Shown here: piece after piece, positions 1 through 64,000 of the stretch
Numbering within the stretch: the stretch's first letter is position 1
Layout: every line of letters starts with the position of its first letter
Source of the DNA: Herpetosiphon giganteus
GTDB lineage: Bacteria; Chloroflexota; Chloroflexia; Chloroflexales; Herpetosiphonaceae
Assembly (NCBI RefSeq): GCF_016907925.1
Contig: NZ_JAFBCZ010000009.1
Location: 124,001-188,000, forward strand
Direction: 5' to 3'
Length of the DNA stretch: 64,000 bases
Notes under the pieces: generated by a model
Database searches by the model: none
What the model was told of the DNA's origin: nothing
Seen by the model: the letters and a program-made list of their open reading frames with translations, nothing else
Made by a program: the position numbers and the translations under genes

Positions 1-2
1 GC

Positions 3-473
3 TCACGCTAAAAACCAAAGAAATCCCGTAACCGTGAGTGGCAGCCCAAGCGCCAGCAGTAGATTGATGCTCAATCGGAGCACTCGCCCTTCAGCAACCC
101 GCCATTCAACGAAGATACTGCGCAGGATAATCCCAAGACTATTGCCAAAAAAGATCCAATAGCCCAATTCTACATTCTTAATCAGGAAGCCGAAGATTGC
201 GATGCCATAAATAACGCAGAGCAAACCCAAACCCCAATGATGCAGCTTTTTTGCTGGCTGATAGAATAGCCCTAATCCCCGCCAACTAGCCATGGCCCCA
301 ATAATTGGCCAAAAACACACAATCAGCCAAAGAATTGCTCCACAGATTATCAACAATCCTGAACCAAACGATAAAAACGGTGCTCCAACCGTTAAAAAGA
401 AGGCTCCAGCCAGCCATATCAGAATCACGAACCCAAAAACAACCAAATATGAACTAAAACGCTGCAACCACAT
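3..473 (-). CDS. Small multi-pass membrane protein, paralogue A
   Basis: A 156-residue hydrophobic protein of unknown function with about four membrane segments (roughly residues 6-28, 35-65, 80-98 and 134-156). The start is the ATG at 471-473, because a GAGG ribosome binding site lies 9 bases upstream; a longer frame reaching 512 has no such support. The gene is a tandem paralogue of the frameshifted gene at 594-1389: the two share the start context and the membrane core, including the WRVAE segment before the last helix. This copy stops right after the last helix and lacks the soluble C-terminal domain of its neighbour, so it may itself be truncated. I do not recognise a family. Expression is probably driven by the direct-repeat promoter at 513-545. 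Confidence 0.75.
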   Translation of the reverse strand: MWLQRFSSYLVVFGFVILIWLAGAFFLTVGAPFLSFGSGLLIICGAILWLIVCFWPIIGAMASWRGLGLFYQPAKKLHHWGLGLLCVIYGIAIFGFLIKNVELGYWIFFGNSLGIILRSIFVEWRVAEGRVLRLSINLLLALGLPLTVTGFLWFLA

Positions 474-534
474 AAACCTAAACCTCGCTATGCAATCGGT
501 TGAATGAACCAAAGCTTAGCCGCAGCGCGTTACA
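471..534. repeat. Duplicated upstream region, copy 1 (with 1387-1450)
   Basis: The 64 bases covering the start codon and upstream region match 1387-1450 at 61 positions. Together with the similar coding sequences this shows a tandem duplication of a membrane-protein gene with its promoter. The non-coding part is better conserved than the 3' part of the genes. Confidence 0.85.
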
Positions 535-545
535 CTGCCGTTACA
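513..545 (-). promoter_or_regulatory. Direct-repeat composite promoter, copy 1
   Basis: On the minus strand two TGTAACG heptamers (545-539 and 534-528) lie 11 bp apart, followed after exactly 9 bp by a -10-like TAAGCT (518-513). The same arrangement recurs at 1429-1461 and 35116-35148. Direct repeats one helical turn apart that replace the -35 element are typical of sites for OmpR/PhoB-type response regulators. That a regulator of this class binds here is inference. Confidence 0.55.
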
Positions 546-593
546 ACGTTGAAGAGTTTTAGCGCCTATTTGATCCAATTAAGCCTTAAGCCA

Positions 594-1389
594 CTAATTT
601 AAAACAAAATGACAACTGCTCTGCTTTTTGGCTGGGTCGTACCAACAGACCCGATCGACGTAACGTGAATAAAGAAATAGAATGGAATGCGTTCTATAGT
701 ATCCTAAGCGATAACTTGTTTCCTTAGGTTGATACACCCACTCCGTAGATGCATAATCATCGACATCAATATAGCGCCAGCCATATGGTTGCTTGCATTG
801 CTCCCTAAATGCTAGCGAATCCAATTCAATGTCAAGTTCCAAGGATTGGGGATAATTGCCGTGTTGAGCATAATATTGGAAAAGTTTCTCAGCAGTTTGA
901 TCAAGTGCAGCCTGAAATTTACAATCTTGATCCTTGATCCTAGGATATTCAATCAGTGTTTTAGCGCTGATTGGCAGCACAAGCGCAAGCAGCAGATTAA
1001 TCGTTAATCGGCGAGCGCGCACTTCGGCAACCCGCCACTCAATACAAACCGCTTCGCAAAAGAACACCAAGCCCATTACCTAAAAAGATCCAATCGCCAG
1101 ATAACCACGGGTCATCAATTATTAACAAGAGGATACCTACACCATAAATAAGGCACAGCAAGCCTAAACCCCAATAATGCGGCTTTTTTTCTGATCGATG
1201 GAACAACCCCATACTCTGCCAACTAATCACAGCCCCAGCAATTGGCCACCCATAGAAAAGCAACAAAATAGCTGCAAAAGCGACGAATGGCAGCATTGTA
1301 ACAATCACCAACAACATTGCACCCATAGGAATCAGAATAATAATGATCCCAATGATGATTACCAAGCCAAAAAAGCGCCCAAGCCACAT
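594..1389 (-). pseudogene. Frameshifted paralogue B of the small membrane protein
   Basis: The frame starting at 1389 (ATG, with GAGG upstream as in paralogue A) encodes the same membrane core, but hits a stop at 1039 just after the third helix. The sequence continues in another frame (up to about 1050, ending at 594) with the conserved WRVAE segment, the last helix, and a soluble domain of about 110 residues containing GNYPQSLE, reminiscent of pseudopilin C-terminal domains. Aligning the DNA with paralogue A (38 versus 39 bases after the shared region at 104/1040) shows one extra base, most simply in the AAAA run near 1057-1060. The intact product would be about 250 residues. It could be a real pseudogene, a phase-variable tract or a sequencing error. 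Confidence 0.7.
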
Positions 1390-1450
1390 AAACCAAAACC
1401 TCGCTATGCAATCGGTTGAATGAACCAGAGCTTAGCCGCAGCACGTTACA
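1387..1450. repeat. Duplicated upstream region, copy 2 (with 471-534)
   Basis: Second copy of the 64 bp start-and-promoter region, 61 of 64 identical to 471-534. It carries the second copy of the composite promoter. Confidence 0.85.
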
Positions 1451-1461
1451 GCGTTGTTACA
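1429..1461 (-). promoter_or_regulatory. Direct-repeat composite promoter, copy 2
   Basis: On the minus strand TGTAAC (1461-1456) and TGTAACG (1450-1444) are in 11 bp register and are followed after 9 bp by TAAGCT (1434-1429). The downstream repeat, spacing and -10 match copy 1. The sequence just upstream of the repeats differs between copies, so the repeats are conserved beyond the flank. Confidence 0.55.
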
Positions 1462-1537
1462 ACGGCAGATGGGCTTTTACAGCGCGTGAATTTAACCATA
1501 TACACAAATATCACAATTTAATTAAATATTTTTAATG

Positions 1538-1543
1538 TATAAT
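1538..1543 (+). promoter_or_regulatory. Candidate -10 element for the metalloprotease
   Basis: A perfect TATAAT lies in an AT-rich stretch 36 bases before the metalloprotease start. No convincing -35 is visible at the usual spacing. Confidence 0.4.
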
Positions 1544-1579
1544 AGATAGGTATCCACTTCTACCTCTAGGAGGTTTGGC

Positions 1580-3565
1580 ATGCCCGGAAAACGTTCATCG
1601 TTGGTGATCGTTGCAGCCTTGGTGGTTGCATTGCTGAGTAGCTTTGCTGCCGCCACCCTCGTCACTCCTACCGCCGCTTCGTCCGATGGCTTTTGGCAAG
1701 ATGTGCAAGAAAGTCGGCTGGTGCAAAAAGGCGCACGCCAAATTGTACCAACCATCTATCGCACTGTCGGTCTCGATTTGGATGGCTTAAGCCAATATCT
1801 GGCCAAAGCGCCATTAGAGCAAGACCAAGCAGTAGCAAACTCGTTGTATACGCTGCAATTGCCCATGCCCGATGGCAAATTTGAGCAATTCCGCGTCGTC
1901 GAATCGCCAGTTATGCAGCCTGAACTTGCGGCGAAGTTTCCCGAAATTCGCACCTACCTGATCGTTGGGGTGGATACACCGAATCGTAGCGGACGCTTGG
2001 ATGTGACTCCAGCAGGCTTTCATGGCTTAATCTTGGGCGATCAAGGCCGGATTTTCATCGATCCCTATAGCGCTGGCGATACCAAAAACTACATTGTGTA
2101 CGATAGCCGGAATTTTGTGCCAAGCAGCGAGAAACTGGCTGAACGCCAAGTTGAAGATTATGTCATCGATCTGCCCTTGAGCAGCGATGGCTTGGCTGCA
2201 CCAAAAGCTGTTGGCGATAAATTGCGCACCTATCGCTTGGCTATGGCCGCAACTGGCGAATATACCGCCTTCCATGGTGGCACGGTCAGCGGCGCGTTGG
2301 CAGCAATTACCACCAGCGTCAACCGCGTTAATGCCGTTTATGAGCGCGAAGTTGCCGTACGCATGGTATTGGTTGCTAACAACAGCAGCATCATTTACAC
2401 CAATGCCAGCACCGATCCTTACACCAATAATAATGGTGGAACGATGCTCGGCCAAAACCAAACCAATATCAAAAATGTGATTGGCAACACCAATTATGAT
2501 ATTGGCCACGTGTTCAGCACTGGCGGCGGCGGGGTTGCCTCGTTAGGCTCGGTCTGTTCAACCAACTACAAAGCTCAAGGTGTGACTGGCTCATCGGCTC
2601 CGGTTGGCGATCCATTTGATATTGATTATGTTGCCCACGAAATTGGCCACCAATTTGGCGGCAACCACACCTTCAACGGCACAACTGGCAGCTGTGGTGG
2701 TGGCAATCGGGCCAGCAGCGCCGCCTACGAACCAGGCAGCGGCTCGACAATTATGGCCTATGCTGGCATTTGTGGCGCTGAAAACCTCCAATCCAACAGC
2801 GATCCCTACTTCCATTCGAAGAGCTTGAACGAAATTACGACCTTTATTACTACAGGCGGCGGTTCAAGCTGTGGCACGGCAACCAACACTGGCAACACGG
2901 CTCCGGTCGCCAATGCTGGCGCAGATTACACGATTCCGCGCAGCACGCCATTTGAATTAACTGGCACTGGCAGCGATGCCAACGGCGATAGCCTGACCTA
3001 CAACTGGGAACAATATAATTTGGGCACGGCTGCGCCACCAAATACCGACAACGGCAGCCGCCCTATCTTCCGTAGCTTCAACCCAAGCAGCAATCCAAAG
3101 CGCTCGTTCCCTAAATTGAGCGATATTCTGAACAACGTCAGCACGATTGGCGAATCGTTGCCAACCACCAATCGCACCTTGGCATTCCGATTGATTGTGC
3201 GTGATAATCGGGCTGGCGGCGGTAGCTATGCAATTGATACTGCCAACGTGACGGTTAATAGCGCAGCTGGGCCTTTCACGGTAACCGCGCCCAACACAGC
3301 AGTTACTTGGACGCGTAACAGCAGCCGCACGATTACCTGGAATGTGGCCAACACCACTGCTGCTCCTGTTAGCTGCGCCAATGTCGAGATTTTATTCTCC
3401 AGCAATGGCGGCAGCAGCTTTACGAGCTTGCTTGCTTCGACCCCAAATGATGGCAGCCAAGCAGTAACAATGCCAAATACGACAACGACTCAAGCGCGGA
3501 TCAAAGTGCGCTGCGCCAACAATGTGTTCTTTGATCTTTCAAACGTCAACTTTACTCTGAACTAA
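1580..3565 (+). CDS. Secreted reprolysin-type zinc metalloprotease
   Basis: A 661-residue secreted metallopeptidase. A signal peptide covers about residues 1-34, then comes a propeptide-like region to about 210. The catalytic domain carries the extended zinc motif HEIGHQFGGNH at 353-363 (His353, His357 and His363 as ligands, Glu354 as catalytic base) and a Met-turn around Met392 (TIMAY). This marks the metzincin clan, close to the ADAM/reprolysin-like bacterial enzymes. After about residue 435 a PKD-like segment (NTAPVANAGAD) and a further beta-sandwich-like domain follow, probably for substrate binding. The start is fixed by AGGAGG at 1568-1573. The gene stands alone and ends at a bidirectional terminator. 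It probably digests proteins of prey or the environment; the substrate is not predictable. Confidence 0.92.
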   Translation: MPGKRSSLVIVAALVVALLSSFAAATLVTPTAASSDGFWQDVQESRLVQKGARQIVPTIYRTVGLDLDGLSQYLAKAPLEQDQAVANSLYTLQLPMPDGKFEQFRVVESPVMQPELAAKFPEIRTYLIVGVDTPNRSGRLDVTPAGFHGLILGDQGRIFIDPYSAGDTKNYIVYDSRNFVPSSEKLAERQVEDYVIDLPLSSDGLAAPKAVGDKLRTYRLAMAATGEYTAFHGGTVSGALAAITTSVNRVNAVYEREVAVRMVLVANNSSIIYTNASTDPYTNNNGGTMLGQNQTNIKNVIGNTNYDIGHVFSTGGGGVASLGSVCSTNYKAQGVTGSSAPVGDPFDIDYVAHEIGHQFGGNHTFNGTTGSCGGGNRASSAAYEPGSGSTIMAYAGICGAENLQSNSDPYFHSKSLNEITTFITTGGGSSCGTATNTGNTAPVANAGADYTIPRSTPFELTGTGSDANGDSLTYNWEQYNLGTAAPPNTDNGSRPIFRSFNPSSNPKRSFPKLSDILNNVSTIGESLPTTNRTLAFRLIVRDNRAGGGSYAIDTANVTVNSAAGPFTVTAPNTAVTWTRNSSRTITWNVANTTAAPVSCANVEILFSSNGGSSFTSLLASTPNDGSQAVTMPNTTTTQARIKVRCANNVFFDLSNVNFTLN

Positions 3566-3612
3566 GCACACAGCTGTACTAGTTCATCACGTTAACCAGC
3601 ATGTCCCTTTTA

Positions 3613-3669
3613 CACCCTTCCGTCCTGCCAGCGGGAAACGCAGGGGGCTTTAATCCCCCTAACCCCCCT
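3613..3669 (+). repeat. Dispersed GC-rich intergenic repeat, copy 1
   Basis: The block begins CACCCTTCCGTCC, continues through GCGGGAAACGCAGGGGG and ends in two C-runs. It aligns over about 57 bases with the reverse complement of 19837-19895, with a 3-base gap in the GC-rich loop. Both copies lie in gaps after gene ends. The function is unknown; a genome-wide intergenic repeat family is the likely explanation. Confidence 0.7.
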
Positions 3670-3822
3670 CAAGGGCTATGCGTCCACCACGGATCCATTG
3701 ATGAACCTGCGGATGCGTGGTGGACAGCGAAAACCGATCCTCGATGGGGGTGGATTGCGGCAATACGCTGGTTGCCAACCCAATGAACCAATACACATAG
3801 CAGCTAAAACGCAACAAACACA

Positions 3823-3850
3823 AGGCCACTAGGATTATTCCTAGTGGCCT
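3823..3850. terminator. Bidirectional hairpin terminator
   Basis: A perfect 12 bp stem (3823-3834 with 3839-3850) around a 4-base loop sits between the convergent genes ending at 3565 and 3874. Confidence 0.75.
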
Positions 3851-3873
3851 GTTCGCATCTGAATCAAAACGGT

Positions 3874-4728
3874 TTATTGTGGGATGGGCATGGTTGGGGT
3901 AACGGTTGGCGTTGGATCAGGATTGATCACGGTTGGTTCAGGATCTTTGCCATATGGGTCGATAATCATCATGCCCAACTTTCCATTCAGATACTCGTTG
4001 GTATCTGGGTTATAGCCGATGATCACCGTTGTCGCACTGGTGCGAAACTTGACCATGGTTTGGCTTGAATTGGCATAGGTCGTGTCGCCATGAATTTTTG
4101 CATAGTCATAATAGGGGTCTGTTTGGCTGGTTGGGCAATTCAGCGCCGAGCTAGAGCATTGGCCAACCACCAGCCGATTATCATCAATCAGGCGAAAGCG
4201 GCGCACGGTATTCGATTCCAGGGCATCGGTGGTATGGCGATATTGCCATTGCAAATTGCCGTATAAGCCATTTACGTCAACACTCATTCGTGCATCAGGG
4301 TGATATAAGAGTGGCTGATTGCCATTCGTGCTAAATTGAGCTTGAGCATATGTCCAGAAATCAGGATAGTTCTGCTGCAAGGTGTTTGGCAAATCGAGAT
4401 CACACGAAAGGTAGCCATTGCCTTGAAAGCGCGCATAATCTGCTGGGCTGAAATCGACAACGCCATTGACGGTACAAGCAATGGTCGTCATTGAGACAAT
4501 TGGTGGGTCTTGGCTTGGAATTTGCGGCGTACCAAGCTCAACCAAACAACCATTCGCCGTCTCAAAATCCCAAACTGCCATCCACGTGTTTGGCGTTGAA
4601 AGATCGACACCCGCTAAACCGCAACCTGCAGGTGGAGGTGGCGTATTAGCCTTAACCTGCGTGGGTTGATTAAGCATAAATGAACCCAATAGGCTGATTA
4701 GAACTGTTAACACTACGATAAGTCGCAT
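3874..4728 (-). CDS. Secreted protein of unknown function
   Basis: A 284-residue protein with a clear signal peptide (about residues 1-27, cleaved near VKA-N). The mature part opens with a Pro-rich stretch, has several Cys that could form disulfides, and is Asp/Asn/Tyr-rich, suggesting an extracellular beta-rich domain. The C-terminus is a short linker of the PTPTVTPT type. The start is supported by AGGGAGG about 8 bases upstream. I recognise no catalytic motif or family. It converges with the metalloprotease across a shared terminator and diverges from the regulator at 4876. Confidence 0.75.
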   Translation of the reverse strand: MRLIVVLTVLISLLGSFMLNQPTQVKANTPPPPAGCGLAGVDLSTPNTWMAVWDFETANGCLVELGTPQIPSQDPPIVSMTTIACTVNGVVDFSPADYARFQGNGYLSCDLDLPNTLQQNYPDFWTYAQAQFSTNGNQPLLYHPDARMSVDVNGLYGNLQWQYRHTTDALESNTVRRFRLIDDNRLVVGQCSSSALNCPTSQTDPYYDYAKIHGDTTYANSSQTMVKFRTSATTVIIGYNPDTNEYLNGKLGMMIIDPYGKDPEPTVINPDPTPTVTPTMPIPQ

Positions 4729-4789
4729 CTGGAGCCTCCCTAATCACAAACGAATCACTTGGCTTTCAGTATAGTGGGCTTTATGGCTC

Positions 4790-4821
4790 AAAAAGTCTCA
4801 TGTTGCAGCGAAAAAGTCTCA
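4790..4821 (+). promoter_or_regulatory. Paired direct repeat upstream of NTPase regulator
   Basis: The 11-mer AAAAAGTCTCA occurs at 4790-4800 and exactly again at 4811-4821, a 21 bp period (two helical turns). The segment also contains the inverted pair CTCATGT/ACATGAG. It lies 55 bases before the start at 4876, so it is a candidate regulator site, possibly for the gene's own product. Confidence 0.4.
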
Positions 4822-4875
4822 CATGAGGCTCAGCGAGCCAACCATCGGCTGCTTTCGATTAACGAGGAGTGTGGA

Positions 4876-7527
4876 ATGACGCATATTCTTAATCCAATCT
4901 TACGCACTGTACTCAACCAGTTTGATCAGCCTGCTGAGATTGGCACAATCCAACCGTTGGCAACCCCAGCCTTACTTGGGCATTGGTATGGTCTGTATGG
5001 AGCATATCCGAATGAGCGGCAACGGGGCCAAATTATTCAATTGGTGGTTGCCTATGCCTTGCTTGGCGAAACCCAAGTGCGGCCCGATCAAACTCACGAT
5101 TTAGCTGAGATCGTGCAACAATTGCGCGCTGGCAATCGTGACCAGCGCTTAGTCTATTGGCGCTTTTTGCACGAACACAAACTGCCGGTGCATGTGTTAA
5201 TCGATGAGCTTGGCTTGGCCAAAGCAACCTTCCATCGCGATATGAAAGATCGTTTGCCCTTGATTTTGGATCAGGCTGCTGATTGTTTGTTGAGCATTTT
5301 GCAGCCAGCGCTCCAATTGGAACGGCCACCAGTGCCAGCTCAATTGTATGGCCGCGCTGAATGGCTGGCCGAAGCCCATGCAATGCTCAAGCATGAACAG
5401 CATGTTTGTATCATTGGGCCAACGGGCGTTGGCAAAAGTGCTTGTGCTGCAATGCTCGCCAATACATGGCAAGGGCCAGTATTTTGGCTGACGCTCCTGC
5501 CCGATTTGAATGATCAGGTTGAAAGCTGTTTGCCCTTGATCGGCGCATTCTTACAGCATCATGGGGCCTATAATTTGGCTCAACATTTGGCAATTGAGGG
5601 CGGCAAACTCAATAGCAATGTGGCGTTGGGCTTAATTCGGCGCGATTGTGCCAGCCTAGCAACTCCAGCATTGTTTTGTCTTGATCAAAGCGAGGTTATG
5701 CTCAAGCAGCCGCAAGCCCACCATAGCGCCTTGCACTCATTTTGGCGTGCTTTAGCCGCAATTCCCAATGTGCATGTGCTGATTATTGGCAATCGCGTGT
5801 TTAGCGACGATCTACCAGTGCTCAGCCTAGATCCGTTGGAAAGTAGCGCGTTTCGGGCATGGTTTGATGCAACCACAACCATTCAACCAGATTATCCATG
5901 GGAGCAATTCCTGGCGCTGATTGCTGGCAACACCCATCTAATGCGGATTGTGATGGTGTTGATTCAGCAGGAACGAAGTTTGGCGGCAATTTGCGCCATG
6001 CTTGAAGCGCATCCAGGCGTTAGCTCCTTGATCGAACGGATTATCACCATGCTTGGGCCAAGTGCGCAACAATTATTAACCATTTTGGCCAGTTTTCAGC
6101 AACCGGTTCCACGCAGTTTATGGCCAAGCAGCGATCTCCAACAACTTGAACAGTATCAATTGCTGCAAGCAGGCTACCGCGATACGTTGGAGCTGTGGCC
6201 GTTGCTGCGCAAACACTATTGGCAACAGCTAAATAGCGAACAACGCCAACCATTGCATGAACATGCAGCCCAGGTGCATGCCTTGCTTGGTCAATGGACG
6301 CTCGCTGCCGAACATGCGATTGCCGCAGGCGATTATAGCCAGGCAATTGTTTGGTGGTTTCCCCAACGCCATAGCGAAATTCGGGCTGGCTATTTTGGCC
6401 GGATGCTGCGCATGCTGCAATTAATTCCACTTGATCAAGTACCAGCCCGCGAGGCCCAAACTTTGGCAATTGGTCAAGCAGAGTTGGCACGCTTTATTGG
6501 CAGCTACGATCAAGCCCGAGCTGGCTTAGCCGCCGTTTCGCACACGGGCAGCGATTCGCTGCGTGCCTATATTCACCAACTCGAAGGTGATTTGTGGGAA
6601 GCCCAAGGTCAAATTGAGCAAGCAATGCAGAGCTACGAGCGGGCAATTACGATTTTGGATACCAACCACTATCATCAAGAAGCAATTTTATATGTCAAGC
6701 GTGGTTTGATGCACCTCAACCATGAGCGCGATTTCGAAGCTGCGCACCAAGCAGCGGCCAAAACCCATTTCATTGCTGCCTTGTTGAGTGGCGAAATTGC
6801 CGACGAGGAAGGCAACTACGATCGAGCCTTGGAGGGCTATCAAACTGCGCTTGAACATGCCTGTACGCTCAACGATCAGGCGCTGCAAGCGCGCGCCCAT
6901 GCGAGTTTAGCGATTGTGCATGCACGCAATGAACGCACCGAAGCCATTGAGCATTTCAATTTTGCCATTCGTTATTATCAATCAATTGGCAACAATGTGC
7001 GTGCTGCGCGCAACCAAAGCAATTTGGCCTATTTTTTAGGCGAGATCAACCAACCCCACGAGTCAATCACGATCGCCCAAGAGGCCTATAGCTTCTTCAA
7101 GCAGATTAATTCGCGCTTTTGGATTTCGCTGAATACGATGACCTTGGCCAATGCCCATGTGGCGCTCAATCAGTGTGATGATGCTGAGCGCTATGCCCAA
7201 GAAGTGCTGCATTATGAAGAAACGGCGCACGTGCCCTTTGGGGTGTATATTCTAGGTCGGGTTGCCAACCTCAAACAAGAATTCGCCATGGCTGAACGCT
7301 ATTTACATCAATCAGTCCAACTTAGCCAAGCGATTCAGGATCGCTTTATGGAAGCCAAAGTTTGGCGCGAGCTGACCAAACTTTTTTATACAACCCAACG
7401 CTATCCTGACGCACAGCATGCACTTACCCAAGCAAGCGCTTTGTATCAACAATTGGGCTTAAACAAAGAGCTGGATCGAATTCAACACTTGGCACAACGC
7501 TACAATGGACAACTGATGGTCAACTAG
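4876..7527 (+). CDS. P-loop NTPase/TPR regulator with ATFHR-type N-terminus
   Basis: An 883-residue protein of the MalT/AfsR-like STAND layout. The N-terminal domain (about 1-140) has a helix-turn-helix-like segment with ATFHR at 117-121, the signature shared with the three genes at 11.2-16 kb. A P-loop NTPase follows (GPTGVGKS, 181-188, Lys187), and from about 430 the protein is helical with TPR-like repeats to the end. STAND proteins act as signal-dependent switches, with the repeats binding an inducer or partner; the signal here is unknown. The start was moved from 4759 to 4876, because GAGGAG precedes that ATG and the extra 39 residues are not domain-like. No LuxR-type DNA-binding domain is visible at the C-terminus. 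A strong terminator follows. Confidence 0.8.
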   Translation: MTHILNPILRTVLNQFDQPAEIGTIQPLATPALLGHWYGLYGAYPNERQRGQIIQLVVAYALLGETQVRPDQTHDLAEIVQQLRAGNRDQRLVYWRFLHEHKLPVHVLIDELGLAKATFHRDMKDRLPLILDQAADCLLSILQPALQLERPPVPAQLYGRAEWLAEAHAMLKHEQHVCIIGPTGVGKSACAAMLANTWQGPVFWLTLLPDLNDQVESCLPLIGAFLQHHGAYNLAQHLAIEGGKLNSNVALGLIRRDCASLATPALFCLDQSEVMLKQPQAHHSALHSFWRALAAIPNVHVLIIGNRVFSDDLPVLSLDPLESSAFRAWFDATTTIQPDYPWEQFLALIAGNTHLMRIVMVLIQQERSLAAICAMLEAHPGVSSLIERIITMLGPSAQQLLTILASFQQPVPRSLWPSSDLQQLEQYQLLQAGYRDTLELWPLLRKHYWQQLNSEQRQPLHEHAAQVHALLGQWTLAAEHAIAAGDYSQAIVWWFPQRHSEIRAGYFGRMLRMLQLIPLDQVPAREAQTLAIGQAELARFIGSYDQARAGLAAVSHTGSDSLRAYIHQLEGDLWEAQGQIEQAMQSYERAITILDTNHYHQEAILYVKRGLMHLNHERDFEAAHQAAAKTHFIAALLSGEIADEEGNYDRALEGYQTALEHACTLNDQALQARAHASLAIVHARNERTEAIEHFNFAIRYYQSIGNNVRAARNQSNLAYFLGEINQPHESITIAQEAYSFFKQINSRFWISLNTMTLANAHVALNQCDDAERYAQEVLHYEETAHVPFGVYILGRVANLKQEFAMAERYLHQSVQLSQAIQDRFMEAKVWRELTKLFYTTQRYPDAQHALTQASALYQQLGLNKELDRIQHLAQRYNGQLMVN

Positions 7528-7539
7528 TGCTTCAAGCAT

Positions 7540-7574
7540 AGAACGCCGCAAGGATGGGTCGATTGCGGCGTTCT
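7540..7574 (+). terminator. Hairpin terminator
   Basis: A perfect 12 bp stem (7540-7551 with 7563-7574) with an 11-base loop, 12 bases after the stop of the NTPase regulator. Confidence 0.7.
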
Positions 7575-7654
7575 GTCGTCGCCAACTGCTGCTCGCTTGA
7601 CAGCAACCAAAGCCACGCTGATAATCGTAGCTGAGAAGCAGTTGGCACGACTCC

Positions 7655-9397
7655 ATGATACAAAATCCAAAACCCATAAAGATTGATCGCAACGTTGGTG
7701 CATTGTTGCTCTTTGGAGTGGCATTGCTGCTGTATAGCATAACCCTGCTGCCAGGCCTCGGTGGCGGCGATACTGCCGAATTTCAACGGGTTGGCCCAAG
7801 CCTTGAGATTGCGCATAGCACTGGCTATCCACTGTATAGTATGGTGACATGGTTGTGGAGCAAAGTCCTGCCATTTGGCAGCGTTGCTTGGCGGGTTAAT
7901 CTCTTTTCGGCTTTTGCTGCTGCCCTGAGTTTAACGATCGTTGGCCAAATTGCGCTTAAACTTGGGCTAGCTCAACGCTGGGCTTGGGCTTGTGCAGCCA
8001 TTTTAGGGCTATCGGCAACCTTTTGGCAGCAAGCAACTCATGCCGAAATTTATGCCTTTGCAGTGTTATTGCAGCTTGGCACAATCTGGCTGATTCTGGC
8101 TTGGCGACAGCAGCAGGTTGGCTTTTGGTGGCTTGGGTTCGCCGCAGGCTTGATGCTTGGGCATCATCGCAGCAGCCTCTTTTTGCTGCCATGGATGCTG
8201 ATCGCCGCTTGTTGGCAACGACGACCAACGGTACGTCAAATGCTGCTGGCAATCGCAGCGGGATTAATCAGTTTTGTACCCTATTTGTATATTGTTTGGC
8301 GTGCACCTGCTTGGCAAAATGGTTGGGCGGTGTTGGCTGAGTATCTGCTTGGCAGTGCTGGTGGCGCGTGGTTTGACCCACAACGAGCAGCCAACCAAGC
8401 ATGGCAGCGGTTCGTTGCAGTGCAAGTTGGGCTTTTTGGCCCGCAATTAACTTGGCTCGGCTTTGGCTTGGCGTGTTATGGCTTCTGGCAGTGTTGGCGA
8501 CAGCAACGGCCAATTGCCATCATGCTTGCTGGTAGTTATTGCAGCATTCTGGGCTTTTGCTTAGCCTATTTCGTCGACGATTTGGCGGTTTTTGGGCTTG
8601 GCGCGTATGTTGTACAAGCCTTGCTGATTGGCTTTGGATTGGCGTATCTGCCGTGGCCACGCTGGAGTTTAGTCGGAGCTTTGGCTATGAGCGGATGGCT
8701 GGCATGGCAAAACTTGGCCCAAATTCAAGCCAGCAATACCGCCCAAATCGAACAAATTGCCCGCCAGCGCTTGGCCGAGCCAATTGCCGCCCACAGCCTC
8801 GTGATTGGCGATGGCTGGAGCATCGAAAGTTTGCGCTATCTGCAAGCGGTTGAGCAGCAACGCCCCGACCTCGAATTTAGTTTTCAGGCCGATCAGCAAC
8901 GTATTCGCGATCAATTGGCCCAAGGCCGCCAAGTCTATGCGTTGCAAGCGATACCCGAGTTGGCTTTGCAGCATCGTAAACTTGGCGATTGGTGGCAGAT
9001 TGAAAACAAACCACTGCAATTTAGCCAACAGCTCAACATTGGTTGGCACAATGGAATTCAATTAACTGGGCTGGAATTACCCAGCCATGCCCAAAACCAA
9101 CTGCTGGTTGCCCTGCGCTGGCAAACCAAGCAACCCTTGCCAAGTTTGATTCGCTTTATCCATGTGCTCGATCAAGCTGGCAATTTGGTAGCCCAAACTG
9201 ATAGCCCAACCAACCCTGCGAGTCAATATTGGCCACTTGATCAAGCCCAATCCGACCTACTAGCGATTGATTTGGCAGCGTCACTGCCAGCAGGTCGCTA
9301 TAAAGTTATTGTTGGTTGGTATGATCTCAGTGGCCAGCGCATGCTACTTGATGCAGCGAACGATACCTATGAACTAGGCCAGATTACTATTGATTAA
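7655..9397 (+). CDS. DUF2723-type membrane protein (GT-C glycosyltransferase fold)
   Basis: A 580-residue integral membrane protein. The N-terminal half (about 12-350) has roughly ten membrane helices, and the first periplasmic loop carries GGGDTAEF followed by a long Gly/Pro-containing stretch, the hallmark of the DUF2723 family related to protein O-mannosyltransferases. The acidic Asp-Thr-Ala-Glu loop is where GT-C enzymes place the catalytic acidic residue. The C-terminal third is soluble, with a beta-rich domain from about 450 to the end, probably extracytoplasmic. The acceptor and sugar cannot be read from sequence. The start is the first ATG; no strong ribosome binding site is visible. 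The 3' end overlaps the convergent SGNH hydrolase gene by 11 bases. Confidence 0.75.
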   Translation: MIQNPKPIKIDRNVGALLLFGVALLLYSITLLPGLGGGDTAEFQRVGPSLEIAHSTGYPLYSMVTWLWSKVLPFGSVAWRVNLFSAFAAALSLTIVGQIALKLGLAQRWAWACAAILGLSATFWQQATHAEIYAFAVLLQLGTIWLILAWRQQQVGFWWLGFAAGLMLGHHRSSLFLLPWMLIAACWQRRPTVRQMLLAIAAGLISFVPYLYIVWRAPAWQNGWAVLAEYLLGSAGGAWFDPQRAANQAWQRFVAVQVGLFGPQLTWLGFGLACYGFWQCWRQQRPIAIMLAGSYCSILGFCLAYFVDDLAVFGLGAYVVQALLIGFGLAYLPWPRWSLVGALAMSGWLAWQNLAQIQASNTAQIEQIARQRLAEPIAAHSLVIGDGWSIESLRYLQAVEQQRPDLEFSFQADQQRIRDQLAQGRQVYALQAIPELALQHRKLGDWWQIENKPLQFSQQLNIGWHNGIQLTGLELPSHAQNQLLVALRWQTKQPLPSLIRFIHVLDQAGNLVAQTDSPTNPASQYWPLDQAQSDLLAIDLAASLPAGRYKVIVGWYDLSGQRMLLDAANDTYELGQITID

Positions 9398-10508
9398 GCT
9401 TTACAAAAGGCATAAATACTGTATACGTTGCCGCAGCCGGAACGCTCCAAGCACGTGAACCTTCAGTATTGCCGTTAATATCAACTGCCCGCACAATAAT
9501 GGTTGTTTGGTCAGCAACCGCGATCGGCTGGGTATAGCGGGTCCAGGTTGTTTGGCTGGGCAAGCGATATTCTAAGCCACGCACGCCACGATCGTCGGTC
9601 GCGCTGAGGGTTGCCAACCATGCGCCTTGGGTTTGGCTAAATGTGACGTTTGAGACGGGCGCTGCTTGATCAGTAAAATCAAACGAAGCTTGGGCAAGGT
9701 TGCTGGCCAATGTCCGTTGTCCAGCAATCGACGGGTGATAAAAATCGGCGGTAACTAAGGTTGGCGAAATTGCTGAATTGAACAACAGATTCTGATCAAA
9801 GCGACAGCGTAAATAGCCGCTACAGACCTCGCTTAATTGGCTATTGAAATCGATAATTCGTTGACGGACACGCTGGCGACGCTCCATATCAGCGGGCGCA
9901 GTTGATTCGGGGTTGGCAAACATTGCCTGACAAACTCCAAATTGGTTCCAAATCCCGCGCGCAGCTGGGTTATCTTTGAAGGTTTGCCAGACCTTAAACA
10001 CATCGGGAATGCTGGCAATGAAGATGCGGGCTTCTGGTTCATTGGTCGTTAATTGATTTAATCCGCTGACCAGTTGCGCCCGATAATCGGCCACGCTGGT
10101 CATATCACTTTCTTCATCAAAACAAACATCGTTCGCCCCCATTAAAATCGTGGCATATTGGGCATCAGCAGGATTAGCAGCATTAACTTGGCCAACCAAG
10201 GCGTTGATCGTTGCGCCAGAAGCAGCAGCATTGGTCGCTGTTAAATTGCCAGTCGCGGTGCGAATCCGCTCGGCCAAACTGTTCACTTCAGGGCTTGTGC
10301 CAGTTGCCCAACTATACTGCGGCTGATCGGCAATATTATTTGGGTTGCCATCTGCCAGAAACGCGCGCGTAATTGAATCGCCAAAGGCCACCATCCGTTG
10401 CGGATAGCCAACAACCGCCGGATCAATCGTATCGCCCTGCGGTTGGGCTTGAAGAGAACCACTCAGCGCCACGATGCCAACCAATACACCCACCATTGTT
10501 CGTCGCAT
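9387..10508 (-). CDS. Secreted SGNH/GDSL-family hydrolase
   Basis: A 373-residue secreted esterase/lipase-type enzyme. It has a signal peptide (1-21, ending LQA), block I GDS with nucleophile Ser45, an oxyanion Gly near 98, block III GAND at 124-127, and block V DFYHP with Asp255 and His258, so the full SGNH catalytic set is present. After about residue 285 a small Ig-like beta domain follows, ending in the aromatic tail YTVFMPFVKLNQ, similar in character to the tails of the RCC1 proteins (CYIPWAAN). Such short tails recur in Chloroflexi secreted proteins in my experience; a sorting role is speculation. The substrate (acyl ester of lipid or polysaccharide) is not determinable. Confidence 0.88.
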   Translation of the reverse strand: MRRTMVGVLVGIVALSGSLQAQPQGDTIDPAVVGYPQRMVAFGDSITRAFLADGNPNNIADQPQYSWATGTSPEVNSLAERIRTATGNLTATNAAASGATINALVGQVNAANPADAQYATILMGANDVCFDEESDMTSVADYRAQLVSGLNQLTTNEPEARIFIASIPDVFKVWQTFKDNPAARGIWNQFGVCQAMFANPESTAPADMERRQRVRQRIIDFNSQLSEVCSGYLRCRFDQNLLFNSAISPTLVTADFYHPSIAGQRTLASNLAQASFDFTDQAAPVSNVTFSQTQGAWLATLSATDDRGVRGLEYRLPSQTTWTRYTQPIAVADQTTIIVRAVDINGNTEGSRAWSVPAAATYTVFMPFVKLNQ

Positions 10509-10639
10509 GCTTGTTCCTCGCTTTTGCTCAATTCAATCTTACGCACACTGTATCAAACAAGGATTGCCAAAAACAGCAACTTTGGCGCAGATTCGCAGCA
10601 TGTTCACAGCAGTTCATATTATCTGCTTAAATGCCTCGG

Positions 10640-11161
10640 TTAATCATTAACAGCAAATACCCCCCAACAAATTGGATTACGGGCGCGTTGATCGTCCAAC
10701 ACAAACGCGCGCAGAGTTGCCGGAAGTTGGGCATGCTGCCAAGCACACTCTTGGCGACCAGCTTCATCCTCAGTGCCCTTGGTTGCTGCTGCACACACCG
10801 CCTTAATTGCATAGGCCGCAGCACCAAGATTATGAGCGGCCACATGGGCAACTAAGGCCGCCTGCGCTGCCGCAAAGCCAGCAAAGCGCGCCGCCCCGCT
10901 CAAACCACGCGCAGCAGCATTGGCATGGCCGCCAGCAGCGCGGGCTTCGCTCATACTAAGCTCGCCGCGCACCCATGCCTGAAGTTGAGCTAAGGCATGG
11001 TGGGGCCGATGATCGTTGGGCTGTGCTTGCTCAAAGTATTCGAGCACATGGCCAGCACACGCAGCCGCCCACAGCGCAAGCAGTCGATGGTCATCGTCGC
11101 TGAGCGTGCCTCCACGGCGAATTGTAATTAGGCGCTGGTCGCGCTCCTTCGGCAAAATCAT
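10640..11161 (-). CDS. Imm-5-like putative immunity protein
   Basis: A 173-residue, strongly Ala- and His-rich helical protein. The region with GGTLSDDDHRLLALWAAACA followed by DHRP and several AAAHA-type helices resembles proteins annotated as putative immunity protein (Imm-5-like) or, misleadingly, exonuclease SbcC in actinobacteria. GGAG precedes a double ATG at 11164/11161, which decides the start; an extension to 11266 would run into the upstream gene. It is the last gene of the regulator operon, 58 bases after the 11220-12035 gene. No polymorphic toxin is visible nearby, so a role in toxin immunity is not supported by context. The family assignment is from memory of sequence pattern. 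Confidence 0.55.
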   Translation of the reverse strand: MILPKERDQRLITIRRGGTLSDDDHRLLALWAAACAGHVLEYFEQAQPNDHRPHHALAQLQAWVRGELSMSEARAAGGHANAAARGLSGAARFAGFAAAQAALVAHVAAHNLGAAAYAIKAVCAAATKGTEDEAGRQECAWQHAQLPATLRAFVLDDQRARNPICWGVFAVND

Positions 11162-11219
11162 CATTAACTCCTTGAACAGCAGATAGAAAGCATTCGCTGC
11201 GCAACAAGCGTTGCTTTGA

Positions 11220-12035
11220 TCATGGGCTTGCTGACGGCACGCCAATTGGCACGAGAAACTCACCATACAGTTTCAAACGCTGGCTACTTGTACAAATCAC
11301 AACCAACTTCGGGGCAATTTCGAGCAAGCGCCGCAACCAGAGCGGATCATCAGGATGAGTTTGATAGCCAGCTAAAATTAATAAAACTTGGCGGGCTTGA
11401 AATAGTTGCAATAACTCCACCGGGTTTGGTTTGGTCGGCGCTTGAATGCTTGCCATTAAATGCTGGCTCAGTGCTTGCGACGGGCTGCCAGTTAAATCAA
11501 GCCATAGACAACCATCATTCAAGCTAGCGCCAATCTGTTGGGCAAAATTCAACACTAAAGCTTGTTGGCTTGGCTGATCGTCGCCAACCACATTGATCAA
11601 GCGCACGCCTTGCTCAAATAAGTGCAGCATGCGTTGATACGCCACCCCAGCCCGATCAACTGGTGGAGCAGCAGGCAAGCGGGTGGCTTGTTGGATTTGG
11701 GCAAACCACGAGCGTGACGTTTGCAGTACTGGTTTTTGATTGATGCCAGAGGTCAAACTATGCAACAGTTTGCGCTGATGACGATGAAAGGTTGCTTTAT
11801 GGATGTGCAACTGTTGCAAATAGAAATCGACTGAAGCCCCTGGCTGAGCCAAAACCAGCTTTAACAACCGCTGCTCAGCAGCATTGAGAGGCAGGCTTTG
11901 CAACAACGAATAACATTGTTGAATCCCACCACAAGCCTGCACAAATTGGGCAAGTTGCGGTTGATTGGCAATCTGTTCTGGGGCAAAAATTAATTCTGCG
12001 ACAAGATCCTCGGTAAGTTGCATCGCATGTCCCAT
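11220..12035 (-). CDS. ATFHR-domain protein with degenerate NTPase domain
   Basis: A 271-residue protein paralogous to the two genes upstream. Residues 1-100 match their N-terminal domain, including ATFHR at 81-85. The following NTPase-like region keeps the fold pattern, but the P-loop is replaced by GDDQPSQQ near 151-158, without the Gly-Lys-Ser/Thr, and Walker B reads VLLILAGYQ without the acidic residue. It therefore probably cannot hydrolyse ATP and ends before any TPR region. It may be an accessory or inhibitory partner of the full-length regulators, or a decaying copy. The start at 12035 has no strong ribosome binding site; the ATG at 12023 (GGGA six bases upstream) is an alternative. 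Confidence 0.7.
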   Translation of the reverse strand: MGHAMQLTEDLVAELIFAPEQIANQPQLAQFVQACGGIQQCYSLLQSLPLNAAEQRLLKLVLAQPGASVDFYLQQLHIHKATFHRHQRKLLHSLTSGINQKPVLQTSRSWFAQIQQATRLPAAPPVDRAGVAYQRMLHLFEQGVRLINVVGDDQPSQQALVLNFAQQIGASLNDGCLWLDLTGSPSQALSQHLMASIQAPTKPNPVELLQLFQARQVLLILAGYQTHPDDPLWLRRLLEIAPKLVVICTSSQRLKLYGEFLVPIGVPSASP

Positions 12036-12090
12036 CTATTCAAGCCAAAATGTCTATCAAGTTCGTCTAGATCAGGCCTGATCAAGCGCA

Positions 12091-14643
12091 TCAAAATCCA
12101 TACATGAGCTTAATATAATAATTCATCGTCGCGTTAAAATCGTTCTTTTCTAGGCAAAAATCAGGATCAGCAACAAAATCAACATCATCACAATAATGAC
12201 TGAGCACGATCTTGGTTTGGGCCAAAAATTCACGTTCATTCCAACGCATTGCATACGTTTCAGTCTCAACAACATTCAAGAAATACCGATAAATTGCGAA
12301 AGCAATCAGGTAGTATTGCTTAATTATCGCAACCAAGATCAATGACTCACAGGTAAAAAATACTTGTTCGATAAAAACCGTATTTTCTACAGCAACTGGA
12401 TATAATATCTTGATACAGCGATCAATCCCTTGTTCATTTTTCAAGAAAAAGTATACTTTGATTAACCGAAAGTAGAGATTATAATCACCAAGATAGAGTG
12501 GAATATGTTGCATATGTTCTTCTTCTGCAATCAAATCAACTAAAATCTTTTCAGCTTCATAATATTTTTCTTGGTAAATATAAATCAACGATATATTTTT
12601 CATCGATGCTGTAAAATCAAGGTAATATTTCATTTGCTTAAATTTGACTGCCAAATCCTGAAACATGAGATACGATTCATTCAATTTTTTAGATTTCCAC
12701 ATAAGATTAGCATAATTAAACATTGGCCCTAAGACATTAGTTTCATCACCAATCTGCTGATAGAGCGTAACCGTCGCTAAGAACATATCGCCAGCTTCTT
12801 TTAATTTATTCTGCTCCATCAATATTAATGCATAAAAGTTTTTAGTTTTCGCTTCAAGGGTATGAAATCCATGCTTTTGAGTCAAATCAATCAGATAATG
12901 AATTATCGCTAGCTGCGAATAATCTGGTCTATTTTTCGAACAGAATAAAATAGCTGTGTATAATACCCTGCATTGCAAATATGGATTATCGGTTATCTTG
13001 AACAAGCTTGGAATAATTGGTTCGATCCATGATTGAGCTTCTGCAATAAAGTGAAAACCCCACCAGAAACGATACAAAACAGCTAACAATTGCCAGAAGC
13101 GCGTCGGATCAGCTTCCGCTTTGGCTGTCTGCAAGGCTAATTGAATATTTGGATAGGCTTGAAACGTGGAAAGATGCCACATTGCATGGTCAGGGCCAAT
13201 TAAGTATTCCTCCGTCGGGGTAACCCAGGTAATATAATAATCACAATGCTGTAAACGTAACGTATGGCGTTGCTCAGCACTCAATAATTGCCATGCATAG
13301 TGGCGAATTGGCTCTAAAATTGTATACGGATGATGAACAACATCATTGCGGATACTAATTAAATGATTATCTAAGAGCAAACTTAAATGATCTTCCATTA
13401 AATCATGGTCAAGACCAACTAACGCTGCTGCCGCTGCCACATTCCAGCCTGCCTGAAAGACGCTTAACTGACGCAAAATTGCTTGGGTTTCAGCAGGCAA
13501 TAACCGATAACTCCAGCCAATCGTTGCCGCCATCGTTTGGTGGCGCACATCCACATCGAGCGGCCCTTCGGCAAGCAACCCAAGATCGCTGCGAATTGCC
13601 GCCACAATTGAATCCAGAGAATATTCAGCTGCCCGAGCCGCCACCAACTCAATTGCCAGCGGCAACCCCGCAACATGGCAGCAAATCTGACCAACGTGGT
13701 TTAGTAAGTGCTGATCGCTGCGATCAATCAATCGCACCGCTTCTAGCCGATCAAGACAGAGCTGGACTGCTGGATAGTGGCTGACGGGTTCCATGCTCGC
13801 TGTAAGAGCAGGATACGCCAATACATCGACTTCGTAGATAACTTCATTCGACACATTTAAACGCACCCTGCTGGTCGCAAGCACTTGGAGCTGTGGTACT
13901 TCAGCAAAAAGGCTAGCGAACCACTCACCAGCCGCCGGAAGATGCTCCAAGTTATCAAGAATCAGCAAACTGCGCCGATTTTCAAAAAACTGTTGAATCG
14001 CGTGCTCGATCGATTGCGCATCACTAAACGATAGTTGCAACTGCTGCATACAGGCCAAGCCAACATCTTCAACGTGTTGCACATCGGCAAAACGTAAGAC
14101 ATGCACTTCATCACAGTTAGGACCAAGCCAATGCTGCGCCAGCTCAAGCGCCAAGCGAGTTTTGCCAACCCCACCAGTTCCAACCAAACTAATCCAGCGG
14201 CTTCCGTTGGTTAGCAAGGTCGACAACGCCTCAAGATCTGCTTGGCGGCCCACAAAACTCGTCCATGATCGCACAAGACTTGTGGGAATAAACGCAACAG
14301 GTTCAACCGCTGCGGGAATAAGTTCAGGCTGCCTCGGATTGGTATTCAGAAAACTGCTTAAGCTGTGACAAAGGGCATTTTGCTGGCGATGAAACGTCGC
14401 ATGATGGATTGCCAACAGATCGGTATAGCGCACGACCGACGCTTCAGGATGGGCCAAAATAACCTCAAGCACCCGTCGTTGCTTGGATTTGAGCGGAAAT
14501 TCAAGCAATTGCTGGCGCAGCTGCTGCAACCCACCAGCTTCGGCAATCACGGTTGACCATGTGGGGTGTTGAGATAAACGCTGGGGATAATGCAAAAGAT
14601 CATGGACAATCGCATCGTTCCATTCGGCTGATACTTGATTCAT
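12091..14643 (-). CDS. STAND NTPase/TPR regulator with ATFHR N-terminus
   Basis: An 850-residue AfsR/MalT-like regulator. The N-terminal ATFHR domain (1-100, signature 82-86) is followed by an NB-ARC-like NTPase with Walker A GTGGVGKT (155-162, Lys161) and Walker B LLILD (Asp230), then a winged-helix and from about 440 a long helical TPR-like region. The C-terminal third is richer in Lys, Ile, Tyr and A+T than the rest, which may mark a different origin. The start overlaps the upstream gene's stop by ATGA (14640-14643), so translation is coupled. It likely senses a ligand through the repeats; DNA binding by the N-terminal domain is inference. It is the central gene of a four-gene operon. Confidence 0.82.
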   Translation of the reverse strand: MNQVSAEWNDAIVHDLLHYPQRLSQHPTWSTVIAEAGGLQQLRQQLLEFPLKSKQRRVLEVILAHPEASVVRYTDLLAIHHATFHRQQNALCHSLSSFLNTNPRQPELIPAAVEPVAFIPTSLVRSWTSFVGRQADLEALSTLLTNGSRWISLVGTGGVGKTRLALELAQHWLGPNCDEVHVLRFADVQHVEDVGLACMQQLQLSFSDAQSIEHAIQQFFENRRSLLILDNLEHLPAAGEWFASLFAEVPQLQVLATSRVRLNVSNEVIYEVDVLAYPALTASMEPVSHYPAVQLCLDRLEAVRLIDRSDQHLLNHVGQICCHVAGLPLAIELVAARAAEYSLDSIVAAIRSDLGLLAEGPLDVDVRHQTMAATIGWSYRLLPAETQAILRQLSVFQAGWNVAAAAALVGLDHDLMEDHLSLLLDNHLISIRNDVVHHPYTILEPIRHYAWQLLSAEQRHTLRLQHCDYYITWVTPTEEYLIGPDHAMWHLSTFQAYPNIQLALQTAKAEADPTRFWQLLAVLYRFWWGFHFIAEAQSWIEPIIPSLFKITDNPYLQCRVLYTAILFCSKNRPDYSQLAIIHYLIDLTQKHGFHTLEAKTKNFYALILMEQNKLKEAGDMFLATVTLYQQIGDETNVLGPMFNYANLMWKSKKLNESYLMFQDLAVKFKQMKYYLDFTASMKNISLIYIYQEKYYEAEKILVDLIAEEEHMQHIPLYLGDYNLYFRLIKVYFFLKNEQGIDRCIKILYPVAVENTVFIEQVFFTCESLILVAIIKQYYLIAFAIYRYFLNVVETETYAMRWNEREFLAQTKIVLSHYCDDVDFVADPDFCLEKNDFNATMNYYIKLMYGF

Positions 14644-15956
14644 AGCGGGCTATCTTTCCTGCTGCTTAGGTTAACGATTTGGTGCTGAATGCAGCTTGGC
14701 ATGGCATACCACACAGCCCAATTAACCAAAAGATGCTTGGTTTGGGCTTCATGCAAACCCGCCTGAATCTGTTGAGCAGACAATCCTTGCAAGCCAGCTA
14801 GTTCACGCTGGTTGAGCCAACGCGGCAAGCGGGCTAATGTTGTGAGCAGCTGTTGGGTCGCTGGTTGCAGTGTCGTATAGCGCAGCTTAATTAACCACGC
14901 CAAGCGCTCCTCGCTCGAAGCAATTGGCTGAAGTTGCGCCGCCAAAGTCGTCAAATCATAGTCAATGCTTAGGCTGGCCACTACTTCGAGCGCCAAGGGC
15001 AGGCCTTCTATGAGCTGGCAAAGGCGGCTTGCGGCCTCAACGTGGGCAGAATCATGCAACGCGAGCGGCTGAAAATGGCTCAAGCGCTCGCCCAAAAGTT
15101 GTAAGCTAGCATTTGACCCAAGGTCAACAGATTGATCGGCGGGCACAAGAGCGCTTAAGCCGTCAACATGATGCAAACGCTCTTGGGACACATGCAAGCG
15201 CTGCGTGCCGGTTGCCAACACCCGCACAAACGGCGCAGCCTGCAAACATTCAAATAACCAAGCAGCCAACTCAGGTTGATTCAGATTGTCTAAAATGAGC
15301 AACATATGGCGTGAGCTAAAATAGGCTTGCAAGCGTTGTTGCGCATCTAGGTGCGGGGAATCAAGCCCTAGCTGAGCCAAAAAATCGTGGGCCAGCGTTG
15401 CTTGCGTGGCTCCACTGGGTATATGCAACAAGCCAACGCCATCACGGAAGATTGGGCCAACACGCTGGCTAATTTCCAAGGCCAAACGAGTTTTGCCCAC
15501 CCCAATAGTGCCGATTAAGCTAATCCAATCGCAGCCTTGATCAAACAATAATTGAATTCGTTCAAGGTCGAGCATGCGCCCAAGGAAACTCGTTGTGGGC
15601 ATTTGGAAACCAATTGAGGGTGCTGGCTCAGGAGTAAGCTCGATTTTGGGCGCTGGCAATAGGCCACTGAGCCGCTGACAAAGCGCATTTTGCTGTCGAT
15701 GAAACGTGGCAGGGTGAATCGCCAACACATCACAATAATATTCAACCGAGGCTTCTGGCTGGCTGATCATCAGATTCAGCAAGCGTAATTCTTTGGTTTT
15801 AAGCGGGTAGGTTAATAGTTGCTGGCGCAAATGGCGCAAACCGCCAAGTTCGGCAATAAACAGCGACCAAGCAGGATGCGCCAAGAGGCGTTGCGGATAG
15901 TTTAAGAGGCTATGCACAACCTCGGCTGTCCATTCTAAAGTATCGGGTGGGGTCAT
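14640..15956 (-). CDS. STAND NTPase with ATFHR N-terminus, no repeat region
   Basis: A 438-residue protein very close to the downstream paralogue in the N-terminal domain (ATFHR at 83-87 within IHPATFHRQQNALC) and NTPase domain (GTIGVGKT, 149-156, Lys155; a Walker B-like LLILDN). It stops just after the NTPase/winged-helix part, so it lacks the TPR sensor. It is the first gene of the operon and is coupled to the next by a 4-base overlap. A short and a full-length regulator from one transcript could form mixed oligomers, or this could be a split copy. The ribosome binding site at this start is weak, so the start is moderately certain. Confidence 0.75.
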   Translation of the reverse strand: MTPPDTLEWTAEVVHSLLNYPQRLLAHPAWSLFIAELGGLRHLRQQLLTYPLKTKELRLLNLMISQPEASVEYYCDVLAIHPATFHRQQNALCQRLSGLLPAPKIELTPEPAPSIGFQMPTTSFLGRMLDLERIQLLFDQGCDWISLIGTIGVGKTRLALEISQRVGPIFRDGVGLLHIPSGATQATLAHDFLAQLGLDSPHLDAQQRLQAYFSSRHMLLILDNLNQPELAAWLFECLQAAPFVRVLATGTQRLHVSQERLHHVDGLSALVPADQSVDLGSNASLQLLGERLSHFQPLALHDSAHVEAASRLCQLIEGLPLALEVVASLSIDYDLTTLAAQLQPIASSEERLAWLIKLRYTTLQPATQQLLTTLARLPRWLNQRELAGLQGLSAQQIQAGLHEAQTKHLLVNWAVWYAMPSCIQHQIVNLSSRKDSPL

Positions 15957-16058
15957 AGCAGGGCTGCCCTATCGTTGCCAAAGCGAGCAAAGCTAAAACC
16001 ATTCTCATCGGTTGGCTCTCACACCAACCTTCGCCTCTCATCCACCCTCACTATACGC

Positions 16059-16388
16059 TTAGACCAACAAACCGTTGCGCTTCAAGAAACCACTCAAAGC
16101 TTCATCGCTTGGTTCGGTGATAACGGTACCACGATCAAACGAGCGCGCTTCGCGGCCTGCTGGCAACGGTGCTGGCTCTTCAAAAGGCAAATTACTGCCA
16201 GCTTCGGCAACCACAATCGTGGGCACGCTGCGATAGCCAACCCAGCCCTCGACCAACGCACCAGCAGCGTCATCTTGATCGATATTAATTTGGGTGTAGG
16301 CAACCTGATTGGCTTCTAAAAAACGTTGCGAACGAGCAAGATCAGGGCAAAAACTCGTTCGACCATAGACGACAACATGTTTACTCAC
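16059..16388 (-). CDS. Glutaredoxin-like protein with single active-site Cys
   Basis: A 109-residue thioredoxin-fold protein of the glutaredoxin type: beta-alpha-beta start with SFCPDLARS, then a VPT cis-Pro segment (YRSVPTIVV). Only one Cys is present in the CPDL active site, so it is of monothiol type. After the VPT motif an unusual Pro/Glu-rich insertion replaces the usual end of the fold. The start is the GTG at 16386-16388, since GGAGG lies six bases upstream. It is divergent from the cyclase gene at 16519. A distant relative lies at 50075-50434. Confidence 0.75.
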   Translation of the reverse strand: MSKHVVVYGRTSFCPDLARSQRFLEANQVAYTQINIDQDDAAGALVEGWVGYRSVPTIVVAEAGSNLPFEEPAPLPAGREARSFDRGTVITEPSDEALSGFLKRNGLLV

Positions 16389-16518
16389 AAGAAACCTCCA
16401 TATGCACCGCCGGATAGAGATTAATAATGGTGCACTATGATCGTACTTGGCTTTATACCATTGTCAAACGCCAGAACACCTCGTACAATGAGGGCAGCGA
16501 CCCAAGTGGAGAACCTTC

Positions 16519-19500
16519 ATGCCTGATGCAAGCAATGGCCATGTGTTAATCGTCGAAGACGACCTCAGTATTAGCCGCATGTTTCAATTGCTGCTGCGTG
16601 ATGCCGGCTATCGCGTTTCGTTAACCAATAGCAGCGAAGAAGCCTTGCAATTTGTGCGCGTCATTACGCCCGATATTATTTTGTTGGATATTTCCTTGCC
16701 TGGCATGAATGGCGTTGATCTGACCCGCCATCTGCGCAGTAATCCCGCCATTCCATTTATTCCAATTATTCAAATTACCGCGCTTGGCGATTTGCGCACC
16801 AAAGTTGCTGCCCTCGATGCAGGAGCCGACGATATTTTGGTCAAGCCAATCGAGCTATCCGAGCTGTTGGCGCGCTTACGAGTGATGATGCGGCTGCAAA
16901 AAAATCGTCGCGGCCTCGAAGAATCCACCCGTCAAATGCATATTCTGTATGCGATTAGCCAAACCCTCAACAGTTCGCTCGATATTAACAGTATTTTACG
17001 CGATTTGGTGCTGCAACTAGCCAATGCCTTGGGCGCAATCCGCACCTCAATCATTTTAGTTAATGATCATAACACGCCATTTTATGCCTCATCAGTCAAA
17101 GAAACCCTCAATACCGCAAGCATTCAACGGGTGATTCGCGATGGCGTAGCAGGCTGGGTGATGCGGGCCATGAAGCCATTAATCATCAGCGATACAGCCC
17201 GCGACCCACGCTGGATCTCGATGGATCGTCGGATTGATACCACGCGCTCGATTCTTTCAGTGCCATTGATTCACCAAGGCATTGTAATTGGGGTCATAAC
17301 AGCGGCGCATACCCGAATTAATTATTTTACCCAAGATCAGCTCGAATTAGCTCAAAATATTGGTAATCAAAGCGTCACCGCCTTTACCCATGCCCAACTG
17401 TTTCAAACCACGGTTCAACAAAAAGGCCTGCTCGAACGCCGCTCGCAAATGCTCGAAGAATTGCTGAATGTCGGCGAACGCTTAAGCCTCAATTTGCCGC
17501 TGCACGAGGTTTTGAACGAGCTGGCCCAAGCAATTCATCGCTCGTTGGGCTTTCGCCAAGTTATTATTCACGTTTTTGAGATTGATGATGTTGAGTCGGC
17601 CCAAGGCGTAGCTGGCGTTCAGCGCGAGCAAATTCAGCAACTTTGGACCAATGAAAAGATTCAGCAAAGCATCATACCACTACTGCGTGAGCGCTTTCGG
17701 ATGAGTCGCTCCTATTTTGTGCCATCGGGCTATACGCTCGACGACGAAGAAACCAACCATCTGCCATTTGGCGCAACTGGCATTCGCCAAGCAGATTATT
17801 TATTTGTGCCATTGGGCAGCCCGCAACAATTGCTTGGCTTGATGATCGTCGATCTGCCGAATAATTTGATCACGCCCGATTTGGCTACCATTCAAGCACT
17901 CGAAGTCTTTGCCAACCATGGCACAACCGCCGTCAACAACAATCGACTGTTCGCGCGCGAACATACGCGGGCCAACCAATTGCAATTGTTGGTTGAGCTA
18001 GGCCGTAATTTTGCCGAATTGATGACCCCAGATCAATTGCTGCGCTTAGTAACTTCGTTAGTGCGCCACAGTTTTGGCTTCAATAGTGTCGCAATTTTGC
18101 TCAAGCAGCAAAACCAATTTATGCTGCGGGCTGGCACCCATAATTTTGCTCACAATCCATACAACCAATATTTAACCATCGAACCCTATATTTTAGAAGC
18201 CTTAGAACACTATCAAAGCTGGCTTAGCAGCGATGTCACGCAGTTTTGCTTGGATTATCAATGGGCCGAGCCGCAAATTGTGGCCGAGTTGATTGTGCCA
18301 TTGCATACCCACGAGGGCATTCAAGGCCTCTTAGTCGTTGGGCATAGCGATCTCAGTGCCTTGGATGGCCTGACGCAATCGATTTTAGGCGCGGTTGCGG
18401 TGCAACTGACTGTGGGCTTGGATAACGCTAAGCTCTTTTTGCGCGAACAAGAATATATTCAACAACTCAACCAAGTTAATGAAATTGCCCTGCAATTGAC
18501 CAGCGCCAGCAGCGAGCCGCCATTTCATGAGATTATGCAGCAGGTTGCGGCGATTTTTCAGGCTCCCCAAAGTATGCTGCTGTTAATCGATCATGATCAG
18601 TGTCAGATCACCAAGAGCATTGCCTACCCGCTGCCATGGCTTGAGCAACTGCCAGCCTTGCCCGAACTTTTGGCCAGCCTCGACGAAAGTCGCGTCCAGT
18701 TGTTTAAGCAGCAGCACGATTCGGCATTGGGCCACGCATTACGTCAAGCAGAAATTAACATGGTCGTGATTGCCCAGTTGTACAGCGCTGAACGCTTACA
18801 GGGCCTGTTGTTGATTAAGCCTGCTGATGATCATTATATCTGGCGCTCGAATGAAAACAATTTGCTGCAAACTCTCGCCACCTTATTTGCCCAAGCCTTG
18901 GAAAACCAGCAACTCCAAGCTCAACGCCTCGAACGCTTGCGCGCCGATTTGCAACGCTACATGGCTCCGCCGCTGGTTGAGCAATTGTTGAGCGAAGGTG
19001 GTTTTGGCGAGCCAAGCGAGCGCGACATCGTGGTGTTATTTGCCGATTTACGCGGCTTTACGGCGCTCAGCGAAAATCTCGCGCCGCAAGTGGTGGTTAA
19101 GCAAATTCTCAATCGCTTTTTCGATGAAATGACAGCGGTGCTGTATCGCTATGATGCAATTATCGATAAGTTTCTCGGCGATGGCTTGATGGCAGTATTT
19201 GGCTCGGTGCGAGCATTGCCCAATGATCCAGAGCGCGCAATCAACGCCGCAATCGATATGCAGCAAACCTTTGCCAGTTTGCAACGAGAATGGCAAGCAA
19301 GCTTTGGCTATCCGATTGGCTTGGGCATTGGCATGAGCTGTGGGCGGGCGGTCGTTGGCAATATTGGCTCGGCCCAACGCATGGATTACACCGTGATTGG
19401 CGATGTGGTTAATACAGCCAGTCGTTTGGTGGCGATTGCCGAGGCTGGCCAAATTATCATCACCCAGCCGTTGGCGCAACGTTTACAGCAGCATCAAGCC

Positions 19501-19581
19501 CAACTGGAGCAACTAGAGCCAGTCCAACTCAAAGGCAAACGCGAACTGCAAACAATCTACAGCGTGCGCAAAGCTGAATAA
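16519..19581 (+). CDS. Response regulator-GAF-class III adenylate cyclase
   Basis: A 1020-residue multi-domain signal protein. Residues 5-125 are a receiver domain with phospho-acceptor Asp57 and the usual KP motif. About three GAF-type sensor domains follow (roughly 150-295, 310-480, 490-640), then another GAF-like segment to about 800. The C-terminus (838-1015) is a class III nucleotidyl cyclase: metal-binding Asp843 (FADLRGF), Lys884 and Asp888 in DKFLGDG, and GDVVNTASR near the end. Lys plus the Asp in GDVVN fit adenylate rather than guanylate specificity. It should produce cAMP in response to phosphorylation by an unidentified histidine kinase and to GAF ligands. GGAG precedes the ATG. 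No kinase is adjacent. It is cytoplasmic. Confidence 0.92.
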   Translation: MPDASNGHVLIVEDDLSISRMFQLLLRDAGYRVSLTNSSEEALQFVRVITPDIILLDISLPGMNGVDLTRHLRSNPAIPFIPIIQITALGDLRTKVAALDAGADDILVKPIELSELLARLRVMMRLQKNRRGLEESTRQMHILYAISQTLNSSLDINSILRDLVLQLANALGAIRTSIILVNDHNTPFYASSVKETLNTASIQRVIRDGVAGWVMRAMKPLIISDTARDPRWISMDRRIDTTRSILSVPLIHQGIVIGVITAAHTRINYFTQDQLELAQNIGNQSVTAFTHAQLFQTTVQQKGLLERRSQMLEELLNVGERLSLNLPLHEVLNELAQAIHRSLGFRQVIIHVFEIDDVESAQGVAGVQREQIQQLWTNEKIQQSIIPLLRERFRMSRSYFVPSGYTLDDEETNHLPFGATGIRQADYLFVPLGSPQQLLGLMIVDLPNNLITPDLATIQALEVFANHGTTAVNNNRLFAREHTRANQLQLLVELGRNFAELMTPDQLLRLVTSLVRHSFGFNSVAILLKQQNQFMLRAGTHNFAHNPYNQYLTIEPYILEALEHYQSWLSSDVTQFCLDYQWAEPQIVAELIVPLHTHEGIQGLLVVGHSDLSALDGLTQSILGAVAVQLTVGLDNAKLFLREQEYIQQLNQVNEIALQLTSASSEPPFHEIMQQVAAIFQAPQSMLLLIDHDQCQITKSIAYPLPWLEQLPALPELLASLDESRVQLFKQQHDSALGHALRQAEINMVVIAQLYSAERLQGLLLIKPADDHYIWRSNENNLLQTLATLFAQALENQQLQAQRLERLRADLQRYMAPPLVEQLLSEGGFGEPSERDIVVLFADLRGFTALSENLAPQVVVKQILNRFFDEMTAVLYRYDAIIDKFLGDGLMAVFGSVRALPNDPERAINAAIDMQQTFASLQREWQASFGYPIGLGIGMSCGRAVVGNIGSAQRMDYTVIGDVVNTASRLVAIAEAGQIIITQPLAQRLQQHQAQLEQLEPVQLKGKRELQTIYSVRKAE

Positions 19582-19928
19582 AAGAGCATAGAACATAGAA
19601 GTAGGGCAGGGGTCAGGGTCTAGGGATCAGGGATTGGGCTGGTGGCGATTAGCTGGCACGATCATAATCATCCAAATCTGCGTCAATCTGTGGCTAAAAA
19701 ACGTCTCTTTCGTGGAATTTGTGCAATTCGTGGCTAAAAATAAGCCTTCGTGCGCTGTGTAGATACATTGAAGAACGCGAAGAACACGAAGGATTGAGTT
19801 ACAGAAACACAACAACAATCCAGCAGACGAATATTTGGGGGTGCAGGGGGCTGAAAACCCCCTGCGTCTCCCGCCGGCGGCGGGACGGAAGGGTGGCGAA
19901 TCATTGGTTATCGCGATGTTTTAATCAC
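19582..19928. other. Repeat-rich intergenic region
   Basis: This 347 bp gap between convergent genes contains no credible gene. It holds two imperfect copies of a TGGCTAAAAA-centred unit (TCWRTSKGTGGCTAAAAA-like, near 19683-19700 and 19723-19741), a GAACGCGAAGAACACGAAGG stretch at 19774-19793, and the second copy of the dispersed GC-rich repeat. The pieces look like fragments of genome-wide intergenic repeats. Confidence 0.55.
19837..19895 (-). repeat. Dispersed GC-rich intergenic repeat, copy 2
   Basis: The reverse complement aligns with 3613-3669. It contains two hairpins: GCAGGGGG (19843-19850) with CCCCCTGC (19858-19865), and CCCGCC/GGCGGG around 19870-19884. This suggests a structured RNA or terminator-like function in addition to repeat origin. 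Confidence 0.7.
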
Positions 19929-20744
19929 CTATTCGCTAAACCACTCCAATTGGCTTGGCTGAAAACTGGGCACTGCATAGCGCAAAAAGGTGTGCAAGCC
20001 CTCCAAATCAACCGACGTTAAGTGGTAGCGCAAATCGCGCAGATATTTGGCACAAACCCCAGGCGAGATATTAATTCGTGGCGCATAAAACTGAGCAAGT
20101 TCATCGATGCGGGTCAAATTTTCGGCCTTAGCAGCTCGCAACGCTGGCACAATCCCAGCATCACGCACAGCCTCAGCTTGATCGCGCCGCACAACCCAAA
20201 CCGCAAACACAAACGGCAAGCCGCTCAGTTTCAGCCATTCATCGCCAAGATCAAAGAAGTAGGGCAACCCACGTTCGCCCAAATGACGACGCGCCGTTGC
20301 TTCGACCAAGGCTTTATCACCAATCATCAACGAACCTTGGCATTCAGCCAACATTGCATCAAGATTTGGGGCCATCGAACGCCATTCAGGCTGAATCCGA
20401 TAGTGACGCTCGCACAGCACCTTGAGCAAATTAATGCTGGTTGCTGAATCCGTAGTTAAAGCAACTGGCTGCCCATCAAGCTGGCGCGGATCAGCCGCCC
20501 ACGAAAACAGATTCACACTATTGACCGCGCCAATCGTAGCAATTGAAAAATCGCGTACGACCAACAATTTATCTGCATTCAAGGCCCATTCATAGACCGA
20601 CATTGGCGCAACAGCAACCTCGCCGCGCAAAACTGCCGCGTTGATCGCCGTTGGTACGCCGCGTTGGACAGGCACATGCGGCAAGCGCTCGGTAATGCCA
20701 TAATCCATCGGTTGGGTATTGAGATAATCGATTACACCAAGCAT
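19929..20744 (-). CDS. mqnA: Chorismate dehydratase, menaquinone (futalosine) pathway
   Basis: A 271-residue MqnA-family protein of periplasmic-binding-protein fold. It converts chorismate to 3-[(1-carboxyvinyl)oxy]benzoate, the first step of the futalosine route to menaquinone. The family pattern is visible: VIDYLNTQPM at the N-terminus, VAPMSVYEW, and LMIGDKAL in the middle, with an active-site-like D-S-A-T-S segment. The length fits the family when starting at the ATG at 20744; the frame continues to a TTG at 20810, but the added residues do not resemble MqnA. No clear ribosome binding site precedes 20744, where a hairpin sits instead. It lies directly downstream of mqnE, 76 bases apart, and is presumably cotranscribed. 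Confidence 0.9.
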   Translation of the reverse strand: MLGVIDYLNTQPMDYGITERLPHVPVQRGVPTAINAAVLRGEVAVAPMSVYEWALNADKLLVVRDFSIATIGAVNSVNLFSWAADPRQLDGQPVALTTDSATSINLLKVLCERHYRIQPEWRSMAPNLDAMLAECQGSLMIGDKALVEATARRHLGERGLPYFFDLGDEWLKLSGLPFVFAVWVVRRDQAEAVRDAGIVPALRAAKAENLTRIDELAQFYAPRINISPGVCAKYLRDLRYHLTSVDLEGLHTFLRYAVPSFQPSQLEWFSE

Positions 20745-20755
20745 ATAATTTAAAA

Positions 20756-20781
20756 GCGTGAGTACGCTAGGCGACTCACGC
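20756..20781 (-). promoter_or_regulatory. Hairpin before mqnA start
   Basis: GCGTGAGT (20756-20763) and ACTCACGC (20774-20781) form an 8 bp stem with a 10-base loop in the mqnE-mqnA junction, ending 11 bases before the mqnA ATG. It could modulate mqnA translation or protect an mRNA end; nothing here shows which. Confidence 0.4.
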
Positions 20782-20820
20782 GATACGCAACGTTTCAAGC
20801 AACAGCCCAAAACCCTGCAA

Positions 20821-21924
20821 TTAGTTCACAGCAATGTGGTTATATAAGGCATCACGTTCGACCGCTGTTTTGCCAGCAGTCGTCACAAGATGGACTAATT
20901 CGGCGCGTGAGATTCCTTGTTCGGTTTTAGCGCCAGCAGCGTGATAGATTTCTTCTTCGATCACCGTGCCGTCAACGTCGGAAACCCCAAACGACAAGGC
21001 AACTTGCGCCAAACGTGGCGTAAGCGAGATCCAATAGGCTTTGACGTGGGCAAAGTTGTCGAGCAACAAGCGGCCAATCGCCAAATTCTTCAAATCTTCG
21101 AAGCCAGTTGTCCAATCGAGCTTCTTGACCCGCCCCAAGTTGTTGTTTTCGGGGTGGAAGGCCAGCGGAATGTAGGTCACAAAGCCGCCAGTTTTATCTT
21201 GTTGCTCGCGCAGCCGCAACAGGTGATCAACCCGTTGTTCGAGGGTTTCGATATGGCCATACAGCATTGTGGCATTGGTTTTGATGCCTAATTCGTGGGC
21301 AATGCCATGAATTTCCAGCCAGCCATCGCCATCAACCTTTTCAGGGCAGATTTTACGCCGCACATCGGGATGGAAAATTTCAGCGCCACCACCAGGCAAG
21401 GCATCCAAGCCAGCTTTGCGCAAAATCTCAAGCGTCGTGCGCCAATCCATATTCGAAATTTGCGCCATATAATCAATTTCAACTGCCGTAAAGGCTTTGA
21501 CGTGAACATTGGGATAATGATCCTTCAATTCACGAATAATATCGGCGTAATATTCAACATCGAGATCGGGCACTAAACCGCCAACAATATGAAATTCACG
21601 GGTACGTTCGCTAAACAAACGCCCAACGTGATCAATAATTTGCTCAGGAGTGCGTACAAACGCATCAGGCTCGTTGCCATTGCGGCGGAATGAACAAAAA
21701 TTACAGTGAAACGCACAAACATTGGTTGGCGTAATGCGGTGATTTTGCACAAAATACACCACATCGCCATTCTTGCGACGATTCACCGTATCGGCCAATT
21801 TACCCAAGGCTAAAATATCGTTAGTTTGATACAAACGAACTCCATCTTCAAATGATAGCCGTTCGCCTGCTTCAACTTTTTCGGCAATATCAGAGAGTGG
21901 CGACTTCGCCAACAGAATAGCCAT
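20821..21924 (-). CDS. mqnE: Aminofutalosine synthase (radical SAM)
   Basis: A 367-residue radical SAM enzyme that joins the MqnA product to S-adenosylmethionine to give aminofutalosine. The 4Fe-4S cluster ligands are Cys70, Cys74 and Cys77 in CAFHCNFC. The stretches LPGGGAEIFHPDVR, TNATMLYGHIET and YIPLAFHPEN distinguish MqnE from the related MqnC. AAGGA precedes the ATG, and an extended -10 lies in the 43 bp gap upstream, so the mqnE-mqnA pair probably has its own promoter after the glycan operon. Other pathway genes (mqnB, mqnC, mqnD) are not in the window. Confidence 0.93.
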   Translation of the reverse strand: MAILLAKSPLSDIAEKVEAGERLSFEDGVRLYQTNDILALGKLADTVNRRKNGDVVYFVQNHRITPTNVCAFHCNFCSFRRNGNEPDAFVRTPEQIIDHVGRLFSERTREFHIVGGLVPDLDVEYYADIIRELKDHYPNVHVKAFTAVEIDYMAQISNMDWRTTLEILRKAGLDALPGGGAEIFHPDVRRKICPEKVDGDGWLEIHGIAHELGIKTNATMLYGHIETLEQRVDHLLRLREQQDKTGGFVTYIPLAFHPENNNLGRVKKLDWTTGFEDLKNLAIGRLLLDNFAHVKAYWISLTPRLAQVALSFGVSDVDGTVIEEEIYHAAGAKTEQGISRAELVHLVTTAGKTAVERDALYNHIAVN

Positions 21925-21953
21925 AGACAGTTCCTTTCCGCGTTACTGTGTTC

Positions 21954-21962
21954 ATTATATCA
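21954..21962 (-). promoter_or_regulatory. Extended -10 promoter of mqnE
   Basis: On the minus strand TGATATAAT (extended -10, TATAAT at 21959-21954) lies 29 bases before the mqnE start. The -35 region, which would fall inside the 3' end of the preceding gene, is not recognisable. Confidence 0.5.
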
Positions 21963-21967
21963 CAATG

Positions 21968-23932
21968 TTATTTTGATTTTCGTGCCAGTTTTGCGCAATT
22001 CCAGCGCCAGCGTTGGCTAGCTGGAGCAACCAAATTGGCAACGAATAACAAGCCAAGGCTGGTGGTAAGCACCCAAATTGCACAAAACAGCAGATCGGCT
22101 CGCAATAAACGGCCTAAGCGCTGCCAGCCGTTGGCAAATTGGGCATGTTCCATCGCCACAATTGGCAAACTACCTTCGACTTGACTAGTTGCCAACCCGA
22201 GCGCTTGGCGCTTCCAGCGGTAGTGAATGGCCACAGGCACACTTGGCTCAAGCGTTTTAAGCGTGACGCTGAATGGTTGGTTTGGGGTAATTGCCAGCGC
22301 TGGCTGAAACACCACATAGCCAGCAGTTTCCCAAAGCGCCTCACGCGGCACGACCAGCGGCGCGCAATGCTCGCTTGTTCCGACCACGACACAACCTTGA
22401 AGTTTGGCATTGGCGGGCGGTAGCTGGCCCAAACTTAGGGCAAACCCAGTTATCTCGCTTTGCTCCGATTGGATCGTGCCTTGAACAAAGGGTTGTTGAG
22501 CATCCAGAACCAGCATATTCGTCAACGCACCAAATTCACGGGGCCGAATCGCATTGCTCCGCGCAATCCAAACAAACAGCAGCAAACTTATTGCAATCAT
22601 TGTAGCAGGCATTAGGCTTAGGCCAAGTCGATGCAGCCGCAGCACTGGTTTGGTAGATCGTTGATACCCATAATACAAATTGATTATAGCCAGCACGATC
22701 AAACTAATAAACAGTGCTAGTTGCAGGCTTTCGCTGAGCAAGCGCAGTTTGGCCAAAAGCTGGCTTGCCAACTCCGAGCGTAATGCCAAGGCATGAATTG
22801 GATTAATAAATTGCCATTCAGGAATAAAGCGAAAGAAGAGATTAAGATTCAGCTCGCGATGGCTATGCAAGAGCGTCAGACCAAAAGTTAACTCAGCCCC
22901 CAGCCACAAGCCCAAAGCGGCGCGCTTCAAGCGCAGCACTGCAATAATGCCAAAGGGTGCGAGCCAATATAGCCAATAAAACGGAATCTTAATCCAAAGG
23001 AAGAAAATCGCCAAAGTTGCGATGCTCACCCACCAAGCGCTATCGGCAACCCAAGGCCGCTGATACAGCAGCAAAAAGATCAAGAACAGGCTATAGCACA
23101 GCAAAAAGAGCGAGCTAGGCTGGCTGAGGAAATTCAGCTGATCAAAAATCCGTGTGCCCTCGGGATTGAACAAAACGCCTTTAATATAGGCTGGGGTGCG
23201 CAGAAAAGGTAAACTTAACAGCAACAATGGCGCGATACCAACTCCAAATAATTTGAGCCGTTGCCACCACGAGCGGGTAAGTAGCACAATTAATGGTGGC
23301 ACCAAAAACAGTGGCACCAGTTTGAAGCCAGCGCCCAAGCCAAGCACCAGCATTGCCCAATAGCCATAGGGGTGCGCCTTGCCCGTATCGTCTGCAACCA
23401 ATGCGCGGCTCACCAAATAGGTTCCTAACAGCATCGCAGCCGTTGGGTACACATCGTTTTGGCCCATTGCCAACATAAATAAGGCGGTTGGCGACCAAGC
23501 CCACATTGCCCACGCCAAGCGCCCAGCAACCCGTTGCAAAAGCCAACCAATCAATAGATCAAACGGTAAATAGAGCAGTTTAAACAAAAAAACCGCCCGC
23601 ATCGGATTGGCAATTTCCCACGTTGAAGGCCATGCTTGGAGATCAATCAGCCCCAAGAGATCGTAGATTTTGGCCGCAAATCCGGTATAGGCATAAAATC
23701 CATAGGGATAGGGAACCCAAACCGGCATTTCGATCACCCGCGGGCCATAGGTGGTATATAAATGCGCATACACATTCAAATGGCCTTGAGCCACAAAATG
23801 GGCATGCCACGGCATATACAGCGCATCGTGTTGGCTGGCCAAGGGCATAATCAAAAAGCGCACCAGGTAGCCAGCCAGAATAATCCAGCCCAAAGGCGCA
23901 AGCTTCGGCAACAAACCTAATCGATATTTCAT
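21968..23932 (-). CDS. GT-C membrane glycosyltransferase, glycan operon copy 2
   Basis: A 654-residue integral membrane protein with about a dozen helices over the first 470 residues and a soluble, extracytoplasmic beta-type domain before a final helix near 620-640. The first loop has HDALYMPWHAHFVAQG, and the segment LAMGQNDVYPTAAM is shared almost intact with the paralogue at 25019-26968. This layout fits polyprenol-phosphate-sugar-dependent mannosyltransferases of the GT87/DUF2029 type; donor and linkage are unknown. It is last in the glycan operon, 25 bases after the methyltransferase gene. The two paralogues flank that methyltransferase, indicating an internal duplication. Confidence 0.78.
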   Translation of the reverse strand: MKYRLGLLPKLAPLGWIILAGYLVRFLIMPLASQHDALYMPWHAHFVAQGHLNVYAHLYTTYGPRVIEMPVWVPYPYGFYAYTGFAAKIYDLLGLIDLQAWPSTWEIANPMRAVFLFKLLYLPFDLLIGWLLQRVAGRLAWAMWAWSPTALFMLAMGQNDVYPTAAMLLGTYLVSRALVADDTGKAHPYGYWAMLVLGLGAGFKLVPLFLVPPLIVLLTRSWWQRLKLFGVGIAPLLLLSLPFLRTPAYIKGVLFNPEGTRIFDQLNFLSQPSSLFLLCYSLFLIFLLLYQRPWVADSAWWVSIATLAIFFLWIKIPFYWLYWLAPFGIIAVLRLKRAALGLWLGAELTFGLTLLHSHRELNLNLFFRFIPEWQFINPIHALALRSELASQLLAKLRLLSESLQLALFISLIVLAIINLYYGYQRSTKPVLRLHRLGLSLMPATMIAISLLLFVWIARSNAIRPREFGALTNMLVLDAQQPFVQGTIQSEQSEITGFALSLGQLPPANAKLQGCVVVGTSEHCAPLVVPREALWETAGYVVFQPALAITPNQPFSVTLKTLEPSVPVAIHYRWKRQALGLATSQVEGSLPIVAMEHAQFANGWQRLGRLLRADLLFCAIWVLTTSLGLLFVANLVAPASQRWRWNCAKLARKSK

Positions 23933-23957
23933 GGATTAACTCGCTTTTGTACCATGC

Positions 23958-24998
23958 TTAGCTTGAGCGGCGCAATGCTTTGAGCAAACGCAGGATTCGG
24001 CCCGATTCAAGCGTGTTGATCTGCTTTTCAAGCTGGGTGATATGGGCGTTTTTGCTGGCGAGCGTTGCTTCAAGCGTCGCCACATACTGCTGAAGCTCGT
24101 TGGTCGTGGTGGTTAATGGTGGAATTTGTGCTTGGGTTTCACGCAGCTGAGTTGTCAATTCAGCATTGCGAATGGTCGCTTGCTGCAAATCATACAACAA
24201 CCACGCAGGCGGGCCTAAACGAGCCATTAACGCCTGTGGATGGCAGGCATAGATCGTCAACATGCGATATTCTGGTGATTCATCGCAATAAAATACGCAC
24301 AAGCCAGCTTGGGTAACTAAGCGCGTCAGCGTTGACGCGGTAAAATACAAGGTATGCACCACGCTCAAAAGGCTGCCAGATTGCCCTTGTTCGATAAACT
24401 GATCGCGAAATTGATAGGCTGGCACTTGAATGGCCAAAACGCCCTCTGGCGTAAGCGCGGCGGCGAGTTCTTGCACAAACGCTACTGGCTCGTGCAGATG
24501 CTCAAGCACATGCCAACAGGTAATCAGATCAAAAGCTTCAAGCTGGGCAAGGCTGGTTGGGTCGCTATAAACGGTCAAGCCATAGCGTTGGCGCGCAATG
24601 TCGGCGGCCACAGGCGAAAGTTCAATCCCAACTGGCTGCCAACCACGCTGTTGCGCCGCCACCAACAACAAGCCGCGATTACAGCCAAGATCAAGCACTC
24701 GTCCAGGTTTCAACTGGCCATGTTGTTCAATATGCGCAATAATGCTGGCTTTTAATGCTATTTCTTGCTGCTCTGCGGCTTCGCTGTAGGCATACACCTC
24801 GCTTTGGTTTTCGAGCAGGGTGGTGCTTTCAAGGGTCAAACGTGGATTAAGATAAATTTGCTTGCATGTACGACAGCTATATAAATTTAAGCCTTCAGCA
24901 ATAAATGTTTCTGGTTGCTGCCAAACCAAATCTGCTTGGGTTGCGCCACAGCTTGGGCAGGCCTTGAGCGTTTCAGTTGGCATTGGTTGCAATTGCAT
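23958..24998 (-). CDS. SAM-dependent methyltransferase with zinc ribbon
   Basis: A 346-residue protein. The N-terminus has a CPSC...CRTC zinc-ribbon-like set (about residues 14-46), followed by a class I methyltransferase domain with motif I VLDLGCNRG near 100-108, a D/E acidic strand end (GIELS) and WHVLEHL. This combination is common in methyltransferases of polysaccharide clusters, often acting on sugars. The last 70 residues form a predicted coiled coil ending in basic residues, possibly for membrane or partner contact. AGGGATG lies upstream of the ATG. It lies in the glycan operon, 20 bases after the first GT-C gene. Confidence 0.8.
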   Translation of the reverse strand: MQLQPMPTETLKACPSCGATQADLVWQQPETFIAEGLNLYSCRTCKQIYLNPRLTLESTTLLENQSEVYAYSEAAEQQEIALKASIIAHIEQHGQLKPGRVLDLGCNRGLLLVAAQQRGWQPVGIELSPVAADIARQRYGLTVYSDPTSLAQLEAFDLITCWHVLEHLHEPVAFVQELAAALTPEGVLAIQVPAYQFRDQFIEQGQSGSLLSVVHTLYFTASTLTRLVTQAGLCVFYCDESPEYRMLTIYACHPQALMARLGPPAWLLYDLQQATIRNAELTTQLRETQAQIPPLTTTTNELQQYVATLEATLASKNAHITQLEKQINTLESGRILRLLKALRRSS

Positions 24999-25018
24999 GG
25001 CAGAGCATCCCTTATAAA

Positions 25019-26968
25019 TTAAATTTCGGCGGCAATTGGTGTAGATTGGGTAACTTCAGAACGCAACATGCGCCACCAAAACAGCATAACGCTTGCATAA
25101 ACCACAAGCCAGATAGGAATAAAGAGCCAATCATTCTTAATATGTTGGGTTAATTGGCTCATCGCTTTGCTCAAACTTAATTCATGCATCGGCATAAACG
25201 GTAAAATTCCAGCAAGTTTCTCATCGCCATAGCTAAATTGTTCTTTATTTGAGCGATAACCCAAATCGAGTTTGCGGTTTAATTCCCTAAGCTGCAAACT
25301 AAGCGTATATGGTTGATTATAAGTCGCCATTGGTGGATAAATTACGTTATAGCCAACATATTCCCATACCTCGCCTTTTGGTGCAGTCAAGGGAGCACAA
25401 CGTGTTTCCTGAATTGTGGTAATACAGCCGTTAATGCTAGGATAATTATTACTTGGTTCTCTAAATTGTACTGCAAAACCAGTTAATGCTGTTTCAGAGC
25501 CAGTAAACGTTTGGGCAACAATTGGTGCATTTTGGTTCAATTGGATTGATAAATGGGCTTCAGCAAAGGCTGGGGCTGGAATAACCATACCGCGCGTGAG
25601 CAACATCGCTGCAATAATCACCCCAATATTAACAATTAAGGGAATTGGCAATAAACGCAGTAACCCAGAATTTGCTTGCTCCAATGGTTGTGCTTGACGA
25701 ACTCGATATAAACAATAGACCGCTAAACCAAGCACAAAGCCAAATAATGCCAATTGAAAACTTTGGATAAATCCTTCAAAACGGGTAAATATTTGCGCCA
25801 GTAATGGCGAGCGCAGCGATAATGCATGCACCGGATGCATAAAAGTCATTTCATTAACTAAATAGCGTGATAAACCGATGTTAATATCACGACTTTTACT
25901 AAATATTTGAATGACAAATAGAAATTCTGCCAAAAACCAAATGCTGATGTAGCGATAGCCAAAACGCAGCGCAATAACAATCGCAAAAGGAATAAACCAA
26001 TACAGCCAATACGTTGGAATATGAATCCACAAAAAGAACATTGCCATAACTGCTACTGAAACCCACCAAGCAGAATCACTGACCCATTTTCGACGATAAT
26101 TCAAGAGAAAGAGCAGCAAGGCACTATACGAAAATAAAAAGAATGATACAGGCTCGCTAAGCAAGTTCGATTCATTAAATATTCGCGTGCCTTCAGGGTT
26201 AAAGAGTACACCAGTTATATAGGCTTTACTGCTTAAAAATGGCAGTGATAGGAGCAAAAATGGCGATATCCCAATCACAAACAGAATAGTGCGCCGCATC
26301 CACGATAGATTAAGCAATAAAATTAATGGTACAACTAAAAATAACGGAATCATCTTGAATGATGCACCAATGCCTAAAACAAGCATTGCCTGCCACGCTC
26401 GTCGCCATTGCAGTTTTTGCTCGCTTGCTGCCAGCGCTTGACCAACTAAAGCAGTGCCAAGCACCATCGAAGCGGTCGCATAGACATCGTTTTGGCCCAT
26501 TGCTAGCATATATAAGGCAGTTGGCGAAAGTGCCCACATAATGAGTGCACTCATCCCAATAGAGCGTTTCAAGCCCCAACCAATTAATATATCAAACGGC
26601 AAATAGATCAGTTTAAATAGAAAAACTGCTCGCATTGGGTGGGCAAGCGCCCAGGTCGATGACCAATTGCTAATATCGATTAAGCCAAGCAGATCGTAGA
26701 TTTTGGTCCAAAGCCCAGTATAGGCATAAAAACCATAGGGATATGGTGCCCATACCGGAATATTAATCACGCTATCGCCATAGGTATTTAGTAGATGCTC
26801 ATAAACATTGAAATGGCCTTGGGCAACAAAATGCGCATGCCATGGCATAAAAAGCACATCATTATGTCCAGTTACAGGCATGATCAATAAACGTGCAGTA
26901 TAACCAAGCATAACCAAGAAGATTGGTGCAAACTTAAGCAATACTGCACGATTAAACCATTTCGACAT
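25019..26968 (-). CDS. GT-C membrane glycosyltransferase, glycan operon copy 1
   Basis: A 649-residue membrane protein paralogous to the 21968-23932 product, with the same helix layout, first-loop motif (HNDVLFMPWHAHFVAQG), LAMGQNDVYATASM segment and C-terminal soluble domain ending in a final helix. Its base composition is more AT-rich than the other copy. The family is probably a lipid-linked-sugar-dependent transferase acting outside the membrane. A hairpin lies between this gene and the upstream glycosyltransferase, so expression may be partly uncoupled. Confidence 0.78.
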   Translation of the reverse strand: MSKWFNRAVLLKFAPIFLVMLGYTARLLIMPVTGHNDVLFMPWHAHFVAQGHFNVYEHLLNTYGDSVINIPVWAPYPYGFYAYTGLWTKIYDLLGLIDISNWSSTWALAHPMRAVFLFKLIYLPFDILIGWGLKRSIGMSALIMWALSPTALYMLAMGQNDVYATASMVLGTALVGQALAASEQKLQWRRAWQAMLVLGIGASFKMIPLFLVVPLILLLNLSWMRRTILFVIGISPFLLLSLPFLSSKAYITGVLFNPEGTRIFNESNLLSEPVSFFLFSYSALLLFLLNYRRKWVSDSAWWVSVAVMAMFFLWIHIPTYWLYWFIPFAIVIALRFGYRYISIWFLAEFLFVIQIFSKSRDINIGLSRYLVNEMTFMHPVHALSLRSPLLAQIFTRFEGFIQSFQLALFGFVLGLAVYCLYRVRQAQPLEQANSGLLRLLPIPLIVNIGVIIAAMLLTRGMVIPAPAFAEAHLSIQLNQNAPIVAQTFTGSETALTGFAVQFREPSNNYPSINGCITTIQETRCAPLTAPKGEVWEYVGYNVIYPPMATYNQPYTLSLQLRELNRKLDLGYRSNKEQFSYGDEKLAGILPFMPMHELSLSKAMSQLTQHIKNDWLFIPIWLVVYASVMLFWWRMLRSEVTQSTPIAAEI

Positions 26969-27012
26969 ACACTCTTCCTCATTAATCTATAGACGGATAA
27001 CGAAATAGCGCT

Positions 27013-27048
27013 CATGGAGCAATGATCGCCATTGATCGTTACTCCATG
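27013..27048 (-). terminator. Intra-operon hairpin
   Basis: A 15 bp stem (27013-27027 with 27034-27048) containing one mismatch and one G-T pair, with a 6-base loop. It starts three bases after the stop at 27051. There is no strong T-run, so it may be an attenuator or processing site rather than a full terminator. Confidence 0.5.
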
Positions 27049-27050
27049 CT

Positions 27051-28796
27051 TTAGCGCCAACTACGAAATTGCGCTTTGGCCCGATCATACATCCAGCGGC
27101 CATATTGTTTGGCTTCGAGGGCAAGATGATTAAACTTGCCAGAACGAATTAATTGCAAGGTTTTCTTGCTGCGTTCTTGCCATGTTTTTTTGGGCACAAT
27201 CAAATTATGCAGGCGTTCGGTAAATTCGCTCAATAAAATATATTCGCTATTTGCCAACGCTTGTTGGGCACGCAAAAAGTCAACCTCGGGCGTGGCGCTA
27301 CGCTCACGGGTATCGTAGGCAGCGGCATACAACACGCGACAACACAGCTGGCCAAGTTGTGGCATATGGTTGAAGCTCAGCGAGCCGCCAACCGCAGCCC
27401 GAAAATCAAAACGAATGCTTGAGCCGTTGGTCGAACTCACCACAAAGTGCAAGGCTTGATTGCGGCTGGCTGGCAAAGCTGGAAAATCAAAGTGCAGCCA
27501 CTGTTGATCAATGCTGCTTGATTCTACATCAACTAAACTGCGATTTGGATTAATCAGCGCATCGTAAATTTGTAAACGCCACGAGCCGCTGGCTGGTTGC
27601 GCCAAAGCAACTTCAAAGCCGCAAACGCCATCGTGTTGGCACACCAAGCGCTGGCCGATGTTAAAATCGGCGTTCAAAGCGGCACTCACGCCATCACCTT
27701 GCAAATGTTCGTGATCGGTCAGCAAGCGTTGGTTGATTGCACCAGAAGCAGTTGTAACCAACTTAACCAAGGCTTTTTCGACCTCGCGGGCTGAGCTTTC
27801 CCAGCGCAAGGTTTTGGCATGCGCAAGGCCTGCCGTGATCAAGCGTTGGCGCAATGGCTCATCGCTCAAAACGCTTAACAAGGCTTGGGCTAGTGGTTTT
27901 GGTTCAGCGGTCGCCAACAAGCCGGTTTTGCCGTGGGTCACCAAAAAGTGATTTGGCGCGAGATCAATATCGACCACCGGACAGCCCGAGGCCATCATTT
28001 CTGGCGGCATCAACGAAGGGTTGGTCGACGAAATAACCAAGCCTAAAGTGGCCGACGCATACAACTCAGCCAATTCTTCTGGGTTTAAAATGCCCATGGC
28101 GGTAAATTTGAATGGCGCAGAGAAATGTTTGAGATGTTTATCGCCAAAGAGCACAATTTCAACATCGGGCCGTTGCTCTTTGACAATCGCCAAAGCGCGC
28201 ATGCCCAAATCAAAACAGCGGCGGGGCGTTGATGGCCGCGCATAAAAAATAACCCGCGGTTTTTTGGTCAACAACTTGGGCCGTGGATAGTAGCGTTCGT
28301 GCTCGACCGCAAAATCAAATGGAAAAGTTTTCGCCTGATATTGCTCGTGCAAATGTTTGGCCAGCCAATGCCCCAAGGTAATACAGGGCCAACCTTGTTT
28401 ATAGGTCGCCTCGGCGCTCAGCCATTCATCGCCCATGGCATAGAAAAATGGCTCGAAATCTTGCACAAAATAGGCGCGAGTAATCGCAGGATCGCACATC
28501 TCAAAGCCTTGGGTTGTTGTCCATTGAGTTGCCAAAACAATATCAAAGCCCTTAATTTCTTGCGGCCAAAAATAAATTGGCGCATGCACCACGCCAAAAT
28601 AGCGTTGTACAAAATGCTCAGGCCGATCCAGCGCCTCGGTCGGGTAATCGCTGGGATTCATAAAGATAACTTGCTCGTGGCCAAAGCTTGCCAAGAGATT
28701 GATAATTCGAAAAATATTGGTATACCCGCCAGAACCAACAATTGGTGCGGTCAGCAACCAAGCGATTCGCAGGCGAGGATGTTCAGTAACTTGCAT
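27051..28796 (-). CDS. GT-B glycosyltransferase with C-terminal accessory domain
   Basis: A 581-residue protein. The first 365 residues resemble GT4/WsaF-type rhamnosyltransferases: a Gly-rich N-terminal loop (GSGGYTNIFR), FVQDFEPFFYAMG, the nucleotide-sugar part RVIFYARPSTPRR, and the C-terminal catalytic E in SLMPPEMMASGCPVV. From about 375 to 510 a beta-rich domain of carbohydrate-binding character follows, then a basic helical tail. It probably adds a sugar during surface glycan assembly in the cytoplasm. It follows the tandem transferase gene by 9 bases in the operon. Confidence 0.8.
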   Translation of the reverse strand: MQVTEHPRLRIAWLLTAPIVGSGGYTNIFRIINLLASFGHEQVIFMNPSDYPTEALDRPEHFVQRYFGVVHAPIYFWPQEIKGFDIVLATQWTTTQGFEMCDPAITRAYFVQDFEPFFYAMGDEWLSAEATYKQGWPCITLGHWLAKHLHEQYQAKTFPFDFAVEHERYYPRPKLLTKKPRVIFYARPSTPRRCFDLGMRALAIVKEQRPDVEIVLFGDKHLKHFSAPFKFTAMGILNPEELAELYASATLGLVISSTNPSLMPPEMMASGCPVVDIDLAPNHFLVTHGKTGLLATAEPKPLAQALLSVLSDEPLRQRLITAGLAHAKTLRWESSAREVEKALVKLVTTASGAINQRLLTDHEHLQGDGVSAALNADFNIGQRLVCQHDGVCGFEVALAQPASGSWRLQIYDALINPNRSLVDVESSSIDQQWLHFDFPALPASRNQALHFVVSSTNGSSIRFDFRAAVGGSLSFNHMPQLGQLCCRVLYAAAYDTRERSATPEVDFLRAQQALANSEYILLSEFTERLHNLIVPKKTWQERSKKTLQLIRSGKFNHLALEAKQYGRWMYDRAKAQFRSWR

Positions 28797-28805
28797 AACT
28801 CGGTT

Positions 28806-31292
28806 CTATCCTTTACGGTTTACAAGACGTTTGAGCAGCCCTTTGGCTTTGCCACTCACCTGCATTAATACGCCATTGGCGATGTTTTGCAGCTGAATTT
28901 CTAATTGGTGGGCATAGGCTTTGGCTTCTGCATTGCCACGCTCAAGCTCTTGAACGCGATAATGTAAATCTTGGTTGCTGGTGATTAAGCCATCAATGTG
29001 CATCACCAGCACTTCGGTGCCATTTGATAACGATTTATTTGCGCCGAGCAACAAGGCATTGCTCTTGATCAACGACATTTGGCGGGCATACATCACCCAC
29101 ACTTGAATCAAGGCATTGTGTAATTCGCGGCTGCGTGCCTTGGGCGTATAGCGCTCATGTACATCAGCCAAGGCTTCGCGGCCCAAACGTTGGCGCAACG
29201 CAGGATCAGTAACCATTGCTTCAAGCGCGGCAATCCATTCAGCTTCGTTTGCGGCCAGCATGCCATTGACCCCGTGGGTAATCGCATGGGAGAAGGCTTC
29301 AATTGGCGTAGCAATTAAGGGCACGCCCACCAAGCCTGCTTCCATATATTTGACTTCGCTCTTCGATTGGCAAAATGGATTATCAAGTTCCAATGGCGCA
29401 AGTGCAAAATCGACCGCAGCAATCTCATCGGCCAATTGTTCGAGTGGCACGAGATCACGGCGCTCAATTCGTGCAGCAACTGCATCGAAGGCTGGCGATA
29501 ATTGCAAAGGCCCAACAATGCGCAAGCGCACATGCTCGTGTTTGGCCAAAATATGCAAAAGCGCGCTTTCAACTTGCTCAAAATCACGATTATGGGTTGC
29601 AGTGCCGCTGAAATAGCCGATTAAGACTGGATCATTCGCTTGGGCCACGGGTTTGGCTTGGCGTTGCGCAGCAATCGGCGCAGCATAATTGATTTGATTT
29701 TGGCTCAGCGCATTGCGCACCACATAGGCATTGAGGTCTAAGGCGCGCACCTGTTCGGCCAGCGGTTCGGTCGAAACAATCACTGCATCACACAGCATCA
29801 TTGTTTTGCGATAGCGCTCAACCCCATCGCGATAGAGCGCAACTTCATCGGCGGGCCAATCTTTAATCGCATCGATATAGTGCAGCAAATCGGTACGGAA
29901 CACCAAATCATCAGTATCAAAAATAACTGGATGGCCAAGCGCCTGATGAGCGTTGATCAATGCTTCAATGTTCGAATCGAGCGCCACCCGATGCAAAATT
30001 AAGATGCCAAATTTAACGCTATCGGCAATTTTAAATGGCTCGTTATAGAGGCTGGTAACGCCGCTATACATCTCAAACCATTCAAGTTGTTCTTGGCGAT
30101 GGCGGCAGCGATAATTGCCTGCATTGCCAATATCGCAACCAGTAATCATATGCACCGAGCGATCGGTAAAATACAGATCACGCTGAAATTGGCTAATTAA
30201 TGGTTGGCTGGCTGGCTGAGGCACATTGGTAGCAAAGCGTTCAATGATCGTCAAGAGCAGCGCTTCATACTCGGCGGCGGCAGCGGCAATCGTATAGTGG
30301 CTTTGCACATGTGCATAGGCCGCTTGACCAAGCTTTTGGCGCAAACCTGCATCGGCAACCAAGCTGCGCAGATGGCTGGTCCATTCCGCTTCAGTGGCGG
30401 CCAAAAAGCCATTGTTGCCATGGCTAATTGCTTCGGCAAAGGCGGGGATAGGGCTAGCCACAACTGGCAAGCGTAAGGCCGCTGCTTCCAAATATTTTAA
30501 TTCGCTGCGACAGCGGGTAAAGGCATTTTCCACATCCAAGGGAGCCAAAATAATATCGGCCTGCGCCATCAGGCTTGGCAACTCTTCCAGCGGCACAAAT
30601 GGCAATTGCTCAATTTGGGCAGCAACTGGAGCCAAAACCTCGGGCAGGGTAATTTTGCCACCTAAAACGAGGCGCAATTTGGGATTTTGCTGCAAGAGGC
30701 TTAATAAACTTGGCGCAATCAGCCGCAAGTCGGCATCGTGCGAAAAAGTGCCGCTAAAGTAGCCAATGGTCACATGCTCGTGGGCAGCGCGGGCTTGATA
30801 CGCCGCTTCGCACCAGCGCAGCCAATCGTCGCCAAGCACATTGCGATGCGTCCAAACTGGCTTATCAAAAGATTTTGCGGCCTCGGCAAGCGGAGCTGTG
30901 CTAACAATCGCCGCCTGACATTGCTCAAAAACTGGCACATTGCCTAGCACATAGGCGCGCCAAAATTGGCGTTCGAAGCCAGTGCTTTCGGCGACAATCG
31001 GCATCGAATCGACCAAACGTGGGTCAAACAGCAGATCGTCGGTTTCGTAGACCAATGGCTTGCCTGCCGCCGCCTGCTTGACGGTTTCCCAAAAATGGCT
31101 GGCTTTGGGCCGATGCGCAATCACCAGATCGGCGGTCGCAATTGCTGAAATAACCGCCGAATCGGTCTGGTTAAACAATTGAGCCTTGTGCCCGCGTTGC
31201 TTTAATTGATCAATTGCATGCTGACAGCGATAGCGCTGGGTTTCGCCGCCACAACCGCTCCAGAAAACGACGTTTAATTGACGCTGACTCAT
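28806..31292 (-). CDS. Tandem two-domain glycosyltransferase
   Basis: An 828-residue protein made of two similar GT4-like units, about residues 5-350 and 370-705. Each has RYRC near its start, a TDDL motif (YETDDLLFD, FDTDDLVFR), the strand IGYFSGT..H and a closing segment with A-L/P-L-E/D, as in transferases acting on polymer repeats. The last 110 residues are helical/coiled-coil. Two catalytic units in one chain suggest formation of two successive linkages or a repeating disaccharide. The start is at 31292: GGAGG precedes it and it forms a TAATG overlap with the upstream stop; the longer frame to 31310 would include that ribosome binding site. Confidence 0.8.
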   Translation of the reverse strand: MSQRQLNVVFWSGCGGETQRYRCQHAIDQLKQRGHKAQLFNQTDSAVISAIATADLVIAHRPKASHFWETVKQAAAGKPLVYETDDLLFDPRLVDSMPIVAESTGFERQFWRAYVLGNVPVFEQCQAAIVSTAPLAEAAKSFDKPVWTHRNVLGDDWLRWCEAAYQARAAHEHVTIGYFSGTFSHDADLRLIAPSLLSLLQQNPKLRLVLGGKITLPEVLAPVAAQIEQLPFVPLEELPSLMAQADIILAPLDVENAFTRCRSELKYLEAAALRLPVVASPIPAFAEAISHGNNGFLAATEAEWTSHLRSLVADAGLRQKLGQAAYAHVQSHYTIAAAAAEYEALLLTIIERFATNVPQPASQPLISQFQRDLYFTDRSVHMITGCDIGNAGNYRCRHRQEQLEWFEMYSGVTSLYNEPFKIADSVKFGILILHRVALDSNIEALINAHQALGHPVIFDTDDLVFRTDLLHYIDAIKDWPADEVALYRDGVERYRKTMMLCDAVIVSTEPLAEQVRALDLNAYVVRNALSQNQINYAAPIAAQRQAKPVAQANDPVLIGYFSGTATHNRDFEQVESALLHILAKHEHVRLRIVGPLQLSPAFDAVAARIERRDLVPLEQLADEIAAVDFALAPLELDNPFCQSKSEVKYMEAGLVGVPLIATPIEAFSHAITHGVNGMLAANEAEWIAALEAMVTDPALRQRLGREALADVHERYTPKARSRELHNALIQVWVMYARQMSLIKSNALLLGANKSLSNGTEVLVMHIDGLITSNQDLHYRVQELERGNAEAKAYAHQLEIQLQNIANGVLMQVSGKAKGLLKRLVNRKG

Positions 31293-32485
31293 TAACGAAA
31301 TTTCCTCCAAAGCTGGCGTAAACGATCAATGATGCGTTGTGGTAGCGAGCGATTAAGCTGTTGTTGAACCAAACTATGTTGCCAATGCAGATATTCAAGT
31401 TGGGCTTGCACGCCGCGTTTTTCGGCCTCAAGCTGCGCCGCCAACACCGATGCATCAAGCAAGCGCCGCTCTAAATCGTGCATCTGATCAAAGTTGCTTG
31501 CTTGCAAGGCAAGTTGTTGTTGCATCTGCGCTAGTTGCTGGCTTTGGGCCTGCTGATCGTGCTTGAATTGCTCAAGTTGGGCCGTGAGGGCTTGCTGAAA
31601 CAGCACAGTATCGTAGGCGGTGCTGGTCAAAACAGGCAAAACGATGCTCAACAAATCGCTAGCTGGGTCGGTTGGCGTAGGCTGGAGTGAACGCTCGACC
31701 AAGGCTTGTAAGCTGGAATCCAGCTGACCATTGGTGGCAATTAGATAAATTTTGCGGTAGCCAGGCCCGCGTTGGTCATAGGCATAAAAGCGTTGATTAT
31801 AGAGCGCATCGAAATTGGCGTGCATCGCATCGCGGTGGTTTTGGCGAAACAATAAATGTTTCAGCACCATCAACAATTGCCAATGTGGCAAATAGCCGCT
31901 TTCAAACGCCAAATAATCAAGCTGCTCAGCGGCGAGCCAAGCCTCAACCAAGGCCGCTTGGGGCAAGCCATATGCAACATGCTCATCAAGCATGGGATTG
32001 TGCATCTGCAATTGGCTCAGATAATCGCGCAACATCGCTTCGGCGGTGGCTACATTGGTTAGATTATGCGGCGCTGCCAAAAAAACCGCTCTGCTGGCCA
32101 CCCGCCGCAGTTCGGCCAAAAAACTATTGCGGCCTTCCAGCGGAATATGCTCAAGCGTATCGCAACTAAGCACAATATCAAAAGCCTGATCATCAAAGGG
32201 CAATTTGGTGCCATCAGCCTGCTGATAGCCAGCACCCACATACTCGGCAGTATCCACGACCAAGGTTTCATCGGCGGGAAAAAATGCTTGCAACGGCATT
32301 ACACCATTGCGCGGAGGGAAAAAACCGCCAACATCAAGAATCCGCCAGCGCTGATCGCTTGCGCCAGCAGCTTGTTTTAATAAAAATATCGCTTCAGCAC
32401 TTACGCGATAGCGCTGATATTGATCAAAGGGCATCGCAAGCAGGGCATCGGAATTCCAATGCTCAAGCACAGGGATCATGGTCAT
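31292..32485 (-). CDS. SAM-dependent methyltransferase with coiled-coil tail
   Basis: A 397-residue protein, first in the glycan operon. A class I methyltransferase domain (about 15-250) has the motif I equivalent ILDVGGFFPP, the acidic strand ETLVVDTAE, and the SCDTLEHIPL segment. From about 290 to 375 there is a long Gln-rich coiled coil, ending in a basic tail (RLRQLWRKFR) like that of the 23958-24998 product. Such coiled coils in Wbd-like chain-end methyltransferases act as length rulers; applying that here is inference. The start at 32485 has AAGGG five bases upstream; a TTG at 32500 is less likely. Confidence 0.78.
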   Translation of the reverse strand: MTMIPVLEHWNSDALLAMPFDQYQRYRVSAEAIFLLKQAAGASDQRWRILDVGGFFPPRNGVMPLQAFFPADETLVVDTAEYVGAGYQQADGTKLPFDDQAFDIVLSCDTLEHIPLEGRNSFLAELRRVASRAVFLAAPHNLTNVATAEAMLRDYLSQLQMHNPMLDEHVAYGLPQAALVEAWLAAEQLDYLAFESGYLPHWQLLMVLKHLLFRQNHRDAMHANFDALYNQRFYAYDQRGPGYRKIYLIATNGQLDSSLQALVERSLQPTPTDPASDLLSIVLPVLTSTAYDTVLFQQALTAQLEQFKHDQQAQSQQLAQMQQQLALQASNFDQMHDLERRLLDASVLAAQLEAEKRGVQAQLEYLHWQHSLVQQQLNRSLPQRIIDRLRQLWRKFR

Positions 32486-32520
32486 TCCTACCCTTTCCAA
32501 AGTACACCTACAAAATGCGA

Positions 32521-32529
32521 ATTATAGCA
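32521..32529 (-). promoter_or_regulatory. Extended -10 promoter of the glycan operon
   Basis: On the minus strand TGCTATAAT (TATAAT at 32526-32521) lies 36 bases before the first gene of the glycan operon. No good -35 is seen at 16-18 bp, consistent with an extended -10 promoter. Confidence 0.5.
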
Positions 32530-32646
32530 TACTCTTTGACAGGCAACACCTGTGCCGAATCAATCGTGTAGCACTGCGTGATTAATAAAATAAGCGCGAG
32601 AATCCACGTATTTAGCGTATCGATTTAATAATTCTAGGCTTACATT

Positions 32647-33213
32647 TTAGCGAAATTCAGTACACTGTGCTGGAGGATCAAGCTTTGCGTTACAGCGACT
32701 CATGCGCCATTGAAGCTGTATCAAGCGATGGGTTTCTATAAAATCGCCATAGAAAAAATCATGATATTCGTACTTAGTGCCAGAAGTAACATTTTTCATT
32801 TGAACCAAGGCTGAAATATAGGATCTTGGTTTGCTTATTTCAAGATCGGGCATTGTTTGCAGATGACCTGATTTTTTAGCGAGCATGCTCAATGGTGTAT
32901 CAAATGAGGCAAGCATAACGCTTTTTTGATACAGCAAGGTCAATGTTTGATTTGAAACTGCATCAATGCTTGTTTGATCAAGATAGAGAATTTTGATCGT
33001 CGTTTGACTTAACAACGCATCTAATGCTTCAGGTGATGAAACAATTGCAATGCTGGTAATTGATCGAGCAGCCTCAAATGGGGTTTCAGAAAAATAAATT
33101 GTATCGATTGGGGTTGTTGGCGTGGGCTGTGGCGATGGAGCAGCAGGCTGCGCCGTTTGACAGCCAACCAAACCGATCAATCCTAGGAGAAATCCTATGA
33201 TCCAGCGTTGCAT
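32647..33213 (-). CDS. Lipoprotein of unknown function
   Basis: A 188-residue lipoprotein: signal peptide with lipobox LVGC (Cys18), then a Pro/Thr-rich linker (about 22-36) and a globular domain with two Cys near the C-terminus. GAGGAGG precedes the ATG by seven bases. It should be anchored outside the cytoplasmic membrane. I recognise no family or catalytic motif. It is monocistronic, with its own gap on both sides. Confidence 0.75.
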   Translation of the reverse strand: MQRWIIGFLLGLIGLVGCQTAQPAAPSPQPTPTTPIDTIYFSETPFEAARSITSIAIVSSPEALDALLSQTTIKILYLDQTSIDAVSNQTLTLLYQKSVMLASFDTPLSMLAKKSGHLQTMPDLEISKPRSYISALVQMKNVTSGTKYEYHDFFYGDFIETHRLIQLQWRMSRCNAKLDPPAQCTEFR

Positions 33214-33402
33214 CTACGCACCTCCTCACGCATTCAGTTACCTTTGTATGCTAGCGCAGCAACAACTGATTGTAAAGAATCGCTAGGTAATTAAAGCAGC
33301 CAGCACGAATAATCGCTGGTTTGGGCGTAGAATAAGGCTTGGACTATCGATCAATGCGTGTAAAGCATTGCAATTCAGCCATTTACGAAGGAGTCGAACC
33401 GC

Positions 33403-34362
33403 ATGAAACTTCAATGTGCAATTCTTGATGATTATCAGCAGGTCGCCTTAACGATGGCAGATTGGTCAGTTATCGCCGATCAGGTTGAGGTTCGGGTCTT
33501 TGCAGCATCTTTTAGCGATCAAGCAGCCTTGGTGCAGGCAATTGGCGATTGCGAGATTGTGGTGGTTATGCGTGAACGCACACCATTCAAAGCCGATTTG
33601 CTTGCTCAATTGCCAAAACTTAAGCTGCTAGTCACAACTGGCATGCGCAACGCCTCGATTGATTTGGCAGCAGCCAAAGCCCAAGGCATCATCGTTTGTG
33701 GCACAGCCACCTACCCTGAGCCACCAGTCGAACTAACCTGGGCGCTCATTTTGGGCTTGGCGCGCCAAATCGTGCCCGAAAACTTGGCGTTTCGCAATAA
33801 TGGCCCGTGGCAACACACGATTGGCATGGATCTGGCTGGCCAAACGCTGGGCTTGTTGGGTTTGGGCAAACTTGGCAGCAAGGTAGCCCTCATAGCCCAA
33901 GCTTTTGGCATGAACGTACTGGCTTGGAGCCAAAATCTCAGTGCGCAACACTCACAAGCGCTTGGTGTACAACGCGCTGAATCAAAAGCACAGTTGCTCG
34001 CCAAAAGCGATATTGTTTCGATTCACCTTGTGCTGAGCGAGCGCACTCGTGGTTTAGTGGGCGCTGCTGAATTACAACAGATGCGCCGCACGGCCTATCT
34101 CATTAATACCTCACGCGGGCCAATTATCGATCAAGCAGCGTTAATCAGCGCCCTCGAACAAGGCTGGATCGCTGGCGCAGGCTTAGATGTTTTTGATCAA
34201 GAGCCATTGCCCGCCGATCATCCGTTGCGGCGCTTGCCCAATGTGCTGGCAACGCCTCATTTGGGCTATGTCACCCAGCGCAATTATCGGGCGTATTTTG
34301 GCGAGGCAGTTGCCGATATTCAGGCCTTTTTGGCTGGCACGCCGCTACGCCAAATCAATTGA
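33403..34362 (+). CDS. D-isomer-specific 2-hydroxyacid dehydrogenase
   Basis: A 319-residue NAD(P)-dependent dehydrogenase of the phosphoglycerate/hydroxypyruvate reductase family. It has the Rossmann motif GLGKLG at 153-158 and the catalytic Arg238 (TSRGP), Glu267 (DQEPL) and His286 (TPHLG). It lacks the ACT/ASB regulatory domains of true SerA, so it reduces or oxidises some small 2-hydroxy/2-oxo acid. AAGGAG precedes the ATG. It lies 34 bases before the RraA-like aldolase gene and shares a terminator with it, which suggests linked catabolism of a hydroxy-oxo acid. Confidence 0.88.
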   Translation: MKLQCAILDDYQQVALTMADWSVIADQVEVRVFAASFSDQAALVQAIGDCEIVVVMRERTPFKADLLAQLPKLKLLVTTGMRNASIDLAAAKAQGIIVCGTATYPEPPVELTWALILGLARQIVPENLAFRNNGPWQHTIGMDLAGQTLGLLGLGKLGSKVALIAQAFGMNVLAWSQNLSAQHSQALGVQRAESKAQLLAKSDIVSIHLVLSERTRGLVGAAELQQMRRTAYLINTSRGPIIDQAALISALEQGWIAGAGLDVFDQEPLPADHPLRRLPNVLATPHLGYVTQRNYRAYFGEAVADIQAFLAGTPLRQIN

Positions 34363-34396
34363 ATTTGATGATATTAATTTTCTCTATGGAGGTTTG

Positions 34397-35020
34397 ATGA
34401 TTGATTATTCTGCATTCGCAGCGCTTTCGCCAACAACTTTAGCCGATACACTTAGCCGCAACCAAATAATGGATCTTGGAATTCGCCCATTATGGCATGG
34501 TATGCCACGAGTTGCAGGGCCAGCATATACGGTTCAATGTAATGCTGGCGATAATCTTATGCTCCATGCAGCGATTTATCGAGCAGTGCCAGGCTCAATT
34601 ATCGTTGTTGATGGCGTTGATGTTGAGTATGCTGTGGCTGGGGGAAATGTATGCGCAGTTGCCCAAGAGCGAGGCATCACAGCCTTCCTTATCGATGGCG
34701 TTATTCGTGATCTCGCTGAAATTCGCGAGCGCCAATTTCCAGTTTTTGCCCGTGGCGTAGTGCCAATTCCAGGCATCAAAGCGCTAGCCCATCCGCTCAA
34801 CCAGCCAATCAATTGTGGTGGAGTACAGGTGCGAGCAGGAGATATTGTGGTTGCCGACGAAGAAGGCATTGTGGTTATTCCGCTTGAGCAAGCAGAAACA
34901 ATCTTGCATAAGGCCCAAGCAAGCGCAGCCAAAGATGCGAGCGAAACCCTCGCAGCGTGGGAACAAGCGCATCGGGCCAAAATCGATGAACTTTTGCGCC
35001 AACAAGGCTTGCTTGATTAA
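34397..35020 (+). CDS. RraA-like/HMG-aldolase family protein
   Basis: A 207-residue protein of the RraA/4-hydroxy-4-methyl-2-oxoglutarate aldolase family. The family core is visible: GGNVCAVAQERGITAFLID followed by Gly101, Arg104 and Asp105, which in the aldolases bind the carboxylate and the metal. The start is at 34397, directly after GGAGG; the frame extends upstream to 34187 inside the dehydrogenase gene. Members either cleave oxaloacetate-type substrates or, in enterobacteria, inhibit RNase E. The pairing with a dehydrogenase favours an enzymatic role (retro-aldol or decarboxylase). Confidence 0.85.
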   Translation: MIDYSAFAALSPTTLADTLSRNQIMDLGIRPLWHGMPRVAGPAYTVQCNAGDNLMLHAAIYRAVPGSIIVVDGVDVEYAVAGGNVCAVAQERGITAFLIDGVIRDLAEIRERQFPVFARGVVPIPGIKALAHPLNQPINCGGVQVRAGDIVVADEEGIVVIPLEQAETILHKAQASAAKDASETLAAWEQAHRAKIDELLRQQGLLD

Positions 35021-35056
35021 AATCCTCATTAGTTAATCAATAACGAACAACACTTG

Positions 35057-35086
35057 CCCCTCGACCAGCTGTGGTTGAGGGGTTTT
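35057..35086 (+). terminator. Rho-independent terminator
   Basis: A 10 bp GC-rich stem with one G-T pair (35057-35066 with 35073-35082), a 6-base loop and a TTTT tail, after the RraA-like gene. Confidence 0.85.
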
Positions 35087-35115
35087 GCATCGCCAACGTT
35101 GCTGACGCAATTGGC

Positions 35116-35148
35116 TGTAACGGGCTTGTAACGTAGGCACTGTATGCT
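35116..35148 (+). promoter_or_regulatory. Direct-repeat composite promoter, copy 3
   Basis: TGTAACG at 35116-35122 and again at 35127-35133 (11 bp register), then 9 bp to TATGCT at 35143-35148. Both the register and the 9 bp gap equal those of the copies at 513-545 and 1429-1461, although the surrounding sequence is unrelated. It drives a gene for another small membrane protein. Confidence 0.6.
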
Positions 35149-35178
35149 TGCTGCATCAGTTGATTTGAGGTGAATTCA

Positions 35179-35721
35179 ATGCAAACATTTTTTCAGCAAT
35201 TGCGCCAGCCCAAGCAAACCCTGGCCGAACAGCATAATCAGCCAGTTCAGCAATGGCCATATCGGGCGTGGTTGCAGCATGCTGGTTTAGCAGTTGGTGG
35301 CTCGCTGATCTATGGCGGCTCGCTTCAGCAAGCAGTGCCGCAATGGTCGCGGCGCGGCGCGGCAGGTTGGTTGACGCTCTCGGCGGGTGCTGGCTGGTTG
35401 GTGCTTGGCCCAGCGCTCGTATTCGCCAGCAGAGGCAAAATTAATAGCTGTATTCAGGCATGTTTGGTGAGCATGAGCTATGGCGAAACCATTCTATTAA
35501 TTGCTGCTTTGCTCAATTATTTGCTCAAAACCCAAGCCTCTGCCCAACAACGCAATCTGCTGCTGGTATTAATCGCCAACATCACTATGGCCAGCACGTT
35601 GGCCGAGCAACTAAGTGTGATTAAAGTAGCGCGTTGGCAAACCTGGCTGCTGTGGATGCTGCTGCTGAACGGCACAGGCGCAATTTGTTTCTATCGTTTG
35701 CGTCATCTTTTAGCGAAATGA
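35179..35721 (+). CDS. Small integral membrane protein
   Basis: A 180-residue protein with a hydrophilic Gln-rich start (about 30 residues) and about four membrane helices between 34 and 175. I recognise no family. The ATG at 35179 is chosen because GAGG lies 8 bases upstream; an in-frame GTG at 35170 is possible. It is first in a three-gene operon with a DUF2071 protein and a sugar-nucleotide-epimerase-like protein, and is controlled by the third copy of the direct-repeat promoter. Confidence 0.72.
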   Translation: MQTFFQQLRQPKQTLAEQHNQPVQQWPYRAWLQHAGLAVGGSLIYGGSLQQAVPQWSRRGAAGWLTLSAGAGWLVLGPALVFASRGKINSCIQACLVSMSYGETILLIAALLNYLLKTQASAQQRNLLLVLIANITMASTLAEQLSVIKVARWQTWLLWMLLLNGTGAICFYRLRHLLAK

Positions 35722-35729
35722 GGCTGCTC

Positions 35730-36464
35730 ATGCCACTCCTGCATAACCCAATCACCATGCAAGGCCAAATCGACCAATGCTGGCTTTTGACCTATCGCAT
35801 GCCAATCGAACAGTTTTCGCCAATCCTGCCAGCAGAATTAACCGCCACCGAATATCAAGGATACGGTTTTTGGAATATCGTAATATGCCATGTTGCGCAT
35901 ATGCGTCCGTGGTTTGCGCCGCAAGCAGTGGGCATTAACTATTGGCATGTGGCCTATCGAATTTATGTCAATCTGAAAACATCATTTGGTATACAACAAG
36001 GCCTCTATTTTGTGCGCAGCGATTGTGATAATAGGCTGTTGGCGTGGGCGGGCAATCTCGTAACCAATTTTAATTTTCATCATACGCCAATTGTTGTTAA
36101 CCGTTCTGTAGAGCAGACACGTATTTCAATTAAAAGCACTACGGCACATGCCGACATTGTGATTGATAACCAACAGCCAGCCCAACTTGCCAGCGATTCA
36201 GTTTTCGAAAGCCTTGAACAAGCAGCCAAGCAGCTTAAATATCCGGCGCGGGGTATTGCTTTGAGCAAACCAGGCGAAGCCAATATTGTGAGCATTGAAC
36301 GAGATGAAGCTGCATGGCAACACAGCTTACGCCATGTGCAACAGGCCGAATTTCAATTGCTCAAGCAATATCCGGTGCAACCAGAAATTTGCTATGAAAT
36401 TCAGCCAATTGATTATCGATGGTTGCGTGGCTATCGCCGCAAGGTGCTGATGGCTGAGCAATGA
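35730..36464 (+). CDS. DUF2071 (YqjF-like) protein
   Basis: A 244-residue protein of the DUF2071 family, which has the acetoacetate-decarboxylase fold; the N-terminal pattern of family members (LTYRMPIEQFSPILP, then YGFWNIVICHV) is visible. The biochemical role of the family is not established. The start at 35730 has GAGG six bases upstream; an ATG at 35718 would overlap the previous stop as ATGA and is a possible alternative. It lies between the membrane protein and the epimerase-like gene. Confidence 0.72.
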   Translation: MPLLHNPITMQGQIDQCWLLTYRMPIEQFSPILPAELTATEYQGYGFWNIVICHVAHMRPWFAPQAVGINYWHVAYRIYVNLKTSFGIQQGLYFVRSDCDNRLLAWAGNLVTNFNFHHTPIVVNRSVEQTRISIKSTTAHADIVIDNQQPAQLASDSVFESLEQAAKQLKYPARGIALSKPGEANIVSIERDEAAWQHSLRHVQQAEFQLLKQYPVQPEICYEIQPIDYRWLRGYRRKVLMAEQ

Positions 36465-36472
36465 GGTGCGCA

Positions 36473-37330
36473 ATGCGAATTTTTTTGACGGGAGCAAGTG
36501 GCTTTATTGGCCGCCATGTAGCAGCTGAATTAAGCAACGCAGGCCATCAATTAACTTGTTTGGTGCGCCGAGCACCACCAATTCGAGCCGATCCAGCGAT
36601 TAACTATCTGGTGGCTGAGTGGCTTAAGCCTGAACAGTGGCTCGATCAGGTGGCTGGCCACGAGATTGTGATCAATTGTGTGGGAATTTTGCGTGAAACT
36701 CACCAAGCCAGCTTTCAAGCGGTGCAGACTGATGTACCAATTGCCTTATTTCAAGCAGCCGCCCAGCACAAGCTGCAAAAAATCATTCAAATTAGCGCCT
36801 TGGGAGCGGATATTACAGCAGCGCAAGCCTTTGTGCACAGCAAAGCGTTGGCTGATCAGGCCTTGAGCCAACAAGCAATTCCGTGGGTTGTGTTGCGGCC
36901 AAGTTTTGTCTATGGTGCAGGCAGCTATTCCATGCGGCTTTTTCAACGCTTGGCCAAGCTGCCAATTACGCCAATCTTAGGTGATGGCGCGTATCAGGTA
37001 CAACCAATTCATATTAGCGACCTTGTCCGAGCAATTAAATTGTGCGTTGAACAGCAAGCAATTGCCAACTGTACGATTGAGGCTGGCGGCGAGCGCATGA
37101 GTTTTTATGAACTGCTCGAACGCTTAGCAGCGAGCCAAAATCGGCACTTACGCCCATGGTTTGTGCCTAATTGGCTGAGCCAACTGCTTGCCAACCTTGG
37201 CACAGCAACAAATTTGGGGCCAATTAATCGGTCTGAATTAAGCCTCTTGCTGCAAGGCAACATTGCTGATTTAAGCGCCTTTCGGCATTATTTTGGCTTT
37301 GAACCACGCCCATTTCAGCCAAATCGCTAA
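36473..37330 (+). CDS. NAD(P)-binding epimerase-like (SDR/NmrA type) protein
   Basis: A 285-residue atypical short-chain dehydrogenase. It has the dinucleotide motif TGASGFIG (residues 6-13), IINCVGIL-like strand 4 (VINCVGIL), and no clear YxxxK, the Tyr position being occupied within AQAFVHSKALAD, as in the NDUFA9/complex I assembly-like and NmrA-like groups. It probably binds NAD(P) in a structural or redox-sensing role. GAGG lies before the ATG at 36473, eight bases after the DUF2071 stop. It ends the operon at a strong hairpin. Confidence 0.8.
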   Translation: MRIFLTGASGFIGRHVAAELSNAGHQLTCLVRRAPPIRADPAINYLVAEWLKPEQWLDQVAGHEIVINCVGILRETHQASFQAVQTDVPIALFQAAAQHKLQKIIQISALGADITAAQAFVHSKALADQALSQQAIPWVVLRPSFVYGAGSYSMRLFQRLAKLPITPILGDGAYQVQPIHISDLVRAIKLCVEQQAIANCTIEAGGERMSFYELLERLAASQNRHLRPWFVPNWLSQLLANLGTATNLGPINRSELSLLLQGNIADLSAFRHYFGFEPRPFQPNR

Positions 37331-37333
37331 AAC

Positions 37334-37370
37334 CAAAAGCCCATGGTCTAGCTAGTCCCATGGGCTTTTG
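37334..37370. terminator. Bidirectional hairpin terminator
   Basis: A perfect 13 bp stem (37334-37346 with 37358-37370) with an 11-base loop, ending in CTTTTG. It separates the convergent epimerase-like and subtilase genes. Confidence 0.8.
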
Positions 37371-37464
37371 ATCTGATATTAAGTTAGGGATTTCAGGATC
37401 ACTTGAACATTTCCACACACCAAGCGGTCATCCGACCACTTATTCCGTCAAGGCGAAAGAAGAA

Positions 37465-38688
37465 CTATTGAACAGCTTTGTAGATATTGATCCGGCCACA
37501 AGTCCAGCGTGAGCCAGTCCCGCTGATTTGGTCGGAGCTTGAGCAGATTTTGCTCTTGATTTGGCTATTGCTCAAGCCTTGTGATGACAACAAGCCTGCC
37601 AAACCAGCAACGTGCGGGGTAGCCATTGAGGTACCGCTGATCGTGTTGTAGCCGCTGCCAATCCAGGTTGAGTAGATGCTCGAACCAGGGGCAGCAACTT
37701 CGACCCACGTACCATAATTTGAGAACGATGAACGAGCATCGGTCGACGTGGTTGAAGCAACCGCGAAACAGTTGGTGTAGGCAGCTGGATAGGCGCTGGC
37801 TGTGCTTGAGGTGTTGCTGTTACCAGCGGCACACGCCAAGAATACACCTTTGCCCCAAGCGAAGTTGACAGCATTTTGCAATGCGGTCGAACCGCCGCCA
37901 CCAAGGCTCAAGTTGATGACCTTCGCGCCATTGTTGGCAGCGTAGGTGATGCCGTTGGCCACACCGGCCAAGGTACCGCTACCGCTGTTGTTCAACACGC
38001 GAACGCCCATCACACGGCAGTTGGGGCAAGTGCCTGCGCCGCCGGTGCTATTGTTGGTTTCAGCAGCAATCGTCCCAGAGACGTGCGTGCCGTGGCCATT
38101 ACCATCAGTTGGCGTTGAGTCATTATCAACGTAGTCATAGCCAGCGACCACTTTGGCATCCAAATCAGGGTGATTGCTTTGAATCCCAGTGTCAACGACC
38201 GCAACAACAACACTGCTGCTACCACGGGTAATATCCCAACCAGTGTATGCTTGCGTTACACCCCAAGCCCATTGTGAGCTACGACCTGGGTCGTTTGGTG
38301 TGTAGGTTGAAGCATAGATAAAGTTGGGTTCGGCATATTCGATGGAGTCATTTTTGAGCAAGCTTTCAACCAGCGCCGTGCGCGAAGCCAAGCTATCGTT
38401 GCTCTTCAGGCTGGCAAATTCGACAACTTCTGCATCGAGAGCTTCGATGCGATCGATTTGCACAGCACCTAAGGCATTCAACATATTGGTGCGATTGGCT
38501 TTGGTGGTTGTATTCTTGAACTTGATGACGAATTGACCAGGAACAGCAGGGGCATTGAGGTCGAGACCAACGGCATCGCCAATGTCGACGGGTTTTTCTA
38601 CATCACGTGACTGTGCGAACGATGAATTTGAGCCAGCAAACGCACTAACCGCCAAGATCAACATGCTCGAAACAAACAGACGCTTCAA
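37465..38688 (-). CDS. Secreted subtilisin-family serine protease (S8)
   Basis: A 407-residue secreted protease: signal peptide (about 1-26, ending FAQ), an I9-type inhibitor propeptide (about 50-125) and the S8 catalytic domain with Asp166 (VVDTG), His199 (GHGTHV), oxyanion Asn290 (AAGN) and Ser354 (GTSMATPH). Two Cys pairs are likely disulfides. The start is a TTG at 38686-38688 with GAGGAGG five bases upstream, giving a normal signal peptide. An in-frame ATG at 38781 would add a Cys-rich stretch with no leader character. It likely degrades extracellular protein, as does the metalloprotease at 1580. Confidence 0.9.
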   Translation of the reverse strand: MKRLFVSSMLILAVSAFAGSNSSFAQSRDVEKPVDIGDAVGLDLNAPAVPGQFVIKFKNTTTKANRTNMLNALGAVQIDRIEALDAEVVEFASLKSNDSLASRTALVESLLKNDSIEYAEPNFIYASTYTPNDPGRSSQWAWGVTQAYTGWDITRGSSSVVVAVVDTGIQSNHPDLDAKVVAGYDYVDNDSTPTDGNGHGTHVSGTIAAETNNSTGGAGTCPNCRVMGVRVLNNSGSGTLAGVANGITYAANNGAKVINLSLGGGGSTALQNAVNFAWGKGVFLACAAGNSNTSSTASAYPAAYTNCFAVASTTSTDARSSFSNYGTWVEVAAPGSSIYSTWIGSGYNTISGTSMATPHVAGLAGLLSSQGLSNSQIKSKICSSSDQISGTGSRWTCGRINIYKAVQ

Positions 38689-38784
38689 AGTTGCCTCCTC
38701 AACATGTGGGTTATTTAACCAAAATTGTGCAGTACCAAACCAACAGCGGCTGTACCTACACCTATTGCACATCGTTGTCATGAA

Positions 38785-38829
38785 GGATCGGTGAGGCCGA
38801 TGATCCTGATGTTGCGTCCTCCTTACGCA
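38785..38829 (-). promoter_or_regulatory. Structured leader with exposed AAGGAGG
   Basis: On the minus strand TGCGT (38829-38825) and ACGCA (38817-38813) form a stem whose loop is AAGGAGG, a full anti-Shine-Dalgarno match 36 bases before the in-frame ATG at 38781. A second hairpin (38806-38785) lies between them. It may be a stand-by or alternative ribosome site for the subtilase mRNA. Confidence 0.35.
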
Positions 38830-38950
38830 GTCAGCAAACTACCCTAACAGTACGATCAAGCTCCATATCAGTGGATTAGGTATATCTTAAATGATCTTAA
38901 CGAATTTGTCAAAAAATTTTAATAACTCTTATGCAGATATGTTAAAAAGC

Positions 38951-38968
38951 GCTTAAACGGGTTTAAGC
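38951..38968. promoter_or_regulatory. Perfect 18 bp palindrome, candidate operator
   Basis: GCTTAAAC followed by GG? core and GTTTAAGC forms a perfect inverted repeat over 38951-38968 (the centre is a CG-type step flanked by AAA/TTT). It resembles LacI-family operators, which often control sugar-binding protein genes such as the one at 39133. No LacI-type gene is in the window. Confidence 0.45.
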
Positions 38969-39132
38969 ATACTCCTAGAGCAGGTTGGGTTAAAATCTAC
39001 TACCAACTATCGTAGAAATAGGCTAGTTAACTTGTTCGTAAATTATGACGAATTTAATCAAGATTGATCAGCTAAACCAATTTTTTCGTCTGAGGCTACT
39101 TTCGCATGCTCCATAGGCAGAAGGATGATCCA

Positions 39133-40140
39133 ATGGAAAAGCCACTTAATAATGCACATGGTCTGGTAAACTCCGTCGGATATTCCCGCCGTGATTTTTT
39201 ACGTTTAGGCGGGCTGGCAACACTTGGCCTTTTAGCAAGCTGTGGCAGCACCCAAGCCACCCCTGTGAGCACCGCCACGCCAACCAAGCCCAAAATTGGC
39301 TTGGTGATGAAGTCGCTCAGCAATGAGTTTTTTCAACAAATGCAGGCTGGCGCTGAAGAATATGCGCGCCAAAATGCAAACAGCTTCGATTTCATGGCCA
39401 CCGGCATTAACGACGAGCGCGATTTTGCGACCCAAATTGCTTCGCTTGAGCGCCTAATTACCGAAAAATATGATGTGATTGTGCTTGCTCCCGCCGATTC
39501 GGTGGCTTTGGTCGCACCCGTTGCCAAAGCAATCAAAGCAGGCATTGTCGTGATTAATATCGATGTTGCACTCGATGAGGCGACCAAAAAAGCCGCCGGC
39601 ATTGATCTTGCCTTCTTTGGCCCCGATAACCGCGCTGGCTCCAAAATGTCGGGCGACGTTTTAGCCAAAGCCTTGGGCGTTGGCGGCAAGGTCGCGATTC
39701 TCGAAGGCAATCCCGAGGCCGATAACGCGGTGCAACGCCGCTTGGGCTTCGATGATGCAATTGCCGATGGCAGCTTGAAGCTTGTCGTAGCCGAAAGCGG
39801 CCACTGGGAAACCAGCGAAGGTCAAAGCATCACCGCCGCGTGGCTCAAAAAATATCCCGATCTGCAAGGCATTATGGCGGCCAACGATTCGATGGCCTTT
39901 GGCGCTGTCCAAGCGCTCGAAGCCGCCGGAATGATCGATAAGGTTAAAGTCGTTGGCTTCGATAACATTCCAGCTGTGCAACCGTTGATCAAAGATGGTA
40001 AAATGCTAGCAACGGTGGAACAATATGGTGCGCAAATGGCTGCAATCGGCATGGATTATGGCTACCGCACGCTCAAGGGTGAGAAATTCAGCGGCTGGAT
40101 TCGCACCGAGCTGAAATTGATCACCAAAGATAATATCTAG
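39133..40140 (+). CDS. RbsB-like sugar-binding lipoprotein with Tat signal
   Basis: A 335-residue periplasmic-binding-protein family 1 protein. The leader SRRDFLRLGGLATLGLLASC combines a twin-Arg motif with a lipobox, so it is probably exported by Tat and lipid-anchored. The mature part has two lobes (IGLVMKSLSNEFF near the start, ANDSMAFGAVQAL in the second) as in ribose- and other sugar-binding proteins. The start at 39133 is set by AAGGA. No ABC permease or ATPase gene follows; instead a terminator and then a membrane STAS protein, so it may be a sensor component rather than a transport one. Confidence 0.87.
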   Translation: MEKPLNNAHGLVNSVGYSRRDFLRLGGLATLGLLASCGSTQATPVSTATPTKPKIGLVMKSLSNEFFQQMQAGAEEYARQNANSFDFMATGINDERDFATQIASLERLITEKYDVIVLAPADSVALVAPVAKAIKAGIVVINIDVALDEATKKAAGIDLAFFGPDNRAGSKMSGDVLAKALGVGGKVAILEGNPEADNAVQRRLGFDDAIADGSLKLVVAESGHWETSEGQSITAAWLKKYPDLQGIMAANDSMAFGAVQALEAAGMIDKVKVVGFDNIPAVQPLIKDGKMLATVEQYGAQMAAIGMDYGYRTLKGEKFSGWIRTELKLITKDNI

Positions 40141-40174
40141 CAAACTTAATCGATTCAAACCTAGTTAAGTACTC

Positions 40175-40208
40175 AGAATGCACAGAAGCATAACCTTCTG
40201 TGCATTCT
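40175..40208 (+). terminator. Hairpin terminator
   Basis: A perfect 14 bp stem (40175-40188 with 40195-40208) with a 6-base loop, 34 bases after the binding-protein stop. It would reduce read-through into the STAS gene. Confidence 0.75.
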
Positions 40209-40265
40209 TCTGGTTGAAAAACGAAATTACTGGATAAGGCAATTTTAGTTGGATACCGTAGCACT

Positions 40266-41369
40266 ATGCGTCTTAAGGCTTTACTGGCCCTGCTTTTCCG
40301 CATCAAACACGCCGATGCCAATATTCGGCGACGTGGCAAAGCAATCGTCGGCATCACCTTTTTCTTGGTTTGCTGTATTGTTTTAATTGGCCTATTTAGC
40401 ATTTTTGCTGCTGGTTGGCGCGAAACCGCAGCGCTAATTAGCCCATTTGGCATTTTGGGCTTGGCAGCAATTGGGCTAGCGCGGCGAGGAAATGCCAATA
40501 GCGGCGCAGGCTTGCTGATTGCAGTGACCTTAATTGCCTTGGTAGCCGCGCCAGTTTTGGCCAATCGGGTTGCATTTACGCCATTTTTCTTTTTACTACC
40601 GATTTTGATTGGCTTTGTGACGCTCTCGCCGCGTGGTTTGTTGGTTGCCAGCGCAGCCAGTTTGGCAGCACTCGCATTATTAGCATTATTAACCAGAGAT
40701 ATTCCCCAAACATTGCCCCAAAATAGCGATGTATATGGCTTAGCCAGTACATTGTTGCTGATTATCATTGGGCTGGGCTACGTTGGCTCACGTACTACTC
40801 ACCAAGCCATTTACGCCATGAATCTTGCTCAACAGCGCAGCCGCGAATTGACTTCGACGCTGCAAACCGAGCGCGATCAACTGAGCGAGCGCGTGGCTGA
40901 AAGCACCCAAGAATTACGCCAAAACTTGGCAAATTCGCAACATTTAATCGAGCAACAAGCCCAATTATTAACGGAAAACGATCAACAACGCTCAACCATT
41001 CGGGCCTTGAGTTTGCCCATTTTGCCTTTGCACCAACAAATGTTGCTGGTTCCGCTGATTGGCACGTTTGATCAGGAGCGTTTGCAGGATATTCAGCAAC
41101 AACTTTTAGATGCAGTCGGCAGCTATCGCGCCAAAATCTTGTTGTTGGATTTAACGGGCGTGGCGGTGCTTGATTATGCTGGGGCAGCGATGTTGCAGCG
41201 AATTGTGCAGGCCAGCAGCTTGCTTGGTGCGGTCGTGGCCTTCATTGGGGTTCGGCCTGAGGCGGCACAAGCCTTGGTTAGTATGGGCAATGAACTTGAT
41301 AACGTAGCAGTTTTCCGCGATCTGCAAGCAGCGATTCAGCAGCATAGTCGGCTACTATTTAATCGCTAA
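40266..41369 (+). CDS. Membrane-anchored STAS-domain protein
   Basis: A 367-residue protein with about six membrane helices (residues 25-180), a coiled coil (about 185-245) and a C-terminal RsbR/SpoIIAA-like STAS domain (about 255-360), recognised from VPLIGTFDQERL, LLLDLTGVAVLDYAGAAML and LLGAVVAFIGVRPEAAQAL. RsbR-type proteins have a phosphorylated Thr/Ser after VVD; here the position is Asp-Tyr-Ala, so phosphorylation at that site is unlikely. It probably relays an extracytoplasmic or membrane signal to an unseen stressosome-like partner. The gene overlaps nothing and converges closely (6 bases) with the Imm1-like gene. Confidence 0.8.
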   Translation: MRLKALLALLFRIKHADANIRRRGKAIVGITFFLVCCIVLIGLFSIFAAGWRETAALISPFGILGLAAIGLARRGNANSGAGLLIAVTLIALVAAPVLANRVAFTPFFFLLPILIGFVTLSPRGLLVASAASLAALALLALLTRDIPQTLPQNSDVYGLASTLLLIIIGLGYVGSRTTHQAIYAMNLAQQRSRELTSTLQTERDQLSERVAESTQELRQNLANSQHLIEQQAQLLTENDQQRSTIRALSLPILPLHQQMLLVPLIGTFDQERLQDIQQQLLDAVGSYRAKILLLDLTGVAVLDYAGAAMLQRIVQASSLLGAVVAFIGVRPEAAQALVSMGNELDNVAVFRDLQAAIQQHSRLLFNR

Positions 41370-41375
41370 GCTTTA

Positions 41376-41843
41376 TTAATCGATGTAGCGATCGATAATT
41401 GCGCGCTTCGTAAATAAAATATATGCCGGTAGTCGTTGGGTTTCGATATACTGATTGATGGCATGCATCACCTGTTCACGAGGCAGCAACTCTGGCATAT
41501 ATTTTTCGCCATGGTCTGCTTTAAATGAATACTCGATCATCAGCTCAGGATGAGCAACTTGTGGATCATAATGGCTATCAAACTGCGTTCTACAATTCAC
41601 AACGTGGCGATCATCGGCAATAAAAATCCCAAAATAAAAACAGCTTAGGGCATGACCAATAATAAACCCGATATAACTATCATCCTCGAATTCAAGTTCA
41701 ACATAGAATGGATAATTTTTTTGCCTAGCTTGTAACTCAAGTGCTTGGAGTTGAGCTTGAAATTCCTGTTGATTATTGGGATAAAAGCAATCACCATGGG
41801 CTTCGCCATATTCCCATTCAATCTTTTTTAAAAAATAGCTCAT
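41376..41843 (-). CDS. Imm1-like small protein
   Basis: A 155-residue acidic protein with Tyr/Phe-rich beta strands and the C-terminal segment LLPREQVMHAINQYIETQRLPAYILF, which fits the closing motif of Imm1-type immunity proteins (P-x-E, then a helix, then a strand after RP/LP). No toxin gene is adjacent, so an immunity role is only a family-based suggestion. The start overlaps the PHP gene's stop as ATGA (41840-41843), implying translational coupling as the last gene of the operon. Confidence 0.5.
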   Translation of the reverse strand: MSYFLKKIEWEYGEAHGDCFYPNNQQEFQAQLQALELQARQKNYPFYVELEFEDDSYIGFIIGHALSCFYFGIFIADDRHVVNCRTQFDSHYDPQVAHPELMIEYSFKADHGEKYMPELLPREQVMHAINQYIETQRLPAYILFTKRAIIDRYID

Positions 41844-42721
41844 GCATGGTGCTCCTCAGCAACCACAATGCCCAAACGACCCAGCAAGGCCCGATAATCG
41901 CCAGCGCGATAGCGAATTGGCGGCTTGCTAGGGCGATGCGAATCCGAGCCAGCGCTCGTCAATAGGCTTCGTTGCGCGGCAAAAGCACGATACATGGCAA
42001 TTTGATCCGGCGTATGCAATGGATAATCCACCTCAAGCCCATCTAAGGGCACTTCGGCCCACAGTTGTTCAAGCAGCGGTTGATCAAAACACACAAAGCC
42101 ATCATCCCGACCTGGATGCGCTAAGATACACAGCGCACCACTTTGTTGAGCGGCTACAACCACCGTTGCAATTGGCGTGGTGGCAAAATCGCAGCCAGCA
42201 GCCTGCATCAATTGTGAAAACTGGGCTGGGGCTAAATCTGGGTTTTGCTGTTTGACCAAGGCCGCGAAGGCATGCGGCTGGCTGGCCGAGGGTTGGCGCA
42301 AAATCGCATCAATGTGCGGTTGCACTGCTGCGGCTAAAAAGCCTGCATCACAACAATACGCATAGGCCTTGGTGATGATCGTCTGTTGGCGTTGATGCAG
42401 CTCCGCAGCCAGTGCTGTGAGCGGATTTGGCTCGAGCGTAAAGCCAAAACACAACACATCAACCATTTGCTCGCGCCAAACGCAGCTCATTTCAGCAGCA
42501 ACCAGCAGCGGCATGGCTTCAGCCAAGGCCAACGCTTGCAGCGATTGAGCAAGCTCAGGCCGATCGTGGTCGGTGATGGCGGCCAAGCCAAAGCCTTCGC
42601 GCTTGAGATAGCCAATTAACTCGGCTGCTTCCCATTGGCCATCGCTGGCGGTGGTATGCAATTGCAAATCGATTGCAGCATCGGCGGCCAAAACGAGGTT
42701 GATGGTTGAAAGGATAGGCAT
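41840..42721 (-). CDS. PHP-domain phosphoesterase
   Basis: A 293-residue metal-dependent phosphoesterase of the PHP family. The metal-binding motifs are visible in order: LQLHTTASDG (about 20-29), AITDHD (about 48-53), a Glu in VAAEMSC, ILAHPGRDD and SAGSDSHRP. It resembles the nucleoside 3',5'-bisphosphate phosphatase (YciV/RnaR) group, which recycles pAp or trims RNA 5' ends; the exact substrate is not certain. The start forms a TAATG overlap with the DUF1905 gene upstream. Confidence 0.85.
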   Translation of the reverse strand: MPILSTINLVLAADAAIDLQLHTTASDGQWEAAELIGYLKREGFGLAAITDHDRPELAQSLQALALAEAMPLLVAAEMSCVWREQMVDVLCFGFTLEPNPLTALAAELHQRQQTIITKAYAYCCDAGFLAAAVQPHIDAILRQPSASQPHAFAALVKQQNPDLAPAQFSQLMQAAGCDFATTPIATVVVAAQQSGALCILAHPGRDDGFVCFDQPLLEQLWAEVPLDGLEVDYPLHTPDQIAMYRAFAAQRSLLTSAGSDSHRPSKPPIRYRAGDYRALLGRLGIVVAEEHHA

Positions 42722-43008
42722 TATTGGCCAATCTCCAGTTGCAGCACAACCTCATCGCCTTCGTTGAGCTGCTCGGCCAGGCGAATTGGTTTTTTAATTG
42801 GCACAAGATACAGCCCATCTTTGGGAATCAACGAGGTGCTCCAACGAGTTTTGCCAATTTGAACTTGGGCTGGAATTACGCCCCAACCGTAAGTCACCAA
42901 GCCAGCAATTGCTTTGATCGTGCGGCTCTCTTCTGCGGGCACGGTCACAAAATACCATGGTGCAGGCCCTTTCCAAAACCAAATTGGCCCAGTCAGCTCA
43001 ATAATCAT
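42721..43008 (-). CDS. DUF1905 family protein
   Basis: A 95-residue protein matching the DUF1905 pattern: WFWKGPAPWYFVTVP at the N-terminus, then GWGVIPAQVQIGKTRWSTSLIPKDG and an LxxGDEVVLQLEI end. It is probably a small beta-barrel; its function is unknown. It is first in the DUF1905-PHP-Imm1-like operon and lies after the terminator of the upstream STAS gene. Confidence 0.85.
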   Translation of the reverse strand: MIIELTGPIWFWKGPAPWYFVTVPAEESRTIKAIAGLVTYGWGVIPAQVQIGKTRWSTSLIPKDGLYLVPIKKPIRLAEQLNEGDEVVLQLEIGQ

Positions 43009-43034
43009 GGCAAACTCCTGCTCGATTTAATGGT

Positions 43035-43066
43035 AAGAACCCATGCAACAACCTGCATGGGTTCTT
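43035..43066 (-). terminator. Hairpin terminator
   Basis: A perfect 13 bp stem (43035-43047 with 43054-43066) with a 6-base loop, just after the stop of the Cache-HAMP-STAS gene at 43084. Confidence 0.78.
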
Positions 43067-43083
43067 GAATCCGCTTAATCCTA

Positions 43084-44826
43084 TTACGAACGGCTGAGTT
43101 GCGCAACTGCGCTGCGCAAGTCGGCGGCGGTCTGGACTGCGCTCAAATCGACTGATAGCGCCGTCAAGCTTTGGGCAACTTCGGGGCCGACCCCGACCAA
43201 GGTAACCGTCGCGCCCAACAACCGCAAGCCATGAATCATGCGCACTAAAGCTTGGGCCGCAGATTCGTCCATCATTGGCACGCCAGTAATATCGATCAGG
43301 ACTTTCTTGGCCCGCTCATGTTCAACCCGCGATAAGATAATCGTGGTTGCTTGCTGCATGCGTTCGCCATCCAAGCTGCCAATCAAGGGCATGACCAACA
43401 CGCCTTTGAGAATTGGAATGACTGGCGAGGCGACATCGCGCAGCAATTGGGATAATTGCTGGCGCTCGGCCAATGAGTGTTCGAGGTTAGCCACAACTTC
43501 ATTGAGGCGTTGCATGGCTGCTTCGCGGGCAGCTTCCTTGGCCTCGGTTTCTTGGCGGGCAACCTGCAACGCAGCGGTCATGCTATTAAACGAATTGGCC
43601 AATTGACCAAGTTCGTTGCTACTTTCAACCTCAATCGGCTGCAAATCGCCATCAGCAACGCGGTTGGTTGCGCCGATTAGACTGGTCAATGGCTTGACGA
43701 ATTGGCGACGCAGAATCATCGCCATGCCAAAGCCAAACAGAACCAGTGCAATCAAAGCAAGCCCAATATTCAGCGCAAGGCTTTGGTTGGTAATCGTAGC
43801 AATTTGGTTGGCAGTTTCTTGGGTGCGCTCAGTAATTTCATCCAATGGCGAAGCCAAGCCCAAGGCCCACGGAATGCCACTAATTGCGGCATAGGCCACC
43901 ACATAGCCGCGACCATCCATAAAGATCGTCGTCACGCCATCGCGACCAGCTTGTAAATCGCTAATCATCGAAGAACTAGCGTTATTCGATTGATTGGTCA
44001 AAATTTGCTGCACAACGCCGCCTTGGCCAGCCTCGGTTACAGCAACAACCTCGCCCTTTTGGGTAATCAAAAAGGCAAAACTCGATTCATCAAGAATCAA
44101 GCCCTTGAGATAGAATGCCAAGCGATCGAGGCTGACATCGACGCTGACCGTGCCTAAAAATTCAGCATTATCGTAGACTGGCGCGGCAACCGAAATCAAG
44201 GGCTGCGATTGATCGATCGACTGGTGAACTTCTGTCCAAGCCAAAGCGCGGCTGGGATTATTGGCTGGGAGGCTGGCGACATAGGCTAGTTCTTGGCTTG
44301 GTTGCCAATCGGCAGGTGGATCGTTGGGAGTCATGTTGGGGTAGGTACGCAGCGTATTGGCGGTTAAATACGAGATCCGCACAATTTCGGGAACGCTAAT
44401 TTGCAAGCTTGGCAACACATCTTCGAGCCGTTGGCTATAGCCAATATCGGCCAGCGCTTGGGCCTGATCAGGGTTAGCAATCACCAATACTGTCGTTGCG
44501 CCGCTGGCATATTGGCGACCATTACGAGCCACACTTAGCTCTGGCAAACGTGGGTTTTGGGTTGTTGGTTGTTGCAAATAGGTGCGAGTGGTAACTGCCA
44601 ACTGTTGCACAGCCCGAACCGTTTGGGCGGTGCTTGCAGAGTGGCTTTTGGCAATCCGCAGGAGATATTGTTCAGCTTGGGCTTGCAGCGCGGCGGTACT
44701 ATCGTTAGTGGCTTGGTTGCGCACAGCCACCAAGCCACGGGTATTAATCGCTAAATTAAGCAACGCCAACAGAGATGTTCCCAATAAGAGAATAACAATA
44801 ACCTGCCTGCGTAAACTATGGAGCAT
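43084..44826 (-). CDS. Cache-HAMP-STAS membrane receptor
   Basis: A 580-residue receptor: membrane helix at about 9-28, an extracytoplasmic Cache-type sensor (about 35-330, with VSVDVSLDRLAFYLKG and a membrane-proximal segment typical of dCache), a second helix (about 348-370), a HAMP domain (about 372-425), a coiled coil, and a C-terminal STAS domain (about 465-575) with VLIDITGVPMMDESAAQAL. Unlike the STAS protein at 40266, this domain keeps a Ser near the RsbR phosphorylation position. There is no kinase, cyclase or methyl-accepting domain. It is cotranscribed with the binding protein upstream (24-base gap), which suggests ligand presentation to the Cache domain. Confidence 0.85.
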   Translation of the reverse strand: MLHSLRRQVIVILLLGTSLLALLNLAINTRGLVAVRNQATNDSTAALQAQAEQYLLRIAKSHSASTAQTVRAVQQLAVTTRTYLQQPTTQNPRLPELSVARNGRQYASGATTVLVIANPDQAQALADIGYSQRLEDVLPSLQISVPEIVRISYLTANTLRTYPNMTPNDPPADWQPSQELAYVASLPANNPSRALAWTEVHQSIDQSQPLISVAAPVYDNAEFLGTVSVDVSLDRLAFYLKGLILDESSFAFLITQKGEVVAVTEAGQGGVVQQILTNQSNNASSSMISDLQAGRDGVTTIFMDGRGYVVAYAAISGIPWALGLASPLDEITERTQETANQIATITNQSLALNIGLALIALVLFGFGMAMILRRQFVKPLTSLIGATNRVADGDLQPIEVESSNELGQLANSFNSMTAALQVARQETEAKEAAREAAMQRLNEVVANLEHSLAERQQLSQLLRDVASPVIPILKGVLVMPLIGSLDGERMQQATTIILSRVEHERAKKVLIDITGVPMMDESAAQALVRMIHGLRLLGATVTLVGVGPEVAQSLTALSVDLSAVQTAADLRSAVAQLSRS

Positions 44827-44850
44827 CGTCCATCCTCCACCTACAACAAC

Positions 44851-45990
44851 CTATTGCGACACGCGCAGCGTAATTTTGAACGTCTCTGGTGGGATTGAGG
44901 TCGTTGGGTCAAACGTTGTGAGTGATGTTGTATCGATCACAAAGCTTTTTGGGCCAACGTGGGCCATATAATCTTTGCCTTCCAAAATGCGCACCGTTTG
45001 GTCGAGCGCAATCCGGGCAATCGTGACTGGTGGTGCAACCGCCGCAGCTTGGATACCGCCGCTTTGCAATTCTGCATAGACTTCAGGGCTGATGTAATAC
45101 GCCATCAGCTTGATTGTATCTTGCAGCTTGCGTTCGCGCAAAATTTCGGCAGCAGTTACAGTTGTTTGGCCAGTACCTACAATATAATCGATCTCTGGAT
45201 GCGCGATCAAGACCTCTTCGATTAATTTTGCCTGTTCTTCTTTGCCAGTATCGCCATATTTGGTTTCGACAAGGTTAATTGCGCCATTGGTAATAGTAGC
45301 TTTGAATTTTTCGTCGGCTGCTTTCGACCAACCAGCCTTCTCTGGGCCAGGGAACCAAGCAACATCAACTGGCTCGCTGCCTTTGGGATGTTTTTGCACC
45401 AGATATTTGGCAATTTCTTGGCCGCCCTCGCCTGGCACTGAAAGCGATTTGGCAGTAACAGCCTTCGACGAAATATCGTTCATAAAGGCAATTACTGGAA
45501 TCTTTTGGCCTTGCAGCTCAACAATTAAATCGTTAAGCCCATCGAGCGAGATTGAGCCAATCACCACAGCTTTGGCTCCATTGGCCACACATTGGCGAAT
45601 TTGAGTGATTTGGGTGGGCAAATTGCCATAGCCGCCAGCTTCAACAATTTCGACATTCACGCCCAAGCGTTCGGCCTCGGAGACAATGCCATAATTAACC
45701 GCCAGCCAATAGCTATCTTTGATGTGCGGAATCGAAACACAAATCGTTTCAGCTTTATCAGCCAGCACCAGCGGCACATAATCGGTCGTCGTCCGAGGGC
45801 TAGCAAAATCAAACGGCGGATTCCAGACTTCAACCTGATAGCTAGCACTGGTACTGGTTTGGCTCAATGCGGCGGTTGCGCCCGGAGTATTGGTTGGTTG
45901 GGTGGTTGGCTGGGCCGTACCACAAGCGGCTAAGCTACAGGCCAATAAGCTGCCAAGAAGCCAGAATGAGCGTTTGGTTGCAAGCTGCAT
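44851..45990 (-). CDS. TorT-like periplasmic binding lipoprotein
   Basis: A 379-residue family 1 periplasmic binding protein with a lipoprotein signal (LAAC, Cys near 23) and a Thr/Pro-rich linker. The pattern YWLAVNYGIVSEAERLGV, QCVANGAKAVVIG and VGTGQTTVTAAEIL resembles TorT, which in enterobacteria presents TMAO to the sensor kinase TorS. Here the next gene encodes a Cache-HAMP-STAS receptor instead of a kinase. No reductase or transport genes lie nearby. AGGAG precedes the ATG. The ligand is unknown. Confidence 0.82.
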   Translation of the reverse strand: MQLATKRSFWLLGSLLACSLAACGTAQPTTQPTNTPGATAALSQTSTSASYQVEVWNPPFDFASPRTTTDYVPLVLADKAETICVSIPHIKDSYWLAVNYGIVSEAERLGVNVEIVEAGGYGNLPTQITQIRQCVANGAKAVVIGSISLDGLNDLIVELQGQKIPVIAFMNDISSKAVTAKSLSVPGEGGQEIAKYLVQKHPKGSEPVDVAWFPGPEKAGWSKAADEKFKATITNGAINLVETKYGDTGKEEQAKLIEEVLIAHPEIDYIVGTGQTTVTAAEILRERKLQDTIKLMAYYISPEVYAELQSGGIQAAAVAPPVTIARIALDQTVRILEGKDYMAHVGPKSFVIDTTSLTTFDPTTSIPPETFKITLRVSQ

Positions 45991-46072
45991 AGGAGCATCT
46001 CCTTAGTCCCTGAAACCCGAGCGCAACGATTGAAGAATGCGGTGGGCCTTGTGAGAAGCGGGATTCCATGAA

Positions 46073-46110
46073 AGAAGGTATGCCGAGCATGATGCATCGG
46101 CATACCTTCT
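46073..46110 (-). terminator. Hairpin terminator
   Basis: A perfect 14 bp stem (46073-46086 with 46097-46110) with a 10-base loop, 9 bases after the stop of the Rid-family gene. Confidence 0.78.
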
Positions 46111-46118
46111 CAACCAAT

Positions 46119-46757
46119 TTAGTTGATTTCAACAATCAATTCAATTTCGGTGGCCATATTGAACGGTAAGGCAACTTTACCGCCTGATGAACGGGCGTGT
46201 TTGCCTGCTTCAGGGCCGAAAATTGTTACCAAGAAGTCTGAGCAGCCATCGACAGTTTTGCCAAGTGCGCCAACAACTGGGCCTGAGGTAACGTCATCAT
46301 AGGTTGGAACAACGTTGACCGTGCCAGTTACCATTACAATGTGGTCAACTCGGTCGAGGTCGCCAATTGTCGATTTGAGGAAGCGCAAGCCACGCACACA
46401 GCTCAACATTGCAGCTTCTTGAGCGGTTGCTAACGAGAGAGTTGGCAACTCGCCTTTGAGGAATCCACCGCTACCAGTCAAGATTTCTGGGCCAGCCGAT
46501 GAGATGAAAACAATTTCGCCAGCTTGTGAAGCATTCACATAATTGGCAGTTGGTGGAGCCAAGTCTGGCAATGAAGCAACACCATAGCGGGCTTCAACAT
46601 AGGCTTCGACCTTTTCGAACACACAATCAACGCCTGGGCGGCGGCAACGGTTGCGTTCGGCGCTGTCAAGCGATTGGCCTTCCGAGGCGAGGGTAATTGA
46701 ACTAAATGTGCCAGCTACCAACAATACGAGCAGGAGTTTTAGGGAAAAACGTTTCAT
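46119..46757 (-). CDS. Secreted Rid/YjgF-family protein
   Basis: A 212-residue protein: signal peptide (about 1-24, ending TLA-S), a short Cys-containing segment (RNRCRRPGVDC), and a Rid domain. The family pattern is visible: VFISSAGPE, then LGDLDRVDHIVMVTGTVN, and HARSSGGKVALPFN-like closing with the conserved Arg that binds the imine carboxylate in deaminases. Rid proteins are normally cytosolic, so export is unusual. The start at 46757 has GGAG seven bases upstream; a longer frame to 46775 would place six residues before the leader. Confidence 0.82.
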   Translation of the reverse strand: MKRFSLKLLLVLLVAGTFSSITLASEGQSLDSAERNRCRRPGVDCVFEKVEAYVEARYGVASLPDLAPPTANYVNASQAGEIVFISSAGPEILTGSGGFLKGELPTLSLATAQEAAMLSCVRGLRFLKSTIGDLDRVDHIVMVTGTVNVVPTYDDVTSGPVVGALGKTVDGCSDFLVTIFGPEAGKHARSSGGKVALPFNMATEIELIVEIN

Positions 46758-47071
46758 GAATGGACTCCTCGTCACAAACTAGTGCCATGAACGCTTGATC
46801 GCAGGATCAACGGTCATTCCATCTATACGGCAAATGGTTCAGTGGATAATCAGAGTCTACCCGAGGCCCAGTCAAAGTCAATCCGGCCAATAGTCCTATC
46901 CAAAAATAACCTCTAATGGGATTGCTCAGCCCATACGCAACTAGGCTATCCTAGGCGTACCGTTTAGCATAAAAGTCATTAAATTCACACCAAACGAGGG
47001 GCCAGCAGTGAACTATATTGCGAGAGAAGAGGTAAAGTAGGTCAGCACAGGTTAATCTTGAGGAAAAAACA
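46758..47071. other. Divergent intergenic region
   Basis: This 314 bp gap between the Rid gene and the first small-family gene contains the 16-base motif at 46886-46901, but no gene or strong hairpin. Confidence 0.5.
46886..46901 (-). promoter_or_regulatory. Motif GGATWGGACTAWTGGC, copy 1
   Basis: The minus-strand 16-mer matches the one at 57588-57603 at 14 of 16 positions. It lies 129 bases before the Rid-family start, with a weak -10 (TAGACT) 26 bp downstream. This is a candidate site for a shared activator. Confidence 0.4.
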
Positions 47072-47386
47072 ATGCCGATTTGGATTCATTTTGAGTTTAT
47101 GTGGGTTCCTTCGGAGTTCGGTGGGAACAAAGGTACGCCTTATCCTAATATGCGCACAGAAATTGGGTGGCAACGTCATCTTGGTGAACTCCAAGAATTC
47201 ACCATAGATATTCAATGGGTTCAATTTGATTACGATGAAACGACCCGTCAAGGGTATGCGAAATGTAGCTTTGGATCGCATCATCAATTACCAGAAGAAA
47301 GACTCAAACCTGATCAGTTTATTATCATATTAAATGGGCCGAGGATCTTGGCAATCGGCAGAATCGTTGAGGAACGTAGTTTATGA
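47072..47386 (+). CDS. Small beta-rich family protein, cluster A copy 1
   Basis: A 104-residue protein, one of five paralogues in this window (others at 47986, 48403, 54059 and 54390). The shared core is FEFxWxP..FGG, a W-Q near 30, DYDxxTxxGYAxCxF in the middle, LPEexLKP, and an end G.RIxAIGRIVE. The end strands resemble the C-terminal domain (domain III) of EF-Tu, where a GG..TVGAG..V strand closes a beta-barrel; this fold guess is inference. The family function is unknown. GAGG lies 8 bases before the ATG. The context is a run of small genes with no large toxin or enzyme partner. Confidence 0.75.
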   Translation: MPIWIHFEFMWVPSEFGGNKGTPYPNMRTEIGWQRHLGELQEFTIDIQWVQFDYDETTRQGYAKCSFGSHHQLPEERLKPDQFIIILNGPRILAIGRIVEERSL

Positions 47387-47449
47387 TAAGGCCCCTCCCA
47401 CGAAGGACATTGATAGCGTAGCATTCAGCTTTAAATTTGGGTAAATAAG

Positions 47450-47956
47450 ATGGAATCAAAGCCTAGCAGAATCAACATAATTCAGGCTCGCTATATTCTT
47501 GGACGAATCCCCAATAGCGAGTTACCGAAACTAGCGACACAATTACTAATCGACGGATATAGTAGCCTAGCGTTACAAATTTTGGCGGGATTGCAAGCGT
47601 ATGAAATTGACTTGCAGGCGAATACATTGTGGGATCAGGTTAACACCGACTTGGCATTCAGGCCTATAACAAGCTGTGATGCAGCGCGCATTTATGCAAC
47701 AGATGTGCTCCAACAGGTCATATTGGGAACAATCGATCCCTTTATAGCCGCCGAAGATTTATGGGATGTATCAATAGAGGTAAGAAATAATAAAACTTCG
47801 AACAACCAAGGCCGTTCACAATCAGAATTTCATGATCTTGATCCGTTTATTTATTGTGCCAGCGAGGCCCGTTCACGACCTGAGGATCGAGAATTTTTTC
47901 GCCAAGCAATTCTTAGCGAAGCGCAGGATTGGTTAGATCAGCAAGATTATCGCTAA
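47450..47956 (+). CDS. Helical protein of unknown function
   Basis: A 168-residue, mostly helical, Gln/Asp/Glu-rich protein without a signal peptide or membrane segment. The C-terminal segment DPFIYCASEARSRPEDREFF is distinctive, but I cannot assign a family. The ribosome binding site is weak (AAATAAG). It lies 63 bases after cluster A copy 1 and 29 before copy 2, so it is probably part of the same transcription unit. Confidence 0.7.
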   Translation: MESKPSRINIIQARYILGRIPNSELPKLATQLLIDGYSSLALQILAGLQAYEIDLQANTLWDQVNTDLAFRPITSCDAARIYATDVLQQVILGTIDPFIAAEDLWDVSIEVRNNKTSNNQGRSQSEFHDLDPFIYCASEARSRPEDREFFRQAILSEAQDWLDQQDYR

Positions 47957-47985
47957 TTATTGAGTAAGACTCTGAGGAACAGACA

Positions 47986-48318
47986 ATGCCGATTTGGGTT
48001 CATTTTGAGTTTTTGTGGATTCCACACCGTTTTGGTGGGCATATCCGTCCACCTTTTGAGAATATGATGACACTCATGGGTTGGCAAGAGTATGGAGATA
48101 GCCCCAATGGGGAAGCACGCACAATTCGGTGGGTCGAATTTGACTATGACGAAACAACCAGAGAAGGCTATGCACGCTGTCAGTTTCTGACCGATACCCC
48201 GTTACCTGATGGTTGGCTTAAACCAGGGTTATTGCTTGAACTAGTATTCGGTGGCAATCGGATTATAGCAATCGGCAGAATCGTTGAGAACCGTATCCCA
48301 GAAATTAAGCCTGAATAG
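47986..48318 (+). CDS. Small beta-rich family protein, cluster A copy 2
   Basis: A 110-residue paralogue of the 47072 product. It begins MPIWVHFEFLWIP, keeps the WVEFDYDETTREGYARC core and ends GNRIIAIGRIVE plus a tail IPEIKPE that is shared only with copy 3. GAGGAA precedes the ATG. Its last 20 or so bases are part of the 65 bp repeat that recurs after copy 3. Confidence 0.75.
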   Translation: MPIWVHFEFLWIPHRFGGHIRPPFENMMTLMGWQEYGDSPNGEARTIRWVEFDYDETTREGYARCQFLTDTPLPDGWLKPGLLLELVFGGNRIIAIGRIVENRIPEIKPE

Positions 48319-48361
48319 TGATCAAATTACAACATTCGACCAGCTTTCATTGTTTAATCGC
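48297..48361 (+). repeat. 65 bp direct repeat flanking cluster A copy 3, left
   Basis: These 65 bases, covering the last codons and 3' flank of copy 2, are identical to 48711-48775. The repeats are 414 bp apart and enclose copy 3, so a gene cassette was duplicated here. Confidence 0.92.
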
Positions 48362-48402
48362 TTGGTTTCGCAGGATGGAAGCATTCATTGTGAGGAGTAA
48401 CT

Positions 48403-48732
48403 ATGCCAATTTGGATTCATTTTGAGTTTGTGTGGATGCCGCCCAATTTCGGACATCCAATTCCACCCTACGAAAATATGATGACTCAAATTCGTTGGCA
48501 ACATTACATGGGTTATCCAGAGAACGAGATTCGAACGCTCAAATGGGAATACTTCAACTATGATCTACTAACCAACCAAGGCTATGCGAAATGTCGATTT
48601 ATTTCTGATGGGCCATTACCTGAAGGCTGGCTTAAACCTGGTTTATTTATTGAATTAACATCTGGAGGGGATCGAGTTATGGCAATCGGTAAAATTGTTG
48701 AGGAACGTAGCCCAGAAATTAAGCCTGAATAG
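48403..48732 (+). CDS. Small beta-rich family protein, cluster A copy 3
   Basis: A 109-residue paralogue. It begins MPIWIHFEFVWMP, has the WEYFNYDLLTNQGYAKC core and ends GDRVMAIGKIVE with the same PEIKPE tail as copy 2. The body has diverged from copy 2, although the 3' end and flank are identical, pointing to recent exchange through the repeat or selection for diverse bodies. GAGGAG lies 6 bases before the ATG. Confidence 0.75.
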   Translation: MPIWIHFEFVWMPPNFGHPIPPYENMMTQIRWQHYMGYPENEIRTLKWEYFNYDLLTNQGYAKCRFISDGPLPEGWLKPGLFIELTSGGDRVMAIGKIVEERSPEIKPE

Positions 48733-48775
48733 TGATCAAATTACAACATTCGACCAGCTTTCATTGTTTAATCGC
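48711..48775 (+). repeat. 65 bp direct repeat flanking cluster A copy 3, right
   Basis: Identical to 48297-48361. After it the sequence changes abruptly and leads into the cupin gene, which marks the edge of the duplicated unit. Confidence 0.92.
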
Positions 48776-48860
48776 GTTGGCCTCAGATTTAACGAACAAT
48801 GAACCGCACCAGCTAAATCCGAGTATCATAGATCGTCAATTGAGCACGGAAGGAACCAGA

Positions 48861-49256
48861 ATGAGCGCGCAATTTATGCCGATTTCTGTGATTTTGCCGG
48901 AAGAAGGCACAACCCTGATTGGCGATATTCGCTGCAAAGTCTCGAGCGCCGCCACCAACAACCAATGCACGGTCTTGGAGGTTACGTTGCAGGCTGGTCA
49001 AGGCGCAGTGCTGCACCAACACGAGGTCGAAATGGAGATTTTGCTCGTGCAGGCGGGACGCTGCACGGTTGGCGACGAGCGCAATCAATGGCTGCTTGAG
49101 GTTGGCGGCATCGCCCATTTTCCCCAAAACACGCGCCACTTTTTTCGCAATGATCACCCCGAAACCTGTGTGCTGTTGATCACCGCAATTCCAGGTGGGC
49201 TTGACCGCTTTTTCGAGGCCTTGGCGGCCCAAGCAGAAAATGCAGCCCAAGACTGA
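48861..49256 (+). CDS. Cupin-domain protein
   Basis: A 131-residue single-domain cupin. The metal-binding cupin motif 1 is visible as VLHQHEVEMEILLVQAG (two His and a Glu), and motif 2 as FPQNTRHFFRND (His). Small cupins bind a metal and a small ligand, or act as isomerases or dioxygenases; no specific reaction can be assigned. The start at 48861 follows AAGGA; the frame is open to 48732, but the added residues include the repeat and are not protein-like. Confidence 0.85.
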   Translation: MSAQFMPISVILPEEGTTLIGDIRCKVSSAATNNQCTVLEVTLQAGQGAVLHQHEVEMEILLVQAGRCTVGDERNQWLLEVGGIAHFPQNTRHFFRNDHPETCVLLITAIPGGLDRFFEALAAQAENAAQD

Positions 49257-49316
49257 GCCAAATTAAGTTTGCCCAGCGTATACTGCCAATCTAAGCGGTT
49301 TAATCTGGAGCTGATT

Positions 49317-49985
49317 ATGCCAACCACAATTCCAGCACTGCCCTGCATCGATCTCGATCAGACCATCGATTTTTGGCGTAACCTTGGTTTTACGGTCAGC
49401 TATACCCAACGCAAGCCCAGCCTCTACGCCGTCATCAATGCCGACGATTATTGCTTACACTTCTTTGGCTTGAAACACCTGCCGCCCACCGAAAACTATA
49501 GCACTTGTCTGATTATCGTTACCGAAGTTGAGCAATTGCACCAACAATTTGCCACGCGCTTGAAGGCTATTTTAGGCAAAGTGCCAGCCCAAGGCTTTCC
49601 GCGTATCTCGCGCATGAAGCCGGGTCAAAGTCGTTTCACGCTCACCGATAACGCTGGCAATTCGATTATTTTTATTAAACAAGGCGATGAGGATGAAGCC
49701 GCCTCCCAAGCCTACCGAAACCCCGACCAATCGCCGTTGCAACGCGCCCTCGCCGTAGCGACCCGCCTGCGCGATTTCAAAAATGATGATCAGGCTGCCG
49801 CCAAAACCCTCGACAATGCCCTGGCCCGCTATTCCGATGCACCAGCCTTGGAGTATGCGCAAGTGCTGCTAGCACGGCGCGAATTGGCCCAAGCACTTGA
49901 GCAAAACGAGCAGTTTGAACACTTGAGCAGTCAACTCGCCAGCTTGGCGCTCAACCCTGAACAACGCCAGCAACTAGGCTTATAG
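49317..49985 (+). CDS. VOC (glyoxalase/bleomycin resistance-like) protein
   Basis: A 222-residue protein with a VOC fold in the first 120 residues (ALPCIDLDQTIDFWRNLGF at the start, then SRFTLTDNAGNSIIFI), as in bleomycin-resistance-type proteins. A helical C-terminal extension (about 135-222), Ala/Leu/Gln-rich and TPR-like, is unusual for the family. GGAG lies six bases before the ATG at 49317. It may bind a small hydrophobic or metal-chelating ligand. It follows the cupin by 60 bases, perhaps in the same unit. Confidence 0.82.
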   Translation: MPTTIPALPCIDLDQTIDFWRNLGFTVSYTQRKPSLYAVINADDYCLHFFGLKHLPPTENYSTCLIIVTEVEQLHQQFATRLKAILGKVPAQGFPRISRMKPGQSRFTLTDNAGNSIIFIKQGDEDEAASQAYRNPDQSPLQRALAVATRLRDFKNDDQAAAKTLDNALARYSDAPALEYAQVLLARRELAQALEQNEQFEHLSSQLASLALNPEQRQQLGL

Positions 49986-50003
49986 CACCCTAAAATAAAC
50001 CAA

Positions 50004-50046
50004 ACTCCCCTCGCCACAGCTTCCATTAAACGCGGACGGGGGGAGT
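50004..50046. terminator. Weak convergent hairpin
   Basis: A 10 bp stem with one T-G pair (50004-50013 with 50037-50046) and a long 23-base loop lies between the convergent VOC and glutaredoxin-like genes. Confidence 0.4.
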
Positions 50047-50074
50047 AACATTATGATCAGCAGCGCAACTGCGG

Positions 50075-50434
50075 TTAAAGCCAACCTAAAGCGCGGATAA
50101 TCGCAAAAGCAACGCCCGCAACAATCAGAATCTTCCAACCATGGCCGATCAAGCGGGCAGTCCATGGCACATGATAGCCAAATTGCGCGAGCCGTTCCCT
50201 CAGCTGGCGCGGTGTTGGTTCGGTCAGCGTACTTTCATCAGGGAAGATCAAGGTTGGAACACTTTCATTGCCATTGTTGATCTGCTGCACAAGCGCCGCC
50301 GCCGCTGGATCGTTATGAATATTAATATAGACATATGGAACCCCAGCTCGATTGAGCATACCGCGCACAGGTGGAACAGCAGGGCAACGCGCATGGCCAT
50401 ACATGCGAATGGGATTTGGTGGATTCGCTTCCAT
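50075..50434 (-). CDS. Membrane-tethered glutaredoxin-like protein
   Basis: A 119-residue protein. The first 80 residues form a glutaredoxin-like domain with GHARCPAV (a single Cys where the redox motif lies) and SVPTLIFPD (cis-Pro). The last 25 residues are a membrane helix near the C-terminus. The active-site Cys without a partner suggests a monothiol or non-redox role. AGGAG lies five bases before the ATG at 50434; the frame open to 50452 is not used. It is related in layout to the 16059-16388 protein, but only that one lacks the anchor. Confidence 0.75.
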   Translation of the reverse strand: MEANPPNPIRMYGHARCPAVPPVRGMLNRAGVPYVYINIHNDPAAAALVQQINNGNESVPTLIFPDESTLTEPTPRQLRERLAQFGYHVPWTARLIGHGWKILIVAGVAFAIIRALGWL

Positions 50435-50550
50435 AACACTCCTTGTGAACATTCAAATAGCCACAAACCATGATAAACCCATTGCGCAGATGCTAGATTA
50501 ATCTAAGGCTCAGGCTGCTTGGAATTTCAAGCGGCTTAATGGAGAATTTG

Positions 50551-51519
50551 ATGAATTTTTATTGCTACGCCCATAGTGCGTTACGCAAGCCCATCCGTGA
50601 TCTGGCAATTAACCCGCGCTATCCACGCATGGCCGTCTGTTATGATGATGGAACCATCCAAGAGATGGCAATTCCGAGCTTGGCGCGCACCGCCCAGCAT
50701 CGCAGCCGCCGCACTGGGATTGCTTTTGGACTAACGTGGAGCAGCGATGGCACAACGATTTATAGTACGAATGAGTACGGTCATCGGGCATTGCATTGGA
50801 TCAACGGCTTAACCCAGCCGCCTCAAGTTCTATTCGAAGGCCCAATCCATGATGATGATCAAGCAGCAATGGAAGCTTGGGATGGCTTCTACCCAACATT
50901 AATTCAAAGTGATCGGCTTGGTAAAGAGCTTGCTTGTGACAGTTTTGGCGATATTAAGCGTTGGAATGCCAACGATTTAACCACAATTCGACTGCTAAAC
51001 GTTCATAATGGCCACAGTTTAGGCTTTGCCTTTCATCCAATCCAATCGATTTTGGCTAGTTGTGGCATTGATCGCACAATTGGCATTTGGGATGAACTTG
51101 ATGTCGCAACTATCTGGCCTACAAATCAGTTTGCTTGGATGAGTGATATTGCTTGGAGTAGCGATGGCGCAAGTTTATTATGTACAGGCTCTGAACCACA
51201 TTATGGGATTCACCATTCGTCACTTGTTCAGCGCTGGAATCCATGGAATCAGCGGTTAGAGGCAGAGTATCGCATGCCCTATGCTACAAGCCAAAAAATC
51301 GCCGTCCATCCAAGCCAACCGTTGGTGGCAATCGGCCATCTCGACCATACTATTAGCCTCTGGCACAGCGATTCATGGCAAGCTTATGCCACACTGAAAA
51401 GCCACTATGTACATATCGATGAACTCAGTTGGTCACATGATGGTCAATGGTTAATCTCAGTTGGCTCTAAGCCTGAACACTATTATTACGGCATCGAAGT
51501 ATGGGCAGCTCATACATAG
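50551..51519 (+). CDS. WD40-repeat protein
   Basis: A 322-residue protein with about seven WD40-type blades; clear units include SLGFAFHPIQSILASCGIDRT-IGIWD, DIAWSSDGASLLCTGS and ELSWSHDGQWLISVGS-like strands with GIEVW at the end. No signal peptide or enzyme domain is present, so it is probably a cytoplasmic scaffold. GGAG precedes the ATG at 50551. Long WD40 proteins are common in this group of bacteria. It converges with the frameshifted gene at 51525. Confidence 0.85.
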   Translation: MNFYCYAHSALRKPIRDLAINPRYPRMAVCYDDGTIQEMAIPSLARTAQHRSRRTGIAFGLTWSSDGTTIYSTNEYGHRALHWINGLTQPPQVLFEGPIHDDDQAAMEAWDGFYPTLIQSDRLGKELACDSFGDIKRWNANDLTTIRLLNVHNGHSLGFAFHPIQSILASCGIDRTIGIWDELDVATIWPTNQFAWMSDIAWSSDGASLLCTGSEPHYGIHHSSLVQRWNPWNQRLEAEYRMPYATSQKIAVHPSQPLVAIGHLDHTISLWHSDSWQAYATLKSHYVHIDELSWSHDGQWLISVGSKPEHYYYGIEVWAAHT

Positions 51520-51524
51520 CGCTT

Positions 51525-51951
51525 TCAATCGCATGCCTCAAGTTGCTCAGCGTTAAAACAGCGGGCCAGAATATTACGCGTCGCTTGGATAAAATGGCGC
51601 TCGGCAGAATCAACCGGATGCACCACGCAGCTGGTAATATCGCAGTGTAATCCTGTAATTAACCAACCTGATGCTTGGTGCTCTGCCAAAATGGCCAATA
51701 ATCTGCACTGCCCAATCCAATTCTGCAAAAGCCAAAAACTTGCCATCACGCGGGGCCAAATCGCGCAAGCTAAGCAGGCGATTGGGTTGGGGAATCAGGC
51801 GCATGCCTACGATTGCAAACCGCTCAGTATTGGGAATTTGGCGCACATAGCGCTCATATTCCAGCAAGGTATGTTTTAAACGCCAGCTTGGTTGGGCAGG
51901 CGTGGTTGCCAAAAGCACTCGTTGATAGGGCACACAGCGCGGCATCAGCAT
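51525..51951 (-). pseudogene. Frameshifted hypothetical gene downstream of DnaJ
   Basis: A frame starting at the ATG at 51951 (GAGG six bases upstream) encodes a plausible protein start, but after about 85 codons it becomes Arg/Ser-rich and ends at 51610. A second frame up to 51749 continues with protein-like sequence (LLAILAEHQASGWLITGLHCDITSC to a natural stop at 51525). Switching frames near 51690-51705, by one base, would give about 140 residues. It lies 13 bases after the DnaJ-like gene in the same operon. A real pseudogene, a sequencing indel or programmed frameshifting could each explain it; I favour a simple indel. Confidence 0.5.
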
Positions 51952-51964
51952 GGTTCACCTCGGA

Positions 51965-52948
51965 TTAGGGTTGAGCTTGCTGGCGCATGGCATAGACATA
52001 GCCAACCAAGCCGCCAATGAGACTGGCCCCAACCACCAAACCAATTGCGCTGCCGCCATGCACCACCAGCAACAACAGCAAACAAACCCCAGCAATCCCA
52101 CCAAATACCTTAATTCGTAAGTCATCAGACCATGGCCGAATCAAGCTTGGCAGAAAGCGCACAGCCGCCAACGCGCCTACAACCATCGCTATAAAGCCAA
52201 CAATAGCCAGCTTGATAACTGCTCCAACCACAGTCGTCGCAACAATCGCGCCAACTCCGCCAACCAAAGCCAAATCGAGCATTGGCTTGTATTGTGGGGC
52301 GAGAGTAGCCCGAATTTGATCTTCAAAATCTTCGCCAGTGGCTTGGCTTTGATCGTATTTTTCGAGCAATTCTTCGGCCCAGCGCAATTCGGCTTGCGCC
52401 GCAGCATATTCTTCAGGATTGGTGCTGGCGTAGGCGGTTTCGGATAACGCTTGATAGGCCGATTCTGCCGCCGCCATCGGATTGCTCAAAATTTGCTGGG
52501 CGGTTAATTGAATCACCTGCCAATCGGCCCAAGTTGTTTGGGCGCTGCTCGAAGCTTGGCAAATAATCCCAATTTTTTGGGCAGGATACGCAAAATCAAA
52601 ACGAAAACTATTGCCAGCAATTTCAACTGTATGATTTTCGTACAAATACACTGCCGGATGCGCCGCATGCCAAGCTACCGCAAATAAATCATTGATCGCA
52701 TTGCCGCTTGATTGTTGGCGTTGGCGCGGTTGTTCGCGCTGGCCACTCAACTCGCGATCGTAGGCTTGACGCTTTTGAGGATCTTTCAGTACGCCATAGG
52801 CAATATTCAAGGCCTGCATCAAGGCCGTAGCATCGGGAGCTTTATTAATATCAGGGTGATATTGGCGCGCCAAACGGCGAAATGCTGCATCAATCGTCGC
52901 AGCATCGGCGCTGGTGGCAACCCCAAGAACCTCGTAATGTGTTTTCAT
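51965..52948 (-). CDS. DnaJ-domain membrane protein
   Basis: A 327-residue protein with an N-terminal J domain (residues 3-68, HPD at 31-33, able to stimulate an Hsp70 ATPase). It has no Gly/Phe or zinc-finger region, so it is not DnaJ itself. A middle domain of about 120 residues follows and the C-terminus has about four membrane helices (from about 225). It probably recruits DnaK to the membrane for an unknown client. The start is the ATG at 52948, with a TTG just upstream. It lies six bases after the isoprenoid-synthase-like gene, which suggests shared function. Confidence 0.82.
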   Translation of the reverse strand: MKTHYEVLGVATSADAATIDAAFRRLARQYHPDINKAPDATALMQALNIAYGVLKDPQKRQAYDRELSGQREQPRQRQQSSGNAINDLFAVAWHAAHPAVYLYENHTVEIAGNSFRFDFAYPAQKIGIICQASSSAQTTWADWQVIQLTAQQILSNPMAAAESAYQALSETAYASTNPEEYAAAQAELRWAEELLEKYDQSQATGEDFEDQIRATLAPQYKPMLDLALVGGVGAIVATTVVGAVIKLAIVGFIAMVVGALAAVRFLPSLIRPWSDDLRIKVFGGIAGVCLLLLLVVHGGSAIGLVVGASLIGGLVGYVYAMRQQAQP

Positions 52949-52954
52949 CAAGCG

Positions 52955-53929
52955 TTATTCACTCGCTGCTAAACCAAAAAAACCACGTAATTGTTGGCGA
53001 TAGGTCGCGTGATTAGCCCACAGCGCCACGTTGGCTTGGGCTTGCTGTTCAAGCAATTGGGCTAAGCCTTCGATGTTTGCTGCACGCAATTTGGCCAAGG
53101 TCTGCACAATCAAGGCCTGATTGGCATGTTCAAGCTCACGCCAAAATCGTTCATGCAGAATCTGTTGGCCAGCAACATGAGCCGCCGTAAGCTGGCTAAA
53201 ATCGCCAAATACTGCTTGCTGGTGCAAATAAACCAAAAAGCGACAAGCCACGCTGTTGAGTTTATCCTGTTTAAGTTCAGCGATCCAATCGCTGGCATCA
53301 TCGCTGAATTGGCGCGCCAAGGTTAAGCATTCAAGCGTTTCGATGACGAGATTCGCGGTTGGGCCAAATGGATCGTGCCCAGCCAGCCAAGCCTGAGCAC
53401 GGCTGTTGAAAAAAAAGGGTTGGGCGCGCGCCAACAAGACTGTTTGCTCAAAATTGGCCAATTGATCCACGCCCAGGCTTGCCAATTCGCTCAAGCGATA
53501 GCGCAATTCCTGCTGATGGCCAAGCGCTGATGCGAGCGTCAGTTGGCGAAATAACGGCCAGATTGGGCTTTGCGCCAAGCCTAATTCTGTATACAGCTCA
53601 AGCTGGCGCAGCAAAGCCAAATGCGCGCCAAGCAATAACGCTGGCTCTGCATCGCCATCCAACAGATTATCTTGGACCCAATAATACCACCAGCCATAGA
53701 GTTGGGCCGCACCGAGCTGAACATACATAGGCCTTGCAAGCGCAAACTGCTCACGCAGCCACCATGGCAAGAGCGCGGCAATCTGGCTAAATCGGCCCTG
53801 TTTCAACTGGCTAAATTGGGCTTGCAAGACCTCGGCCAAGCCAGTGGGCAAGGCCGCCAAATCGGCTTCAATCAAGCTGCAAACGGCGCGATAGTGCGCG
53901 TGATCATCAACTGGCTCGGCTAAATTCAT
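52955..53929 (-). CDS. Class 1 isoprenoid-synthase-like protein
   Basis: A 324-residue all-helical protein. Two acidic clusters match class 1 isoprenoid synthases: VQDNLLDGD (Asp87, 91 and 93) and QFSDDASDW (Asp210, 211 and 214), both preceded by helices and placed as in the fold. The spacing differs from the classical DDxxD set, so it may bind a prenyl diphosphate without the usual condensation. The start at 53929 has AAGGA six bases upstream. It is first in an operon with the membrane J-domain protein and the frameshifted gene. Confidence 0.65.
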   Translation of the reverse strand: MNLAEPVDDHAHYRAVCSLIEADLAALPTGLAEVLQAQFSQLKQGRFSQIAALLPWWLREQFALARPMYVQLGAAQLYGWWYYWVQDNLLDGDAEPALLLGAHLALLRQLELYTELGLAQSPIWPLFRQLTLASALGHQQELRYRLSELASLGVDQLANFEQTVLLARAQPFFFNSRAQAWLAGHDPFGPTANLVIETLECLTLARQFSDDASDWIAELKQDKLNSVACRFLVYLHQQAVFGDFSQLTAAHVAGQQILHERFWRELEHANQALIVQTLAKLRAANIEGLAQLLEQQAQANVALWANHATYRQQLRGFFGLAASE

Positions 53930-54058
53930 CCTCATTCCTTTGCTGCGACAAACGATTATGCGCCATTAGGATACACCAAAGCCGAGCATAGCCGAACTTT
54001 GAGCCACAAAGCCCAGTATAGTAGAGCAGAATTAAATCCTCGTAAGGAGAAGCAATTG

Positions 54059-54385
54059 ATGGCTGTTTCGATGAATATCGAATTTGTGATGATTCCACAC
54101 CAGTTTGGCGGACGAAAATATCCATTTGCCAAAAATATATATAGTCAAGTGCGGTGGCAGCGCTATTTCTATCAAGCCCCGAATAGCGTCAGGAGTATTC
54201 AATTGATTGAGCTTGACTATGACCCACAGACTAGACTAGGCCATGCATTTTGCATTTTCCCCTTCGATGACCCATTTCCTGAAGCATGGCTTGAACCAGG
54301 CGAATTACTTGAACTGTGTGAGGGCGCACACATCGTAGCAATTGCCAAGATTGTGCCGCCACGAATTGTGAAAGAACAGGATTGA
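54059..54385 (+). CDS. Small beta-rich family protein, cluster B copy 1
   Basis: A 108-residue paralogue of the cluster A proteins: NIEFVMIPHQFGG at the start, IELDYDPQTRLGHAFC in the middle, FPEAWLEPGELLELCEG and the end IVAIAKIV. The DYDPQT core and the closing strand are retained, but the body has diverged further than within cluster A. AAGGAG precedes the ATG at 54059 by nine bases. It is followed after four bases by copy 2. Confidence 0.72.
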   Translation: MAVSMNIEFVMIPHQFGGRKYPFAKNIYSQVRWQRYFYQAPNSVRSIQLIELDYDPQTRLGHAFCIFPFDDPFPEAWLEPGELLELCEGAHIVAIAKIVPPRIVKEQD

Positions 54386-54389
54386 AGTT

Positions 54390-54698
54390 ATGTCAAATCT
54401 GATCGCGTTTGAATTGTTCTGGCTACCAGAACAATTCAGTGGCCATAGCCAGCCGCCGTTTGTACGCATGCAAACGCGCATTCGAGGTGAATCAAGCCAA
54501 TTTCCGATGCGGAGTATCGAATGGATACAGTTGGAATATACCCAAACCACGAGTGAAGGCTATGCGCTAGGCAAATTGCTCACTCGAATCCCAATAGCCT
54601 TAGGCCAGTTTAAATGTGGCGAACAAATTAAGCTCCTTGCTGGCGACACAATTATTGCAGTTGGCAAAATCGTTGCCCAACGCGCAACCGATCGGTAA
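54390..54698 (+). CDS. Small beta-rich family protein, cluster B copy 2
   Basis: A 102-residue paralogue and the most divergent of the five: it keeps FELFWLPEQFSG, WIQLEYTQTTSEGYA and the end IIAVGKIVAQR, but lacks the LPE-W-LKP segment in full. It starts 4 bases after copy 1, so the two are translated from one message. The AGGA ribosome site lies in the copy 1 stop region. Confidence 0.72.
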   Translation: MSNLIAFELFWLPEQFSGHSQPPFVRMQTRIRGESSQFPMRSIEWIQLEYTQTTSEGYALGKLLTRIPIALGQFKCGEQIKLLAGDTIIAVGKIVAQRATDR

Positions 54699-54800
54699 GC
54701 GAAAAACCCTCAGCCTCGCTTCTACGGCACTGGCAAGAGGCATTGCTCTATCATTTTATATTTTTGATCAGCTCAATTTGCCATTCAGCAAAATTGCTAC

Positions 54801-54828
54801 TTGATATATTCCCATATCGGTATATAAT
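54801..54828 (+). promoter_or_regulatory. Promoter of the arsR operon, probably leaderless
   Basis: TTGATA (54801-54806) and a perfect TATAAT (54823-54828) are 16 bp apart. The ATG at 54835 lies only 7 bases after the -10, so transcription would begin at or next to the start codon, and no ribosome binding site is present. Translation would then be leaderless. Confidence 0.7.
54806..54825. promoter_or_regulatory. Palindromic operator overlapping the arsR promoter
   Basis: The 20 bases fit ATATnCCnATATnGGnATAT, 16 of 20 symmetric, covering the spacer and the start of the -10. ArsR-type repressors bind such inverted repeats over their own promoters, so this is probably the operator of the following gene's product. 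Confidence 0.6.
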
Positions 54829-54834
54829 AACTAT

Positions 54835-55170
54835 ATGGCACGTGCAGCAACAACAACCGATGTATTCAATGCGATCGCAGAGCCGGGGCGGCGGCAAATT
54901 CTCGACCTGCTCGCGAATGGCGAGCTTTCCGTCAACGAACTGGTTGAGCAGCTTGGGCTGGCTCAGCCGCAGGTATCCAAACGCCTGCATGTCTTGCGCG
55001 AAGTCGGGCTAGTGCTCGTGCGCGATGATGGCAGACAACGCTACTACCGATTAAATGGGCGGGCACTCAAGCCTATTCACGATTGGATTCGGCGCTACGA
55101 ACAAATGTGGAACGACCGCTTTGATGCCTTGGATGATTTGCTCGAAGAATTGCATGATCAGGAGGATTAA
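54835..55170 (+). CDS. ArsR-family transcriptional repressor
   Basis: A 111-residue winged-helix regulator of the ArsR/SmtB family: helix-turn-helix LSVNELVEQLGLAQPQVSKRL (about 32-52) and a wing with DGRQRYYRL. The metal-binding Cys/His set of classical ArsR proteins is absent, as in the subgroup that precedes AHSA1-domain proteins. It probably represses its own operon through the palindrome at 54806-54825. It is followed by the SRPBCC and DoxX-like genes in the same direction with a 2-base gap. Confidence 0.88.
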   Translation: MARAATTTDVFNAIAEPGRRQILDLLANGELSVNELVEQLGLAQPQVSKRLHVLREVGLVLVRDDGRQRYYRLNGRALKPIHDWIRRYEQMWNDRFDALDDLLEELHDQED

Positions 55171-55172
55171 CC

Positions 55173-55682
55173 ATGCCAACGCTCGTCAACAAACATTCAG
55201 CAGTGGTTACGCTGCCAACCGACACCCAAATTCAAATTAGCCGCGATTTTAATGTGCCCAAGGAGCTGGTGTATCGGGCTTGGACTACGCCTGAACTGGT
55301 GAAACGCTGGTGGTCAGCAGGCCATGGCACGGTCACGATTGCTGATATTGATCTAAAAATTGGCGGCATGTGGCGGTGGGTCACGGTTACAGACACGGGC
55401 TTTGAAGTGGCGTTTCATGGCGAATATCGCGAACTTATCCCCAATGAGCGGCTGGTTTGCACCGAAGTATACGAAGCTATGCCCGAAGGCGAAGCATTGA
55501 ATAGCCTGATTTTCGCCGATCGCGAAGGTGGCTCAAGTTTGACCCTGCTGGTGCAACATAGCTGTCAAGAGCATCGCGATGGGCATGTCAATTCAGGTAT
55601 GGAATCGGGCATGCAAAGCGCGCTGGCAATGCTTGAAGCAGTTGCGCTCGAATTGCTTGAGCCAACAGCAGTCGAAGCCTAG
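55173..55682 (+). CDS. AHSA1/SRPBCC-domain protein
   Basis: A 169-residue protein of the activator-of-Hsp90-like (AHSA1/START) fold, recognised from ISRDFNVPKELVYRAWTTPELVKRWW near the N-terminus and the GGMWRWVTV strand. Such proteins bind hydrophobic ligands in a helix-grip pocket and commonly follow an ArsR gene in one operon, as here. The ligand may be the signal sensed by the repressor, or the protein may detoxify it. The final two or three dozen residues are helical. GGAGG is in the overlap region of the ArsR stop. Confidence 0.85.
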   Translation: MPTLVNKHSAVVTLPTDTQIQISRDFNVPKELVYRAWTTPELVKRWWSAGHGTVTIADIDLKIGGMWRWVTVTDTGFEVAFHGEYRELIPNERLVCTEVYEAMPEGEALNSLIFADREGGSSLTLLVQHSCQEHRDGHVNSGMESGMQSALAMLEAVALELLEPTAVEA

Positions 55683-55727
55683 GCTACTACAAATGTGATG
55701 TGGCTTCGTGGAATGGAGACGAAATTC

Positions 55728-56129
55728 ATGACAACGCTAACCGCAACCAGCTCAAAAACCAGCCTGTGGGCCAGCAGGATCATGCGAGGGTTACCAATTC
55801 TATTCCTGCTTTTTGATGGCAGCTACAAGCTTTTTAATCCAGCTCCGGTTGCTGAATCGTTCGCGGCACTGGGCTACCCTGAGGGCATTGCCTTGAGCTT
55901 GGGGTTGCTATTGATTGTCTGTACCATCGTGTATGCAATTCCACGCACCGCAGTGCTTGGGGCGGTTCTGCTGACTGGCTATCTTGGCGGGGCCATCGCC
56001 AGCCATGTTCGGGTCGGCGATCCGCTATTCTCATTAATCTTTCCAATCATTATTGGGAGTTTATTGTGGGGTGGCCTCTATCTCAGCGATGCACGGCTCC
56101 GCACGATTTTTCCAGTGCGTAGCGCATAA
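55728..56129 (+). CDS. DoxX-like membrane protein
   Basis: A 133-residue protein with four membrane helices and the DoxX/DoxD-like pattern: a first helix with LPILFLLFDGSYKLFNP, a GYPEG loop, and GYLGGAIASHVRVG. DoxX-like proteins are linked to redox or thiosulfate/quinone metabolism, but most bacterial members lack a tested function. The start at 55728 has GGAG nine bases upstream. It is last in the arsR operon, 45 bases after the AHSA1 gene, before a very strong terminator. Confidence 0.82.
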   Translation: MTTLTATSSKTSLWASRIMRGLPILFLLFDGSYKLFNPAPVAESFAALGYPEGIALSLGLLLIVCTIVYAIPRTAVLGAVLLTGYLGGAIASHVRVGDPLFSLIFPIIIGSLLWGGLYLSDARLRTIFPVRSA

Positions 56130-56139
56130 CCCATAAACT

Positions 56140-56202
56140 ACTAAACCATAAGCAAAGCCCCGCTCCGAAGCAGTTGGAGCGGGGCTTTGCTTATGGTTTA
56201 GT
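56140..56202. terminator. Very long bidirectional terminator hairpin
   Basis: A perfect 27 bp stem (56140-56166 with 56176-56202) with a 9-base loop lies between the convergent arsR operon and the RCC1-type gene. The right arm includes the stop codon of the RCC1 gene (56198-56200). Confidence 0.9.
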
Positions 56203-57499
56203 TCGCGGCCCAAGGAATGTAGCAGCGCCATATTGCTATGGTCGTGGTCGCAGTCGCCGTGGCCGCTGCAGTATTTGTTGCGGTTGGCACATCGGTCGGC
56301 GTTGCGGTTGCGGTGTTGGTCGCGGTCGCAGTATTTGTCGTGGTTGCAGTCGCGGTTGCCGTCGGTTCAACGGTTGGCACATCGGTCGCGGTTGCCGTTG
56401 GTTCGTCAGTCGCCGTTGCGGTGTTGGTCGCGGTTTCCGTCGGTTCCACGGTTGGCACATCAGTTGCCGTCGCCGTTGGCACATCGGTCGCGGTTGCCGT
56501 TGGTTCGTCAGTCGCGGTTGCTGTTGCAGTTGGCACATCGGTTGCAGTGGCTGTGGGCAGGGGTGTACGGGTTGCGGTTACGCGCGGGGTTGGCGTGCTT
56601 TCAATTGGCACATTCAATTGGCCATAACTATTATTACCCCAACACAAAATCCGGCGATCACCCTTGATTGCGCAGGTATGGCCATATCCAGAACTGACTT
56701 GGCTAAACGTACCAGCGGGCACAATTGGCGCAGGAAATTGCCCCCAGCAATGGGCAATTGTCGTATTACTAATGATGCCACAGCCATGATAGCCCCCAAT
56801 GCTAATCTGGCTAAATGAGCCATTGGGCGGTGCAGGCAAATCGGAGAATGTCGAGTAATTCCAACAGCTGATCCTATTATCAGTTGCTAATGCACAAGCA
56901 GAGCTATAGCCAACACTCACATCGCGATAGCTCCCAGCAGGTGGTGGGACGAATCCATCCCAGCCATTTTCCCAACAGTGCAGTGCTTGCGCAGTATCAA
57001 TCGCACAAGCATAAGCTTGGCCAACGCTCACTTTCGTATATAGACCTTGCGGGGCACTTTCCCATGGATCAACATTCCCGCCCCAGCAGGCTAAAGTTTT
57101 ATCAAGCTTAATCGCGCAGCTATGAAACGAACCAGCATCAAGCGCGCTAAATCTGCCGCTTGGTGGATTCAGAATCCCATAATCTGGCGAACCCCAACAT
57201 CGGATCGCGAGATCTGAGGATCGAATACCACAGCTAAATCCAGCGCCAGCACTCACTGCTTCAAATGAGCCAGTTGGCGGCGTTGATTCATTATCATCAT
57301 TCGCGCCCCAACATTGCAGCGTTCGACTGGTCTTAATCGCACAGGTATGGCTGTAGCCAGCACTTACTCGCAGATAGGTATCGACCAAAGGTGCGGCCAT
57401 AACCTGCGGATTCGACTTGGGCAACACAAGAATCAGCGCCGCCAAGCCAAGTAGCCACCACAGCAGTGGCGCGCGAAAACGAACGTGCATGCGATCCAT
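56198..57499 (-). CDS. Secreted RCC1-repeat protein, copy 1
   Basis: A 433-residue secreted protein. An N-terminal hydrophobic segment (about 12-32) is a signal peptide or anchor. About six to seven RCC1-type units follow, each with a VSAG-x-HTCAIK-type strand and CWG, giving a beta-propeller-like domain of about 280 residues with two Cys per unit. Then comes a low-complexity linker of about 100 residues built from TATAT, DVPT and DEPT units, and a tail ending [10 protein letters not shown]. The propeller probably binds a surface ligand and the tail may anchor or sort it. The start at 57499 has GGAG ten bases upstream. It is a paralogue of 57729-59018. Confidence 0.82.
56236..56570. repeat. 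Low-complexity linker repeats, copy 1
   Basis: The 3' coding part of the RCC1 gene consists of degenerate 6-24 bp units encoding Thr-Ala-Thr/Asp-Val-Pro-Thr. Long open frames on the opposite strand here are artefacts of the repeat. Such tracts can vary in length between strains. Confidence 0.8.
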
Positions 57500-57557
57500 A
57501 ACCACACAGCTCCTCAACAACGATTGCCCAGATCCACAGAATGATGATGATCGCTCA

Positions 57558-57603
57558 ATTATACGCGCGTATCAGTAGGCAACCAGAGCCATTAGTCCAA
57601 TCC
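57558..57603 (-). promoter_or_regulatory. RCC1 copy 1 promoter with motif GGATWGGACTAWTGGC, copy 2
   Basis: On the minus strand the 16-mer at 57603-57588 is followed after 24 bp by a perfect TATAAT (57563-57558) without a good -35. The motif matches the one at 46886-46901 at 14 of 16 bases, suggesting an activator-dependent promoter. Confidence 0.5.
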
Positions 57604-57728
57604 AGCAGTGGGATCACGCATACCTAGCGCTGGTTCAGGAGTGATAACCGAGAAGCTGCTTATGGAGTGGATTCGGGCCGCAATCGCTCGCCTCTTGCAC
57701 AGGAAAGCGATCGCGGCAGATTAAATTC

Positions 57729-59018
57729 TTAGTTCGTCGCGGCCCAAGGAATGTAGCAGCGCCACGGTACAGTGGTCGTGGTCGCAGTTGGCGCATTAGT
57801 CGCCGTTGCCGTTACGGTATTTGTTAACGTAGGCACATTGGTCGACGTGGCCGTTGCGGTTGGCACATCAGTTGCGGTCGCGGTCGCAGTTGGTTCGTCT
57901 GTTGCCGTTGCGGTGGGCAGATCAGTTGCGGTCGCGGTTGCGGTTGGTTCGTCTGTTGCCGTGGCTGTGGGCAGATCAGTTGCGGTCGCGGTCGCCGTTG
58001 GTTCGTCTGTTGCCGTGGCTGTGGCTGTTGGAATGTCAGTTGCAGTCGCTGTATTGGTTGGAGTTGCCGTGCGCGTTGCAGTTGAGGTTTTGGTTGGGGT
58101 TCTCGTAGGGGTGCTTTCAATTGGCACATCGAGTTGCCCATAACGATTATCACCCCAACACAAAATTCGGCGATCACTCTTAATCGCACAGCTATGCCCA
58201 CCACCAACACTAACATACATAAAACTACCAGCCGGAACATTGATATATTCGCTTAAGCCCCAACACGAAACCTGTGACGTGTTGTAAACGCCACAGCTAT
58301 GTGAACCACCAATACTCAGTTGGCTAAACGGCAGCTCAGGCACTTCGGGGCTATTTTGGTCTTGGCTATGGTTATTCCAACAGCTGATACTATTATCGAC
58401 TGCCAGTGCACAAGAAGTACTATCTCCAACACTCAGATCACGATAGGTGCCGCTTGGCAGCGGTGGCGATGGATTCTCACTATCTTCACTACCCCAACAG
58501 ACTAGTGCCTGAGCAGTATTAATTGCACAAGCATACAAAAAACCAACACTAATTTTGGTATACGCTCCTGCTGGAGCATTGAGTGCGCCATTTCTATTAT
58601 AGCCCCAGCACTGCAAACTTTGATCAGTTTTGATGCCACAACTATGCCATACACCAGAATCAAGCGCGGTAAAGGTGCCACTTGGTACATTGGTCTGCCC
58701 ATGTGTATTCGATCCCCAACAGGCAAGAGTTTGGGCAGGATAGCGAATTGCACAACTGAAAGAACTACCCGAGCTAACCTCACGATATTCCCCAGACGGT
58801 GGGCTTGTTTCATACGATTGATCAAATCCCCAACACCGAATTGTTCCGGTGGTTTTAATCGCACAGGTATGGGCACCGCCTGCACTTACTCGCGTATAGG
58901 TATCGACAAAGGGCACGGCCATAACTTGGGTGGGCGATTTGGGAAACACCAGCACAAGCAGCACAAGGCCGCTAATCCACCAAAGCAGGGCTGGCCGAAA
59001 ACGTGATTGTTGACGCAT
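57729..59018 (-). CDS. Secreted RCC1-repeat protein, copy 2
   Basis: A 429-residue paralogue of copy 1 with the same order: leader with [21 protein letters not shown]1 units (HTCAIK...CWG), a Thr/Ala/Pro/Glu/Asp linker of DEPT, DLPT and DVPT units, and the tail CYIPWAATN. The propeller domains have diverged moderately, whereas leader and tail remain near-identical, which argues for selection on export and on the tail. GAGGAG lies six bases before the ATG at 59018. It has its own promoter at 59157-59184. Confidence 0.82.
57790..58125. repeat. Low-complexity linker repeats, copy 2
   Basis: Degenerate repeats as in copy 1, including near-identical 51-54 bp blocks encoding [18 protein letters not shown]-like units. 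The higher similarity between blocks suggests more recent expansion. Confidence 0.8.
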
Positions 59019-59156
59019 AAAATTCTCCTCGCAGTACAGCATGGATCATAGCAAATAGGCTAAGCCAACCGTAACAGCAAACCTGCTACGGCATCGACCC
59101 AAACCCGAGCTTCATGATTGGTTTGAAAATAGCAAATTCTCTCGAAGAATAGGCTT

Positions 59157-59184
59157 ATTATATGCGAGGATTATGCCAAATCAA
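59157..59184 (-). promoter_or_regulatory. Promoter of RCC1 copy 2
   Basis: On the minus strand TTGATT (59184-59179) and TATAAT (59162-59157) are 16 bp apart, about 140 bases before the start at 59018. Confidence 0.5.
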
Positions 59185-59254
59185 GCACCAAAAGTACCTT
59201 TCAGCAGGGTCATTGATGAGGATAATTTGCCCATGTTCACAGCTCACAAACAAA

Positions 59255-59292
59255 AAGCCAGCCCGTGTTTTAGTAGCAACGCGGGCTGGCTT
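59255..59292 (-). terminator. Hairpin terminator of the GH16 gene
   Basis: A 13 bp stem with one T-G pair (59255-59267 with 59280-59292) and a 12-base loop, 27 bases after the stop at 59320. Confidence 0.75.
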
Positions 59293-59319
59293 GGATAGAA
59301 TTTACAGCTGACAAATCAA

Positions 59320-60666
59320 TTAGCGTTGATAGACCCGCACCCAATCAACATACATGCGTTGCGGAAAAACGCTGCTTGCAGGCGGGTCAAGCGGCCAATC
59401 GCCGCCAACCGCGATATTGAGCAAAATATAGAATGGTTGATGGAATTCGGTTTTGCCGCTGCCAGTAATTGGCAAGACCAGCGGCTGGCCATTATCGTTC
59501 CGCAATAATGGCTGACCATCAATTGTCCAGCGAATTTGTTGTGCATCCCATTCGACCCCAAACACGTGATAGGCATCGGCATAGCTTCCGCTGGGCAGAT
59601 TTTTGGCTTGCGCACCATCGCTACGGTCGCCATTTTCCGACCACCACATATAGCCATGGGTGCGGTTATCGCCACATTCGCTGCCACATTGGTTGCCACC
59701 CACCATTTCCATAATATCGATCTCGCCAGAAGCTGGCCAATTGCCTTGGTTGCCCATCATCCAGAAGGCTGGCCAAATGCCATTACCATACGGCAAGCGC
59801 ATGCGGGCTTCAATGCGGCCATATTGCCACGAACGTTTGCCTTGGGTCACTAAGCGCGCCGAGGTATATTGACATTTGCCATACCAGCAATTGTAATTGG
59901 CAGGATTTTCCTTACGCGCTTCGATTAATAGGGCTTTGCCATCCTCGGCAGTGGCATCTTGGGTGATACTGGCATTTTGGCCATTGGTGTAATATTGGCG
60001 CTCGTTATTGCCGCCACCATCGCCATTCACAATATAGCGCCAATTGCTTTGATCAATCGTCGTTTGGTTAAATTCATCGCTCCAAACTAAGTTCCAATTG
60101 CCAGTTGGGGTTGGCGTGCGGGTTGGCGTAAGCGTTGGCCCTGGCGTGCGGGTTGGGGTTGGATTCGAAGTCGATGTGCCATAGACCTCAAGCTCCCACA
60201 GCGAGTAGCCCCATGGCGTGCCGCGCGTGGTTGCATAGACCCGCAAATAACGCCCGCTACCAGTAAGATTCAAATCGTCGTTGTTGCCATCGCCAGTTGT
60301 CGTGTTATAAATCGTCGTCCAATTTGTGGCATTGGTTGACACTTCGAGCCGGTAGGCTTTGGCGTAGGCGGCTTCCCATTTGAGCAGCACCCGATTAAGA
60401 TTGTAGGTCGCGCCAAGATCGATGCGCAACCATTCGACCGAAGTTTCGGCGCTGGCCCAACGCGTTGCAGCATTGCCATCAACGGCTTTGCTCGCTTCAA
60501 AGCTAGCACCTTCAATTGATGAAGCAAGCGCAGGCCGACCAAGTGCCAGATTCACCCCAGTTTGCGCTTGAATCGAACGCGGCAACCCAAGCAGCCCAAA
60601 TAGCCCAAATAGCCCAAGCAGCAAGCAGATCCGCAGCTGCAATAACGGTTTAGCACGCTTAATCAT
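59320..60666 (-). CDS. Secreted CBM32-GH16 beta-glucanase
   Basis: A 448-residue secreted glycoside hydrolase. A signal peptide (about 1-34), a discoidin/CBM32-type carbohydrate-binding domain (about 37-163), a PTPTRTPGPT-type linker and a GH16 catalytic domain (about 190-448) with the signature GEIDIMEMVG: Glu315 (nucleophile), Asp317 and Glu320 (acid/base). The extra residue pattern (E-I-D-I-M-E) is that of laminarinase/beta-1,3-glucanase-type GH16. It likely cuts beta-1,3 or mixed-linkage glucan, e.g. from fungal or algal walls. The start at 60666 has GGAG nine bases upstream; a TTG at 60672 is not favoured. A palindrome lies just upstream. Confidence 0.92.
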   Translation of the reverse strand: MIKRAKPLLQLRICLLLGLFGLFGLLGLPRSIQAQTGVNLALGRPALASSIEGASFEASKAVDGNAATRWASAETSVEWLRIDLGATYNLNRVLLKWEAAYAKAYRLEVSTNATNWTTIYNTTTGDGNNDDLNLTGSGRYLRVYATTRGTPWGYSLWELEVYGTSTSNPTPTRTPGPTLTPTRTPTPTGNWNLVWSDEFNQTTIDQSNWRYIVNGDGGGNNERQYYTNGQNASITQDATAEDGKALLIEARKENPANYNCWYGKCQYTSARLVTQGKRSWQYGRIEARMRLPYGNGIWPAFWMMGNQGNWPASGEIDIMEMVGGNQCGSECGDNRTHGYMWWSENGDRSDGAQAKNLPSGSYADAYHVFGVEWDAQQIRWTIDGQPLLRNDNGQPLVLPITGSGKTEFHQPFYILLNIAVGGDWPLDPPASSVFPQRMYVDWVRVYQR

Positions 60667-60685
60667 GAACAATCGCTCCTAAAAT

Positions 60686-60699
60686 TACTTAATTAAGTA
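60686..60699. promoter_or_regulatory. 14 bp AT-rich palindrome before the GH16 gene
   Basis: TACTTAATTAAGTA is a perfect palindrome ending next to the ribosome binding site of the GH16 gene, so a repressor bound here could block transcription. It could also be chance in an AT-rich stretch. Confidence 0.35.
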
Positions 60700-60873
60700 T
60701 TAAGAGTATAAAGCGAAACCGCCGAGCACAACCGGGGTAATTACAGGGGTAAAACTGGGGCAAATTGGCTACGCTGCCAGCTTGACAGGCTTGCTATAGT
60801 GATGGGCTAGGGAGAAATTAGTTCGCTGGTGCTCGTAACCTAGCGCGAGTTAACTAGCAAGGAGAGTGTCTTG

Positions 60874-63800
60874 ATGAATCGTGATCAACTGCTGGCCGAG
60901 TTCGAGCAATTAAGCAATGCCCAACGGATTATACGCATGGTTGGCTTGGGCCAACAAGCAGCCAACGATCCCCAAATCGGCCAATTAATTGAGCAATTCG
61001 CCCAAAGTAGCAGCATTTACCAACGCCGTTTGGCCTTGTGGAGTTGCTACGGCAGCCACGATAGCAGCTTGATTCGGCGCTTTATCAGCGATCCTGCCCA
61101 ATCGTTAATTCGCTTAGCAATTAATTTAATCGCTGTGTATGGCACTGATCCTGATGTAGCCGCCAGTTTAGGCCAATTAGCCACTCCATTTTGGCGGAGA
61201 GCGCTCAAATTATTGGCCAAACAAGGCCGATTTCACTTGATTGACGCTTTTTTGGCAACCTTAGAGCCACAACAACTGCCACCATACCAACTCTTTGGCT
61301 CAGAACAGTATTACAACCAGCATCAAGCAAGCATTATCCACCACCTTGCACCAGCAGCCTGGAGCCACTTTGCCCGTTTCAAGCCGCACGAATGCGCCGA
61401 CGCAGTTCAGCAGATTTTGCAAAACGAAGTCCTGAATCTTAACCATAAGCTAAGTATTTTCAACCAAGCCATTCCCGAGCTTGCAGAATACGATCCCGAT
61501 CGAGCACTCGCCCTGCTGCAAATAGCACTCAATCAACAAATTGCGCTCCAATCGTTTACATTGCAAGCTTTAGCCAATCGGCGACCTCAAGCGATTGCCA
61601 ATTTGATGATTCAACAGCAACAAACAGCCTCGATTAACTGGGGCAACGTGCTCAGCAAATTGAATGTAGATCAAATTTTACAGCTAGCTGAACTCAATTT
61701 GCTGCCACGACCAGGTTTATGGCTGAACAAAATCCCTAGCTCCTACCGCTCAGCAGTGTACGCCGCCCATCATCGCGAATGGTACGATCAACAATTAATG
61801 CTCCTCGATGATACGCTCTTGCAAGCGCTGCCAAGCAACGAACGCCAATCTGAGGCGCGGCGGATTCAGCAACTGCCCAATACCGCTGCGAATCTGCAGT
61901 TGAAAATTCGCTATGCCGCCTATTTGCCATGGGATGAAGCATGGGCAGCTTTGCAACCGGCGCTCAAACATAACGAAGCCGAATTGCGTGGCGAAGCACT
62001 CGCTTCGTTAATCAAAATTGTGCGCTATCAGCCAGAGTACGCCCAAACAGTCTTGGATTTAGTGCACGATCGGCGCAATGAGCAAGATCCCGTCCGAGTT
62101 AAAATGTTGAGCGCTTTGAGCGAGCTGCCAGCGCGGCGTTGGCAAGCACAACACCTGACCAGCATCGAGCAAGTTATTCGTGGTAGCCTCAATGCCCGCG
62201 ATTGCTCCGATACCAGCATTCGCTTATTGCAACGCTGGCTGAGCAAATTGCTCGAAGTGCATCCCCAAGCGAGCATCGAATTAATTAGCCAGATTAGCCG
62301 CGAACGGGGCCAACTCTTTGTGCAACGCCATGGCCGCGAACTCAACGCCAGCGAGGCTCAAGCCCTAGCGGCGGCACTCTTGCCAATTATGCAATCATGG
62401 CAGCGCCGCCAACAAGCAGAAGATATTTTAAGCATCGTCAATTTTGTTGGCCGTGCAATTAAGGATGTGCCTGAATTGTTGGCAATGCTTGAGCAAATCG
62501 CCAATGATACGATCGATTGGGCTGCTATGCGTGCCGTCTATGTGCTGCATCGCTATGCTCGTACGACGTTTACGCAAGTTGTGCCGCGCATTTTGGCCAA
62601 CGATCGCAGCTTGATTACCCAGCCGCTGATCGTGAATTTTGTGCATACCAAACGCCAAGATTTACTGACCCCATTTTTGCCTGCCCAACGCTATAAAGGT
62701 AAATTTAGCACTGGCGATGCAGGCTATATTTTGCCCATTCAGCGCGGCTTTGAGCGCTGGACAACCAGCCAGCAACAAATTTTTGCCGAAGCAGTCATTA
62801 CCCAAACCGAGCAAGAAGACTTACAACACCAATATTTAATCGAATATGCACAGCGTTTAGCCTACCTTAGCGAGGTCGCACCCACTCGCCTGATCGAGTT
62901 GGCCCAGCTTAACGCCCCCATTGAGGTGCTACGCGATAAAGCGCTTGAAGCATTAAGCCGCCGCGAAACTGGCGATGGCGTACCAACCTTGCTCGAAGCC
63001 TTGGACGATGGCCGTGCTCGGGTGGCGATTTATGCCTTGCGTCGCGTCTTGCTGCGCATGCCAACCAGCCAAGCCTTGGCAATTTTGCGCAATGTACCGA
63101 GCGCCAAAATAACCGTCGCCAAAGAAACCATCCGCCTGATCGGCGACCTCAAGAATCGGGCTGCCTACCAAGAATTATTGCGCTGGAACGCGCTTGATTT
63201 GCATCGCGATGTGCAGATTGCCCTCGTCCATGCGCTCAACAACTACCTTGATCAACCAGAAACCTGGCAGATTTTTGAGCGCTTGCTGAGCCATGAAGAA
63301 ACCACGGTGGTCAAGAGCCTCAGCACAATTTCGCTCGCAGGCCAGCCGCTCAGCATGCACGAACGACTGTTCCGCTTATTGGCAGCACTAGTAGAACATC
63401 CTCAGCTTGAAGTCCGTGAAGAAGCTATTGCCCGTTGTTACTTCTTTTACGGCAGCGATCGCCAACGGATTTTGGTTAAACCATTGACCAAAGCGCTGAC
63501 TTCAGGGATTGCACAGCTCCGCCATGCAGCGATTAAGTCGCTTATTAATATGTATGCAATTAAGGATTCGGCAGTTATTGTTGGAATTGTACGCGAGCAT
63601 TTACTCAATCGGACGGTTATTTACGATCTCATTAGCACGCTTGATCGCCAAGTGAGCGCATTTGAAGCATATCGTCCAGTTGGCTACGCGCTGATCAACG
63701 AATTAGCCCGCGACCGATTTACGACCCAGCTACAAATTCGATTGGCTGGTCATTGCTACAGCGAACAAGAATGGTTTGATTTCGTTCAGCAGTTGCAGCA

Positions 63801-64000
63801 ACAAGGCTTGCTCAATATTAATAACTTTCGGGCGGTCTTAGAAGTCGTTGAATCGGTTGCTAATCGGCGTTGGCTAGCTCAGCCAGCCCAACTCGAAAGC
63901 CTTTTCTATCAATCTAGCGCTGCTTATTTACGTCGAATTGGCCTCGCCGCCTTTGGCTTCAAAACCAAACGCCTGGGCTGGCATCCCGCCGATTATCAAC
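60874..64000 (+). CDS. HEAT-repeat protein, incomplete at right edge
   Basis: An open frame with no stop runs from the ATG at 60874 (GGAG nine bases upstream) to the window edge, at least 1042 residues. It is all-helical and Leu/Ala/Gln-rich, with helical pairs of about 35-40 residues throughout; HEAT-like units are clearest from about 690 to 760 (EVLRDKALEALSRRETGDGVP, then ARVAIYALRRVLLRMP) and again after 850. No signal peptide, membrane helix or enzyme motif is seen, so it is probably a cytoplasmic scaffold. Without the C-terminus it cannot be judged whether a catalytic domain follows. Confidence 0.8.
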   Translation, partial: MNRDQLLAEFEQLSNAQRIIRMVGLGQQAANDPQIGQLIEQFAQSSSIYQRRLALWSCYGSHDSSLIRRFISDPAQSLIRLAINLIAVYGTDPDVAASLGQLATPFWRRALKLLAKQGRFHLIDAFLATLEPQQLPPYQLFGSEQYYNQHQASIIHHLAPAAWSHFARFKPHECADAVQQILQNEVLNLNHKLSIFNQAIPELAEYDPDRALALLQIALNQQIALQSFTLQALANRRPQAIANLMIQQQQTASINWGNVLSKLNVDQILQLAELNLLPRPGLWLNKIPSSYRSAVYAAHHREWYDQQLMLLDDTLLQALPSNERQSEARRIQQLPNTAANLQLKIRYAAYLPWDEAWAALQPALKHNEAELRGEALASLIKIVRYQPEYAQTVLDLVHDRRNEQDPVRVKMLSALSELPARRWQAQHLTSIEQVIRGSLNARDCSDTSIRLLQRWLSKLLEVHPQASIELISQISRERGQLFVQRHGRELNASEAQALAAALLPIMQSWQRRQQAEDILSIVNFVGRAIKDVPELLAMLEQIANDTIDWAAMRAVYVLHRYARTTFTQVVPRILANDRSLITQPLIVNFVHTKRQDLLTPFLPAQRYKGKFSTGDAGYILPIQRGFERWTTSQQQIFAEAVITQTEQEDLQHQYLIEYAQRLAYLSEVAPTRLIELAQLNAPIEVLRDKALEALSRRETGDGVPTLLEALDDGRARVAIYALRRVLLRMPTSQALAILRNVPSAKITVAKETIRLIGDLKNRAAYQELLRWNALDLHRDVQIALVHALNNYLDQPETWQIFERLLSHEETTVVKSLSTISLAGQPLSMHERLFRLLAALVEHPQLEVREEAIARCYFFYGSDRQRILVKPLTKALTSGIAQLRHAAIKSLINMYAIKDSAVIVGIVREHLLNRTVIYDLISTLDRQVSAFEAYRPVGYALINELARDRFTTQLQIRLAGHCYSEQEWFDFVQQLQQQGLLNINNFRAVLEVVESVANRRWLAQPAQLESLFYQSSAAYLRRIGLAAFGFKTKRLGWHPADYQ

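Follow-up and report, generated by a model that had tools for sequence, protein, structure and literature searches.

A three-gene cassette of probable STAND regulators in Herpetosiphon with an N-terminal ATFHR domain, conserved reduced companions and a TPR half exchanged at some loci

STAND switches connect bacterial gene regulation with the immune receptors of animals and plants, and several described systems resemble the locus analysed here. In the available sections of PMC10936776, MalT of E. coli and GutR of Bacillus are described as bacterial STAND regulators activated by inducer and ATP, and AfsR, a large SARP of Streptomyces, as a protein whose NOD and TPR parts inhibit the DNA-binding part until ATP binding relieves the inhibition. 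The fungal NLRs treated in the available part of PMC4986451 have variable C-terminal repeat sensors and an assortment of modules, with repeats that vary in number and are under positive selection. In multicellular bacteria, STAND sensors that are rapidly changed at the C-terminus have been described, in which diversity-generating retroelements (DGRs) act by error-prone reverse transcription of C-type lectin domains (PMC10907252, in the sections available).

The locus under study lies in the 6.16 Mb genome of Herpetosiphon giganteus, a species of a genus of filamentous predatory bacteria. The window, i.e., the whole stretch of DNA that was analysed, comprises 64,000 nucleotides (C9:124001-188000). 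The gene order on its minus strand is a glutaredoxin gene, a 102-base leader, genes A, B, and C, and an Imm5-like gene, with the following features (positions in the window).

16059-16388, minus strand: glutaredoxin gene
15957..16058, minus strand: leader between the glutaredoxin stop and the start of gene A, conserved in six of six genomes, with a hairpin at 16010-16029
14640..15956, minus strand: gene A, 438 aa; ATFHR domain and NB-ARC NTPase with intact P-loop, without TPR sensor
15489..15512, minus strand: P-loop of A, GTIGVGKT
12091..14643, minus strand: gene B, 850 aa; ATFHR domain, NB-ARC NTPase, and putative TPR sensor, the full-length receptor of the set
14344..14625, minus strand: ATFHR N-terminal domain of B, residues 7-100, placed by the profile, the secondary structure of the model, and Pfam HTH matches of relatives
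13324..14286, minus strand: NBD, helical, and winged-helix parts of B, residues about 120-440, placed by Pfam NB-ARC and by matches to Apaf-1, NLRs, and 8bob
14158..14181, minus strand: P-loop of B, GTGGVGKT
13294..13416, minus strand: border of identity change against relatives in B, residues about 410-450, from sliding identity
12199..13314, minus strand: helical repeats of TPR type in B, residues 444-815, corresponding to the module that is exchanged, placed by the model, the fold search, and conflicting trees
11220..12035, minus strand: gene C, 271 aa; ATFHR domain and half an NTPase without P-loop
11562..11585, minus strand: degenerate P-loop position of C, GDDQPSQQ, from alignments
10640-11161, minus strand: Imm5-like gene

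Like AfsR, B combines an N-terminal DNA-binding domain (predicted in B) with a STAND NTPase and C-terminal TPRs; however, AfsR begins with an OmpR-type part and BTA, whereas the domain in B, ~95 residues long, is unnamed, and partner genes lacking the sensor or the P-loop, both present in the ATFHR cassette, do not figure in the account of AfsR given in those sections of PMC10936776. Neither Trans_reg_C nor BTA had a Pfam match in A, B, or C at E <= 10, a search in which the HMMER filters drop most weak matches. A likeness to the MalT system is seen in the superposition of B (residues 121-578) on 8bob, an entry whose title names the maltose system (Z 21.8, rmsd 4.1, 368 aligned). MalT carries a C-terminal LuxR HTH (helix-turn-helix), but the GerE model for this part, which belongs to MalT/LAL proteins, found no match in B at E <= 10 in Pfam, again with most weak matches dropped by the filters. 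The best Foldseek match of B was the STAND-TPR structure 6mfv (E 7e-13; Z 23.4, rmsd 6.0, 518 aligned), whose fold is like that of B over residues 119-759, although the alignment starts at residue 119 and does not include the ATFHR domain. In addition, residues 119-599 could be aligned on Apaf-1 (Z 25.5, rmsd 4.8, 412 aligned). The NBD-helical-winged-helix fold is common to B, Apaf-1, CED-4, and the plant NLRs, but the latter systems are eukaryotic and carry other N-terminal effector domains. The C-terminal TPRs of B gave weak Pfam matches, with which the model and the fold search agree, and the models give a predicted fold for both the NTPase and the TPR parts.

The initial annotation, made from the sequence alone, had proposed that the three open reading frames of 11220-15956 share an N-terminal domain around the motif ATFHR and represent full, short, and degenerate members of one family. 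Both proposals were borne out. BLASTP joins all three proteins over domain and NTPase (A-B, 38% over 429 columns, best E 2e-68; A-C, 30% over 261 columns, E 8e-27; B-C, 27% over 284 columns, E 2e-21), and the common domain of about 95 residues stands ahead of the NB-ARC-type NTPase. Only B continues into TPRs. Gene A stops after the NTPase, approximately where the winged-helix part of the NTPase module ends in B (the alignment reaches B residue 429), and C is without GK[ST]; both A and C form stable orthologous groups. The Pfam NB-ARC model matched B with 38.4 bits and A with 26.9 bits, both above the cut-off of 23.5, and no NTPase family was found by Pfam in C.

A fourth member, the protein encoded at 4876-7527, had also been suggested, and this part of the annotation is not accepted. 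The protein has an NTPase and TPRs according to Pfam; however, it matched the domain profile with only 7.4 bits over model positions 48-84 of 94, i.e., the HTH half (E 3e-4 for the domain and 5e-5 for the whole protein, in a search of one sequence), and its BLASTP matches to A, B, and C (E 0.004-0.9) were short or confined to pieces of the TPR region. Its identity is 95-96% in both relatives that showed it (G004 and G005), which sets it apart from the cassette. It may carry an HTH, but not demonstrably the ATFHR domain.

The domain profile was built from 68 matching stretches, including the same genes in overlapping loci. With this profile, the ATFHR domain was found at nine places in the own genome (E <= 0.001; one is a fragment with stops), in 11 of 41 relatives (E 0.01), and in 11 of 400 Chloroflexota genomes (E 0.001), three of the latter 11 belonging to two other families. 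Herpetosiphon llansteffanensis, H. aurantiacus, H. geysericola, and a Herpetosiphonaceae MAG are the named relatives in which it was found. NB-ARC/TPR proteins related to B are widespread, with matches in 29 of 41 relatives (E 1e-10); a first contig search with the whole of B as query found no relative. The ATFHR family is taken as a family of STAND (NB-ARC) regulators that occur mainly in Herpetosiphonaceae.

The annotation had known of no named family for the N-terminal domain. This holds in that no family beyond chance level was found for the domain of the window proteins in NCBIfam, PADLOC, or Pfam, but its second half appears HTH-like in relatives. When 22 family domains were scanned singly against Pfam (E up to 1), HTH_24 was found in 7 (best 5e-5) and HTH_23 in 5. 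The HTH_24 gathering score of 21.9 was exceeded by one member (23.2 bits, residues 48-86), nearly all other matches being below the cut-off, and 15 of the 25 Pfam families listed (of 34) are HTH or bacterial-regulator models by family name. No match was obtained when the domain of B itself was scanned singly. A match to a known DNA-binding family, which the annotation had named as an argument against its view, is therefore present in part, as weak HTH_24 matches in relatives and none in B. Structure prediction, proposed in the same place, gave a model of B (mean pLDDT 80.2; block means 78-90 over residues 11-100) in which four short helices (10-18, 20-24, 27-35, and 39-46) precede three in HTH order (53-64, 70-77, and 81-101). 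The helix order is the same in the model of C (86.7). The ATFHR motif occupies residues 82-86 of B and opens the last helix, a position which we take to be that of the recognition helix in HTH proteins. An alignment of 19 proteins shows no variation at H80, A82, T83, H85, and R86; with a broader set of 22, T83 and R86 are still conserved to at least 90%. The domain therefore probably ends in an HTH with ATFHR opening the recognition helix, as far as the models indicate, and would be expected to bind DNA.

Other structure-based searches added little for this domain. The best rows of a PDB sequence search with the domain profile were two kinesin-light-chain-like TPR entries (E 4e-4 and 0.01) and dystrophin (0.01), which are taken as composition or chance, and four regulator-type entries (E 0.18-1.2) aligned with the HTH region, in whole or in part. 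As the fold-search matches of B and C hardly reach into the N-terminal domain, if at all, they are silent on its fold.

Within the NTPase, nucleotide-binding features drop stepwise from B to A to C, because A is without the TSR motif and C is without the P-loop and without a Walker B aspartate in place. GK[ST] is kept in 51 of 59 family sequences, and the eight without it are the five orthologs of C, in all of which it is absent, and three frames without NTPase. The P-loop is present in all six A orthologs, which have TGT, TGC, or TAT where the five B sequences have TSR, the arginine of which is presumably the sensor-1 residue of the STAND class. The Walker B aspartate is out of place in 5/5 C orthologs, one of which has Asp one residue later (alignment, judged by eye). 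Although homologous and of P-loop NTPase fold, C is not an active NTPase by its motifs. In the fold search, its residues 115-268 were aligned on the NBD of Apaf-1 (Z 12.5, rmsd 3.2, 146 aligned), and other STAND and AAA+ proteins, among them CED-4, plant NLRs, Avs4, TnsC, and ORC/Cdc6, were tied with it within 1 Z.

For the evolutionary analysis, six Herpetosiphon genomes were compared (G000 being the own genome), four of which are in 50-170 contigs. Flanking genes separate them into two clades, G000 with G004 and G005, and G001 with G002 and G003. Between G000 and G005, identity is 83% for A, 63% for B, and 81% for C, versus 88-98% for four flanking genes. Comparison within the clade shows the rapid divergence of the cassette best, because between clades a flanking gene (7655-9397) also falls to 73-75% identity.

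The two halves of B have different histories. G002 has two B genes in tandem (G002a and G002b), and AU tests of three topologies were performed on five sequences. The HTH-NTPase half places G000 with G005 and rejects both groupings of the sensor half (AU p 1.0e-6 and 2.8e-7), whereas the TPR half places G005 with G002b and G000 with G002a and rejects the other two topologies (AU p 7.9e-93 and 3.0e-154). The best free tree of the N-terminal half also joins G001 with G002b (support 89). Along B, the identity between G000 and G005 falls at residue ~410-420. A similar border is found at a second locus with shared flanks (C21), which, in the stretches examined, holds a tandem pair in G000, G004, and G005 and a single copy in G001, G002, and G003. 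The tandem copies of these three genomes are 98, 97, and 97% identical over the first 420 residues and 64, 62, and 55% identical beyond residue 440, and at the nucleotide level a high-identity block extends from the gene start to codon ~450-460. At C21, each half rejects the tree of the other half (AU p 1.3e-5 and 8e-70; seven sequences). At a third locus (C26; single copy in four of six genomes; mechanically delimited flanking ORFs 78-100% identical between G000 and G002), the N-terminal half is 81-84% and the C-terminal half 28-29% identical in all four between-clade pairs; within clades, the corresponding values are 94 vs 94% and 90 vs 69%. Other loci, each represented by one pair, gave divergence ratios of 0.5 (C20a), 0.5 ('long'), and 1.8 (C3). 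The halves thus have conflicting histories at three loci (B, C21, and C26), and the TPR sensor half has been swapped as a module at some loci, though not at all of them, recombination being the process that would move the sensors. Chimeric assembly of near-identical tandem copies in draft genomes is possible, and a lesser worry for C26 and for the B genes of G000 and G005. A search of the family set with 13 proteins gave no closer donor for the exchanged sensors, and the sensor of B had only matches of 21-28% in the rest of the own genome.

Taken with moderate confidence, A, B, and C are a STAND regulator set in which B is the complete switch and its sensor half is exchangeable at some loci. 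In the proposed mechanism, the TPR half of B would sense a ligand, its NBD-helical-winged-helix half would alternate between a closed ADP state and an ATP-bound oligomer, and the N-terminal HTH domains, clustered by oligomerisation, would bind DNA and change transcription. A would be a B-like switch without sensor and without the TSR arginine, and C an HTH domain on half an NTPase stripped of its nucleotide-binding motifs. Both are most likely stable modulators, A perhaps as a sensor-less co-subunit and C as an ATP-independent competitor or anchor on DNA, and both would be separable rather than obligate. Swapping of the TPR half as a module would change the sensed partner, with the HTH-NTPase half remaining locus-specific and alike between tandem copies. 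DNA binding, ATP switching, oligomer formation, and ligand sensing are all inferred in this scheme. Candidate partners are small molecules, products of prey or competitors, and phage, and sensor exchange favours a partner that changes. A bolder version, which should be regarded as tentative, is an array renewing non-self or prey recognition, with swapped TPR halves on fixed HTH-NTPase bodies, transcription instead of cell death as output, and sensor-less and ATP-dead paralogues as built-in modulators within the operon. If true, such a swapped-sensor array would be an NLR-like system working through gene regulation.

What B senses may be viewed in two ways, metabolic and immune, both compatible with the anatomy of the regulator set. 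A metabolic or developmental regulator in the manner of MalT/GutR/AfsR, which would respond to small molecules or protein partners and exchange sensors as nutrients or prey change, is a serious contender that nevertheless falls short of an even chance. The AfsR-like order of DNA-binding domain, NOD, and TPR (PMC10936776, available sections), the match to 8bob of the maltose system, and the predatory habit of the genus are consistent with it, but no metabolic gene set was seen to travel with the cassette in the six compared stretches, and a dedicated metabolic switch would not usually have its entire sensor replaced at one locus. Somewhat less probable are NLR-like immune or non-self receptors, the TPR halves of which would recognise phage or competitor proteins and the HTH of which would give a transcriptional alarm or act as a protein adaptor. 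The sensor change at fixed loci, the faster divergence of the cassette than of its flanks within the clade (G000-G005), the loss of B and C in G004 and the truncation of B in G003, the Apaf-1/NLR fold, and the sensor diversification known from STAND proteins of other multicellular bacteria (PMC10907252, available sections) all point in this direction. On the other side, no PADLOC model (2023 library) matched A, B, or C at E <= 1, no killing effector domain was found among the Pfam matches, the flanks are genes conserved across the genus with no other defence genes among the few annotated, and dN/dS comparisons gave no sign of positive selection. In these comparisons, NG86 dN/dS was at most 0.52 where computable, a few values for parts of B being undefined owing to saturated dS, and at most 0.26 at the C21 locus. 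The ATFHR family also differs here from the fungal NLRs (PMC4986451, available part), in that whole sensor halves differ and no positive selection is seen. The module exchange of sensors is nonetheless reminiscent of NLR immune receptors, by analogy.

The modulator role proposed for A and C within the regulator set has to be weighed against the possibility that both are functionless relics, tolerated after recombination between tandem STAND genes. As truncated B-like genes beside B in an unstable cassette, they could well have arisen in this way, and their dN/dS values are higher than those of the glutaredoxin and cyclase flanks (0.01-0.11; two further flanking genes, 0.09-0.15). However, orthologs of A were found in all six genomes (433-442 aa, without inner stops) and of C in five of six (271-277 aa, without inner stops or P-loop), dN/dS was 0.19-0.37 for A (15 pairs) and 0.14-0.28 for C (10 pairs), and the last ~35 residues of C are strongly conserved, which makes the relic explanation improbable. 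The loss of the P-loop in C is conserved under purifying selection, and a reading of C as a pseudogene was set aside in view of its five stop-free orthologs and their dN/dS of 0.14-0.28. G004 retains A but has lost B, and only decayed pieces of C are found in the interval from A to the Imm5-like gene; G003 retains A and a whole C, its B ends after ~85 residues, and an IS605-type transposase sits between A and what is left of B. With A alone left in G004, and A and C beside a truncated B in G003, the three genes are unlikely to form an obligate trio. Optional mixed assemblies may exist, such as the hetero-oligomers with inactive subunits that the initial annotation thought might tune the response. 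As a conserved paralogue without P-loop, C could serve as a natural test case for a regulatory effect of dead NTPase subunits on STAND assemblies.

Two further explanations concern the way in which the sensor half changes. Faster point change of this half without any exchange would also yield lower identity there, but is very improbable: dS of the C21 tandem copies jumps at the border from 0.03-0.38 in the first part to 0.98-1.35 in the second, the half trees conflict, and at the control locus C20b (one family member per genome; same upstream neighbour, 89-98% identical in all five relatives) the halves diverge nearly equally, with a ratio of 0.7-1.3 in 15 of 15 pairs. Since synonymous divergence jumps at the border, selection on amino acids is not its only cause. 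Variation of the C-terminal half by a DGR, known for STAND sensors in other multicellular bacteria (PMC10907252, available sections), is hardly credible at these loci, as the change covers the whole half including synonymous sites and the reverse-transcriptase profile matched the own genome at only two places, on contigs C5 and C4 (the latter below the cut-off), with no match on C9, C20, C21, or C26.

STAND regulators and NLR-like sensors are known kinds. No paper on the ATFHR family or on sensor exchange in bacterial STAND genes was found in open-licence PMC by title and abstract start; on the same basis, three things are apparently new: the ATFHR domain family, its conserved companions lacking the sensor or the P-loop, and the exchange of sensor modules at bacterial loci that stay fixed, with no retroelement close by in the own genome. 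Exchange at some fixed loci beside a non-exchanging control makes modular receptor evolution testable in cultured species.

The initial annotation had also placed the genes in one coupled operon. The coupling of A and B stands, with an overlap of 4 bases (ATGA, 14640-14643) in the host genome, and no terminator-like site was found at the A/B or B/C border (7 sites in the region vs 7.9 expected, i.e., chance level). B and C are separated by 55 bases, and A-B and B-C spacing in relatives ranges from a 4-base overlap to 54 bases. A single A-B-C operon is plausible, judging from gene layout. Rfam gave no match, either over the window (gathering scores) or around the leader (E 10), and none of the 32 predicted pairs of the leader is compensatory. 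The leader occurs once in the own genome; considered as a possible structured RNA, its hairpin alone has a z of -3.87, compared with -1.95 for a 138-nt stretch with the leader and 0.17 for a 61-nt stretch at the start codon.

Upstream of gene A, the first gene of the ATFHR cassette, lies a leader with a mean column identity of 89% in six of six genomes, in contrast to gene A itself, for which the identity to the own copy was 55-83%.

Features at the cassette and elsewhere
15957-16058, minus strand: leader before gene A, with a hairpin at 16010-16029
10640-11161: Imm5-like immunity gene, an orphan, matching PF21805 at E 3e-33
L043:9893-11050: IS605-type TnpB gene, inside or beside the cassette of a relative
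L042:4212-5354: IS605-type TnpB gene, likewise placed in a relative
G000:C17:86497-86724 (own genome): ATFHR domain fragment with three TAG stops
4876-7527: gene for a STAND-TPR protein that carries a weak HTH signal of its own

The hairpin taken alone yielded a z of -3.87, and the gene A start codon was located inside a predicted stem. No compensatory pair was found among the predicted pairs of the leader, which matched no family in an Rfam search and occurs once in the own genome.

Within or adjoining the cassette, IS605-type TnpB genes were present in two relatives. The Imm5-like gene was located behind gene C in G000 (own genome) and G005, and behind gene A in G004; no match was seen at that place in the examined stretches of G001-G003.

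With regard to other carriers of the ATFHR domain, the fragment on C17 is likely a dead family member. A 342-residue frame with the domain at its C-terminal end (L170, from G006) and a frame of 123 residues that also contains it, located at the edge of a contig (L169, from G008), may represent other architectures. Moreover, two remote members from another Chloroflexota family (L130 and L132; 483 and 461 aa) resemble gene A in combining ATFHR and NB-ARC domains without TPR, and their P-loops are intact.

The weak HTH signal of the 4876-7527 protein is SpoIIID-like and covers residues 96-142, with an E of 0.003 against NCBIfam and of 0.055 against Pfam.
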